From the NCBI GenBank assembly GCA_011171075.1, contig DUFD01000036.1:1-37822 (forward strand): a stretch of DNA of 37,822 nt. Direction: 5' to 3'. A program made the position numbers and the translations under genes. Of this stretch, positions 1-37,822 are shown piece after piece. The notes under the pieces are model-generated. The model saw only the letters and a program-made list of their open reading frames with translations, was not told the DNA's origin and searched no databases. Source of the DNA: Dehalococcoidia bacterium (GTDB lineage: Bacteria > Chloroflexota > Dehalococcoidia > Dehalococcoidales > Fen-1064). Each line of letters starts with the position of its first letter. Position 1 is the first letter of the stretch.

Positions 1-653
1 ATAGCACGTTTAGCCCTTTGAATCGCCAGCGGGGCTGCTTTGGCCAGCTTCTCGGCCAGTTCTCTGGTAGCGATTTCCAGTTCGTCATGGGGAACGACCA
101 TAGTTACTAGCCCTATGCGCTCGGCTTCCCTGGCATCAATCATGTCACCTGTCCAGATTAGTTCACAGGCTTTGTCTATTCCGACAAGCCTTGGTAGTAA
201 ATGAATGCCTCCTTCAACAGGGAGAAGTCCTCGACGTATATAGACCTCTGTGAACCTGGCGCTATCCGAAGCAATCCTGATGTCACAAGCCATGGCAAGA
301 TCGAGCCCGGCACCTGCGGCAACTCCGTTAACTGCCGCAATTATCGGTTTCTCACATTTCTGCATAAGGACGTGAACTGAGACACGACCGCTGCCCGTTC
401 TACTAGGTCTTTCCTGACTGATTGGACGGTTAGCATTCGCAGCCAGTGACTTAACATCGGCACCAGAGCAAAAGGCACGACCAGCACCGGTGATAATCAG
501 CACTCTCACCGTTTTATCCTTCGAAATATTTTCGATTACTTGGTACATGCTTTCTCGCATACTGGGGCTGAGGGCATTCATTTCATCCGGTCGATTAAGG
601 GTCATGGTGGCGATGCCACCTTCTTCGGCATAGATGATATCCTGATAATCCAT
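1..653 (-). CDS. Enoyl-CoA hydratase/isomerase (crotonase family), 3' end cut by window edge
   Basis: I translated this by hand from the ATG at 653-651, which has a clear ribosome site (AAAGGAG, 8 nt upstream). About 217 residues are visible and the C-terminus lies beyond the left edge. The crotonase signature is complete: the first oxyanion-hole segment GRAFCSGADVKSL near residues 60-70, then AAVNGVAAGAGLDLAMACDI near residues 104-123, and a conserved acidic stretch VEGGIHLLPRLVG further on. The family hydrates trans-2-enoyl-CoA or isomerises acyl-CoA thioesters in the cytosol, usually in beta-oxidation or amino-acid breakdown. The exact substrate cannot be told. It reads away from the SIR2 cassette and marks the chromosomal left flank of that island. 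Confidence 0.9.
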   Translation of the reverse strand, partial: MDYQDIIYAEEGGIATMTLNRPDEMNALSPSMRESMYQVIENISKDKTVRVLIITGAGRAFCSGADVKSLAANANRPISQERPSRTGSGRVSVHVLMQKCEKPIIAAVNGVAAGAGLDLAMACDIRIASDSARFTEVYIRRGLLPVEGGIHLLPRLVGIDKACELIWTGDMIDAREAERIGLVTMVVPHDELEIATRELAEKLAKAAPLAIQRAKRA

Positions 654-990
654 TATCTGAGCTCCTTTTCAGTTGTATCCATATAACTAGATTATGGCGA
701 TTATTGCCCAGTAGAAATCGTCGCTGTGGGAATATAAACCTTGGATATAGTCGTATCTCGCGGGTAGTCAGGCATCTTTTCGCCATTCCACAGACTCTTG
801 CTGAGGCAATGCGAGGCACTATCTACAGACTCTTCGAGCCGATTTACAAATACATTAATCTGAAAAGAGCTGTGATAGGTACCAAACTCTTTATACGAAG
901 GTAAACTATTCGCTACATACTGTCAATGTCAGAATTAAATCAGGCCTAGGTTCACAACGGATTGTTTTTCACACTTTTCGATAGAGACTA

Positions 991-1009
991 GTGCCTGGAA
1001 ACCAGGCAC
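991..1009. repeat. Hairpin, 8-bp perfect stem with AAA loop
   Basis: GTGCCTGG and CCAGGCAC pair perfectly around a three-base loop. Neither side is followed by a T-tract, so it is not a standard intrinsic terminator. It lies in the gap upstream of the SIR2 cassette and its role is unknown. Confidence 0.6.
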
Positions 1010-1069
1010 AAAATTAATGGCTGAAGTGGTCAGCCCGAGAGATATTCCTAAATCGTATTGTTCCTCAGC

Positions 1070-1097
1070 GTATTGTCAATTGTGGTATTGACAATAC
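1070..1097. promoter_or_regulatory. Candidate operator: 11-bp perfect inverted repeat, 6-bp spacer
   Basis: GTATTGTCAAT (1070-1080) and ATTGACAATAC (1087-1097) are perfect reverse complements. The right arm contains the -35 element of the promoter at 1088-1116, so a dimeric repressor bound here would block RNA polymerase. A partial direct copy of the left arm (CGTATTGT) also occurs at about 1054. No regulator gene is obvious in the cassette. Confidence 0.6.
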
Positions 1098-1116
1098 CGT
1101 CTCGAAGTACTACAAT
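1088..1116 (+). promoter_or_regulatory. Sigma-70-type promoter for the SIR2 cassette
   Basis: TTGACA (1088-1093), a 17-nt spacer and TACAAT (1111-1116) give a perfect -35 and a 5/6 -10. Transcription would start near 1123, about 280 nt before the first cassette gene. The -35 lies inside the inverted repeat 1070-1097. Confidence 0.6.
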
Positions 1117-1401
1117 CAACACTCCAGTACAATTCATCTACGTACACAACTTATACCCAGCCATACCCGACCTCTAGAGCGATTAAGTCGGGGGGTGCGT
1201 GGTGGCAGGTTCAAGATTACCAGGATTACCAATAAAATAGCGATAGCTGGTGCCTTTTTCGTATACCATGAATAAAGATTCTGTGTAAATTCAAGGATTG
1301 AAAAACTGGACTCCGAGAGTTTCGCTGACGTTTGCTCTATGACGCTCGTAGAGTACATATAAACAGTCGAAAGCAACGGACGTAGAATTAGGAGGAACTA
1401 T

Positions 1402-2565
1402 ATGGACGTATTACATGCCTCAGTGCTTTCTTCTGGAGATATTCCTGTATCTAAGGTATTTGAGGTACTAAAGAAGAGAAAAGGTATCGGAGATCTAGCT
1501 GAGATCCAAGAGCAGATACTTGCATCAGGGAGACAGCCACTAGATCTTACTACCGCATCCAAGCGTATAGGTACGGCATATCGAAATGAAAAACTTGTTC
1601 TTATCCTTGGTTCTGGTGTATCTAAAGACTACGGTATGCCGACATGGAAAGGTCTACTACAAAAACTCTTGGGGAAGACATTTGAGAGCGAGAGCGCCGA
1701 TCCGGAAAAAGCTTCGTTCATGTCTGAGATGTTTGATATGATTTTTGGGCCAGATCCCCTGATAGCTGCGAGACGTCTGGCTCTTCATTTCACTGAGTTA
1801 GAGAAGGAAAAGCATAAGACACTTTTATTCGAGAACGCTGTGCGTGATATCCTATATGAAGAGGTATCTAACCAGAATCCTACGCCACTCTTCGAAGAAA
1901 TAGTCCAATTCTGCGTCGCCCCTGGCCGAAGCTACAATCTGGATTCGATCGTCTCATACAATTACGATGACCTTCTTGAAACACATCTCAAAAACCTAGG
2001 TGTAAGTGTACCGTTCACGTCGATTTTCTCAGCGGGGCAGAACCCTAAGCCAAATCAACTACCAATCTACCATGTACATGGTTACCTGCTACATTCAGGC
2101 AGGTTGACCAAAGACAATACCATCACTCTCGGTGATGATGCTTACCATTCGCAATATTCGGATGTATACAGGTGGAGTAACCTTGTACAGATTAATAAGT
2201 TCGTAGACTGCAATTGCTTGTTCATCGGCACATCTTTTACTGATCCCAATCAACGTCGTTTACTTGACATAGCTAGGCAACAGAGGGGAACGAATGATAT
2301 TCAGCACTTTCTGATCAAGAAGAGGTATAGCACTATAGACACTGAGAGGGCATTAATCAACATCCTAAATACGAATGATCATACACTTGATGAAAGCGCG
2401 CAAGCCGAATTGGCCATAAACGAGACTGTAGAAGATTTAATTAGCGCAATTCATATGTTTGAGACATATGATGCACACTCATTCAATGTCGAGGTTATTT
2501 GGGTCAACGAATACAGTGATATACCACAGATACTTAAAGAGATTCGGGAGAGCAGTTACGACTAA
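1402..2565 (+). CDS. SIR2-like NAD-binding protein (defence-type sirtuin), cassette gene 1
   Basis: 387 residues, ATG preceded by AGGAGG with 7-nt spacing. A Rossmann-type NAD site is visible: LILGSGVS near residues 68-74, SYNYDDLLE with the family's catalytic Asn at 187 and Asp at 189, HVHGYL with the expected general-base His at about 226, and GTSFTDPN at 276-283. This is the SIR2_2-like branch found in prokaryotic defence proteins, many of which hydrolyse NAD+ (DSR, ThsA and SIR2-pAgo types), rather than the protein-deacetylase branch; no zinc-binding CxxC pairs are seen. The roughly 60 N-terminal residues before the Rossmann fold and about 80 C-terminal residues are unassigned and may sense or bind partners. 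The gene is followed 39 nt later by the EEP nuclease gene on the same strand. Confidence 0.85.
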   Translation: MDVLHASVLSSGDIPVSKVFEVLKKRKGIGDLAEIQEQILASGRQPLDLTTASKRIGTAYRNEKLVLILGSGVSKDYGMPTWKGLLQKLLGKTFESESADPEKASFMSEMFDMIFGPDPLIAARRLALHFTELEKEKHKTLLFENAVRDILYEEVSNQNPTPLFEEIVQFCVAPGRSYNLDSIVSYNYDDLLETHLKNLGVSVPFTSIFSAGQNPKPNQLPIYHVHGYLLHSGRLTKDNTITLGDDAYHSQYSDVYRWSNLVQINKFVDCNCLFIGTSFTDPNQRRLLDIARQQRGTNDIQHFLIKKRYSTIDTERALINILNTNDHTLDESAQAELAINETVEDLISAIHMFETYDAHSFNVEVIWVNEYSDIPQILKEIRESSYD

Positions 2566-2604
2566 TACAAATGACGAGAGTACACTATAAAGGGAGGTGT
2601 AAGA

Positions 2605-3570
2605 GTGCCTGATTACGTATTGATGACGTACAACATCAAGTGGATGAACAAGATGTTTCAGTCTGGTCAGATTAAGAACAGCAAGCGGGAACAAGCTGAG
2701 TCTATCGCTGAAGTTATCATGAGAATCCACCCCCATATCCTCGGAATCTGCGAAGCAGCCAACGAGAAAACTGAACACGATCACTTTATACAGCAATATC
2801 TCAACAATGACTATTCTGTCTGCATGGGCACAAGCCGGGGAGGGCAGAATCTCGTTTTTTACTATAGAGACCCAGTTAAAGAAGTATCCGTGGATTCATC
2901 AATTTCTAACTACAACCCATGGACAACCGATATCAATAATGATGGTTTAGATGAACGCTACAAGTGGGAAAGGAAGCCTCTTGAGGCAGTCTTCAGGCTT
3001 GGGCAAAATGGCCCTACGATCAGAACCATTCTTGTACATACTAAGTCCAAGATCGTTGCGTCTGTAGTGGACTTCCACAATTTCCAAAAAATAGCTTTGG
3101 CTAACCGAAAGAAATTGGTAGCTCAAGCGATGCATCTCCGCTCCCGTGTCGATACTCTCATTGCACCGAACGACTCCCTTCCAATTGTTATCTTAGGTGA
3201 CATGAATGATGGTCCCGGTCTGGATCCTTACGAGAAAACCGTTGGCCTCAGCTTTGTTGAGACCGTAATTGGTTCAGTCTTCGAACCGAATGGGATATTC
3301 CACGATGTACTCTATTGGATGAAAAGGGACAACAGTGCAGCAGTCAGAAAACAGCTTTGGACGACTGATTTTGAAGACCCCATAGTATCTACTTCGTTCG
3401 GCGGGAAGCATCGTGTATGGCTTGACCATATCCTCGTTTCTCCGGACATGCTTCAAGCCAACAATCAAGTTCATTATAAAATGGATTCGGGCAGGATAGG
3501 AGATAAAGATGCTATAGCCAAAAAAGCATCCGATCATTATCCTGTTTACTGTACAATACAGACCATCTAA
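2605..3570 (+). CDS. EEP-fold (endonuclease/exonuclease/phosphatase) enzyme, cassette gene 2
   Basis: 321 residues from a GTG start with an AGGGAGGTG ribosome site. The catalytic set of the exonuclease III/DNase I superfamily is complete: YNIKWM with Asn10, ILGICEAAN with metal-binding Glu50, VILGDMND with Asp199 and Asn201, WLDHILVS with its conserved Asp-His, and terminal SDHYPV with Asp310-His311. The family cleaves phosphodiesters in DNA, RNA, nucleotides or inositol lipids with Mg2+. There is no signal peptide, so it is probably cytosolic. Its position between a SIR2 gene and an AdoHcy-hydrolase-like gene suggests an effector or second-messenger-cleaving role, but the substrate cannot be read from sequence. 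Confidence 0.85.
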   Translation: MPDYVLMTYNIKWMNKMFQSGQIKNSKREQAESIAEVIMRIHPHILGICEAANEKTEHDHFIQQYLNNDYSVCMGTSRGGQNLVFYYRDPVKEVSVDSSISNYNPWTTDINNDGLDERYKWERKPLEAVFRLGQNGPTIRTILVHTKSKIVASVVDFHNFQKIALANRKKLVAQAMHLRSRVDTLIAPNDSLPIVILGDMNDGPGLDPYEKTVGLSFVETVIGSVFEPNGIFHDVLYWMKRDNSAAVRKQLWTTDFEDPIVSTSFGGKHRVWLDHILVSPDMLQANNQVHYKMDSGRIGDKDAIAKKASDHYPVYCTIQTI

Positions 3571-3661
3571 CCGAATTAGCCATGGTTGTTATTGAGTGAA
3601 TCACTGTGATATTACCTGGTAACTCGGCTCTATTTATTTGGATTAACGGAAAAGATAAACT

Positions 3662-5002
3662 GTGACTGACCAAGCAGTAATACAGAGAGCCCTGAAGCGA
3701 TTCAGTAGTTGTGAACTCGCCGAGGATATTCCAGACACATTACCACTCGTGGATGAACTCTGTAACTGCAGGGTGACTGACGATATATTCGCAGATATGG
3801 ATGTTGTCTTCATTCAACACCACCTTGGCCCGTTCATACCGCGGCTGCGAGCGACGTTGAACCGTGGATTGGAACCATCCAGGTGTTGGTTCGTGGATAT
3901 ACCGTATTCCACCAACGAATCCGTCCGTAAAGCGCTACTGGGATTAGGTTTTTCTGACAAACACATTAGTGATCCCTTCAACGACCCGATTGCCCAATAT
4001 TCCAGAAATCAGCTTGACAGAGTAGCTCGAGTCTTGAGGATACTGGCAAATCAAGATAACAAAAAGAGGCTGCTTGTTGTGGACGACGGTGCTTACTTCA
4101 TTCGAACATTGATCTATCTACTGGCTACAGATGCAGGATTGGTAAGGAGTTTCAGGGAACGCGGTACATATCTGGTTGAACAAACAACTCGAGGACATCG
4201 TTACCTCGAAACAGAAATGGGAAAAGATTTACTAAGAACCCTCAATATCCCAGCAGTAAGTGTAGCACGCAGTCATACAAAGTACAGCTTGGAATCCCGT
4301 TTCATTGGTGTAGCTGTATCGCGGGGATTTATTCGAGCCCTGAGACAAAGCGGTAGGTTAACCAAGGGCCTCGGACGTGTTCTGGTAATTGGGTTTGGGC
4401 CTGTAGGTAAATCAACCACAGAGCAGTTGTCGAGGCTCGAACACGAAGGATTAATTGAGGTATATGACAAAGAATGGAAGATTTTGCAGGGTGAGATTCA
4501 AAGAGACGGCAAAGCCATTGCGTTACAGTCGTTTCCGGACAAAGGCTATTACGATTCTATTTTTGGTTGTACCGGATACACCTCTTTCCCCGTTGAAAAA
4601 GTTGGAATATTGTCTAACGACGCTGTTCTAGTGAGCGGTTCATCTGCCGCGATAGAGTTCAACCGGGAGCAATTCGTCGACCTTGCATGTGAGTCAGAAT
4701 CCGACGACTTCTTTGTTATTGAACCAGAGAAGACAAGGAGTCGTGGTATCCATGCAACGATTAAAATGCAAAAGGGAAACAAAAAATTTTCATTTCTCAA
4801 TGCAGGCTTTCCAGCCAATTTCGATGGAAGCTTGGAATGCCTCCCAGCTTTAATCATACAGATAACGCACGGTTTATTACTGGCTGCATCGCAGGAAGCA
4901 TTACATAGTAGTCCCGGTTTTCATAGATTGAACCGGTATGATGATGATTGGCTTCATCAACGGGGTATGTATTGGATCAAACAATATGCATTGGCAGCCT
5001 GA
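3662..5002 (+). CDS. S-adenosylhomocysteine hydrolase-like NAD-binding protein, cassette gene 3
   Basis: 446 residues from GTG 3662; the ribosome site is weak. The layout follows AdoHcy hydrolase: LLVVDDGAYF near 137-146 (family: DDGG), LVEQTTRGHRYLE near 171-183 (family: EETTTG), SHTKYSLESRFIG at about 204-216 (family: VTKSKFDNxYG), then the NAD-binding RVLVIGFGPVGKS at 239-251. Identity is low, and the spacing and residues of the catalytic Lys/Asp/Asn block differ, so it may have lost or changed the hydrolase activity. Housekeeping AdoHcy hydrolase recycles S-adenosylhomocysteine with bound NAD+. A copy among SIR2 and nuclease genes more likely acts as an NAD- or nucleoside-linked sensor or modifier. 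The first 120 residues are a substrate-domain-like region without clear motifs. Confidence 0.7.
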   Translation: MTDQAVIQRALKRFSSCELAEDIPDTLPLVDELCNCRVTDDIFADMDVVFIQHHLGPFIPRLRATLNRGLEPSRCWFVDIPYSTNESVRKALLGLGFSDKHISDPFNDPIAQYSRNQLDRVARVLRILANQDNKKRLLVVDDGAYFIRTLIYLLATDAGLVRSFRERGTYLVEQTTRGHRYLETEMGKDLLRTLNIPAVSVARSHTKYSLESRFIGVAVSRGFIRALRQSGRLTKGLGRVLVIGFGPVGKSTTEQLSRLEHEGLIEVYDKEWKILQGEIQRDGKAIALQSFPDKGYYDSIFGCTGYTSFPVEKVGILSNDAVLVSGSSAAIEFNREQFVDLACESESDDFFVIEPEKTRSRGIHATIKMQKGNKKFSFLNAGFPANFDGSLECLPALIIQITHGLLLAASQEALHSSPGFHRLNRYDDDWLHQRGMYWIKQYALAA

Positions 5003-5056
5003 TAGTCTCTGATAAGTACAGTGGTAATAATATTGCTTTAGTAAGGAGGTCGGAAA

Positions 5057-5857
5057 ATGCCTAGACTACAAGGTACAGCAATGAAAGAACTAGTGGAAGG
5101 AGGGAAGCTGAAGAGGGCGGATATACTGTTATCCCGTACCAAGCGTAGCCTCTTGGGATTTCTCATTAGATTCGGTACCAATAGCTACTGGAACCATGCT
5201 TTCATGATCTACGTGCTCAGGAGTCCAGAACAGGGATACAACACCACCTTCATCATTGAGTCAGGAGGGGCTGGTATCGATATCCACAATATATCCCACT
5301 ACTTCGAAAGACCAGACAAATACGATGTTGCCGTAAAGCGATACGAAGCGGACTGGTTTCAGGACGATGTTGGGCAAGGTGGCTCTCGTTATCAGAGGAA
5401 GGTGCGTGGTTTTGCTCTCTCGGAGATAGATGACAAGTACGATCACAAGTTGATAATAACAATTGCCCGGAGATTCATAAGGCAGGTAATCCTAGGGTTC
5501 ATGTTCCCGCTGCAGAGAAGAAAGAAAGACCCGTCGCAACGCAAGGTGATGGTACAGAAGGTAGCAGGCTTTAATGTCAATGCCTATATCTGTAGTGGAT
5601 TCGTTCAATGGGCATATTACAACGGTGTCGGTCAAGCCCTTAAAGAAGACAACCTGGATGATAGCAGACTTCAGGAGGTGATCTTTAATCCGCGTTTTCC
5701 TTCTCCTGACTTGACTCCAGAAAACGGTCTACTTGCCACTACTCCTGCAGACTTGGCCAACAGTGATAAATTGTCCTGGAAGTACATCATCAAGGGTGGC
5801 AAGGTTTGGGAAGTTGCAGCTAAAGAAGAGGTTGATACGATCTTGAGTTCGAGCTAA
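5057..5857 (+). CDS. Permuted papain-like (YiiX/NlpC-P60-like) cysteine enzyme, cassette gene 4
   Basis: 266 residues, ATG 5057 with strong AAGGAGG. The circularly permuted papain-like order is visible: ADILLSR near 21-27, WNHAFMIYV with the likely catalytic His47, FIIESGGAGI with Glu68, and late YICSGFVQWAYY with the likely nucleophile Cys179. In this superfamily the His precedes the Cys, as here. Members cleave peptides, amides or lipid esters. There is no signal peptide, though a basic/hydrophobic stretch near 138-155 could touch membrane. It is followed 39 nt later by a membrane protein gene, so the two may work as a pair. The substrate is unknown. Confidence 0.75.
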   Translation: MPRLQGTAMKELVEGGKLKRADILLSRTKRSLLGFLIRFGTNSYWNHAFMIYVLRSPEQGYNTTFIIESGGAGIDIHNISHYFERPDKYDVAVKRYEADWFQDDVGQGGSRYQRKVRGFALSEIDDKYDHKLIITIARRFIRQVILGFMFPLQRRKKDPSQRKVMVQKVAGFNVNAYICSGFVQWAYYNGVGQALKEDNLDDSRLQEVIFNPRFPSPDLTPENGLLATTPADLANSDKLSWKYIIKGGKVWEVAAKEEVDTILSSS

Positions 5858-5896
5858 TAGCTAAAGAGCAACATATAAACATATAGGAGAAGAAAC

Positions 5897-6499
5897 ATGG
5901 CTGAAAACCGCAAAACCGATAATACTACACAGGAAAGCCCGGTAGGCAATCGCTGGGTTGGTCGGAATGGTATAATAATCCTCGGCGTCTACCTCGTGAT
6001 ACTATCTGTGGTTCTCGTCTTAGGTATTATTCAACTCTGGCCTCCTCCGCCCGAAGCAAGTGATACTTCTCAGGCAGATGCAGGAGCGGCATTCATATTC
6101 TGGACTCTATCGATATCGGCAGAGGCTCACATGATTCTCCTTGTAACACTGGCTAGTGCCCTTGGTACTCAGGCACATGCAATTCGGTCTCTGTACTGGT
6201 ATGTTGGCAACAGACGACTCATATTTAGTTGGATAATGAAGTATATTTTAATGCCGTTCGGCGGGATAGCTCTTGGCCTTGCTTTCTATTTTGTGATTAG
6301 AGGTGGTTTCTTCGCAGCCGGAACAGATGTTCTAGATCTCAGCCCATATGGTTTTATGGCAATGGCTTTCCTGGTTGGGATGTTTAGTGAACAGGCAGTG
6401 GCGAGGCTCAAGAGAGTGGCAGAAGCCTTTTTTGCCAGAGCCGAAGTCGGTCGTGATTCATCTCCTCCAGCACAGACAAACTCTAGTAACAATGGCTAG
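5897..6499 (+). CDS. Four-helix membrane protein, cassette gene 5
   Basis: 200 residues, ATG 5897 with AGGAGAAG. I see four hydrophobic helices, at about 24-48, 65-90, 113-140 and 155-172, and a short C-terminal cytosolic tail that begins with the amphipathic segment EQAVARLKRVAEAFF. There are no enzymatic motifs. Small multi-helix membrane proteins often serve as membrane-perturbing effectors in abortive-infection systems, and this one could do the same or anchor the neighbouring enzymes. I do not recognise a named family. Confidence 0.75.
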   Translation: MAENRKTDNTTQESPVGNRWVGRNGIIILGVYLVILSVVLVLGIIQLWPPPPEASDTSQADAGAAFIFWTLSISAEAHMILLVTLASALGTQAHAIRSLYWYVGNRRLIFSWIMKYILMPFGGIALGLAFYFVIRGGFFAAGTDVLDLSPYGFMAMAFLVGMFSEQAVARLKRVAEAFFARAEVGRDSSPPAQTNSSNNG

Positions 6500-6584
6500 T
6501 GTTTCAATACCTGATTTTGAGGAAATTATTATTGGTTTCGCCGGTGATAATTGTATTACTGAGAAGATTCTCAGTATCGTGTGA
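6492..6584 (+). CDS. Possible 30-residue ORF overlapping the membrane-protein gene end
   Basis: The ATG at 6492 overlaps the stop region of the preceding gene, in a layout that would allow coupled translation, and the frame runs 30 residues (MASVSIPDFEEIIIGF...) to TGA 6582-6584. It has no ribosome site of its own and no recognisable domain. The acidic/hydrophobic composition is protein-like, but the length gives little statistical support. It ends just after a perfect inverted repeat (6557-6576). Confidence 0.2.
   Translation: MASVSIPDFEEIIIGFAGDNCITEKILSIV
6557..6576. repeat. Perfect 9-bp inverted repeat between cassette genes 5 and 6
   Basis: TACTGAGAA and TTCTCAGTA flank a GA centre. 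There is no following T-tract, so it is more likely an operator or RNA processing hairpin than a terminator. It lies in the 220-nt gap before the second SIR2 gene, the longest gap in the cassette, which may therefore carry a separate promoter. Confidence 0.45.
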
Positions 6585-6719
6585 GGGAGCACGTTTATTA
6601 TTTCTTGTGGAAATCGATAGAGAGCTACCACACAGGTAATCTGAAGGGATATTTGAGATAGGTTAGTCGTCACCGAATAACACATCCCATGATAACTGCA
6701 ATATGGGAGGGAGAACACT

Positions 6720-7790
6720 ATGAACTCAATACTAAATGAAGAGAGGAAGAAAGACTTACGGAGTACTTACGTTCAGGCACCTAAGTTCGGATTGGTACTC
6801 GGCGCTGGTGTAACTGCCAACTCAGGTGTACCTACGTATGATGAATTAGCACTCCGTCTTCTTGAGCGTGCATCTCATGAGAAAGGTTTCTCGGGTTCCC
6901 CGGGTTGGGTGCGCACATTTGTTCAGAACCAGAGAGAACTCCTAGCCAAAAAGGACCGTAAAACAGTACCACCGGATGAAGTTGTACTGTTTACGCGTGC
7001 ACATCTTGGAGCAGACGAAAAGCTCCTGCGCAAACTCACTAAACAAGTACTTTATAAGAACGTAGCAGCTAGAAGAACTGTAGGTAGAGATGCTTTCAGA
7101 AACAACACTACACTCGATGCTATTCTCACCTTTTGTGCAGCCCGGCCCGATACAGTAATTGCTCCAGCTTCCAAATATGAAATTGAGGTGAACGATAGGA
7201 TTGGAGGAATTCTTACGACAAACTATGATAATTTACTGGAAGGTGCTTTCCATACGAAGTACCGGCGTAATCTACTAAAACCCGTCGGTCGCCCCGGTGC
7301 ACGAGAATTCATACGTGGTAGGCGGCTAATCCCTGTTTATCATATCCATGGTTACGTGGGCTACAGAGAACCTGTGGATCTTGATAATTTGCCAAGAACG
7401 TCAGACGTAGTGATTGCTGAGGATGATTACTTTGAGATCTTCTATGATCCTCTAGGCTTCGGTAATTACATCGCGATGAGTTTCTTCCGCCGCTTCCCAT
7501 GTTTGTTCATTGGTTCCGGTCTGGGTGACAAGAACCTGCGTAGATTCCTATTCCACCTCACCAAAGATATAGGTGAAACTGCTACTCACCAAAGAAAGTT
7601 TGCGATCTTGAAATCATCAGAAACGGTTGATGATGAATTCACAGATAAGATCCTCCTGTCATACGGTATCGAGACCATATGGATCTCTAAATATGATGAG
7701 ATTGAAGGAATCCTGCAGAATCTGTATACGTCGGTTGGTGGTGTCAAGAGAACAGATTGGGATTTTGTAGCTGGATATAGGTGGGGTTAA
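6720..7790 (+). CDS. Second, divergent SIR2-like protein, cassette gene 6
   Basis: 356 residues, ATG 6720 with GGGAGGGAG. Motifs in order are LVLGAGVTANSGVPTYDEL at 25-43 (NAD-binding glycine motif), GILTTNYDNLLE with catalytic Asn168 and Asp170, VYHIHGYVG with the likely catalytic His210, and CLFIGSGLGDKNLRR at 261-275. Like gene 1 it belongs to the SIR2_2-like group and lacks zinc Cys pairs. Apart from the NAD-site motifs it resembles gene 1 little, and it starts almost at the Rossmann fold, without gene 1's long N-terminal extension. The two may therefore differ in role, for example effector and regulator. Reading past its TAA, the same frame stays open for 23 more codons. Confidence 0.85.
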   Translation: MNSILNEERKKDLRSTYVQAPKFGLVLGAGVTANSGVPTYDELALRLLERASHEKGFSGSPGWVRTFVQNQRELLAKKDRKTVPPDEVVLFTRAHLGADEKLLRKLTKQVLYKNVAARRTVGRDAFRNNTTLDAILTFCAARPDTVIAPASKYEIEVNDRIGGILTTNYDNLLEGAFHTKYRRNLLKPVGRPGAREFIRGRRLIPVYHIHGYVGYREPVDLDNLPRTSDVVIAEDDYFEIFYDPLGFGNYIAMSFFRRFPCLFIGSGLGDKNLRRFLFHLTKDIGETATHQRKFAILKSSETVDDEFTDKILLSYGIETIWISKYDEIEGILQNLYTSVGGVKRTDWDFVAGYRWG

Positions 7791-8171
7791 TCGCAGTCTC
7801 CAGATTCAGATCCAGACGAGTACAAGAGATGGCGTGAGATGGGATGGGTACCCGAACGATAGGAAGCGCTTCTCGATTTAACTAAAGCTCATGTAATACG
7901 AGTACAGTGGACTGAGTTTCACCGTAATAGTTGGGAAACGCAATAATTAAGAAGGCGCTACGTACTCGGAAAGCTAGCGTAGAGAACGGTACGATGAGAT
8001 CAGACATGGCTAGTGCAGTCGGTGCAGACACGTTACGCATCGTCGAAGCTCGGAACCAGTTCGACTGGGATGGGTGCAGGAAACGTGGCGGGTGACCAGA
8101 AGAGGTCAACGATTTAGCCAATTTCACGACCAGAGACTCACTGGTTGCGGAGTGCCCAATTCACCATTAAG
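7791..8171. other. 381-bp gap after the SIR2 cassette
   Basis: The first part continues the frame of the second SIR2 gene after its TAA and encodes a protein-like tail (PDEYKRWREMGWVPER) to a TAG at 7860-7862. The remainder (7863-8165) has only short interrupted frames with no recognisable motif. It may be the decayed edge of the transferred island. No terminator, repeat or attachment-site-like duplication was seen. Confidence 0.4.
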
Positions 8172-9155
8172 CTACTCCGTCTTGCCTTTTAGTTCGGATA
8201 TTTTATTGACCAGTGCCGGTACGACTTTGAGCAGGTCATCGACTATTCCATAGTTAGCCACGCTGAAAATGGGTGCTTTAGCATCTTTATTAATGGCAAC
8301 TATTATGCTGGCACCCTTCATGCCAACCACATGCTGGAAAGCACCACTGATGCCGAGACCAAGATATAGCTTCGGCTGCACGGTCTTACCCGATAACCCT
8401 ACCTGGCGCTCCGACGGCAACCATCCATAATCTACTACCGGCCTTGAGCAGGAGACAACTCCACCGAGCACTCTGGCCAGTTCCTCGACCATTTCCAGGT
8501 TCTTCTTATCTTTTATCCCTCTGCCGACGGAGACCAGGACCTCTGCCTGAGTTATATCAACACCGCCGGCCTCCGCCTCCAGATATCCCTCGAATTTTTT
8601 GTAGTCAGACTCTTCCTCAAAGTCAAACTCAATCTCTTCAATTTGCCCCTGCCTGCCACCTTCTTCTACGGAGAATTCGCCGACCCGCCCGGTTATCAGA
8701 ACCGTTTCGCTTTGGGCAAACGAATATGTGGCGTTGACCTTGCTATTGTAAATCGACCGCGTAACCAGAATATCGCCGTTCTGCCAGAATATATCAATGC
8801 AATCGGTAGCCAGGGGAATCCCCAGCTCAACTGACAATGAAGGTGCCATGTCCATAGCGAAGGAGCTATGTCCCATTAGCGTAATCTTCGGTTTTATCTT
8901 TCTTATCAGGTGGGCGATTATTTTCTGACAGGGCTCAGCTAGCAGCCCTTCAAGTCGGTCACTTTTAACGGCAAGCACGCGGTCGGCCCACCCGGCAAGC
9001 TCCTTAGCATAGGCATCGACATCGCTACCGGCAACCACCGCCAGCAGCTCCATCTGTGCCTGGTCTGCCAGTTGCCTCCCCTTACTGAGCACCTGGTAAG
9101 ATACGTTAGCCAGGGCCCGGTTTCTGTGTTCCGCCACGACCAGTATGCCGGACAT
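8172..9155 (-). CDS. etfA: Electron transfer flavoprotein, alpha subunit
   Basis: 327 residues; the ATG overlaps the last base of the etfB stop. The N-terminal nucleotide-binding-like fold is followed by the conserved C-terminal FAD domain with VGLSGKTVQPKLYLGLGISG, FQHVVGMKGASIIVAINKD and PIFSVANYGIVDDL, the classic ETF-alpha signature. With EtfB it forms an FAD heterodimer that moves electrons between dehydrogenases and Fe-S partners in the cytosol. Here the likely partners are the adjacent GlcD-like flavoprotein and the Fe-S/CCG proteins encoded upstream. Last gene of the long minus-strand run. Confidence 0.95.
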   Translation of the reverse strand: MSGILVVAEHRNRALANVSYQVLSKGRQLADQAQMELLAVVAGSDVDAYAKELAGWADRVLAVKSDRLEGLLAEPCQKIIAHLIRKIKPKITLMGHSSFAMDMAPSLSVELGIPLATDCIDIFWQNGDILVTRSIYNSKVNATYSFAQSETVLITGRVGEFSVEEGGRQGQIEEIEFDFEEESDYKKFEGYLEAEAGGVDITQAEVLVSVGRGIKDKKNLEMVEELARVLGGVVSCSRPVVDYGWLPSERQVGLSGKTVQPKLYLGLGISGAFQHVVGMKGASIIVAINKDAKAPIFSVANYGIVDDLLKVVPALVNKISELKGKTE

Positions 9156-9934
9156 TAGAAAATACCTGCGTCCTTTAATATCTTCGCCAGTCGTTCGGCG
9201 GCCTCTTCCGGCGCACCGGCTATCAACTCTGCCTCTTTACCTTTCGGCGGCAGTTCCAGTTTCTCCAGCTTGACCATCGGCACCAGCGTCTCCGGAGACA
9301 GGCCCGGGTCATCGAGGGCCATCACCTGCAACTCCTTCTGCATTGCACTCCTGATTCCACGTAGTGAGATATATCTCGGCTGGTTAATCCCGGTGTGAAC
9401 GGTCAGCAATGCCGGCAACTCGATGGTGTACGACTGTAAAGTACCCGCTTCCAATTCTCTCTGCGTGTGAACCTTTCCCTCTTCAGCTTCCAGAACAGTG
9501 ACCAGGGTAGCATGAGGAATACCAAGCATCTCGGCAACCATCGCCCCGAGCTGTCCGCTGCCGAAGTCCTCGGACTGAGCGCCAAAAAGCACCAGATCAT
9601 ACGACAACCTCTGAATAACTCTCTCCAGGATGACGGCCACGGTATAAGCGTCATCGGCACTCACATCCCGGTCGATACGGATGGCGTTATCGGCACCCAT
9701 GGCGAGGGCCCTTCGCAGGACTTCATTCCAGTCCTCAGGCCCTACCGTGATGGCGGTCAGCGTTCCCCCCAGCTTCTCCTTGAGTTGAACCGCCGCTTCG
9801 AGGGCATATTCGTCCCAGTTATTTATCTTGAAAGCCAGCCTGTCCTTCTCTATATCTCTTTGAGCAGGGTCTATCTTGATGAAGTCCGCTTCCGAGGTAT
9901 CGGGAACGCGTTTGATGCAGGCGATGATATCCAT
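9155..9934 (-). CDS. etfB: Electron transfer flavoprotein, beta subunit
   Basis: 259 residues from ATG 9934. The ETF-beta pattern is clear: IACIKRVPDTSEA at the N-terminus, INNWDEYALEAAVQLKEK, LRRALAMGADNAIRI, LVLFGAQSEDFGSGQLG and ATLVTVLE. It begins 1 nt downstream of the Fe-S/CCG gene stop and overlaps etfA by 1 nt, so the three are almost certainly co-translated. I cannot decide from the sequence alone whether this Etf is bifurcating. The linked GlcD-like oxidase resembles Etf-linked lactate dehydrogenase systems. Confidence 0.95.
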   Translation of the reverse strand: MDIIACIKRVPDTSEADFIKIDPAQRDIEKDRLAFKINNWDEYALEAAVQLKEKLGGTLTAITVGPEDWNEVLRRALAMGADNAIRIDRDVSADDAYTVAVILERVIQRLSYDLVLFGAQSEDFGSGQLGAMVAEMLGIPHATLVTVLEAEEGKVHTQRELEAGTLQSYTIELPALLTVHTGINQPRYISLRGIRSAMQKELQVMALDDPGLSPETLVPMVKLEKLELPPKGKEAELIAGAPEEAAERLAKILKDAGIF

Positions 9935-9935
9935 A

Positions 9936-11117
9936 CTATTTTATGCCGCAGGCCTCTCCGACAATCTCGGCAATATCCTTAACAGCGAGCTTATCTTCAA
10001 GCCCTTCTGCCTTGACGGCATCCTCAAGCATCGTCAGGCAGTTCGGGCAGGCGACCGCCAGAACGTTCGCCCCGGTCTCGCAGGCCTCCCTGACGCGGCG
10101 TCTCGCGGGGCTGTCCGCGCTGCCACCCAGCAGGTCTATATAGAAGTTGCCACCACCGCCGCCACAGCAGAGGGCACCATCCTTGTTTCTTGCCATCTCC
10201 ACCAGTTGTACGCCCGGGGTGGACTTCAGGACTGCTCTGGGAGCATTGTATTCTTCATTCCACCGACCGAGGAAGCACGGGTCGTGGTAGGTTACTGTAG
10301 CGTTATATCCACCCGAGACGTCCAGCCCCCCGTCACGGATAAGTCCCTGCAGGAGTTGCGTGTAGTGCGAAACCTCAAACTCCCCGTTAAAGCCAGGGTA
10401 ATCGTTCTTCATGGTATTGTACGAATGGGGCGATAGGGTAACAATCTTCTGCACGCCAAGACCCTGGAACTGGGCAACGTTTTCCTCAGCCAGCATCTCG
10501 AATAATGTCTCTTCACCGAGGTTTTTTACCTCGTTGCCATCGCAGTTCTCATCATTGCCCAGTACCCCGAAAGAGACCCCAGCTTTCTGCAGTACCTTAC
10601 CCAGTATACGGGCTGTCTCCTGCCCTCTGGTATCATAAGAACCGACGCAGCCGACGTAATACAGGAACTCCTGCCCCTGATATGCCTCTATGCCCGTCCC
10701 CTCCATCCACTCGCCTCTTTTTGCTCTGGAAGTACCGTACGGGTTTCCCTGACGCTGAATATTCTCCAGGAACTCTTTCACAGGGGAGGGTACTTCCCCC
10801 CTTTCGACCATCTCACCCTTGGCGGCTATCATCATGTTCAGTATGTCGATATTGAAGCTGAGCGGACACTTGACCTCGCAGTTCTTACAGGCTGTGCACG
10901 AGTAGAGGATATCGGCAAGGTGGTCCGACCATTCGATTTCACCTTCCAGCCACGCCCTGGTCAGCCACAGCCGCCCGCCACACGAGTAGGTCTCCATGCG
11001 AAACCGGGCATAGGCAGGGCAGTTATTGACATCCATCCAGTTAATGGGAAATTTGCAGTAACCACACCTGAAGCACCGGTGTATGACGTCGCCATACTTA
11101 TAATCAGTCAGGGTCAT
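9936..11117 (-). CDS. Fe-S/CCG-domain protein (HdrD/GlpC-like)
   Basis: 393 residues. The N-terminus has two Cys clusters for [4Fe-4S] (CFRCGYCKFP...NCPAY and CTACKNCEVKCP). The C-terminus has two CCG-type repeats: the first is degenerate (NCDGNE instead of CCG), the second intact (LCCGGGGGNF, followed by CPNC). Proteins of this type relay electrons between flavoproteins and thiol/disulfide or quinone sites, as in heterodisulfide reductase D and the glycolate or glycerol-3-phosphate dehydrogenase Fe-S subunits. The start overlaps the last base of the flavoprotein gene stop, so it is probably that protein's direct partner. Confidence 0.85.
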   Translation of the reverse strand: MTLTDYKYGDVIHRCFRCGYCKFPINWMDVNNCPAYARFRMETYSCGGRLWLTRAWLEGEIEWSDHLADILYSCTACKNCEVKCPLSFNIDILNMMIAAKGEMVERGEVPSPVKEFLENIQRQGNPYGTSRAKRGEWMEGTGIEAYQGQEFLYYVGCVGSYDTRGQETARILGKVLQKAGVSFGVLGNDENCDGNEVKNLGEETLFEMLAEENVAQFQGLGVQKIVTLSPHSYNTMKNDYPGFNGEFEVSHYTQLLQGLIRDGGLDVSGGYNATVTYHDPCFLGRWNEEYNAPRAVLKSTPGVQLVEMARNKDGALCCGGGGGNFYIDLLGGSADSPARRRVREACETGANVLAVACPNCLTMLEDAVKAEGLEDKLAVKDIAEIVGEACGIK

Positions 11118-12475
11118 CAGCTTACCTCCCAGTTTCCCGGATTCATAATCCCGTTGGGGTCGAGCATCTGCTTAATCTTCTTCATCAGGTTGAGAGTATT
11201 CGGGTCCAGCCTCTCCATAACCAGCTTCTGCCCGTAAAGTCCGGGCTTCCAGATGGTCCCGTGCAGTTCCAGAGCGAGGTCGTCCGTCTCGTGCAGGGCT
11301 TCCCTTGCCTGCCTGATGGTCTCCGGGTCGGCCCGGTTAAAGGCGTATGTCCACGAGAACATCATGGCGTGGGCCGCCCCGATGCACCTACCCAGCACAG
11401 TATAGGGAATGTCATGCCTTTCCGATATATCACGGCCCCGCCGGTAACACTCAGGGTACGTCTCTACAGGCATGATAGCTCCCACGTATTCAAAACCACC
11501 ACCTTTTCTCCAATCGGACGTTTTCGAGACCTGCGGCCTCTGTAATCCGCTACGGAAGCCAAGGAATCCACCGGCACCGCTGCGAATATACTCTCCGAGG
11601 GTATCGTCCCAGACTATTTCATGTTTGAATTCAAGCTCCTTTTCGGAGTCTGCGACGATATTAATGGTGAAATGCTGGAGCCCGCTGGCGAAAGGTGGTA
11701 TCGCCTGGCTGAAAGCTATGACATCTTCTGTCATCTGGGTATGAGTGAGTTTGTACATGATTTCCGGGACAAGCTCTTCATCTTCCACGACAAACTGCCC
11801 CACACCCCTGATTTTTTTGCTGGGGAAAAGCCGGATTGACACCTTGGTGATGATGCCGGTTGTTCCGGACCAACCGAGGAAGAGCCCCACATCTGGCAGG
11901 GGGTGCTGAGTATACCAGCCTGAACCGATTGAACATGAGCCGAACTTACATACTTCGCCGGTGGGCAATACAATTTCCAGTCCGTTGACCATATCTGAGT
12001 TAAAGCCGTAAGGCTGGGCGAGGTCACCCTGCCCGTGAATAGCTACATTGCCGGCGATGGTCGCCGTGGGTGGTGCCCCCGGCTCCGAGTGGGTCAGATG
12101 CGGAAAATTTCTCTCCAGATAGGATGTCAGCTGTCCTTGGGAAACCCCACACTCGACCACGGCGTACCTGGCCTTTTCGTTCACCTCCAGGATGCTGTCC
12201 ATCCTCTTCAGGTCAAGGGCAATGCCACCCCTGAAAGGAACAGCCAGGCCGGCCAGTGACAGCCCCCCGCCGAGCGGGACCACCGGTACCTTTTCTTTAT
12301 TGGCTAATTTAACGATTTCCTGTATTTCCTCGGTCGTCCTGGGTATCACCGCGTAATCGGGTCGGTGAGGTTCGGTCGTTCCTAGGTCGTAAGAATAGAT
12401 AAAAAGCTCTTCTTGTCGGTTGGAGACATGTTCCTGTCCGACGATGTCAACCAGTGCCTGGTATACAGAATCCAT
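11117..12475 (-). CDS. FAD-linked oxidase, GlcD/lactate dehydrogenase type
   Basis: I choose the ATG at 12475 over the TTG at 12478 because GGAGG lies 7 nt before the ATG. About 452 residues. The VAO/PCMH FAD-binding domain shows VPLGGGLSLAG, PTATIAGNVAIHGQGD and GWSGTTGIITKVSIRLFP. The C-terminal FAD-oxidase domain ends in the typical LDPNGIMNPGNW. This family oxidises 2-hydroxy acids such as D-lactate or glycolate and passes electrons to Etf or Fe-S subunits. Its place between Fe-S/CCG genes and upstream of etfBA suggests a membrane-free or quinone-linked hydroxyacid dehydrogenase complex. The substrate is not predictable. Confidence 0.88.
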   Translation of the reverse strand: MDSVYQALVDIVGQEHVSNRQEELFIYSYDLGTTEPHRPDYAVIPRTTEEIQEIVKLANKEKVPVVPLGGGLSLAGLAVPFRGGIALDLKRMDSILEVNEKARYAVVECGVSQGQLTSYLERNFPHLTHSEPGAPPTATIAGNVAIHGQGDLAQPYGFNSDMVNGLEIVLPTGEVCKFGSCSIGSGWYTQHPLPDVGLFLGWSGTTGIITKVSIRLFPSKKIRGVGQFVVEDEELVPEIMYKLTHTQMTEDVIAFSQAIPPFASGLQHFTINIVADSEKELEFKHEIVWDDTLGEYIRSGAGGFLGFRSGLQRPQVSKTSDWRKGGGFEYVGAIMPVETYPECYRRGRDISERHDIPYTVLGRCIGAAHAMMFSWTYAFNRADPETIRQAREALHETDDLALELHGTIWKPGLYGQKLVMERLDPNTLNLMKKIKQMLDPNGIMNPGNWEVS

Positions 12476-12479
12476 CAAA

Positions 12480-13529
12480 TCACCTCCATCCCGCCGGTTT
12501 CTCGCCTATCGCCAGTCGGCAAAGGTCGCTCATAAAGACAGGTCTTATACCGTTCTTGGCAACCATACTGCCCAGGGTAGTATAACAGGCGGGGCAATTG
12601 AAGACACAGACCTCGGCGCCGGCGTTCTTCATATCTTCAATATTCCTTTTCTGGACATCGGCGGCACGCTTGCGGCTACCTTCCCGTCGCTGTCCCTGAA
12701 TCGTACCACCGCAGCAAAGGGCATTCTCGTCAACATACTCCCTCTCGACGTTTTCGGCACCAATCAGTTCGAAGATACCCCGCACAAAGTGATGCTTGTC
12801 CGAGGAAAGCCTTGAGGAACAGGGACGCTGATAGGCAACCTTCAGGTTTATCGGGTTTATATCATCCTTGAGTTCGTTCAATCTGTTGTAGAGGAACTCG
12901 AAGAGATGGACTGCTTTGAAGGGAACGTCAATCCCGACTGCCGGACAATATGAGGTATAGGTGCCATAGCACTCGTCATGGAAACAGATTACCTCGGTAA
13001 CATTGTGCTTGGCGATAGTCTGGATAATTCCCGGCAGCCTCTCTTTTATTACGGACGTTCTGCCATAATGCAGGTACATAAGCTGACAGAAGTAATGGAA
13101 CATCTTACGGGGGTCTTGTGAAATCACAGGAAGGCCTTCGAAGAGCCTACCCTGTATCAGATACATCAGGTCGGAGAAGACCCCCATGTCCAGCGCCTGT
13201 CCGTTTATCTCTTCGATGTCTGGCTCCCCCCGAAAAGGAATACCCGTCTGTATGCCCCGTCGGATAAGGGGTCTGGGCAGGGGAGGTACGTCTAGCTCTT
13301 CCTGTTTCTCAACGATTAGGTAGAACGGGTGATTGTTGACCGGGCAGTATTCCTCGCAGGCATAGCAGGTAACGCAATCATGCAGGACAAACGAGTCCTC
13401 GCCGTGGGCTATCTTCAGTATTTCTGCCTTAGCGGTGTCCCTGTCGATGTCCATGTACTGGCACCTGGTAAGGCAGTCCTGAGTCGTGCAACTCAAGCAT
13501 TCATCTTCATTGAATTTAAGCTCGTACAT
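12480..13529 (-). CDS. Fe-S/CCG-domain protein, second paralogue of a tandem pair
   Basis: 349 residues. An N-terminal ferredoxin-like domain has CLSCTTQDCLTRC and CVTCYACEEYCP. Two CCG-type regions follow, with HDECY and RPCSSR in the first half, then LCCGGTIQGQR and CPACYTT. It is clearly homologous along its whole length to the upstream neighbour 13656-14669, so the pair arose by tandem duplication. It probably carries two [4Fe-4S] clusters plus a non-cubane cluster at the CCG motifs, and acts with the GlcD-like flavoprotein that starts 4 nt after its stop. Confidence 0.85.
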   Translation of the reverse strand: MYELKFNEDECLSCTTQDCLTRCQYMDIDRDTAKAEILKIAHGEDSFVLHDCVTCYACEEYCPVNNHPFYLIVEKQEELDVPPLPRPLIRRGIQTGIPFRGEPDIEEINGQALDMGVFSDLMYLIQGRLFEGLPVISQDPRKMFHYFCQLMYLHYGRTSVIKERLPGIIQTIAKHNVTEVICFHDECYGTYTSYCPAVGIDVPFKAVHLFEFLYNRLNELKDDINPINLKVAYQRPCSSRLSSDKHHFVRGIFELIGAENVEREYVDENALCCGGTIQGQRREGSRKRAADVQKRNIEDMKNAGAEVCVFNCPACYTTLGSMVAKNGIRPVFMSDLCRLAIGEKPAGWR

Positions 13530-13655
13530 GCTTTACCCCCCTACTCGCGCGACAATATGTGGAAGGCCATTATGGCCCAAGACATCTTACTCCCAACACG
13601 CCGAGTTATCAATAGATTTCAAGGTGAATTAGTTTATAATCAAATACCCGCGTAG

Positions 13656-14669
13656 CTAATCCGCCTGACCAGTTTCTGCCGGCCAGGATTTCTCCCCCAG
13701 GGCAATACGGCACAAATCGGTAATATAGATTTTTTTCAGCCCAAGCTGGCCGGTAGGCCGTCGCATCACACGGTCGCACACCGGGCAAAGCGTCACCAGA
13801 GCATCCGCGCCACACTCGATGGCATCCCTGACATTCCTCTCCTGGAACTCAACGGCCATATCCAGCCGGGTAGCGATAATCGGGGCAGTACAACAGAGGG
13901 CAGTCTCACGCTCATATTTGCGGAGTGGCCGCTCCACTCCAATCAGTTCGAGTATCTCATCAAGAAAGACATTCTTCTCCGGCGTGTATCGTGATGCACA
14001 GGGTTGTTGATAAGCTATCTTCTTGCCCAGCCGGGTGATGCTGCTCCGGTGGTCCCTGAGATAGTCACGCAGGTACTCGAAGATATGCATGTATTTGAAG
14101 GGCACCTCGATGCCGTAGTCCTTGATTTTGGCGTGTACCATGGCATAGCAGTCGTCATGAAGGAAAACGATGTCCTTATTCAGCCCTGCCAGGTTATCAA
14201 TAAACCTCTGGGCATATTTCCCGATTGGGCTCTCCTTGCCGTAGTGCTCCCAGCCAATGAGACAGTAGTAGTCTCCCCCCTTTACCAGGGTCATTCCCTC
14301 GAACAGCTGACCATCAAGTGCTCCTTCGGGGATGTAGCGCTCCATTGTGCATATCGAAAGGGCAGGTCGGGCGGGGTCACCGGGTATCACCTCAGCGGGT
14401 GTTTCAAAACTGGTTTTGGTCAGTTCTTCCTCAGTGATGGGGAAAATTCCCGCCTTTTCCACAGCGCCGATTATGAGGCTAAGCGGGTCGGCCCCGGTGG
14501 GGCAATACTCGCGGCAGGCACAGCAGGTAACGCACTTACTTACTATCTCGGCCTCCTTGCCCTCCATAAGCGCCCTGATATCAGATACGGCCTTGTCCCT
14601 GTCATTGCTGACATAGAGGCACTTAGTCAGGCAGTCGCCACAAAGGTCACATTTAGCAGCATCCCACAT
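13656..14669 (-). CDS. Fe-S/CCG-domain protein, first paralogue of a tandem pair
   Basis: 337 residues, ATG 14669 preceded by GGAGGGTGAG. N-terminal [4Fe-4S] motifs are CDLCGDCLTKC and CVTCCACREYCP. The later regions HDDCY, QPCASR, LCCTAPIIATR and CPVCDR correspond to the CCG domains of heterodisulfide reductase-like proteins, but the second lacks the full CCG (CCT). It starts 34 nt after ccmD, so it may be transcribed with the cytochrome maturation genes. It is paralogous to 12480-13529; the two may form a heterodimeric electron relay. Confidence 0.85.
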   Translation of the reverse strand: MWDAAKCDLCGDCLTKCLYVSNDRDKAVSDIRALMEGKEAEIVSKCVTCCACREYCPTGADPLSLIIGAVEKAGIFPITEEELTKTSFETPAEVIPGDPARPALSICTMERYIPEGALDGQLFEGMTLVKGGDYYCLIGWEHYGKESPIGKYAQRFIDNLAGLNKDIVFLHDDCYAMVHAKIKDYGIEVPFKYMHIFEYLRDYLRDHRSSITRLGKKIAYQQPCASRYTPEKNVFLDEILELIGVERPLRKYERETALCCTAPIIATRLDMAVEFQERNVRDAIECGADALVTLCPVCDRVMRRPTGQLGLKKIYITDLCRIALGEKSWPAETGQAD

Positions 14670-14703
14670 TTCTCACCCTCCGTCTCGTGATTTTCGTGAT
14701 GAA

Positions 14704-14892
14704 TCATTCACCGTGATTACTCTCGGTACTCGCTTCACTTCCGTTTCGATTCTGCCGCTTGCCTATTGAGTCTTCAAGCAAGCCCATCTGTCGTCGCAGC
14801 TTTCTCTGCTTGTAGTACAGAAAAAATACATAGCCGAAGACCACCGCCCAGATAATAGTATAGGCCGCAAAAAGATAGCCCGAATTTTCCAT
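14704..14892 (-). CDS. ccmD: CcmD-like small membrane protein
   Basis: 62 residues. One N-terminal membrane helix (YLFAAYTIIWAVVFGYVFFL) is followed by a basic stretch YYKQRKLRRQ and a polar tail, the standard CcmD form. In System I, CcmD stabilises the CcmABC-CcmE complex so that holo-CcmE can be released. It directly follows ccmC (13-nt gap), which supports the call more than the weak sequence conservation of this family does. Confidence 0.8.
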   Translation of the reverse strand: MENSGYLFAAYTIIWAVVFGYVFFLYYKQRKLRRQMGLLEDSIGKRQNRNGSEASTESNHGE

Positions 14893-14905
14893 GTCTACTA
14901 CACTC

Positions 14906-15586
14906 CTAATCCATCCGTATATCTTTTATATTCCTGATATCTGCCTCCATATTCTTGAGACGAGTGCTCTGAGCAACTAAGACAAAGTATAAAACAGTGA
15001 AGGCAACGATACACACTATCAGTGTAAAGAGCATGGACGGGACAAGCCCACCCTCGAAGATAATGGCCCCTGGATGTTGAGTCCGCCACAGCATCACCGC
15101 CAGAGCCACGACCGGTACATCGATGAAACCGACAATACCAAGCACGGCACTGAGCCTGGCACGCTGGCTATCTTCAGTGACATAGTGGCGTACCAGAAGA
15201 TAGGCTACATAGGTAAACCACAAGACCAGAGTGGCTGTCAGCCGCGCATCCCAGGTCCACCAGATTCCCCAGGCCGCCTTTGCCCATACGCTGCCAGTAA
15301 TCAAGACCAGTGACGTAAAAACAACGCCAACCTCCGCCGAAGCAGAGGCAATCGTGTCCCATCTTACATCCCGCTTCGTCAGATAGAGAATACTGCACAC
15401 AAAGACAACGAAGAACGCCAGGAAACCAATCCAAGCCAGGGGTACATGAAAATAGAAAATCCTCTGCACGGCTCCGGTGTTCTTATCGGTCGGTACGTAT
15501 ATGAAGACCATATAGAGGGCGGCTACCATCAGAGCAAAGCCCAGACCGACAAGTGCGTAATGTTTCAGGGCACCTTTAGCATCCAT
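14906..15586 (-). CDS. ccmC: Heme-handling membrane protein CcmC
   Basis: The second ATG (15586) is favoured: the AGGAG site is 8 nt before it, but only 2 nt before the ATG at 15592. About 226 residues with six predicted helices. The WWD-type tryptophan-rich motif is WGIWWTWDARLTATLVLW, flanked by conserved His residues (YFHVPLAW and the YVAYLLVRHY region). CcmC loads heme onto CcmE on the outer face of the membrane. It follows ccmB with a short gap. Confidence 0.92.
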   Translation of the reverse strand: MDAKGALKHYALVGLGFALMVAALYMVFIYVPTDKNTGAVQRIFYFHVPLAWIGFLAFFVVFVCSILYLTKRDVRWDTIASASAEVGVVFTSLVLITGSVWAKAAWGIWWTWDARLTATLVLWFTYVAYLLVRHYVTEDSQRARLSAVLGIVGFIDVPVVALAVMLWRTQHPGAIIFEGGLVPSMLFTLIVCIVAFTVLYFVLVAQSTRLKNMEADIRNIKDIRMD

Positions 15587-15612
15587 GTGCATATCTCCTC
15601 AGGTTGAGCCGT

Positions 15613-16287
15613 TCATCCCTCAACCACGTATTGAAAGACCAGCGTAGCCACCACCAGGTAGATTATATCGAACGCTATCATTATTTGCAGCCAAGTCATC
15701 ATATCTCCCCAGGGGCTGCTCTGCAGTACCAGAGCCGTTGCCTCGACAGCAGCGATAATCACCGGCACAACGATGGGCAGGAAAAGAATCGGCAGCATGA
15801 TATCCCTTGCCCTGATATTATTAGCCAGCGCTGAGAACAGCGTGCCCACCGAGGTAAACCCCAGGGTCGCCAGCACGATAATTAGAAGCAGTCTCGGCAG
15901 AAACAGCGGCAGGTTAAGAAGAACCAGGAATATCGGTGTAACAATAATCTCGATGGCGAACATGAAAGTAAAGCTACCCAGCAGTTTCCCCCAGTAGATA
16001 AGCATAGGGTCTATGGGACAGAGCAATAGTCCCGCCAGGCGGGAATTCTCCCTCTCTATGGCAAAGACCCGGTTAAGACCGAGCACACCGGCGAAAGTAA
16101 AGGCCACCCAGAGAATGCCCGGAGCCACAAGATTCATCGTAGCCGTTTCAGGCTCAAAGGCGAAGTTAAAAATCACCAGCACCAGCAGGGCAAATACCAG
16201 GATTGCAGTAACACTTTCCTTGGTCCTGATTTCCAGCAGGATATCCTTCCAGAAGATAGCCAGAACCTTGCTTAGCGACCCCCTCAT
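15613..16287 (-). CDS. ccmB: Heme exporter permease CcmB
   Basis: 224 residues with six hydrophobic helices and the CcmB hallmark near the N-terminus (FWKDILLEIRTKE), then RVFAIERENSRLAGLLLCP and TLFSALANNIRARD. It is the membrane partner of the CcmA ATPase; the complex releases holo-CcmE from CcmC. The start overlaps the ccmA stop by 4 bases (ATGA). Confidence 0.92.
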   Translation of the reverse strand: MRGSLSKVLAIFWKDILLEIRTKESVTAILVFALLVLVIFNFAFEPETATMNLVAPGILWVAFTFAGVLGLNRVFAIERENSRLAGLLLCPIDPMLIYWGKLLGSFTFMFAIEIIVTPIFLVLLNLPLFLPRLLLIIVLATLGFTSVGTLFSALANNIRARDIMLPILFLPIVVPVIIAAVEATALVLQSSPWGDMMTWLQIMIAFDIIYLVVATLVFQYVVEG

Positions 16288-17027
16288 TCACCTGTTCCTG
16301 TATAGCTCTGGTAGATTTCGTAGAAATTCACCGTATCAATATCGTCTCTGGAGGCCTGGTAAACGATTTTACCCCTGTCGAGAATAACCACCCTGTCCCC
16401 CATCTCAACCCCCTGCCTCAGATTATGGGTGGTCATCACTATCGTACGCTCCGGTGTATTAACTGACTCAAGCACATCCCTCAGCATAACAACAGCCTGC
16501 GGGTCGAGCCCTGCCTCCGGCTCATCTAGAAACAGTATTGACGGATTGTGAATTATTGCCCGCGCAATGGAAACCCGCTGTTGCATGCCATGCGATAGTA
16601 TACCGACCCGGTCATGCAGACGAGGTTCCAGCCTCACCCGGGCAATAACCTCGCGGACATTCTCTTCAAGGTCAGGCACATCGTGCATTTTTCCGTAGAA
16701 CCTGAGGTTTTCATAAACGGTCAGGTTATCATAGAGGAAGGTATCATGGCTGACCAGACTAATCCGGCGTCTGACTTTAACGGGGTCACTACGAATATCC
16801 TCACCGTCTACACGTACCGTTCCAGAAGACGGCTTGCTGAGCGTGGACAGTACCTTGACCAGAGTTGTCTTCCCGGCACCATTCGGGCCAAAGACAATCA
16901 CGTGCTCGCCCCTGCCGATCTTCAGATCGATATTGCTAAGGGCGCGATTACGCCCGAATGACTTGCTCAGTGCCTCAACCTCGATGGCCCAAGCAGTCAA
17001 GGCAGATTCTGTCTCATCCATTATCAA
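16284..17027 (-). CDS. ccmA: ABC transporter ATPase CcmA
   Basis: 247 residues. Walker A is FGPNGAGKTT, Walker B is ILFLDEPEAGLD, and the signature motif reads LSHGMQQR instead of LSGGQ, a common variant in this branch. The start is either TTG 17027 or ATG 17021; both overlap the previous gene's end. With CcmB it powers heme-chaperone release during cytochrome c maturation. Confidence 0.92.
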   Translation of the reverse strand: MIMDETESALTAWAIEVEALSKSFGRNRALSNIDLKIGRGEHVIVFGPNGAGKTTLVKVLSTLSKPSSGTVRVDGEDIRSDPVKVRRRISLVSHDTFLYDNLTVYENLRFYGKMHDVPDLEENVREVIARVRLEPRLHDRVGILSHGMQQRVSIARAIIHNPSILFLDEPEAGLDPQAVVMLRDVLESVNTPERTIVMTTHNLRQGVEMGDRVVILDRGKIVYQASRDDIDTVNFYEIYQSYTGTGE

Positions 17028-18042
17028 TATCTACACTCTCAGGCGGCTGCGGGGCAGTTAGCGATTGAGCCTGTGCTCTTCTCCTCATATAGTAGGTGAC
17101 TAGAACAATAATCACCACAACCGCACTAGCCCCAATGATGATGAATGGCAGGCTGCTATCGCCGGCTAAACTCGAGAGGTGGATATCCACAGTATCACCC
17201 CGCTCCAGACCATCTACCGTAAAATGTATGAACTTCTCTCCGGTCTCAGTAACTATTGGCCCGGCCGGGTTTAATCTGGTACTGGCAACTTCAATATCCT
17301 CTCCCTGAACCATAATATGTAGCGCATCGGTGGGATAATCCGCGAATAACTCAATAACCAGGTCACCAGAAGCAGGACTTTCAAACCTGTAAGAGAAAAC
17401 AATTTCCCTCTCACCCGGAGGAAATATCAGAGTGTTGCTCACAGTGTCATCATCGACCATGAAGTAATCTGCTACGAATTCTTCCGGTACCTCAAATTCG
17501 AGTGCTCCCTCTGGTAATGTGAAGACCAGCACCCCCTGTGTCCCCTCGAAATTTGTATCTTCCGAGCCCACATAGGTCCTGTCGCCATCATTAAGCAACC
17601 ACATTACCTGCGCCACCGAGAAATAGCCATCCTCGGCATAAAGTACAATATGACAAAGGTTAACCCTTATCGCCTGGTCACTGGTAGTCGTATCACAGAC
17701 CGGTACCTCGATAGATTTTTCTGTCTCCTCGTCCCCGAACTCAATCGGGTAGTAATAATCAATCTGCATATAGCAGACCCTCACCAGATAGCTCTGCTCT
17801 ACCGAGATATCCGCGAAACGGAATTTGCCTTCTCCATCTGTTTCGCTGGTCTGTATCTCTCTTGCTCCGTCTTCAATCCAGGCAATCAGAGCAACCTCAA
17901 GTCCGGCGACACTACCCCCGCCCTCGGTCTCATTGACCACCTGCCCCTCAATCACGCCTTGCTTTGAGTCCTGAGCACTGAGGTTACCCGGTAGTCCTAT
18001 GGCAAGGATAATCGCCAGTATGTATATCAGCTTCCGCATCAT
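17014..18042 (-). CDS. Exported, membrane-anchored protein with carboxypeptidase-regulatory-like beta domain, inside the ccm operon
   Basis: 342 residues. An N-terminal signal peptide (IYILAIILAIGLPGNLSAQ) is followed by a carboxypeptidase-regulatory-like domain near 30-105 (IEGQVVNE...GEGKFRFADI), a second beta-rich region, and a C-terminal helix at about 303-322 followed by RRR and a short tail. The start overlaps the ccmF stop by 4 bases and the end overlaps ccmA by 8 to 14 bases, so it is translationally embedded in the ccm operon. It is not a known Ccm component. It could present apocytochrome or substitute for the missing CcmG/CcmH/CcmI functions, but I see no CxxC thiol motif. Confidence 0.75.
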   Translation of the reverse strand: MMRKLIYILAIILAIGLPGNLSAQDSKQGVIEGQVVNETEGGGSVAGLEVALIAWIEDGAREIQTSETDGEGKFRFADISVEQSYLVRVCYMQIDYYYPIEFGDEETEKSIEVPVCDTTTSDQAIRVNLCHIVLYAEDGYFSVAQVMWLLNDGDRTYVGSEDTNFEGTQGVLVFTLPEGALEFEVPEEFVADYFMVDDDTVSNTLIFPPGEREIVFSYRFESPASGDLVIELFADYPTDALHIMVQGEDIEVASTRLNPAGPIVTETGEKFIHFTVDGLERGDTVDIHLSSLAGDSSLPFIIIGASAVVVIIVLVTYYMRRRAQAQSLTAPQPPESVDIDNG

Positions 18043-20009
18043 CTGTCCTTATACTGCGAATCACGTCTTTCCTGGTGCGAAAAAGCAACAACGCCACCTA
18101 TCAATAGAAGTCCGCCCCCCACCCATATCCAGACAACCAGAGGATTTATCATAGCCCTGATTGTAACCGATTTGTTCTGCTGGTCAAAGCTGGTCCATAC
18201 CAGAGAAACGAACACGTCCTCGGCTGGCGTAGTGCGAACAGCTACCTCGGCGAAGGTATCCATATAGCTGAACCAGTAATTATTCTCCGGGTATAAATTA
18301 CCGATATGGCGACCCTGCCTGCTCATGGATACTGTGGCGACAGCACTCACCTTCGTCTGGCTTCCTTTTAATATCAGTTCGTCATAGGCTAAATCATACT
18401 CCCCAACCTTCATCGACTGACCGACATCCAGACTTACCATGTTCTCCGCACTGTAAAAGGACGAGGCTATGATGCCAAGGGTTATCAAAATGATGCCAAT
18501 GTGTACCAGGAAACCACCGTACCTGGGACGATTACTATTGAGCATGGCTAACGATGCCCGGAGGTAGTTTTCCTTACGATCCTGGTGCCGTGCCTTCGCT
18601 CGTCGGAACCATTCAAGCAAGATGGTAAAAACGGGGAAGGAGCAAACTGCCGCCGAGATAAGATACCATTTACCGCCACCGACAATTAGGATGATTACCA
18701 CGACAAGCAGCGTGGCCAGTAGACTGAAAACGAAATTGCTCCTTACGGATTGCCATGAGGTCTTTGCCCAGCCTAATAGAGGACAGACCCCCATAAAAAA
18801 CACCAGCAAGAGCATAATCGGTCCGGCTACCCGGTCGAAGAAGCTGCGGTCGATAGCTATCTGTGTACCGCCGAACAGCTCAACTACCCGCGGAAGTACT
18901 GTTCCAAAAAGGATAACCGCCGTCAGCAGTACCAGAATGATATTGGTAACCTCAGACGCCCCTTCTCTGGAGATGAGTGTAAAAGACCTCTCGTCCTTCT
19001 GGAAGTCTTTACGACGCATGTAAAGCAGTCCCAGAGAGCCAGCCAGCGTAACCAGTATTACCGCCAGTATATAGGGCGGGAAATGCGAACCATAGAAACC
19101 GTGCAGTGGAGACTCAATACCGCCGTGCGTAATGAATGGAATGAGCAGAGTGAATTCAAAAGTTAAGATAGCCAGCACCAGGCTCCATCTCTGCAGATGA
19201 TTCCTCTGCCTCTGGACAGAGATTGAGTGAACGAAGGCTGTTATTAATAACCACGGCATCAGGCCGGCATTTTCGACAGGGTCCCATGCCCAGTAACCTC
19301 CCCAACCCAGCTCATTATAGGACCACCACATCCCTATCAGGTTACCCAGTCCCAGCGTGCACCAGCCAAAAAGTGCCCAACGCCTGACCCACCTTACACA
19401 CTGAGCACCGGGGGTATGGGTGATGAGCGCCGCTATTACTATGGCGAAAACAACGGACACTGCGGCAAAGGAAAGATAGAGCATCGGTGGGTGTATCAGC
19501 ATGGCGACATTCTGAAGGAGTGGATTCAGACCAACTCCTTCGGCAACCGGAGCCGGGTTTTTCTCGAAGACGTTCACCACGAAGGTCACCATCGCCAGGA
19601 AAAACAACTGTATGGCTGCCAGGACACAGAGCATGCAAGGCAAGATTGAATTATCGTATTCGTGTTTTCGGGAAGCTATCAAGGCAGAGAAAAGTGAAAT
19701 CAGCCATCCCCAGAGCAATACCGAGCCACCTTTATCGGCATACAGAGCGCTTAATGCATAAGCAGCAGGCAAGCTGCTGTCAACGTGCTCGGATACAATC
19801 TTAAGGCTGTAGTCTCTGGTAAGAAAGGCAAATACAGCCGTAGCCAGGGCCAGACTGTAAAGGACGGCAATACTGATAACAGAAATCCGGGTAATTGAGA
19901 TGAACCGGCGAGAGCCTGTACGAGCACCTATCCCCGCGACCACCGCCGATACGAGTGCCGCCAGAAATGCCAGTATTATAGCGCCCTGCCCTATCTCTGC
20001 TGTACCCAA
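18039..20009 (-). CDS. ccmF: Cytochrome c heme lyase subunit CcmF
   Basis: 656 residues from a TTG start, the first possible start after the ccmE stop. It has many membrane helices and the heme-binding WWD motif WGGYWAWDPVENAGLMPWLL, plus conserved His residues (IHPPMLYLSF; LLIPFITHGG). CcmF joins heme from CcmE to apocytochrome CxxCH cysteines in the periplasm-like space. This matches the presence of an 11-heme cytochrome gene next to the operon. Confidence 0.92.
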   Translation of the reverse strand: MGTAEIGQGAIILAFLAALVSAVVAGIGARTGSRRFISITRISVISIAVLYSLALATAVFAFLTRDYSLKIVSEHVDSSLPAAYALSALYADKGGSVLLWGWLISLFSALIASRKHEYDNSILPCMLCVLAAIQLFFLAMVTFVVNVFEKNPAPVAEGVGLNPLLQNVAMLIHPPMLYLSFAAVSVVFAIVIAALITHTPGAQCVRWVRRWALFGWCTLGLGNLIGMWWSYNELGWGGYWAWDPVENAGLMPWLLITAFVHSISVQRQRNHLQRWSLVLAILTFEFTLLIPFITHGGIESPLHGFYGSHFPPYILAVILVTLAGSLGLLYMRRKDFQKDERSFTLISREGASEVTNIILVLLTAVILFGTVLPRVVELFGGTQIAIDRSFFDRVAGPIMLLLVFFMGVCPLLGWAKTSWQSVRSNFVFSLLATLLVVVIILIVGGGKWYLISAAVCSFPVFTILLEWFRRAKARHQDRKENYLRASLAMLNSNRPRYGGFLVHIGIILITLGIIASSFYSAENMVSLDVGQSMKVGEYDLAYDELILKGSQTKVSAVATVSMSRQGRHIGNLYPENNYWFSYMDTFAEVAVRTTPAEDVFVSLVWTSFDQQNKSVTIRAMINPLVVWIWVGGGLLLIGGVVAFSHQERRDSQYKDR

Positions 20010-20012
20010 TAA

Positions 20013-20396
20013 TCACTCTTGTGGTTCATATTTTGACGGACATTTCAGAATGATTGTGCTCGCCTGAAATGTATTATCTGAGCGATACTCACCCTCCACG
20101 AGAACATTGGAATCCTCCTTGAGACCGCTGGGCCGGGCACCTTCATATACAACCAGCAGGTCCTCACCACCCTCGGTAATGACAAAATCCAGCTTAAGAG
20201 TATCGGCATCCCATTCTATAGAGTTATCAACCACCTTGCCAGCCACCCGGACCCGTTCCCCGTATAACTCGCTACCTCTATCCAGGAGTTCACTCACCGT
20301 CAGGTAGTAGCTGACCGCACTACCAAGGCTAGCGTATACCAGAAGACCGACTGCCACGGCAAGGATACCCCCCCCAACGAAATATCTTTTCCTCAT
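20013..20396 (-). CDS. ccmE: Heme chaperone CcmE, Cys (CxxxY) type
   Basis: The ATG at 20396 is preferred because the probable promoter (20426-20455) places the transcript start near 20419, downstream of the alternative ATG at 20423. About 127 residues: an N-terminal anchor helix, then the OB-fold with VRVAGKVVDNSIEWD, DFVITEGG, VVYEGARPSGLKEDSNVLVEG. The end is TIILKCPSKYEPQE. The heme-attachment site is therefore C-x3-Y instead of the usual H-x3-Y. Cys-type CcmE is known from archaea and Desulfovibrio, in systems that lack CcmH. Confidence 0.88.
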   Translation of the reverse strand: MRKRYFVGGGILAVAVGLLVYASLGSAVSYYLTVSELLDRGSELYGERVRVAGKVVDNSIEWDADTLKLDFVITEGGEDLLVVYEGARPSGLKEDSNVLVEGEYRSDNTFQASTIILKCPSKYEPQE

Positions 20397-20425
20397 GCCT
20401 CTGCCTGCTCCGTTACCCTGCATCC

Positions 20426-20455
20426 AGTCTACTACCACTTGGAATATAGTGTCAA
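20426..20455 (-). promoter_or_regulatory. Promoter for the ccmE operon
   Basis: On the minus strand, TTGACA (20455-20450), an 18-nt spacer and TAGACT (20431-20426) match the sigma-70 consensus in 6/6 and 4/6 positions. It gives a leader of roughly 23 nt before ATG 20396. The CstR-like site at 20500-20516 lies about 45 bp upstream. Confidence 0.5.
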
Positions 20456-20499
20456 AGCTCAGGGGTGCTGGTTAAAAGGGATGAGGAATAAATCATACC

Positions 20500-20516
20500 A
20501 AACCCCGATAGGGTAT
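20500..20516. promoter_or_regulatory. CsoR/CstR-like operator upstream of the rhodanese gene
   Basis: AAACCCCGATAGGGTAT has the half-sites ACCC and GGGTAT separated by 5 bp, the same layout as the site at 24617-24633. It abuts a -35-like TTGACT (20516-20521), with a TAACAT -10 at 20540-20545. A repressor here would block the rhodanese operon. It lies in the divergent region shared with ccmE. Confidence 0.55.
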
Positions 20517-20701
20517 TGACTCACTTAGCCGTTGAGTGGTAACATGTTTACTTGGGTGACAGCGTATCGAATTATGCTCAGTGAACACCGTAAGGCAAAC
20601 ACTTCACAACCATTGGCATGCATTGGCAATGAATATGTATGCCTATTTTTATGCCAGTGTTAAAATAAACTGATGTACAACCGGCAAAGGAGGAATACTG
20701 G

Positions 20702-21688
20702 ATGCGTATCAAAGATTGGCTGAGAATCCTGTTGGTTTTCAGTGTGGTTCTATTGCTGTTTACCATGCCAATGCTTACCGCCTGTGGTGGCGGAGACGGG
20801 GAACAGGAGGAGGAAGAAGAAGAGGAAGAAGAAGAGGAAGCGTCAGAATTCGAAATAATCATGGAGGCCATTGAAGACTATCTGGCCGACAAGGCTGGTA
20901 ACATGAGCGCCTCCGATTTACATGTGCGGATTGCCGAAGATGACGCACCTTACATTGTCAGCATACGCAGCGCGGCTGATTATGCCGCAGGCCATATCCC
21001 GGGAGCGGTTAACATGACATTTGGCCAGTTGACCACACTCTCCGATGACGAGGAGATTCTGGTCTATTGCTACACCGGCCAGTCAGGCTCGTTTGCGGCT
21101 GCCATGCTCGGTGTCCTCGAATATGACGTCACGAACCTGCTTCACGGCATGTGTGCCTGGTCGACCGACCCGGCAGTTACCGGGACTGGCTGCTTCAATG
21201 CCAGTAGAGACCAGGGCGACTACGCTGTCGAAACTACCGCCAACACCGTTACCACAAGTTATGATTACCCCGAACTGGACAATACTACTTCAAGTGATGA
21301 GGACACAATCATTGAGGCTGCCGCAGCAACCGTTTCGCCAAGCTACATCACGGCGGCGGACCTTAACCTGAAGATTGCCGAAGAAGAGGACATGACTATA
21401 ATCAGTTGTCGCAGCGCAGCCGATTACGCCGCTGGTCATATCCCCGGTGCTATCAACATCGGCATAGACAGTCTGCTGGACAATCTTGACAAGATAGACC
21501 CCGACGCGCCGGTCTACGTGTACTGCTATACCGGACATACCGCTGGCCAGGCAGCCGCCCTGCTCCAGATGCTTGGGTACGACGCCTACAGCCTGAAGTT
21601 CGGTATGTGTTCGTGGACTTCGGACCCGGCGGTTCATATGAATAAATGCTTCAACGCCAGTACAGTCACGGGTTACGACGTAGAGTAG
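20702..21688 (+). CDS. Tandem-rhodanese lipoprotein with poly-Glu linker
   Basis: 328 residues, ATG with AAAGGAGG. The lipoprotein signal ends in LTAC with lipid-anchored Cys28. A linker contains 11 consecutive Glu (36-46). Two rhodanese domains follow, each with AADYAAGHIPGA and an active loop: CYTGQSG with Cys123 and CYTGHTA with Cys275. Each domain ends with a similar MC(A/S)W(S/T)(S/T)DPAV...CFNAS segment, so the pair is an internal duplication. Rhodaneses carry sulfane sulfur as a Cys persulfide. On the outer face of the membrane it would handle thiosulfate, polysulfide or persulfide. A CstR-like site precedes it. Confidence 0.9.
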   Translation: MRIKDWLRILLVFSVVLLLFTMPMLTACGGGDGEQEEEEEEEEEEEASEFEIIMEAIEDYLADKAGNMSASDLHVRIAEDDAPYIVSIRSAADYAAGHIPGAVNMTFGQLTTLSDDEEILVYCYTGQSGSFAAAMLGVLEYDVTNLLHGMCAWSTDPAVTGTGCFNASRDQGDYAVETTANTVTTSYDYPELDNTTSSDEDTIIEAAAATVSPSYITAADLNLKIAEEEDMTIISCRSAADYAAGHIPGAINIGIDSLLDNLDKIDPDAPVYVYCYTGHTAGQAAALLQMLGYDAYSLKFGMCSWTSDPAVHMNKCFNASTVTGYDVE

Positions 21689-21695
21689 AGAAAAT

Positions 21696-21730
21696 AGCCA
21701 CCTTGAGGAGATATACTCCTCAAGGTGGCT
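21696..21730. repeat. Perfect 15-bp stem-loop between the rhodanese and cytochrome genes
   Basis: AGCCACCTTGAGGAG and CTCCTCAAGGTGGCT flank a 5-base ATATA loop. The + strand has no T-tract after it, while the minus strand would have ATTTTC. In the rhodanese-cytochrome mRNA it would form a very stable hairpin that could partly terminate transcription or protect the upstream message from decay. Confidence 0.7.
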
Positions 21731-21808
21731 CCTTCCCGAGAAAGACGGAAGGGACTCAGGGATGTTGCCATCAGGGGTATCGATAAGGATGGAGTTTTGG
21801 AGTAGCAG

Positions 21809-23104
21809 ATGAAGCGCGTATCGTTTGCCGTCGTTGGCCTTGCCTTGCTCGCTGCGCTCGTATTATCGGGCTGCGCTGTCTCTCCCGGGCCACCGGCAGG
21901 TGAGGAGGTAAGCACCTGTGTTACCTGTCACAGCGACAAAGACCTTCTCCAGGAAACGGCTTCGGTTGTAGAGGAGGAGGTATCCGAAGCAACCTCCGGC
22001 GAAGGCTGAGGGGGTGAGTTGCCTCCGTTGGAGGAATGGGAAAAGGTCTACCTGAAGAATACCAGCTTCTTAGAAGATGCTCATGGCAAGGTTGGCTGTG
22101 TAATTTGTCACGGCGGTGACAGCAGTGCTGGAGAGAAAGACGATGCTCACGTCGGGATAATAGCCGACCCATCCGAAGAGAGCTGCGCCATCTGCCATAG
22201 TGAGATTACGCTCCTCCATGAGACCAGCCTGCACGCCACTCTCAGCGGTTTTATGAGCAAGCTCGAAGCCCGGGGCGGTGACCTCAGTGAAGGTTCAGCC
22301 CTTGATGAGGCTTTTAACAATCACTGCCAGCAGTGCCACACTACATGCGGCCAGTGTCATATCAGCCGACCGGACGAACTGGGTGGTGGACTGATATCAA
22401 GCCATGTTATTAAGGCGACCCCATCGATGCAATACAACTGCGTTGCCTGCCACGGTGCCCGGGTCGGCGACGAGTACCTGGGGAATAATACCGGCATCCC
22501 GGCCGATGTTCACTGGACACAGGAAACGATGACATGTGCCAGATGCCACGGGCAGGAACTCCACGGCACGGGAGAGATTGCCAGCGACCGGTACAGCAAC
22601 ACAGTATCAGTTAAGTGTGAGGACTGCCACGCGGATGTCCTGACGGATACGGCTGGTAACCCGCAGCATGAGCAGCACATCGGTGATCTCCAGTGTCAGG
22701 TATGTCACTCCGTAGCCTACAAGAACTGCTATGGTTGCCATGTGGCCCTCGATGAGGAAGGTTTACCCTGCCGCACCAGTGAGCCCTCGCAGTTACAGTT
22801 CGAGATAGGCTACAACCCGATACAGTCAGCGGATAGACCTTATAAATATGTTGTACTACGACATGTCCCAACGTGTGCCGGGACCTGCGACTACTACGGG
22901 TCAAATCTCATGCCCGATTTTGACACCGTATCAACTTGGAAATACGCCACACCACACAACATCCAGTTACACACACCACAGAACGAGAGCTGTAATTCCT
23001 GCCACGGCAATGAGGACCTGTTCCTTACCGAGGATGATATTCTAGCCGAGGAAAGGGAAGCAAACCGGGGGGTTATAGTAATAGACATCCCAGACCCCCA
23101 GTAA
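21809..23104 (+). CDS. Eleven-heme c-type cytochrome lipoprotein with in-frame TGA at codon 67 (candidate selenoprotein)
   Basis: The frame from ATG 21809 (GGAG upstream) runs 431 codons to TAA 23102-23104, with one in-frame TGA at 22007-22009 and no frameshift. The first 66 residues give a lipoprotein signal (LVLSGC, Cys22) and one heme site (CVTCH). The part after TGA has ten more CxxCH motifs: CVICH, CAICH, CQQCH, CGQCH, CVACH, CARCH, CEDCH, CQVCH, CYGCH, CNSCH. The downstream part has no signal peptide of its own, so it could not be exported or receive heme if translated separately. The TGA is followed by a CCTCC-GTT-GGAGG hairpin (22022-22034). I read TGA as selenocysteine (GEG-U-GGE); a disabling mutation or reinitiation at TTG 22019 are the alternatives. 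Role: electron transfer outside the cytoplasmic membrane. Confidence 0.75.
22007..22034 (+). promoter_or_regulatory. Candidate bacterial SECIS element in the cytochrome gene
   Basis: TGA (22007-22009) is followed by stem CCTCC (22022-22026), loop GTT (22027-22029) and stem GGAGG (22030-22034). The loop starts with G and lies 17 nt after the TGA, within the 16-37 nt window described for bacterial SECIS. The stem is short (5 bp), so the match is permissive. Confidence 0.5.
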
Positions 23105-23138
23105 CTGACGATAGTAGACCGAATATCGGGGAGCTGAT

Positions 23139-23984
23139 ATGGAACTAGGGCGCAGAAACTTCTTAAAGGCATCCGCCGGAGCGGCAGCAGGACTTATCCT
23201 GTTCAGAAGCACGAAATTTGGTAATGTGGCAAAGGCTGCTCCCGCTGAGTCGGACCGTGCCATGCTGGTAGACGTTACAAAATGCATTGGCTGCTGGTGG
23301 TGCTATGCTGCCTGCAAGAACTATAACAACAATCCGGAGACCTCCAGGCCTATCTCCGAAGAGCCGCCCGAGCTGGAAGCAGACTGCTGGTCCACCCTGT
23401 TCCCCCTGAAAAAGGGCGATGAATGGAGCCATAGAAAACATGCCTGCATGCACTGCACCGAGGCCAGCTGCGAAGAAGTATGCCCCACGGGAGCCATCTC
23501 ACACCAGGGAGAGATTGTAGTCATTGACCAGGAGTGGTGTATTGGCTGCGGTTATTGTGTCCAGGCCTGTCCTTTCGGCGTTCCCCATAAAGACGAACAT
23601 CTGGGAACTGCCCGTAAGTGTACCTTCTGCATCGACCGGATAAATAATGACCAGATACCCGCCTGTGCTGATGCCTGCCCAACCGGCGCAATTCAATATG
23701 GCAGGCGAGGCGACCTGCTTGAGGTAGCCGAAACGCAGGTTCAAGCCCTGAAAGATGCCGGGACTCTCACAGCTAATCTTTACGGTAAAAACGAACTAGG
23801 TGGTCTGCATGTCCTCTACGTGCTCGATGATAGCCCTTCCGTCTACGGGCTCCCTGAGGAACCGAAGTTGGCGACTGCAAAGGTCCCCTTCCAGTGGCTC
23901 AGCGGTATTCTCATGGGTGGCCTGGTTGCCGTCGTGCCGTTCTGGTTCATCTTCAAGCGGAAGAAGAAGATAGAGGCAGAGTAG
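23139..23984 (+). CDS. Tat-exported 4x[4Fe-4S] ferredoxin subunit with C-terminal membrane anchor
   Basis: 281 residues, ATG with GGGGAG. A twin-arginine signal (GRRNFLKA, RR at 5-6) precedes four Cys clusters typical of HybA/FdnH/NrfC proteins: CIGCWWCYAAC, CMHCTEASCEEVCP, CIGCGYCVQACP, and CTFC with CADACP. A single helix near 248-268 followed by KRKKK anchors the C-terminus. Such subunits wire a periplasmic catalytic or cytochrome partner to a membrane quinone site, but no NrfD/HybB-like membrane subunit or molybdopterin subunit is encoded here. The adjacent multiheme cytochrome is the likely partner. Confidence 0.9.
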   Translation: MELGRRNFLKASAGAAAGLILFRSTKFGNVAKAAPAESDRAMLVDVTKCIGCWWCYAACKNYNNNPETSRPISEEPPELEADCWSTLFPLKKGDEWSHRKHACMHCTEASCEEVCPTGAISHQGEIVVIDQEWCIGCGYCVQACPFGVPHKDEHLGTARKCTFCIDRINNDQIPACADACPTGAIQYGRRGDLLEVAETQVQALKDAGTLTANLYGKNELGGLHVLYVLDDSPSVYGLPEEPKLATAKVPFQWLSGILMGGLVAVVPFWFIFKRKKKIEAE

Positions 23985-24146
23985 CAGGCTCAATAGAAGT
24001 AGGTATTCCCTCGTTTTCAGGTGCGGCAGGTTCCAGTTAAAGGCTGCCCACGCTTTTATGCTCTGAGACTAATAATGCAAGTTGAGGGTATGTTAGTATT
24101 CCTGGTCAAACGAACATTGAATCGAAGTTTGTTATTCCTTCAGGAC

Positions 24147-24437
24147 CTATTTAGCATCGCCAACCCGCACCCTGCCCCAGATAGCTACGACACGCGCTAG
24201 CGATTCAACCGCAGATTCTTCAGAATCCCAATCTTTGCGTAAACAAATATCCATGTAGTTAGTCAGTATCAGCTGGCCTACACTTTCAACAGCTGAACGA
24301 ATTGCTGCCAGCTGAGTAACCAGACTTTCACATTCTCTATCATTAATGAGCATCTTCTGGATACCCCGTACCTGTCCCTCAATCCTCTTCAGCCGCTTTA
24401 GTATAACTTCCTTTGGCACCTTTGTTTCTGTAGCCAT
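24147..24437 (-). CDS. CsoR-family repressor, CstR-like (Cys-Tyr-Cys)
   Basis: 96 residues, all-helical, with the family opening LKRLKRIEGQVRGIQKML and the central AAIRSAVESVG. The ligand positions of copper CsoR are Cys36, His61 and Cys65. Here Cys36 and Cys65 are present but residue 61 is Tyr. Loss of the His with retention of both Cys is the pattern of CstR, which senses persulfide/polysulfide and controls rhodanese genes. The nearby tandem rhodanese and the matching 17-bp operator-like sites at 20500 and 24617 support a sulfur-sensing rather than copper-sensing role. It is transcribed away from the site at 24617. Confidence 0.85.
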   Translation of the reverse strand: MATETKVPKEVILKRLKRIEGQVRGIQKMLINDRECESLVTQLAAIRSAVESVGQLILTNYMDICLRKDWDSEESAVESLARVVAIWGRVRVGDAK

Positions 24438-24587
24438 TAATATGCCCTGCCTGTCTTTATATTGTTTATGCTAACAACTACAGTATAACTAAAAACAACG
24501 CAGATTACCATAACGAGTACCCACGATTTAGAAACTTATATACATTACGACTACCCAGCTGTAGCCAGGATAATAGTAATTTTGGGC

Positions 24588-24616
24588 TTGACAAAGAGGC
24601 AGTTGTGTGATATACA
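24588..24616 (+). promoter_or_regulatory. Strong sigma-70-type promoter of an orphan short transcription unit
   Basis: TTGACA (24588-24593), a 17-nt spacer and TATACA (24611-24616). The predicted start near 24623 lies inside the operator 24617-24633. No protein gene follows; the unit runs into a terminator at 24670-24708. Confidence 0.65.
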
Positions 24617-24633
24617 ATACCCTAGTAGGGTAT
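24617..24633. promoter_or_regulatory. CsoR/CstR-like operator at the orphan promoter
   Basis: ATACCCTAGTAGGGTAT is a near-perfect palindrome with C-tract/G-tract half-sites of the CsoR/CstR type. It sits directly downstream of the -10, the classic position for repression, and lies 180 bp from the CstR-like gene. Confidence 0.65.
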
Positions 24634-24708
24634 ATCGCCTTCGGTTCGGGTATCTCAATACCCTTTGAAATTGCCCGGCTCAATAGAGGGCCGGGTAATT
24701 TTTCTTTT
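24623..24708 (+). ncRNA. Candidate short terminated RNA or attenuator leader
   Basis: Promoter, operator and terminator define a transcript of about 85 nt with no clear ORF. It contains a GGGTAT-CTCA-ATACCC hairpin (24648-24663). The GGGTAT at 24628-24633 could pair with the same ATACCC, giving two exclusive folds. It may be a regulatory RNA, or the leader of a gene that was lost when the neighbouring element integrated and decayed. Confidence 0.35.
24670..24708 (+). terminator. Rho-independent terminator
   Basis: A GC-rich stem (ATTGCCCGGCTC / GAGGGCCGGGTAAT, one G-U pair and one bulge) with an AATA loop is followed by TTTTCTTTTT. It ends the orphan unit started at 24588. Confidence 0.75.
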
Positions 24709-25095
24709 TATTGCATATATATAGCTGATACCTTTAGCTTTGTCTCGCAGGATTTTGGCCTACTCGATAACATACTCCACCTGTTCAGGTGTAAGGCCAG
24801 GTAATATCCGTTTCTCAACATTGGGTACATCCACTCTACTGATTGGATTATCTTGAAGGTAGCCTTACTTGGTAGCCCAGCTACACAGTGCACGAATCGC
24901 CCGGTAGTAGGCATGCTTGCCGTTGGTGCATTTACGACTAGCTAAGAAGCTATTGATCCCTTGGCTAGTGAGAGGGTAACTACCTAAAAATGGCTTCAAA
25001 CAAGTCCTATAGAACCTTATAGACTGTAGTGAAATACCTTGCCTACGGGACTTGATAAACTCCTCAAACAAAAAGTCGGCGTCAACAAACGCCAA
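24690..25095 (-). pseudogene. Decayed tyrosine recombinase/integrase, N-terminal domain only
   Basis: Reading the minus strand from about 25095 (TTG; the frame is open further upstream), the protein starts with AFVDADFLFEEFIKSRRQGIS, followed by SIRFYRTCLKPFLGSYPL, a SAM-like core-binding domain of phage/XerC-type integrases. The same frame passes a TAA after ALCSWATK (about 24866), continues as GYLQDNPISRVDVPNVEKR and LPGLTPEQVEYVIE, meets a TAG, and continues as AKILRDKAKGI. The catalytic Arg-His-Tyr domain is absent. It lies 18 bp from the 3' end of tRNA-Lys, the usual position for an integrase next to its attachment site. It is a relic of an integrated element. Confidence 0.75.
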
Positions 25096-25112
25096 CTCAT
25101 TTGTCTGCTTAT

Positions 25113-25188
25113 TGGTGAGCCGCCCAGGACTCGAACCTGGAACCGGCTGATTAAGAGTCAGCTGCTCTGCCAGTTGAGCTAGCGGCCC
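25113..25188 (-). tRNA. tRNA-Lys (anticodon CUU)
   Basis: A full cloverleaf reads on the minus strand. The acceptor GGGCCGC pairs with GCGGCTC (one G-U), the anticodon arm is GCTGA-CTCTTAA-TCAGC with anticodon CTT, and the T-arm contains GGTTCGAGTCC. The 3' CCA is encoded (25115-25113). The integrase relic at its 3' side suggests that this tRNA served as an integration site. Confidence 0.95.
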
Positions 25189-25241
25189 GAATACATCTCT
25201 CAGTTTAGCAAAGCCAGAGATAGCTGTGCAACTAGGGGTGC

Positions 25242-25835
25242 TTACTCGGGTATCTGCCCCTCTTTGAGCACTATTTGCTCGAGCGGTACGCGGGGTCTGG
25301 CTGGAGGGTCTTCGTCAGCGTAGCCTATCAGCAGCAAAGTTAATACCACGATATGTCTCGGCCATCCCAGGGTCTTGGCGGTCTGCCCGAACCTAATCCT
25401 CTGCACCCAGCAGGTACCGAGTCCGAGGGCGGTGGCCATTAGCACCATGTGTTCGATGGCGATGGCCGTATACATGTGTGCATCTGGCAGAAACTTGCTC
25501 ATATCATCCCATTCGGCGCTATCAGCACCAAAGTAATCGGAGTTGGGTGGGGCGAGCTTATGTCCTTTGACGAAGGTGAGTAGCTCGGAGCCACAGACGA
25601 TGACTACCGGCGCCTGGGCTACCTGCGGGGACTCGCCGATGACGGCTTCCTCGAGGAGCCGCTTCTTTAACTCACCTTCTTTGATAACCTGAAAGCGCCA
25701 CGGTTGCCGGTTGGTACCGGATGGCGCCAGACGACCGGCCTCCAGAATCTGGTTAATCAGTTCATCAGGTACGGGGTCAGGTTTGAATTTCCTGATGCTC
25801 CGTCTTTTCTCAATAGCCTCGGCTACTGTCAACAT
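25242..25835 (-). CDS. Nitroreductase-family FMN oxidoreductase
   Basis: 197 residues, ATG with AGGAGGTAAC. N-terminal IEKRRSIRKFKPDPVPDE and APSGTNRQPWRFQVI are the FMN-binding signature. Central MVLMATALGLGTCWVQRI and the C-terminal PRVPLEQIV are also typical. Members reduce nitro groups, quinones, flavins or enones with NAD(P)H as homodimers, and some dehalogenate iodotyrosine. The substrate is unknown. The next minus-strand gene upstream starts at 26603 and ends about 90 bp away. Confidence 0.9.
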   Translation of the reverse strand: MLTVAEAIEKRRSIRKFKPDPVPDELINQILEAGRLAPSGTNRQPWRFQVIKEGELKKRLLEEAVIGESPQVAQAPVVIVCGSELLTFVKGHKLAPPNSDYFGADSAEWDDMSKFLPDAHMYTAIAIEHMVLMATALGLGTCWVQRIRFGQTAKTLGWPRHIVVLTLLLIGYADEDPPARPRVPLEQIVLKEGQIPE

Positions 25836-25928
25836 GAGATGTTACCTCCTTATGTCGCTGCTTTGAATGCTAACACAATGCCCGTACGGGTGACAAATCG
25901 GAAATCGAGGAGAGCTTACCTGACGGAG

Positions 25929-26603
25929 TTAGATAGTCGGGATGTCTTTGCTTTCTTCGGTGATGCGGGCGGCAATCCTGGCCAGCTCCCAGCAGTACTC
26001 GTAGAGGTGGAGTCCCTTACTCATGGCCACCAGCTCGCCGTCAGCGACCCCGATTTCATCTGCCATGTATTCTTTGAGGAGCTGAATTGCGGCCAGGTTG
26101 GAGGGGAACCCGGCCCAGAGGTCCCACGAGCGGAAATAGACAACAAAGCAGAGGCGGCCATCATGGATTCTGGTGTCGATTGCCCTGAGGCAGGGCGGGT
26201 CTGAGAGCTTGATAGACTCTTCGTTACCAACTGCCATGAAGGCCTGGTTGGTGTTGTGGCCGTCTTCCTTATACATCCGGATGACTTCCTGGATTTGCTT
26301 TTCCAGGTACTGGCCGTAGGTGTACTGCTCTCCCTCGGCCTTATGGGCTGTCATCAGGTAGGGCAGGTAGCTCTCGATGTAGTCCATGGTGGTAGGCGGT
26401 GGTACACCCTGTGGCACATCGGGGATAAGTGGTCGAGTTCCCGGATAAGCTATCTGCAGCACTACCATGTCAAGCTCTTTACGGCGCTCGCCGGCATAGC
26501 TTCCCCGGTCAATCCTGTACTCCCGGCCCAGAGTCAGGGTCTTGTTCAGGCAGATGAACCATGCCTCGGAGAGGTCGCGGGCCTCGATTACTGTAATTTG
26601 CAC
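25929..26603 (-). CDS. Thymidylate synthase-like protein (short, archaeal-type)
   Basis: 224 residues from GTG 26603. The C-terminal half carries the thymidylate synthase core: DPPCLRAIDTRI with nucleophile Cys138, VYFRSWDLWAGFPSNL with Arg158, Asp161 and Asn169, and KGLHLYEY with His199 and Tyr201. YTYGQYL near 94-100 matches the upstream substrate-site region. Classical ThyA is about 264 residues; methanogen-type enzymes are nearer 200-220, as here. It would methylate or hydroxymethylate dUMP/dCMP with a folate or pterin. Substrate choice, dUMP or a modified pyrimidine, cannot be settled. It is in a run with two genes of unknown function. Confidence 0.75.
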   Translation of the reverse strand: MQITVIEARDLSEAWFICLNKTLTLGREYRIDRGSYAGERRKELDMVVLQIAYPGTRPLIPDVPQGVPPPTTMDYIESYLPYLMTAHKAEGEQYTYGQYLEKQIQEVIRMYKEDGHNTNQAFMAVGNEESIKLSDPPCLRAIDTRIHDGRLCFVVYFRSWDLWAGFPSNLAAIQLLKEYMADEIGVADGELVAMSKGLHLYEYCWELARIAARITEESKDIPTI

Positions 26604-26618
26604 TTTATCGTATTTCCT

Positions 26619-27323
26619 TCACCGCCGTTTTCGGAAGATATTGAGAAATCTGTCTTCGTATTCATCGAACAGGCCCCAGCGGTCGAGCTCCTCTTTGAGC
26701 GTTTCTGGGGCTGTCTCCCCATGCGAGACCTGCCAGAAAAGCTCCTCAATCCTGAGCCTGACGTCGGCGGGGACGCCACGGCTGTCTACATCCAGGAGCC
26801 CTTGGGCTCCCAGTTGCCCGATATTATCGCTAAGCGACCTTCGGGTCATTTCAAAGATGAACCTTATCAGGGCAACGTCCCAGAGCTCGTCGAGTCCTTT
26901 GATGATGGCAGCCAGGGGGTCACTGCGCTGGTCAATCTCGGCATTTATTTTATCAACCACCGACTGCCAGTGTCCGGAGATAATGTTGAGTTCCTTGGGC
27001 TCGTTCTTATATGCATAGAGCAGTCCGGGAACGTTAGGACCGTACTCGTGTATCAGGGATTCGAAGTATCTCCTGGCGTCACTACTGAAACCTTCAAGGT
27101 GTGAGAGGTAGTAGGGAGTGACAATCTTCGGTCGTTCGGCAAGTACCCGACCTTCCCTGACAACGGTCTCCGTGCCGGTGTCAACCAGCTCTGAATAGGC
27201 CGGTTCGGTGACCAGGTAGTAGTAGATATTGGTCGTCCCGAAGGTATAAAGATTCTGGCGGGGCGCACGCAATATCTCGGTATACTCAACCGCTCTTCGG
27301 ATTTTTTCGTCGTCGGTATCCAC
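26619..27323 (-). CDS. Unknown protein in the thymidylate-synthase-like cluster
   Basis: The start is probably GTG 27323, 6 nt after AGGAGG; the ATG at 27329 directly abuts the ribosome site. About 234 residues, soluble, charged, mostly helical in appearance. Recognisable but unassigned segments are LRAPRQNLYTFGTTNIYYYL near the N-terminus and a C-terminal EELDRWGLFDEYEDRFLNIF. There is no signal peptide, helix anchor or known catalytic motif. It ends 15 nt before the thymidylate-synthase-like gene, so the two are probably co-translated. Confidence 0.75.
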   Translation of the reverse strand: MDTDDEKIRRAVEYTEILRAPRQNLYTFGTTNIYYYLVTEPAYSELVDTGTETVVREGRVLAERPKIVTPYYLSHLEGFSSDARRYFESLIHEYGPNVPGLLYAYKNEPKELNIISGHWQSVVDKINAEIDQRSDPLAAIIKGLDELWDVALIRFIFEMTRRSLSDNIGQLGAQGLLDVDSRGVPADVRLRIEELFWQVSHGETAPETLKEELDRWGLFDEYEDRFLNIFRKRR

Positions 27324-27357
27324 CGTCATCCTCCTGCTTCCCCTCTCTCCATGCTGT

Positions 27358-27948
27358 TCAATCTATACTCAATATTTCCCGTCGATATTCGCTGAGGTGT
27401 TCAAGGTAGGGTGCTTCAAGCTGTATCTGGAGTCTCCGCCATTCCTCCTGGAACTGGGGCTGCCGTTCGACGTCGACCCTCATCCTGGCTGCAGTGCCGA
27501 GTTGCTGCTGGATGGCCTGCTGTACCCTGGCTTCGAATTGCGACCTGAGCTGCTCGTATGCCTGCCGGCGTTGCTGCTCGCCCTGCTCCGTGTAGTGGCT
27601 GAAAATCTGCCTGATACGACTGTGGGCGTTTTCGACACTGGCCTTGTCGTTTTTAACGAGCTTCAGGCCGTCCATTGCCTTCTTATTGGTTCTGCGAATG
27701 GCCTCGTTTCTGGGTAGCTCGACATTTCTCACCAGCACTTCTGCGGCAGCGGCGGCAACATATTTTCTCTCGTTTTCCTTGTATATACCGAGCTCGACTA
27801 CCAGGTTGCAGTCTTCCTTAAGGTACTTGGCGGCCAGCTCCTGTCCCTTCGGCTCCAGCTTCCATTTCAGGCGCTCTTCCTCGGTGGCGTCACCCAGCTT
27901 TTCCAGCTTCTCCATGGCTATCTGGCGAGCGCTCTTGATGTCGCCCAT
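27358..27948 (-). CDS. Unknown coiled-coil-like protein heading the cluster
   Basis: 196 residues, ATG with GAGGGGTG. Highly charged and helical; the region 105-175 is rich in Gln, Arg and Glu (EQGEQQRRQAYEQLRSQF) and is probably coiled coil. There is no transmembrane segment or catalytic motif. It precedes the 26619-27323 gene on the same strand by about 35 nt. I do not recognise a characterised family. Confidence 0.75.
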   Translation of the reverse strand: MGDIKSARQIAMEKLEKLGDATEEERLKWKLEPKGQELAAKYLKEDCNLVVELGIYKENERKYVAAAAAEVLVRNVELPRNEAIRRTNKKAMDGLKLVKNDKASVENAHSRIRQIFSHYTEQGEQQRRQAYEQLRSQFEARVQQAIQQQLGTAARMRVDVERQPQFQEEWRRLQIQLEAPYLEHLSEYRREILSID

Positions 27949-28091
27949 AGTGCACCCCCTCGGGGTCGATTATCATGAATGAGTTCTCTTGGTAAGATTA
28001 TACAGGATTAGTAAAGAGGCATAAAGCTTTTAGTAAAGGGGGGTCTAATGAAATATGGAATAGTAGTTCTCCTTTTAAGTTCTTTTGCTGT

Positions 28092-28099
28092 GGTATAAT
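28092..28099 (+). promoter_or_regulatory. Extended -10 promoter giving a leaderless transcript
   Basis: TGGTATAAT (from 28091) is a TGn extended -10 with a perfect TATAAT at 28094-28099. Its expected start point (about 28106) coincides with the ATG of the next gene. Confidence 0.5.
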
Positions 28100-28105
28100 C
28101 CTGTC

Positions 28106-28765
28106 ATGATTTTCAGTAAGAAATATTTGATAGGTCTGTCGACAGCCATCATTTTAGGTTCTGCTTTCTTTTTCCTTATTCTTCTATTTATGTGGCTTCC
28201 AGACCAGACCGAGGAGTATTGGAAGAGCCTGCCGCAAGCATTAGTAACGTTCGCTACTTTGATGCTTGCCTTTGCTGCTTTCTGGACCATCAAGAACAGT
28301 AATGAACACGAAAAACACCAACGAAAAGAACGATTACTTATGCAGATTATTGATTGGGCAGTGGAAGTTGATAGTTGCGCATATATTGAAGACTGGCCAC
28401 CAACGGTCTTTGATAGTAGACGGGTCATTTTAATGCGGTATGAGATGGTGAATGCACGCGGTAAACACATTAGCTCTCTCGGACGACAGGCATTTAGCGA
28501 TTCTATTCAGAGTGCCGTATGTAAAGCTATTAATACCCTCAACGAATACAGGTTTATCTTAGCTACAAATCTTGGTTTGCTTGCAGACACTGTACCTATT
28601 GAGCTAGAACGTAAACAGGAGCTAATTGCTGAACTTAGTTCAGCAATGGAACAAGGTGAGAATGAGCTTACCCGATTGTTGATTGAACATGAACTACGAC
28701 TATCTGGCTCACTCAAACAATTGATAGATTCCGCTAACGAACAGCTAGCTTTACTTGCTAGTTGA
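28106..28765 (+). CDS. Membrane protein with two N-terminal helices and cytosolic helical domain
   Basis: About 219 residues from ATG 28106; a TTG at 28085 is open in frame but would overlap the -10 element. Two hydrophobic segments (about residues 7-29 and 42-60) are followed by a charged helical domain (HEKHQRKERLLMQIIDWAVEV...). The C-terminus contains ELERKQELIAELSSAMEQGEN. The low-GC, Glu/Ile-rich composition differs from the pheST genes downstream and suggests acquisition. No named family is recognised. The 2TM-plus-cytosolic-domain form is common in small sensor or effector membrane proteins. Confidence 0.65.
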   Translation: MIFSKKYLIGLSTAIILGSAFFFLILLFMWLPDQTEEYWKSLPQALVTFATLMLAFAAFWTIKNSNEHEKHQRKERLLMQIIDWAVEVDSCAYIEDWPPTVFDSRRVILMRYEMVNARGKHISSLGRQAFSDSIQSAVCKAINTLNEYRFILATNLGLLADTVPIELERKQELIAELSSAMEQGENELTRLLIEHELRLSGSLKQLIDSANEQLALLAS

Positions 28766-29163
28766 TGGTGACACAGTTTATATTGCTTGAATGTGGGTAA
28801 CCCCCAAGGGGGACACCCCCTTGAACCCCCGTTCCAAAGGGGTTCCACAGCTGGACACCCCAAAACGGTGAGTAGGCATTCTTCAGGCAAGGGTCATTCG
28901 CACCTAAAATAGAGCCAGACATAGGCTGCGAGACATTTCACTATCTAGCACTACTAAGAGAGTCAAAGAGGGGCGTAAGCCCCTCTTATATTCATCTTCC
29001 CCTTCCCCGGAGGGGAAGGGGATACAGGGGATGGGGCCAGCACTACCAAACCGGGATGGAAATTAAATAAACGAGCATCCAGGTATTACCAATTATATGA
29101 ATGAGCATAAATACCTTGACCCTCCAGCGAGTGATGCCCTATAATCCAACGTGAGAACAAGCA
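28766..29163. repeat. G/C-tract intergenic block with four hairpins
   Basis: CCCCC-AA-GGGGG lies at 28801-28812. GAACCCC pairs with GGGGTTC (28823-28845). AGAGGGGC-GTAA-GCCCCTCT forms an 8-bp stem (28967-28986). A stem of CCCCTTCCCC / GGGGAAGGGG with a GGA loop plus a flanking T-A pair lies at 28998-29022. No gene, T-box or riboswitch was recognised. The hairpin at 28967 may end the 28106 gene, although the T-tract is poor. The rest looks like a dispersed intergenic repeat. Confidence 0.55.
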
Positions 29164-30219
29164 ATGCGTGAAAAACTGGAAGAACTGCTGGCCAAAGCCC
29201 GTGGAGAAATTGCGGGTATCGACGATGGCAAAGACCTTGAGTCGTGGCGGATTCGTTACCTGGGCAGGAAGAGCGAACTGACAAATATTCTGCGTGGCCT
29301 GGCTACACTGTCGCTTGAAGAAAGAAAGGCGGTCGGCGCGCGGGCTAACGAGGTCAAGACCTTGCTGGCTGAGGTGCTGCAACAGAAGACCGAGGAGCTG
29401 AAAAGAGAATCGGCGCAGCAGTCACTCCGGGTGGATGATGCCCTGCTTGCCCGTGGCGATGTTACCCTGCCGGGTCGCCCTTATCCGGTCGGACGGCTGC
29501 ATCTCATCACCCAGACAATTAACGAGATGTGTGAAATTTTCGCCTCGATGGGCTTCCAGGTAGTTGAGGGGCCGGAAGTAGAGTGGGACTACTACAATTT
29601 CGCAGCGCTTAATTTTCCCGAAGAGCACCCGTCACGCAACGATTATTCGACCTTCTGGGTTGACTGGAAATCTCCGAATCCGAAGGGACCGATACTGCTG
29701 CGTGCCCATACTACCTCAGTCAGTGCCCGTGTCATCGAGTCCATGGAGCCTCCCATTAGGGTAGTCGAGCCGGGTAAGTGCTACCGTTACGAAGCTATCG
29801 ATGCTACCCACGGTGAAGTATTTTACCAGCTCGACGGGTTGGCGGTTGATAAGGGCATCACCATGGCCGACCTGAAAGGAACGCTCTATGAGTTCGCCCG
29901 CCGGTATTTCGGGGAGGACAGGCGGGTGCGTTTCCGCTGTGATTTCTTCCCTTTTGTTGAACCCGGTGTTGAGATGGCGATTGAGTGTATCATTTGTCAT
30001 GGCGAAGGCTGTCAGCTGTGTCGCGGTGAAGGCTGGCTGGAGATACTCGGGGCGGGTATGACTCACCCCGAGGTGCTCAGGCGGGGCGGCATCGACCCTG
30101 ATGTCTATACCAGTTTTGCCTTCGGTATAGGCATTGAGCGGATGCCGATGCTGCGCTACGGCGTTGACGACCTCCGCCTTTTCTACGGGAATGACTTAAG
30201 GTTTCTCAAGCAGTTTTAG
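29164..30219 (+). CDS. pheS: Phenylalanine-tRNA ligase, alpha subunit
   Basis: 351 residues. The N-terminal helical arm (MREKLEELLAKARGE...LGRKSELTNILRGL) is followed by the class II catalytic core: HPSRNDYSTFW, the motif 2 region (FFPFVEPGVEMAIECIICHGEGC) and motif 3 (FAFGIGIERMPMLRYG). The CxxCxGxGCxxC insert before WLEILGAGM is a usual zinc-site variant. It forms an alpha2beta2 tetramer with PheT, whose gene starts 1 nt later. The ribosome site is weak (GTGAG). Confidence 0.96.
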   Translation: MREKLEELLAKARGEIAGIDDGKDLESWRIRYLGRKSELTNILRGLATLSLEERKAVGARANEVKTLLAEVLQQKTEELKRESAQQSLRVDDALLARGDVTLPGRPYPVGRLHLITQTINEMCEIFASMGFQVVEGPEVEWDYYNFAALNFPEEHPSRNDYSTFWVDWKSPNPKGPILLRAHTTSVSARVIESMEPPIRVVEPGKCYRYEAIDATHGEVFYQLDGLAVDKGITMADLKGTLYEFARRYFGEDRRVRFRCDFFPFVEPGVEMAIECIICHGEGCQLCRGEGWLEILGAGMTHPEVLRRGGIDPDVYTSFAFGIGIERMPMLRYGVDDLRLFYGNDLRFLKQF

Positions 30220-30220
30220 T

Positions 30221-32632
30221 ATGAAGATATCGCTAAACTGGATAAAGCAATACGTTGATACAGACCTGCCACCCAAAGAGGTAGCCCGGCGACTGACTAT
30301 GGCCGGCAGCGAGGTCAAGGGTGTGCAGGTAATCGGTGAGGGCTGGGAAGGTATTGTTGTCGGCCGGATAACGGCGGTAAATCCCCACCCCAACGCCGAC
30401 CGACTTACCCTGGTGACTATCAACCTTGGCAGCAGCGAGGAAACGGTCGTCTGCGGTGCGCCCAACGTTGCCGTCGATGCCATGGTGGCCTATGCGCCGG
30501 TCGGTGCCCGGCTTATTAATCCGCACACCGGTGGGCAGGAAACATTGAAATCGGCCAAGATACGCGGCGTGGTCTCTAATGGTATGGCCTGCTCTGAGAA
30601 AGAGCTCGGAATCTCGGACGACCACACCGGCATTCTGATTTTGCCTGAAGGGTTCGAGGTAGGGAGGCTGCTGGCTGATTGCCTGGGCGACGTCATTTTC
30701 AACATGGATGTTACCCCCAACCGGCCCGACTGTCTCTCGATAATCGGTCTGGCAAGGGAGGTTGCCGCCCTTACTGGTGGGACGGTGCACCTGCCCGACG
30801 CCAGCTATGAAGAGACTGACGAGTTGATTGATAACCACATTTCGATTGAGATTGAAGCCCCCGACCTATGTCCCCGTTACTGCGCCAGTCTGATTAAGGG
30901 GATTAGCATCGGTGAATCGCCGCGATGGATGCAGGAGCGGCTTATATCCTACGGTATGCGGCCGATAAACAACATCGTTGATATAACCAACTTTGTCATG
31001 CTCGAGTATGGGCAGCCACTACACGCTTTTGACTACGAGAAGCTGGCGGGTAGGAAGATAATAGTCCGCCGTGCCGGGGAAGGTGAAGAGATAGTTAGCC
31101 TGGACGGCGTCGAGCGGGTCCTCGGCAGCAATATGCTGGTCATTGCCGACGCGGAGCGTGCCGTAGCCGTGGCCGGTGTGATGGGGGGTGCCAACAGCGA
31201 GGTCACCGAGGAAACAACGACGATATTGCTTGAATCGGCCAGCTTTAACCCGCGGAGCATTCATTATACGGGGCGGACACTTGATATGCCCAGTGAGGCT
31301 TGTATGCGGTTTGAGAGAGGTATCAGCCCCGAACTCACCATGCCGGCAATAAAACGGGCGACCCAGCTTATGGCCGAGTTTGGTGGTGGGCAGGTGGTCA
31401 GGGGTATCGTAGATGTGTACCCCGGCAGGGTGGAGCCGCAACCGGTGGCTGTTACCACCGGGGAAGTAAAGCGGGTGCTCGGTGTGGAGTTCAGCCGGGA
31501 GCAGATTGAGGGTACTCTTACTTTACTGGGATTTGAGTGCCGGCCCGGTTCTTCAGAATCGGAGGTGGTGGCGACCACGCCTTACTGGCGGAGTGATATC
31601 AATATACCAGTGGACCTTGTCGAGGAGGTTGCGCGCATTATTGGTTATGACGAGATACCGACCACGATGCTGAGTGACCCGATACCCCGACAGACCACAG
31701 AACCGATTATCGGTCTGAAACGCAAACTCGGTGAGAGCCTCACTGGTTACGGGTTCTATGAGATTATCTCCGACCCTCTGGTGAACCTGGAGATATTGAA
31801 TAGGCTGTATCCGGAGTCGCATTCGCCAGCTTCATCACCACTTAGGCTGGCTAATCCAATGACTATAATGCATGAATACCTCCGTCCTAACCTGCGTATC
31901 TGTGTGCTAACAGCCATGGTAAACAATCGGCATGCCGAGGGGCCTGTCCGTCTCTATGAGCTTGGTAAGGTCTACCTTCCACGTCCCGATGACCTGCCCG
32001 ATGAGGTTGAGATGCTCTGCGGTATGCTCGGTGGCCCCCGTAGCGAAATGTCATGGCAGGCTAAGACCGATAAGGCGGTATCATTCGATTTCTTTGATGC
32101 CAAAGGCATCGTCGAGGGGCTGCTTACTCGACTGGGGGTGAATGCTCGCTACGAGCCTTCTACTGATGAGACCCTACACCCTGTGAAACAGGCCGCTATC
32201 CTGGTCGGCGGCAGGCAGATTGGCGTGGTCGGTGAGTTGCATCCTGCCGTAACGGAGGCTTTCGATATCCCTGACCCGGTTTATCTCTTCGAAATCAGCC
32301 TGCCGGAGTTGCTGCCGTTCACTCATGAGTATCGGTTGTTCCAGCAGATACCGCGTTTTCCGAGCATGCTCAGGGATATCGCCCTTGTGGTTGATGCCGG
32401 GACTGCCTACCAGAAGGTGGTTGATATTATCGAGGGCTTTCCACTGGTTACGCAGGTTTCACTGTTTGATGTTTACTCCGGCGACCAGGTCCCGCCGGGG
32501 AAGAAATCGCTCGCCTGCCGGATTACCTACCAATTACCAGACCATACCCTTACTGATGAAGAGGTCAATAAGGTCGAACAGCAAATTCTCGGCAAGCTCT
32601 CACGCGAGCTTGGGGCTACGCTGCGTTCCTAG
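30221..32632 (+). CDS. pheT: Phenylalanine-tRNA ligase, beta subunit
   Basis: 803 residues, full length. Domains in order: an EMAP/OB-type tRNA-binding domain (about 40-150, NPHPNADRLTLVTI), the B3/B4 editing domain (about 210-390), B5 (about 405-475), the catalytic-like domain, and the C-terminal ferredoxin-fold anticodon-binding domain (about 708-803, FPSMLRDIALVVD...). Adjacent to pheS; the two form the holoenzyme charging tRNA-Phe. Confidence 0.96.
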   Translation: MKISLNWIKQYVDTDLPPKEVARRLTMAGSEVKGVQVIGEGWEGIVVGRITAVNPHPNADRLTLVTINLGSSEETVVCGAPNVAVDAMVAYAPVGARLINPHTGGQETLKSAKIRGVVSNGMACSEKELGISDDHTGILILPEGFEVGRLLADCLGDVIFNMDVTPNRPDCLSIIGLAREVAALTGGTVHLPDASYEETDELIDNHISIEIEAPDLCPRYCASLIKGISIGESPRWMQERLISYGMRPINNIVDITNFVMLEYGQPLHAFDYEKLAGRKIIVRRAGEGEEIVSLDGVERVLGSNMLVIADAERAVAVAGVMGGANSEVTEETTTILLESASFNPRSIHYTGRTLDMPSEACMRFERGISPELTMPAIKRATQLMAEFGGGQVVRGIVDVYPGRVEPQPVAVTTGEVKRVLGVEFSREQIEGTLTLLGFECRPGSSESEVVATTPYWRSDINIPVDLVEEVARIIGYDEIPTTMLSDPIPRQTTEPIIGLKRKLGESLTGYGFYEIISDPLVNLEILNRLYPESHSPASSPLRLANPMTIMHEYLRPNLRICVLTAMVNNRHAEGPVRLYELGKVYLPRPDDLPDEVEMLCGMLGGPRSEMSWQAKTDKAVSFDFFDAKGIVEGLLTRLGVNARYEPSTDETLHPVKQAAILVGGRQIGVVGELHPAVTEAFDIPDPVYLFEISLPELLPFTHEYRLFQQIPRFPSMLRDIALVVDAGTAYQKVVDIIEGFPLVTQVSLFDVYSGDQVPPGKKSLACRITYQLPDHTLTDEEVNKVEQQILGKLSRELGATLRS

Positions 32633-32696
32633 AGCTCCTATCTACGTAAAAACCTGCACAATTGTTTTCTTTGACCATTTGATTTCCATATATTTG

Positions 32697-32728
32697 TCTG
32701 ATATAATCAGAACATACTGAAAAATCAG
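32697..32728. promoter_or_regulatory. Extended -10 promoter with two CTGA/TCAG palindromes
   Basis: TCTGATATAATCAGA (32697-32711) is a perfect palindrome that contains a TGn-TATAAT extended -10 (32699-32707). A second CTGA-AAAA-TCAG follows at 32717-32728. Both lie just upstream of the AbrB-like gene and probably bind a regulator of this arsenic-linked operon. Confidence 0.5.
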
Positions 32729-32759
32729 AGTATCATCAATATTCTGTGGGAGAGTCGTA

Positions 32760-33026
32760 ATGGATACAATCGGAAATGGCGACTGTTGCAGCCCCGAGGC
32801 CGGTAGTTGCTGTCGGGTTGAGGCATTGGTCAGTATTGACGAAAGAGGCCAGATGGTGCTCCCGAAGGAGCTCAGGGAAAAGGTTGGCATCCGGCCCGGC
32901 GATAAGCTGGCACTGACCACCTGGGAGAGGGATGGTCGGGTCTGTTGCATTACGATGACCAAAGTCGAAGAGCTCACCGATATGGTCAAGGCGACACTGG
33001 GACCGGTAATGAGAGATATTCTGTAG
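32760..33026 (+). CDS. AbrB/SpoVT-type protein with Cys-rich N-terminus (HgcAB-associated-like)
   Basis: 88 residues. A swapped-hairpin AbrB DNA-binding domain (VSIDERGQMVLPKELREKVGIRPGDKL, about 24-50) follows an N-terminal arm with two CC pairs (Cys9-10 and Cys17-18); a third pair is Cys62-63. The same combination is seen in proteins annotated as HgcAB-associated in mercury methylators, but no hgcA or hgcB is here. The three vicinal Cys pairs suggest a soft-metal (As/Hg/Sb) sensor. The arsM gene starts 19 nt later. Confidence 0.8.
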   Translation: MDTIGNGDCCSPEAGSCCRVEALVSIDERGQMVLPKELREKVGIRPGDKLALTTWERDGRVCCITMTKVEELTDMVKATLGPVMRDIL

Positions 33027-33045
33027 GGGAAGGGGAGAGGTTTAT

Positions 33046-33897
33046 ATGAACGACGACGAAATAAGGAAATATGTTCGTGAGCACTATGGGGAGGTAGCCA
33101 TAGGCAAGAAGGTGCACCGGCCTGCGACAAGAGCCGAGGATTCTGCTGGCTGTGTCCCGCAGGAGGCAGCCAGCTGCTGAACACCGGAGGAGACCACCGG
33201 TACGGTGGTTGAAGATGTGCAGGCGTCCTGTGGTTGCTGCAATCCGGCGGATGCTATGGCTATGGAAATCGGTTACTCGGCTGAAGAACTGCAATCAATA
33301 CCCGAGGAGGCCAGGAGGGGACTCGGTTGCGGTAACCCGACGGCCCTGGCTTCGCTTAAAGAAGGAGAAGTTGTGCTCGACCTTGGTGCGGGTGGTGGTA
33401 TCGATTGTTTCCTGGCGGCGGTGGCTGTCGGGAAAACCGGACAAGTCATCGGTGTCGATATGACACCGGAGATGCTCCACCGGGCGCGCGATATTGCCAG
33501 AAATGGTGGCTACGATAATGTGGAGTTCCGGCTGGGTGAGATAGAGAACCTGCCAGTAGCTGATGGCACTGTCGATGCCGTAATCTCGAATTGCGTTATC
33601 AACCTATCGCCGGACAAGGAGAGGGTCTTCAAGGAAGCCTACCGGGTACTGAAGCCGGGCGGCCGGGTGATGGTCTCGGACATGGTCCTTATCAAGGAGC
33701 TTCCTGAAGATATCAGGAATTCGCTGGCGGCTTATGCCGGTTGCGTAGCTGGAGCCTCTCTTAAAGAGGAGTACCTGGCGACGATATCCAAAGCGGGTTT
33801 TGAGAACGTAGAGGTCGTCTCCGAACAGTCTTTCGGCTCGGGTGAGCTGGAAGGCGCTGTACTCAGTGTGAGTGTCCGTGCTGCAAGACTAAAATAA
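33046..33897 (+). CDS. arsM: Arsenite S-adenosylmethionine methyltransferase ArsM with in-frame TGA at codon 45 (candidate selenoprotein)
   Basis: From ATG 33046 (GGGGAGAGG upstream) the frame runs 283 codons with a single in-frame TGA at 33178-33180. The N-terminus MNDDEIRKYVREHYGEVA is the normal ArsM opening, so the true start lies before the TGA. The TGA falls directly after Cys44 (AASC-U-TPEE), where ArsM proteins usually have a Cys-rich vicinal-thiol segment. Later motifs are intact: CGCCNPAD, the conserved Cys of GLGCGNP, LDLGAGGGIDCF (SAM site), SNCVINLSPDK and YAGCVAGA, the last two carrying the other As(III)-binding Cys residues. A hairpin with loop GGTAC follows. I read TGA as selenocysteine; nonsense mutation is the alternative. 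It detoxifies arsenite by methylation. Confidence 0.78.
33178..33209 (+). promoter_or_regulatory. Candidate bacterial SECIS element in arsM
   Basis: TGA (33178-33180), then stem ACCACC (33193-33198), loop GGTAC (33199-33203) and stem GGTGGT (33204-33209). The loop begins GGU like the E. coli fdhF SECIS loop and starts 18 nt after the TGA. Confidence 0.6.
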
Positions 33898-33996
33898 GAC
33901 TGTTGCTGCCTTTTGTTTTCCGATTTCTGTCCGGGTCTTGTGGTGAGTATATCGAATGTGTTATAACCTGTATCATCAACATGTGGGGGTCGATAT

Positions 33997-34284
33997 ATGG
34001 TACAGCAGATGTCCGAAGAGGAAGTCTACGAGGAAGCCAGGAAAAGGGTAAAGGCGAAGAAGGAATTCTGGAGTAATTTCGGTTCTTGGGCAGCCGTTAA
34101 TATCGTTCTGATTATCGTATGGGCGTTGACGAACAGTGGCGGGTATATGTGGTTCCTGTGGCCACTATGTATCTGGGGCGTATTCGTTTTTGCACACTTT
34201 CTACGTGCCTTTGTCTTCCCCTATAAAAGCGACAGAACAGCGGTAGAGAAAGAGGTAGAGAAGATAAAAAGAAGGCAGAGCTAG
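33997..34284 (+). CDS. Small 2TM-domain protein
   Basis: 95 residues; the open frame starts with ATG 33997 and a second ATG occurs five codons in. The acidic/basic N-terminal helix EEEVYEEARKRVKAKKEFW is followed by two helices (about 32-46 and 49-70) and a charged tail, as in the 2TM-domain family often found in histidine-kinase and LytTR neighbourhoods. Function unknown. Its stop overlaps the convergent PHP gene stop at CTAG (34281-34284). Confidence 0.75.
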   Translation: MVQQMSEEEVYEEARKRVKAKKEFWSNFGSWAAVNIVLIIVWALTNSGGYMWFLWPLCIWGVFVFAHFLRAFVFPYKSDRTAVEKEVEKIKRRQS

Positions 34285-34913
34285 TCTTTATGACGGAGGT
34301 CAACCGGCTGGAACCGGCCTGCCTTTAGCTCGGTTATGAGCTCCTGCACGTTTGAGATATCCCTCTCGAAGGAAGTCGCACATGACGGAATATCCCTTAA
34401 CTGGTGGGCATCACTGCCGCCCGTCCCCTTGAAGTGAAGTCGCTGGCTGAGCAACTGGGAGAAGAGGCTCTGTTTTTCGGTGGCGCGCCCGTTATGGGTC
34501 TCAATTATATCCACCAGTTCAAAGAAGCTCCGCTTGCTGTACCGCTTCACGGAGTCCTCTACCTCTTCGCCGTAGTACATGTTCCTCCGGTAGGGGTGGG
34601 CGAGAATCATCACCCCGCCGACTTTATCCAGTTCCTTCTTCAGGAAGTTGGTACGGTGCATGCCGAAGACATACCTTTCCAGGCCGAACACCAGAAAATG
34701 CCCGTCCTCGGTGTTCATCTCCACCCCGGGCAGTATCAGGAAATCAAGCTCACGGCGGAAACGCTCAATGGTTGATTGCTTCCAGAACCACTCGTGGTCG
34801 GTGATACAAACGCCGTCAAGCCCGCTCTCTTTTGCACGTTGGACCAGCTCGTCGATGTCTACGTAGCTATCGTCAGACCCGACCAGCGTATGGGTGTGAA
34901 GGTCGATAATCAA
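34281..34913 (-). CDS. PHP-domain metal-dependent phosphoesterase
   Basis: 210 residues, starting with DLHTHTLVGSDD, then VCITDHEWFWK, a central ILAHPYRRN, IETHNGR and GTGGSDAHQLRDIP. These His/Asp/Glu motifs form the trinuclear metal site of PHP phosphoesterases. They hydrolyse phosphodiesters or phosphomonoesters such as 3',5'-bisphosphate or RNA ends. The start overlaps the proS stop by 4 bases, so it is cotranscribed with proS. The substrate is unknown. Confidence 0.9.
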   Translation of the reverse strand: MIIDLHTHTLVGSDDSYVDIDELVQRAKESGLDGVCITDHEWFWKQSTIERFRRELDFLILPGVEMNTEDGHFLVFGLERYVFGMHRTNFLKKELDKVGGVMILAHPYRRNMYYGEEVEDSVKRYSKRSFFELVDIIETHNGRATEKQSLFSQLLSQRLHFKGTGGSDAHQLRDIPSCATSFERDISNVQELITELKAGRFQPVDLRHKD

Positions 34914-36619
34914 CTGGTACTGGCCCCTTCGATGGTTTTCTTAATACGGGTAACCGCTTCTGCCAGCGGGACGAGTGCGGAATCTTTTTCAGAGCGCAGC
35001 TTTATTTCGACGCTGTCTTTCTCCAGGGTGCGAGGGCTGACGGTTACACGGATGGGAATCCCCAGGAGGTCGGCATCATTGAACTTCACCCCCGGTGATT
35101 CCTTGCGGTCGTCGAAGAGTACCTCGATGCCTTCATTCTCAAGCTCTGAGTATAGTTTTTCGACAATCTCCGAAACATTCGTATCTTCGCGGTAAAGCGG
35201 GCAGAGGTATACCTGGTAAGGGGCAATCGGTAGAGGCCAGATAATACCCTTGTCGTCATGGTTTTGTTCGATAGCTGCTGCCATCAACCTTCCCAGGCCG
35301 ATACCGTAGCACCCCATGACTATGGGGTGTGACTCCCCATTTTCATCGACATAATAAGCACCGTTCTTCTCGCTTTGGAACGTACCCAGCTTGAAGACGT
35401 GGCCAGCTTCAATACCACGGGTGGACTCCAGTTTATTGCCACATTTCGGACAGCTATCGCCGGCCTCGACCAGCGTGATGTCAGCGACGATATCGGCTAC
35501 AAAGTCACGGCTATAGTTAGTGTTCTTGATGTGAGTATCTGGCTTGTTTGCACCGCTGACCAGGTTGCTTGTTGCCGGTACAGAGTCGTCGGCGACAATT
35601 CGTATACCTGAAATCCTGACAGGGGATGCAAAGCCGGGCACGAGTCCGGTCTCAATGACCTCTTCCTCGGTGGCCAGACGCAGTTCATAGCAGTGCAGGG
35701 CATTTTGCAGCTTGATATCGTTGACATCGAGGTCACCGCGAATAACCACGAAGACAAACTCACCGTCGGCGATGTAGAAGACCGCCTTCAAAGTGTGACT
35801 GCGAGAGATTCCGAGAAAACCGGATACGTCCTCAATGCTGGTCATGCCGGGGGTGGCGACCTCTTCCAGAGGCAATGGCTCGCCACCATCGATTTTCTCC
35901 TTGACACTCTCGGCCCTTTCTGCATTGGCAGCATAATCACCTGTCGGGCAGTAGATAATCTCGTTCTCACCGCTTTCGGTGAGGAGCATGAACTCATGCG
36001 ACTCTTTACCGCCGATAGCACCGCTGTCAGCCTCTACAAGCATTGAAGGAAGTCCACAGCGGTCGTAGATGTTCTTATAGGCATGGAGCATTTTCTGGTA
36101 GCTTTTATCAAGCCCGGCCTCATCCATGTCGAAGCTATAGAGGTCTTTCATAGTAAATTCACGGACCCTTATCAGGCCACCGCGGGGTCTCGGTTCGTCG
36201 CGGAACTTGACCTGTATCTGGTAAAGAAGCTTGGGAAGGTCGCGGTAGCTCTGAACGTGGTGACTCACCAGTTGTGTAATTACCTCTTCGTGGGTCGGAC
36301 CAAGGGCTAGATTACGTTCGCGGCGGTCCAGCAAGGTGAAAAGGCCTTTACCGAAAGCCTTGTCACGTCCGGTTTCCTGCCACAACTCGAGAGGCTGGAG
36401 CACTGGCAGGGTAAGCTCCTGACCACCGGCCTTATTCATCTCATCGCGGATGATGTTTTCTATCTTCTTCAGAACGCGCCAGGCAAGGGGCAGGTAAGAG
36501 TAGACACCAGCTGATACCTGGTTTATCATCCCGGCTCTGAGCAGTAGCTGGTGGCTGACGATGTCCGCTTCGGCGGGTATCTCCCGCTGGGTCTTCCCGA
36601 ATAGTTCTGATACGCGCAT
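34910..36619 (-). CDS. proS: Proline-tRNA ligase (bacterial type with editing insert)
   Basis: 569 residues. Class II motifs: VYSYLPLAWRVLKKIENIIRDEM (motif 1 region), FRDEPRPRGGLIRVREFTMKD (motif 2) and GCYGIGLGRLMAAAIEQ (motif 3). Between motifs 2 and 3 lies the Ala-tRNA-Pro editing insert (about 230-380), and the C-terminal anticodon-binding domain begins near 465. This is the usual bacterial ProRS length. Confidence 0.96.
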   Translation of the reverse strand: MRVSELFGKTQREIPAEADIVSHQLLLRAGMINQVSAGVYSYLPLAWRVLKKIENIIRDEMNKAGGQELTLPVLQPLELWQETGRDKAFGKGLFTLLDRRERNLALGPTHEEVITQLVSHHVQSYRDLPKLLYQIQVKFRDEPRPRGGLIRVREFTMKDLYSFDMDEAGLDKSYQKMLHAYKNIYDRCGLPSMLVEADSGAIGGKESHEFMLLTESGENEIIYCPTGDYAANAERAESVKEKIDGGEPLPLEEVATPGMTSIEDVSGFLGISRSHTLKAVFYIADGEFVFVVIRGDLDVNDIKLQNALHCYELRLATEEEVIETGLVPGFASPVRISGIRIVADDSVPATSNLVSGANKPDTHIKNTNYSRDFVADIVADITLVEAGDSCPKCGNKLESTRGIEAGHVFKLGTFQSEKNGAYYVDENGESHPIVMGCYGIGLGRLMAAAIEQNHDDKGIIWPLPIAPYQVYLCPLYREDTNVSEIVEKLYSELENEGIEVLFDDRKESPGVKFNDADLLGIPIRVTVSPRTLEKDSVEIKLRSEKDSALVPLAEAVTRIKKTIEGASTS

Positions 36620-36921
36620 TTTCTATATTAAACCATATCGAAGCGGTTTCTGCCAGTCAGCCCAACGGATATATCAACGTGAGAAATATATTAATATAAT
36701 CAATTATAATATGGATAATATTCACATTAATGAGCTATTATAAGTAAAAAAATTAAGCATAAGCTAAGTATTAACAGGACGAGAGAGATAATACGTGATA
36801 CACGGCGTTTTGTCCTCTCTAATTCATCTCAATCAATGTGATTAAGTTTGACTAAATTAATATATGACGGCTAAAATAATTAAGAAAGTTAATATAGATA
36901 TTAAATAAATGGAGGTTGAGT
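36620..36921. other. AT-rich divergent region between proS and the DUF2089 gene
   Basis: Very AT-rich spacer of about 300 bp. On the plus strand TTGACT (36848-36853), an 18-nt spacer and TAAAAT (36872-36877) form a good promoter for the DUF2089 gene. Several TATAAT-like words near 36690-36720 could serve either direction. No gene or strong hairpin is seen. Confidence 0.5.
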
Positions 36922-37281
36922 ATGGCGAAAGACTGGTATGAACTGACCCGGCTCACGCGGGGGGCACCAACCATCGTCGAGCGGGTGCGTCTTGTGAACA
37001 GCGACATCGCTATCGAGGGGAGCTTTGAGCTGCCGCCGCTGGCCCGCCTCTCATCTGATGACCAGGTCTTTGTGATGGCCTTTGTCCGTGCCCACGGGTC
37101 TATCAAGGAGATGGAGCAGGTCTTCGGCATCAGCTACCCCACGGTAAAGAACCGACTAAACCGCATCGCGGCACAGTTCCCGTTCGTCGAGACTGCTCCA
37201 ACATCTTCGCAGGCGGATGTCCTGTCCCGCCTTGAGCAGGGTGAAATTACTGCCGATGAGGCGATTGAGAGGTTGTCGTAA
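36922..37281 (+). CDS. DUF2089-family DNA-binding-like protein
   Basis: ATG 36922 is 6 nt after GGAGG (the TTG at 36916 is too close). 119 residues. A central segment LPPLARLSSDDQVFVMAFVRAHG leads into a helix-turn-helix-like SIKEMEQVFGISYPTVKNRLNRI, the DUF2089 core. The last 22 residues (DVLSRLEQGEITADEAIERLS) form a SHOCT-like helical hairpin, also found at the N-terminus of the gene at 37587. Probably a transcription regulator of the three-gene set. Confidence 0.85.
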   Translation: MAKDWYELTRLTRGAPTIVERVRLVNSDIAIEGSFELPPLARLSSDDQVFVMAFVRAHGSIKEMEQVFGISYPTVKNRLNRIAAQFPFVETAPTSSQADVLSRLEQGEITADEAIERLS

Positions 37282-37559
37282 TGATGAGGCCACCATTGTT
37301 TCTAAGGTTACGCTTTCAGGGAAAGCATCGGGGATTCAGCCTGTGGCTGCCGTTGTTTCTTGTCGGGCCGTTGTTTCTGGTCGGCGCGTTGCTGCTGCTG
37401 CCGCTGGTCCTGCTGGCAGCGATTATACTGTTTCCCTTCGGTTGGAGCCTGACGGTGCTGATGTTCGGGCCACTGGTGCTGAGGGTACTCTGTGCAATGC
37501 GCGGGCTCCAAGTGGACATCCGTGATGGCAAAGAACAGGTCTATATATCGTTCAAATAG
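37281..37559 (+). CDS. Small membrane protein of the DUF2089 operon
   Basis: 92 residues; the ATG shares its A with the previous stop (TAATG). Hydrophobic core of two helices (about 21-40 and 44-68) after a basic N-terminus, ending in the short polar tail QVDIRDGKEQVYISFK. No enzymatic motif. It resembles small membrane proteins that act with SHOCT/LiaX-like partners in envelope-stress modules; this is inference from context. Confidence 0.7.
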   Translation: MMRPPLFLRLRFQGKHRGFSLWLPLFLVGPLFLVGALLLLPLVLLAAIILFPFGWSLTVLMFGPLVLRVLCAMRGLQVDIRDGKEQVYISFK

Positions 37560-37586
37560 AACACAAATTGAAGGAGGTATATTAAA

Positions 37587-37822
37587 ATGAGTGAGAACCG
37601 AAAAAGAGTTCTGGACATGCTGGCGCAGGGAAAGATATCTGTCGATGAGGCGGAGCGACTGCTCACGGTGGTAGAGCAGCCTGATACTGGGAGGACCGGA
37701 TTTTCTGCGGCTGGTGAGACCTCGAAGGACGAGCGCAAGTACCTGCGGGTCGTGGTGGAGCCGAACGCGGATGCCGGACCCGGGGCGGAGCAGCACCGGG
37801 TGAATATCCGGGTGCCGATGGC
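37587..37822 (+). CDS. SHOCT-like-domain protein, 3' end cut by window edge
   Basis: ATG 37587 with AAGGAGG; 78 residues are visible before the right edge. The N-terminus RKRVLDMLAQGKISVDEAERLLTVVEQ is a SHOCT-like helical pair, then a linker and a beta-strand region (KYLRVVVEP...HRVNIRVPM) typical of the adhesin-like domains of YvlB/LiaX-type proteins. Confidence 0.8.
   Translation, partial: MSENRKRVLDMLAQGKISVDEAERLLTVVEQPDTGRTGFSAAGETSKDERKYLRVVVEPNADAGPGAEQHRVNIRVPM

Follow-up and report, generated by a model that had tools for sequence, protein, structure and literature searches.

A stretch of 37,822 nucleotides from a Dehalococcoidia bacterium (contig DUFD01000036.1; here called the window) encodes what we read, with some reservation, as a repressor-controlled, quinone-linked module for sulfur–sulfur redox chemistry that includes a selenocysteine cytochrome and is derepressed by sulfane sulfur. 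The evidence, all of it drawn from sequence, comprises conservation of an in-frame UGA codon, the hairpin that follows it, the host's selenocysteine machinery, predicted operators, gene linkage and gene fusions (Table 1). An earlier note on this DNA had proposed a regulon around the rhodanese module, which stands as a local one, and perhaps control of the neighbouring ccm genes, which is not supported, and had missed both the apparent selenocysteine codon and a conserved candidate small RNA.

In the proposed mechanism, the repressor (Cys36 and Cys65, no copper-binding histidine) would repress the promoter of the rhodanese operon and that of a ~90-nt RNA divergent from csoR. Reaction of its thiols, most likely with sulfane sulfur, would release it from DNA, and the derepressed operon would give rise to an outer-face module. 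There a cysteine of the rhodanese lipoprotein may carry sulfur in persulfide form; the 11-haem cytochrome, with a core modelled as most like octahaem tetrathionate reductase, may make or break sulfur–sulfur bonds aided by the selenol; and the Fe–S protein, with cytochrome b in most relatives, may link the cytochrome to the quinone pool. What we infer from the genes is the identity of the inducer, the transport of sulfur as persulfide, the reaction with its direction, and the coupling to quinone.

More tentatively, the module could represent an undescribed class of respiratory enzyme in which a tandem rhodanese hands persulfide to a selenocysteine lying between haem 1 and the octahaem-tetrathionate-reductase-like core, forming one extracytoplasmic unit (one chain in some genomes) for sulfur and electron transfer. 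The class would extend beyond Chloroflexota to several further phyla, and its switch in Dehalococcoidia would be a CsoR-family persulfide sensor of the Tyr type, with a dedicated small RNA under its control as well. The cytochrome itself would be another kind of selenocysteine c-type cytochrome, tightly tied to rhodanese, beside ExtKL and the octahaem one, and makes the role of a selenol beside haems in sulfur chemistry testable. The repressor, its two operators and the small RNA are testable without cultivation of the host.

Table 1 Features of the module and its surroundings in the window
Feature	Position	Strand	Remarks
ccmE	20013..20438	-	First gene of divergent ccm cluster; PF03100, 94.6 bits (cut-off 24.6)
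Predicted operator 1 (AAACCC-CGATA-GGGTAT)	20500..20516	+	Abuts -35 of rhodanese promoter
Predicted rhodanese promoter (TTGACT-18-TAACAT)	20516..20545	+	TG before -10; consensus only, 9/12 matches
Candidate leader hairpin	20611..20660	+	5' untranslated region of rhodanese mRNA
Tandem rhodanese lipoprotein	20702..21688	+	PF00581, two stretches; catalytic Cys123, Cys275
Putative selenocysteine 11-haem cytochrome	21809..23104	+	Lipoprotein signal and haem 1 before UGA, 10 haems after
In-frame TGA, apparently read as selenocysteine	22007..22009	+	Codon 67
SECIS-type hairpin (CCUCC-GUU-GGAGG)	22022..22034	+	12 nt after UGA
TAT-exported Fe–S protein	23139..23984	+	FDH-beta/HmcB/HybA kind; PF13247
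CsoR-family repressor gene (csoR)	24147..24437	-	Cys36, Tyr61, Cys65
csoR-divergent promoter (TTGACA-17-TATACA)	24588..24616	+	-35 24588–24593, -10 24611–24616; read by eye
Predicted operator 2 (ATACCC-TAGTA-GGGTAT)	24617..24633	+	Covers expected transcription start; kept in nine loci
Candidate repressor-controlled small RNA	24617..24712	+	Intrinsic terminator 24667–24702

Relatives of the cytochrome and make-up of the module

One scan of the collection identified 143 relatives of the cytochrome. Against NCBIfam it has no hit that passes a model's cut-off; in particular, the octahaem model TIGR04315 gives no match up to E 0.05, and the ExtKL model NF040886 matches neither the cytochrome nor anything else in the window's genome. 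Searches against the PDB returned weak matches only for a sequence profile (best 31 bits), and with Foldseek 0 of 146 matches to the cytochrome model at E 0.001. The structure nearest to the model is octahaem 1sp3 (Z 9.4, rmsd 4.5, 272 residues aligned over residues 89–431), in an alignment that begins past the selenocysteine. Octahaem tetrathionate reductase, the enzyme of 1sp3 and TIGR04315, carries out sulfur chemistry, and the possible likeness to it lies in the modelled fold over residues 89–431; the window's cytochrome differs in having 11 CxxCH motifs rather than eight haems, with an extra N-terminal haem and the selenocysteine segment. The available text of one survey names ExtKL and an octahaem protein as the two kinds of c-type cytochrome with selenocysteine, and gives the selenocysteine form of TIGR04315 as GenBank-annotated (PMC13188914). 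Our literature search on the present family and on the repressor found no paper on the cytochrome family.

Rhodanese is present in 63 of 80 cytochrome loci, and in five loci it is fused to the cytochrome in a single reading frame that runs across the TGA. Its catalytic cysteines are all but invariant (Cys123 in 50/50 and Cys275 in 49/50 aligned proteins). The Fe–S protein scores 179 bits against TIGR01582, under the cut-off of 334.7. Cytochrome b is found in most related modules and is absent from those of the window and of one other genome (G002).

The ext cluster of Geobacter is comparable in composition: ExtH is a rhodanese, ExtKL is a cytochrome with selenocysteine, and a cytochrome b is also encoded. 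As far as the available text goes, cells that lose ExtI reduce less selenite and tellurite (PMC5877670). The window's module might likewise reduce selenite or tellurite under a repressor that senses selenium or thiol stress, a possibility we consider unlikely. Besides the shared clustering of a selenocysteine multihaem cytochrome with rhodanese and cytochrome b, weak NCBIfam scores to ExtH (33 bits, cut-off 200) and ExtM (25–28 bits, cut-off 800) point towards it. ExtKL, however, has five haems rather than 11, and the same text describes a porin, a Rieske protein and control by Fur for ext (PMC5877670), whereas no porin gene is seen in the window's module, whose genome also lacks an ExtKL match. 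Moreover, members of the repressor subfamily are found where SelB does not reach cut-off: six such genomes (G064, G061, G128, G079, G095, G020) have an off-module csoR of the subfamily, and for this reason selenium is not favoured as the inducer.

The repressor and its operators

A profile search assigns the repressor to PF02583 with 84.2 bits (cut-off 22.8), and it is the sole match to that family in the window's 93%-complete genome. Counting residues on the translation confirmed Cys36, Cys65 and a tyrosine, Tyr61, at the copper-histidine position, as previously described. The nearest solved relative is 7mq1, the best PDB match (60.7 bits; CsoR 4m1p scores 54.4 bits), which we take to be streptococcal CstR although its record says CsoR. 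The alignment places asparagine at the copper-histidine position of 7mq1. The tyrosine had been likened to CstR-like sensors; that the copper histidine is absent holds, but since 7mq1 has asparagine there, the tyrosine is a trait of the repressor subfamily and not a CstR signature. Among the 31 distinct homologues listed, counted by eye, the position is Tyr in 21, Cys in three and His in seven.

In fold family, Cys36/Cys65 pair, lack of the copper histidine, adjoining rhodanese operon and a predicted GC-tract palindrome operator before the adjacent sulfurtransferase gene, the repressor resembles CstR, and persulfide sensing by it is plausible. It departs from CstR in the tyrosine, in a longer C-terminal end (..IWGRVRVGD) and in having sister genes that adjoin formate dehydrogenase. 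In a csoR tree the module label needs two changes, many forks being poorly supported. A further parallel is TTHA1953 of Thermus thermophilus, described in the available text as a CsoR-family regulator of sulfur oxidation that acts on genes for cytochrome c as well as on sulfur genes, its activity being modulated via cysteine reactivity; its targets, including the Sox system, lie far from its own gene, whereas those proposed here adjoin the repressor gene (PMC10318464).

Formate dehydrogenase genes lie beside sister repressors with the same operator at three loci over cut-off (L082, L084, L093) and at further loci, which counts against sulfane sulfur as the inducer. These neighbours, together with the formate dehydrogenase kind of the module's Fe–S protein and cytochrome b, could be read as signs of an FrmR-like repressor that senses formaldehyde or another formate-linked electrophile, with the module serving one-carbon redox stress. 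We regard this as improbable: the window's operon contains a tandem rhodanese and no one-carbon enzyme, FrmR models score far under cut-off (40.5 versus 133), and at three other loci (L088, L090, L091) a CoA-disulfide-reductase-like gene adjoins the sister repressor, pointing to thiol or persulfide chemistry. Because the neighbours of the sister repressors vary in this way, the inducer is not readable from the rhodanese alone.

The ACCC-N5-GGGTAT pattern occurs three times in the window against 0.07 expected, a count reached in 0 of 100 shuffles. Both previously reported sites were recovered, at 20502–20516 (+) and 24619–24633 (+), the latter a palindrome matched on both strands. The 17-bp form, ATACCC-N5-GGGTAT, is exact at operator 2 and has one mismatch at operator 1; allowing up to two mismatches, six places in the window match against 1.46 expected, the other four being two with one mismatch and two with two. 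Ahead of the rhodanese gene, all 11 loci examined have a site of this type, agreeing with the 12-position consensus at 9 to 12 places. The operator site is found upstream of 18/25 Tyr- or Cys-type csoR genes and 0/7 His-type ones, compared with 9/1280 shuffles.

Across the whole genome the 15-bp pattern gives nine matches versus six for the reversed control. Three of the nine are the window's own and the other six fall inside ORFs of at least 241 amino acids; the regulon therefore looks local and a genome-wide one was rejected. The operators conserved at both promoters support a local CsoR-family regulon around the tandem-rhodanese, cytochrome and Fe–S protein genes. The second promoter, earlier described as an orphan, holds as far as it goes: it points away from csoR and, while absent from the consensus-scan list, has counterparts of its TTGACA and of a -10-like element in the remaining eight loci. 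Repressor control of ccm looks weak, as operator 1 lies clear of the predicted ccmE promoter (20455–20426); ccmE adjoins the module in six of nine Dehalococcoidia loci (L114–L122).

A probable selenocysteine codon in the cytochrome

The in-frame TGA is found at the same place in 10/10 related modules and in 90 of the 93 loci examined. Codon choice in the hairpin that follows is frozen: in 89 distinct sequences, CCT is used in 77/79 cases versus 374/3016 and TTG in 78/84 versus 347/2490, and nine have a compensatory exchange of a C–G for a G–C pair. Bacterial SECIS elements obey size rules, and the window's hairpin resembles them in being short, in lying just after the UGA and in its conserved loop-initial G. 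It differs in sitting within a conserved Pro-Pro-Leu-Glu stretch, so that part of its conservation reflects coding.

The window's genome encodes tRNA-Sec, SelA and SelB, all over cut-off. SelD is not over cut-off in this 93%-complete genome (best 80.9 bits versus 125), where the best-scoring ORF looks like ThiL. A second UGA gene encodes the alpha subunit of formate dehydrogenase, with its TGA at what we take to be the usual selenocysteine place of that enzyme. Of 25 genomes with a UGA cytochrome, 22 have SelB over cut-off, as do 7 of 16 comparison genomes; the three UGA genomes that do not are G008 and the genomes of loci L118 and L151. Three homologues replace the UGA by Trp, Leu or Ile-Arg, the Trp and Ile-Arg forms being in SelB genomes. 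None of the 93 loci examined has Cys there, 63 of the 143 relatives lying outside this set; cysteine homologues are the usual support for a selenoprotein but no requirement. Given these three replacements, none of them cysteine and two in SelB genomes, the selenol may be dispensable.

A pseudogene or assembly error was rejected because the TGA is kept in all ten related modules. So was TGA read as tryptophan throughout, as ccmE ends with TGA at its domain end and that of the formate dehydrogenase gene is at the selenocysteine place, although one homologue (L142) does have a Trp codon at this position. The window's cytochrome thus appears to contain selenocysteine read from UGA, and the conserved UGA, the codon-frozen hairpin, tRNA-Sec, SelA and SelB and the second UGA gene argue for an 11-haem selenocysteine lipoprotein cytochrome as the module's core. 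Because gene callers break the gene at the TGA, it is probably annotated as a cytochrome without a signal.

It is very hard to sustain the view that there are instead two proteins and no selenocysteine, a one-haem lipoprotein ending at the TGA, followed by a fresh start for a cytochrome of ten haems: the first ORF is plausible as a small haem lipoprotein and GTG or TTG follows the TGA at codon 4 (62/89) and codon 7 (81/89) after a G-rich stretch, but the codon 7 TTG itself belongs to the hairpin stem, the first in-frame ATG is scattered (none within 119 codons in 10/91), an export signal is missing from the part after the TGA, the same TGA and frozen hairpin recur across many genera, the five rhodanese fusions read across it and the selenocysteine machinery is present.

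A candidate small RNA and a leader hairpin

The transcript of the csoR-divergent promoter would be closed by a terminator that had been overlooked. Nine module loci conserve the predicted ~90-nt RNA together with a terminator for it (alignment A4), and its fold in the window has z = -5.3. Rfam matches to it are far below gathering scores. A model search returned nine matches, of which the eight strong ones all belong to the model itself and the ninth (G142, 30 bits) is weak; the search thus speaks for absence elsewhere and gives no independent support. In the leader of the rhodanese mRNA, the candidate hairpin has no match in Rfam and single-sequence z values of only -0.8 to -3.4; across 10 sequences it has eight consensus pairs, three of them changed on both sides.

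A probable selenocysteine codon in the module cytochrome

The 11-haem cytochrome at the centre of the module is very probably a selenoprotein. Its ORF as listed, starting at 22019, has no signal peptide; upstream of an in-frame TGA, the same frame encodes a lipoprotein signal and the first CxxCH motif. The TGA occupies an identical position in all ten readable modules, in the context (S/T/A)GEG-UGA-(G/A)G(E/D)LPPLE. A scan of GTDB genomes found 143 relatives, the best 80 of which were taken, and a search of 400 genomes of the phylum yielded 30 places, comprising 13 long matches with one TGA each (one of them with an additional TAA) and 17 short or weak matches with none. In the combined set of 93 loci (80 plus 13, some genomes being counted twice), UGA stands at the canonical place in 90, the exceptions being Trp, Leu and Ile-Arg (loci L142, L149 and L185). 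No cysteine form was seen at this place among these 93 loci, drawn from the best 80 of 143 relatives and the 13 long matches.

Twelve bases 3' of the UGA lies a hairpin, CCUCC-GUU-GGAGG, within the Pro-Pro-Leu-Glu-x codons. Across 89 distinct sequences, codon choice is locked to the needs of the stem: proline is CCT in 77/79 cases (374/3016 in the background of the same genes), leucine TTG in 78/84 (background 347/2490) and glutamate GAG in 88/89 (background 1318/2516). In nine sequences the first pair changes from C-G to G-C, with the protein changing from PPLE(A/V/G/E) to APLEP; this pair is broken in one sequence, and the fifth is non-standard in 9/89. Bacterial SECIS elements follow rules of size, and the hairpin looks as such an element should.

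The genome encodes tRNA-Sec, SelB and SelA, together with a formate dehydrogenase that also has an in-frame TGA; SelD was not found over the cut-off in this 93% complete assembly. SelB exceeds the cut-off in 22 of 25 genomes with a UGA cytochrome versus 7 of 16 comparison genomes, and in two of the three with another residue at the UGA place (L142 and L185).

Features of the module locus and its flanks
Feature	Position	Strand	Remark
Predicted ccmE promoter	20455-20426		
Operator 1	20500-20516		before rhodanese gene
Rhodanese mRNA leader	20552-20701		150 nt
Tandem-rhodanese lipoprotein	20702-21688	+	
Inverted repeat	21696-21730		15-bp
UGA cytochrome	21809-23104	+	11-haem
Signal and first CxxCH	21809-22006		
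In-frame TGA	22007-22009		
Fe-S protein	23139-23984	+	
csoR repressor gene	24147-24437	-	PF02583
Operator 2	24617-24633		csoR-divergent promoter
Region of 76-aa ORF	24865-25188		
tRNA-Lys	25113-25188		

The repressor and its predicted operators

Translation bears out the earlier description of a CsoR-family repressor with Cys36, Cys65 and a tyrosine (Tyr61) at the copper-His position; its gene is the only PF02583 member in the whole 2.1 Mb, 93% complete Dehalococcoidia genome. Both 17-bp sites claimed in the earlier note are likewise present, the window holding three matches against 0.07 expected by chance. Genome-wide, the six matches other than those at this locus equalled the control count and all fell within ORFs, so that the regulon seems confined to the module locus.

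In 32 distinct cases we examined 400 bp upstream of csoR, counting sites with at least 11/12 consensus matches. Such a site was found in 18/25 cases of the Tyr/Cys type versus 0/7 of the His type, and 9/1280 dinucleotide shuffles reached the same threshold. It lies mostly 50-70 bp from the csoR start codon where csoR is away from the module, and about 120-195 bp in the module. An operator-like site (9 to 12 of 12) precedes the rhodanese gene in all 11 loci examined, a set without shuffle control. With promoter hexamers judged by eye, this site abuts the -35 in the window, its congener G002 and two other relatives' genomes (G004, G010), and sits between -35 and -10 in four more (G138, G129, G035, G140), a placement that would be as expected for a repressor. 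Control of the module through repressor and operator is very probable.

The ccm genes had also been proposed as targets, but the predicted ccmE promoter does not overlap the operator, leaving their control unsupported. The ccmE gene adjoins the module in 6/9 Dehalococcoidia loci (L114-L122).

Sulfane sulfur is the leading candidate for the inducer, with about an even chance. The cysteine pair and the missing histidine point towards it, as do the operon's rhodanese and the closest relative of solved structure (7mq1); the neighbours of sister repressors, formate dehydrogenase genes, count against it. At eight loci (L082, L084, L085, L086, L087, L089, L092, L093), near homologues of csoR that share this type of operator lie beside formate dehydrogenase or HdrA/VhuD-type genes, and the subfamily seems to serve this second kind of target.

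Candidate RNA elements

In nine module loci (the window, G002, G008, G004, G010, G138, G129, G140 and L118) the csoR-divergent promoter leads into a shared arrangement: the operator stands at the start, short hairpins come next, and a terminator whose stem has a conserved sequence of ATTGCCCGRYT type closes it. The window's transcript contains no ATG and is best read as a candidate repressor-controlled small RNA. Fold z-scores of -3.9 to -6.8 in six sequences are largely due to the terminator; both-sided changes occur in 6/24 consensus pairs, five of the six in the terminator stem. In G035 the operator is further off and the downstream sequence different, and in G034 a csoR-type gene lies on a separate contig next to formate dehydrogenase.

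The rhodanese leader contains a hairpin, the outer helix of which has been retained through both-sided changes in 10 relatives. It has no Rfam match and may be a cis-regulatory RNA.

Make-up and possible function of the module

The catalytic cysteines of the rhodanese lipoprotein are kept in 50/50 and 49/50 aligned proteins. Rhodanese lies near the cytochrome in 63/80 loci, flanks often being ended by contig ends, and the two form a single ORF through the UGA in L120, L124, L125, L128 and L132 (reaching the contig end in L124, L125 and L128). The contig of L125 is labelled Candidatus Thorarchaeota and may be a mis-binned bacterial contig. The Fe-S protein follows the pair. An FdnI-type cytochrome b is present in 8/9 of loci L114-L122, with the family assigned for two of these; the modules of the window and G002 have none. 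Between the window's rhodanese and cytochrome genes lies an inverted repeat whose T-rich side fits the minus strand only.

By its sequence, the cytochrome belongs to neither the ExtKL (NF040886) nor the TIGR04315 family. Foldseek returned no match at E 0.001 for its structure model (pLDDT 87.4); a second aligner placed the octahaem tetrathionate reductase 1sp3 first (Z 9.4 over 272 residues, model 89-431), with hydroxylamine oxidoreductases below it (Z 5.0 and less). Octahaem enzymes of this family act on tetrathionate, nitrite or hydroxylamine. The likely role of the module would lie at the outer face, in sulfur-sulfur bond chemistry that the cytochrome would carry out with the rhodanese as its sulfur carrier. 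For the cytochrome itself this chemistry is a tentative assignment, a little short of an even bet; the composite explanation, in its broad form, is slightly favoured. SoxA and TsdA have cysteine haem ligands, and one possibility is that the selenol would ligate a haem in the same manner.

Downstream of the module, beside tRNA-Lys, a 76-aa ORF without a Pfam match looks similar to the N-terminal part of tyrosine recombinases, and is possibly a remnant of an integrated element adjoining the module.

Follow-up and report, generated by a model that had tools for sequence, protein, structure and literature searches.

Does the TGA codon that interrupts a multiheme cytochrome gene of a Dehalococcoidia bacterium encode selenocysteine (Sec), and what might such a protein do? 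The gene lies in the window, which is the whole stretch of DNA that was analyzed (37,822 nucleotides, contig DUFD01000036.1), and comprises the following features.

21809 to 23104, forward strand: coding sequence of an 11-heme c-type cytochrome, a predicted lipoprotein (C22), of 431 amino acids plus a TAA stop with UGA read through; full-length homologues are present.
22007 to 22009, forward strand: in-frame TGA, codon 67, the putative Sec codon; TGA occupies this position in 60 of 61 relatives and in another 10 inspected matches from the phylum, and TAA or TAG never does.
22022 to 22034, forward strand: SECIS-like hairpin core CCUCC-GUU-GGAGG, with its loop at 22027 to 22029, within codons P72-P73-L74-E75; supported by synonymous constraint and a compensatory pair.

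Translation of the frame from 21809 to 23104 gave a single internal stop, the TGA at codon 67. The original prediction had described one frame broken only by this TGA, with a signal peptide and one heme before it and ten hemes after it, and this was confirmed by translation and by the count of CXXCH motifs (11 in total, 1 before and 10 after); the predicted local context, GEG-U-GGE, was also obtained by translation. The signal peptide ends in a lipobox, LSGC, in which C22 is the predicted lipidated Cys. The protein thus carries both marks of a multiheme c-type cytochrome, several CXXCH motifs (11) and an export signal (the lipobox signal). In a Pfam search, Cytochrome_C7 was over the cut-off, and otherwise only c3-like stretches were seen. 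The AlphaFold model of the cytochrome had a pLDDT of 87, and a Foldseek search of this model against the PDB gave no fold matches (best E, 2.8). The family has a conserved Sec loop between hemes 1 and 2, [ST]-x-GEG-U-[GA]G-x-x-PPLE-x-WEK, whose conservation equals that of the heme motifs. The near-invariant positions of the family are the 11 heme motifs, nine other His residues, the Sec loop, W77, and K79. The product is predicted to be an exported, lipid-anchored 11-heme protein with one Sec between hemes 1 and 2.

The codon aligned with residue 67 was examined in relatives. Among 40 near relatives, there were six further matches, each with one internal TGA, at the same codon where it was read. 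A scan of a genome collection with the family alignment yielded 61 loci with 34–82% identity, a set that overlaps the near relatives. TGA was present at the Sec codon in 60 of these, and the remaining one, L102, had TGG. When 400 genomes from the phylum were surveyed, every full-length match contained one TGA, which was at the Sec codon in those inspected. Neither TAA nor TAG occurred at this codon in the 61 collection loci or the inspected phylum matches; for L130 an additional TAA is recorded, whose position places it upstream of the gene body. A more distant relative, L112, has Cys (TGT/UGU) at the Sec site (the region is around 584–700 of this locus), followed by a frameshift in a run of seven C that is either a sequencing slip or the mark of a decaying gene. 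SelB had no match in the genome of L112 (G130, 84% complete). One Cys form was seen against about 70 Sec forms. The original prediction had proposed that Cys or further in-frame UGA codons in homologues would support Sec, and this comparison turned out in its favor (60 of 61 UGA, one UGG, and Cys in one more distant relative). The pattern expected of a selenoprotein, a UGA conserved in homologues and aligned with Sec or Cys, was thus observed, with the Cys variant being the one that is frameshifted just after the site.

The original prediction had also proposed a stem-loop whose loop begins with G and lies 17 nt after the TGA, and this structure was found at 22022–22034. The hairpin begins 12 nt past the UGA and has a 3-nt loop. 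The bacterial SECIS (bSECIS) model sets limits on the loop size, a G in the loop, and a spacing of 16–37 nt (PMC13188914), and the window hairpin matches it on loop, G, and spacing. Its energy is −7.0 kcal/mol, slightly above the cut of −7.5, and a competing local fold has −8.7. As judged from the single sequence, the hairpin evidence is weak; the comparative evidence lifts it far beyond chance. Because the PPLE protein motif itself constrains the hairpin stretch, synonymous sites were tested. The codons of P72, P73, L74, and E75 had the four lowest synonymous-codon entropies of 94 conserved columns (0.06–0.28, against a median of 0.82). The peptide patterns used for finding loci include PPLE and, according to their description, were back-translated into every possible codon, so that the search should not have biased codon choice. 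In addition, one clade reads APLEP instead of PPLE[AV] (GCU CCG UUG GAG CCN), by which the closing pair is changed from C-G to G-C and both amino acids are replaced. The closing pair is formed in all 63 distinct sequences (55 C-G and 8 G-C), whereas 49 would be expected if the columns were independent; this swap may be one event, because the sequences share ancestry. The loop is GUU in 63 of 63.

Some relatives have variants of the hairpin. L126 has lost the innermost pair and kept four, and L101 and L103 have a different G-first hairpin at the same place, CCCCGCU-GGA-AGCG(U)GGG, with −9.6 kcal/mol. In L102, the UGA-less sister of these two that has Trp at the site, the hairpin is lost and the region folds only to −3.9 kcal/mol. 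The predicted fit to the bacterial SECIS model was accordingly strengthened by selection on synonymous sites and the compensatory swap, with the window energy just above the cut; a bSECIS-type hairpin after the UGA was found in terms of its 3-nt G-first loop, spacing of 17 nt, and covariation. A search of the window with Rfam at the gathering threshold detected only a tRNA.

The genes for Sec insertion were then sought in the genome, as the original prediction had suggested. tRNA-Sec (68 bits, in agreement with ARAGORN), selB, and selA are neighbors on one contig of the window's genome. This part of the expected machinery was present, but selD was not found in the 93%-complete assembly either by profile or with the protein of a genus-mate, though two genus-mates (G001 and G002) carry it beside selA. 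The corresponding interval beside selA in the window's genome (L040 4947–5310, G000 contig C45) has no selD, and [NiFe] hydrogenase genes follow directly. The selD genes of relatives (L032–L037) have an in-frame TGA, so that the selenophosphate synthetase of these relatives is also predicted to be a selenoprotein. SelB was over the cut-off in 52 of the 59 Sec-cytochrome genomes searched. Since SelB is also common across the phylum (about 307–311 of 400 genomes), this co-occurrence is consistent with Sec and not probative, and it was rejected as decisive evidence.

How else could the UGA be understood? By default, a stop codon ends translation, and this one could have arisen by pseudogene mutation or assembly error, leaving two halves that are separate or dead; in the list of open reading frames, downstream of it there is only a 361-aa frame starting from TTG, without a signal peptide. 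However, about 70 independent assemblies have UGA at this very site, where it is never exchanged for TAA or TAG, and the 61 relatives keep heme motifs on both sides of it in a gene without any other in-frame stop, which leaves this explanation with hardly any probability. Reading of the UGA as another residue, by reassignment to Trp or Gly or by SECIS-independent readthrough, would accord with the UGG of L102. It is nevertheless very improbable, because TGA ends 11 of the 29 large genes in the window, which makes UGA a stop in this genome, because the conserved Trp of the cytochrome gene is encoded by UGG, and because the hairpin is under selection and tRNA-Sec, selA, and selB are present. The 11 TGA stops also led us to reject reassignment of the genetic code. 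Comparison of these gene sequences thus indicates that the UGA almost certainly encodes Sec.

The 61 collection loci are mostly from Chloroflexota. The other labels are Planctomycetota, Calditrichota, Eisenbacteria, and Thorarchaeota (one each), Krumholzibacteriota (two), and two further bacteria. In a phylogenetic tree, the window cytochrome groups with Dehalococcoidia, and the non-Chloroflexota members lie outside on long branches. The Thorarchaeota-labelled contig, L058, was rejected as an archaeal member, since it nests in Chloroflexota and has their rhodanese fusion; it is likely mis-binned. The Sec cytochrome occurs twice in one genome, G434 (on contigs C164 and C524), and one copy is within an 829-residue open frame (L123). 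About 20 CXXCH motifs are found in one frame at L090 2342–4813, which is probably an extended form of the family.

To consider what the cytochrome might do, its neighboring genes were examined. The following features flank it in the window.

14906 to 20438, reverse strand: cytochrome c maturation genes for CcmC, CcmB, a CcmA-like ATPase, one further protein, CcmF/NrfE, and CcmE, divergent from the operon.
20702 to 21688, forward strand: tandem rhodanese lipoprotein, the first gene of the operon; two PF00581 domains, with the active-site Cys in both (CYTGQ and CYTGH).
23139 to 23984, forward strand: 4Fe-4S ferredoxin-type subunit (FdnH/HybA/HmcB-like) with a TAT signal and a C-terminal membrane anchor; identified by Pfam and NCBIfam.
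24147 to 24437, reverse strand: CsoR/RcnR-family regulator with Cys36 and Cys65 kept and Tyr at the His61 position.

The rhodanese gene predicted to adjoin the cytochrome gene was thus located on its 5′ side. Four other genera or families retain the block of ccm, rhodanese, cytochrome, and Fe-S genes, and in them an FdnI-like cytochrome b comes next. Of the 36 loci having more than 1.5 kb on both flanks, 29 have a rhodanese gene beside the cytochrome gene, and these rhodaneses have two to six domains with an active-site Cys. In L053, L057, L058, L059, and L061 the rhodanese is fused in frame to the cytochrome, and L107 has a C-terminal fusion. Partner subunits were also recorded: Fe-S in 22 loci, NrfD-like in 10, and FdnI-like in 9, the Fe-S subunit gene being conserved 3′ of the cytochrome gene in relatives. 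A LysR regulator is near the cytochrome in 17 loci; for the four that were scanned, the closest model was that of selenium metabolism, NF040786, with 222–247 bits against a cut-off of 250, so that they come close to this model without belonging to it by that criterion. A CsoR-family regulator adjoins the cytochrome locus in the window and in several Dehalococcoidia loci. Its Cys pair without the metal-sensor His is presumably the CstR-like, persulfide-sensor pattern, and we infer that the regulator belongs to the cytochrome system. Elsewhere in the window (6720–7790, forward strand) is a gene for a SIR2-like domain protein that is possibly defense related.

A role of the cytochrome in sulfur or selenium redox chemistry is plausible, and the rhodanese fusions strengthen it. 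The protein would be an enzyme of the periplasm or cell surface that is connected to the quinone pool, and its Sec would take sulfane sulfur from the rhodanese or give it to the rhodanese. The function that we tentatively favor over the others is the reduction at Sec, by electrons of the hemes, of sulfane sulfur delivered by the rhodanese. The comparative evidence indicates that SelB and tRNA-Sec decode the UGA with the hairpin. In the tentative scheme, the tandem-rhodanese lipoprotein would hold sulfane sulfur as cysteine persulfide and hand it to the Sec selenolate; the quinol pool would supply electrons to the heme chain by way of the Fe-S subunit and a membrane anchor, which in relatives is FdnI- or NrfD-like; and the heme chain would reduce the Se-S bond, with the release of sulfide.

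Other functions must be weighed against this reduction. The reverse direction, in which sulfide or thiosulfate is oxidized at Sec, sulfane sulfur is passed to the rhodanese, and electrons enter the quinone pool, would suit modules of the FdnH/HybA with FdnI or HmcC/HybB types, which usually feed electrons into quinone, and the rhodanese could act as the acceptor. We consider it unlikely, because the taxa of the family include lineages usually regarded as anaerobic. The Sec selenolate could also take part at a heme itself, either as its axial ligand or within a substrate site on a heme without a His ligand. With 11 heme motifs but only nine other near-invariant His residues, two hemes are left without a conserved His partner; to our knowledge, heme-selenocysteine ligation has no example in a biological c-type cytochrome, and the idea is a good deal less probable than not only the reductive but also the oxidative function. 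The reduction of selenium (or tellurium) oxyanions in place of sulfane sulfur, as proposed for the ext cluster of Geobacter, would be in line with weak matches to ExtM, ExtN, and ExtO, with the combination of rhodanese, multiheme cytochromes, b-type cytochrome, and Sec cytochrome that ext likewise shows (PMC5877670), and with the neighboring LysR being nearest to a selenium-metabolism model. On the other hand, every ext match is far under its cut-off (ExtM, 25 against 800 bits), the porin ExtI was not identified, and the rhodanese points rather to sulfane sulfur, so that this function is no likelier than the oxidative one. What probability remains falls to a heme-ligand, structural, or other role.

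In searches with NCBIfam, no model reached its cut-off on the window cytochrome family, and no curated family claims the protein. No report of the Sec multiheme cytochrome family was found in open-access papers. These proteins thus represent an uncatalogued family of Sec multiheme cytochromes with a link to sulfur-transfer enzymes. Most members are from Chloroflexota and a few from other phyla, and automatic annotation is likely to split their genes in two. According to a review, Cys homologues exist for almost all selenoproteins (PMC13188914); because only one was seen here, searches based on Cys pairing would tend to miss the family. That Sec is retained and seldom replaced by Cys points to a reaction dependent on selenium. 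Together, Sec, eleven hemes, and tandem rhodaneses suggest an unrecognized sulfur/selenium redox route in anaerobic subsurface and sediment bacteria, for which the cytochrome offers a clear protein for testing.

Among known systems, the polysulfide reductase of Wolinella receives sulfane sulfur from a periplasmic rhodanese, Sud, and has an Fe-S subunit and an NrfD-like anchor; its catalytic subunit is a molybdoenzyme. The window family resembles this system in its rhodanese, Fe-S, and NrfD-like module, as seen from gene adjacency and fusion alone, and differs in that a multiheme selenoprotein is proposed in place of the molybdoenzyme. Within the wider relationship, a Sec-less distant relative, L135 (G442), shares the homologous heme region (143 bits), but the whole Sec loop between heme 1 and heme 2 is absent; L135 (712–2424, reverse strand) adjoins a NapC/NirT-like small cytochrome. 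The best sequence similarity of the window protein, mostly around heme motifs, was to ExtM (NF040943) and the DmsE type (TIGR03508), with 25 and 19 bits where 800 and 192 are required; neither is reported with Sec in the list of the review (PMC13188914).

The original prediction had called Sec in a multiheme cytochrome unusual, which holds, but precedents exist in other families: a 2026 review lists two, ExtKL and the octaheme TIGR04315, the latter via one GenBank member (PMC13188914). TIGR04315, a tetrathionate reductase family, is likewise multiheme, with eight hemes against eleven; three of 55 family members give any match to its model (best E, 2.4e-6), none over the cut-off of 375 bits. 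A TIGR04315-like octaheme gene lies downstream of the Sec cytochrome in L070 (4179–5750; 164.6 bits against the same cut-off), and similar genes are found in about 12 loci. ExtKL (NF040886) is encoded in a gene cluster of Geobacter that has been connected with the reduction of selenite and tellurite (PMC5877670). NF040886 (cut-off, 250 bits) gave no match among the 55 family members at E 0.01 or to the window protein at E 10, and ExtKL has five hemes, not eleven. It is nonetheless also a predicted Sec c-type cytochrome clustered with a rhodanese-like protein and a b-type cytochrome (PMC5877670, PMC13188914), and ExtKL and the window family, though separate families, may function in a similar way.
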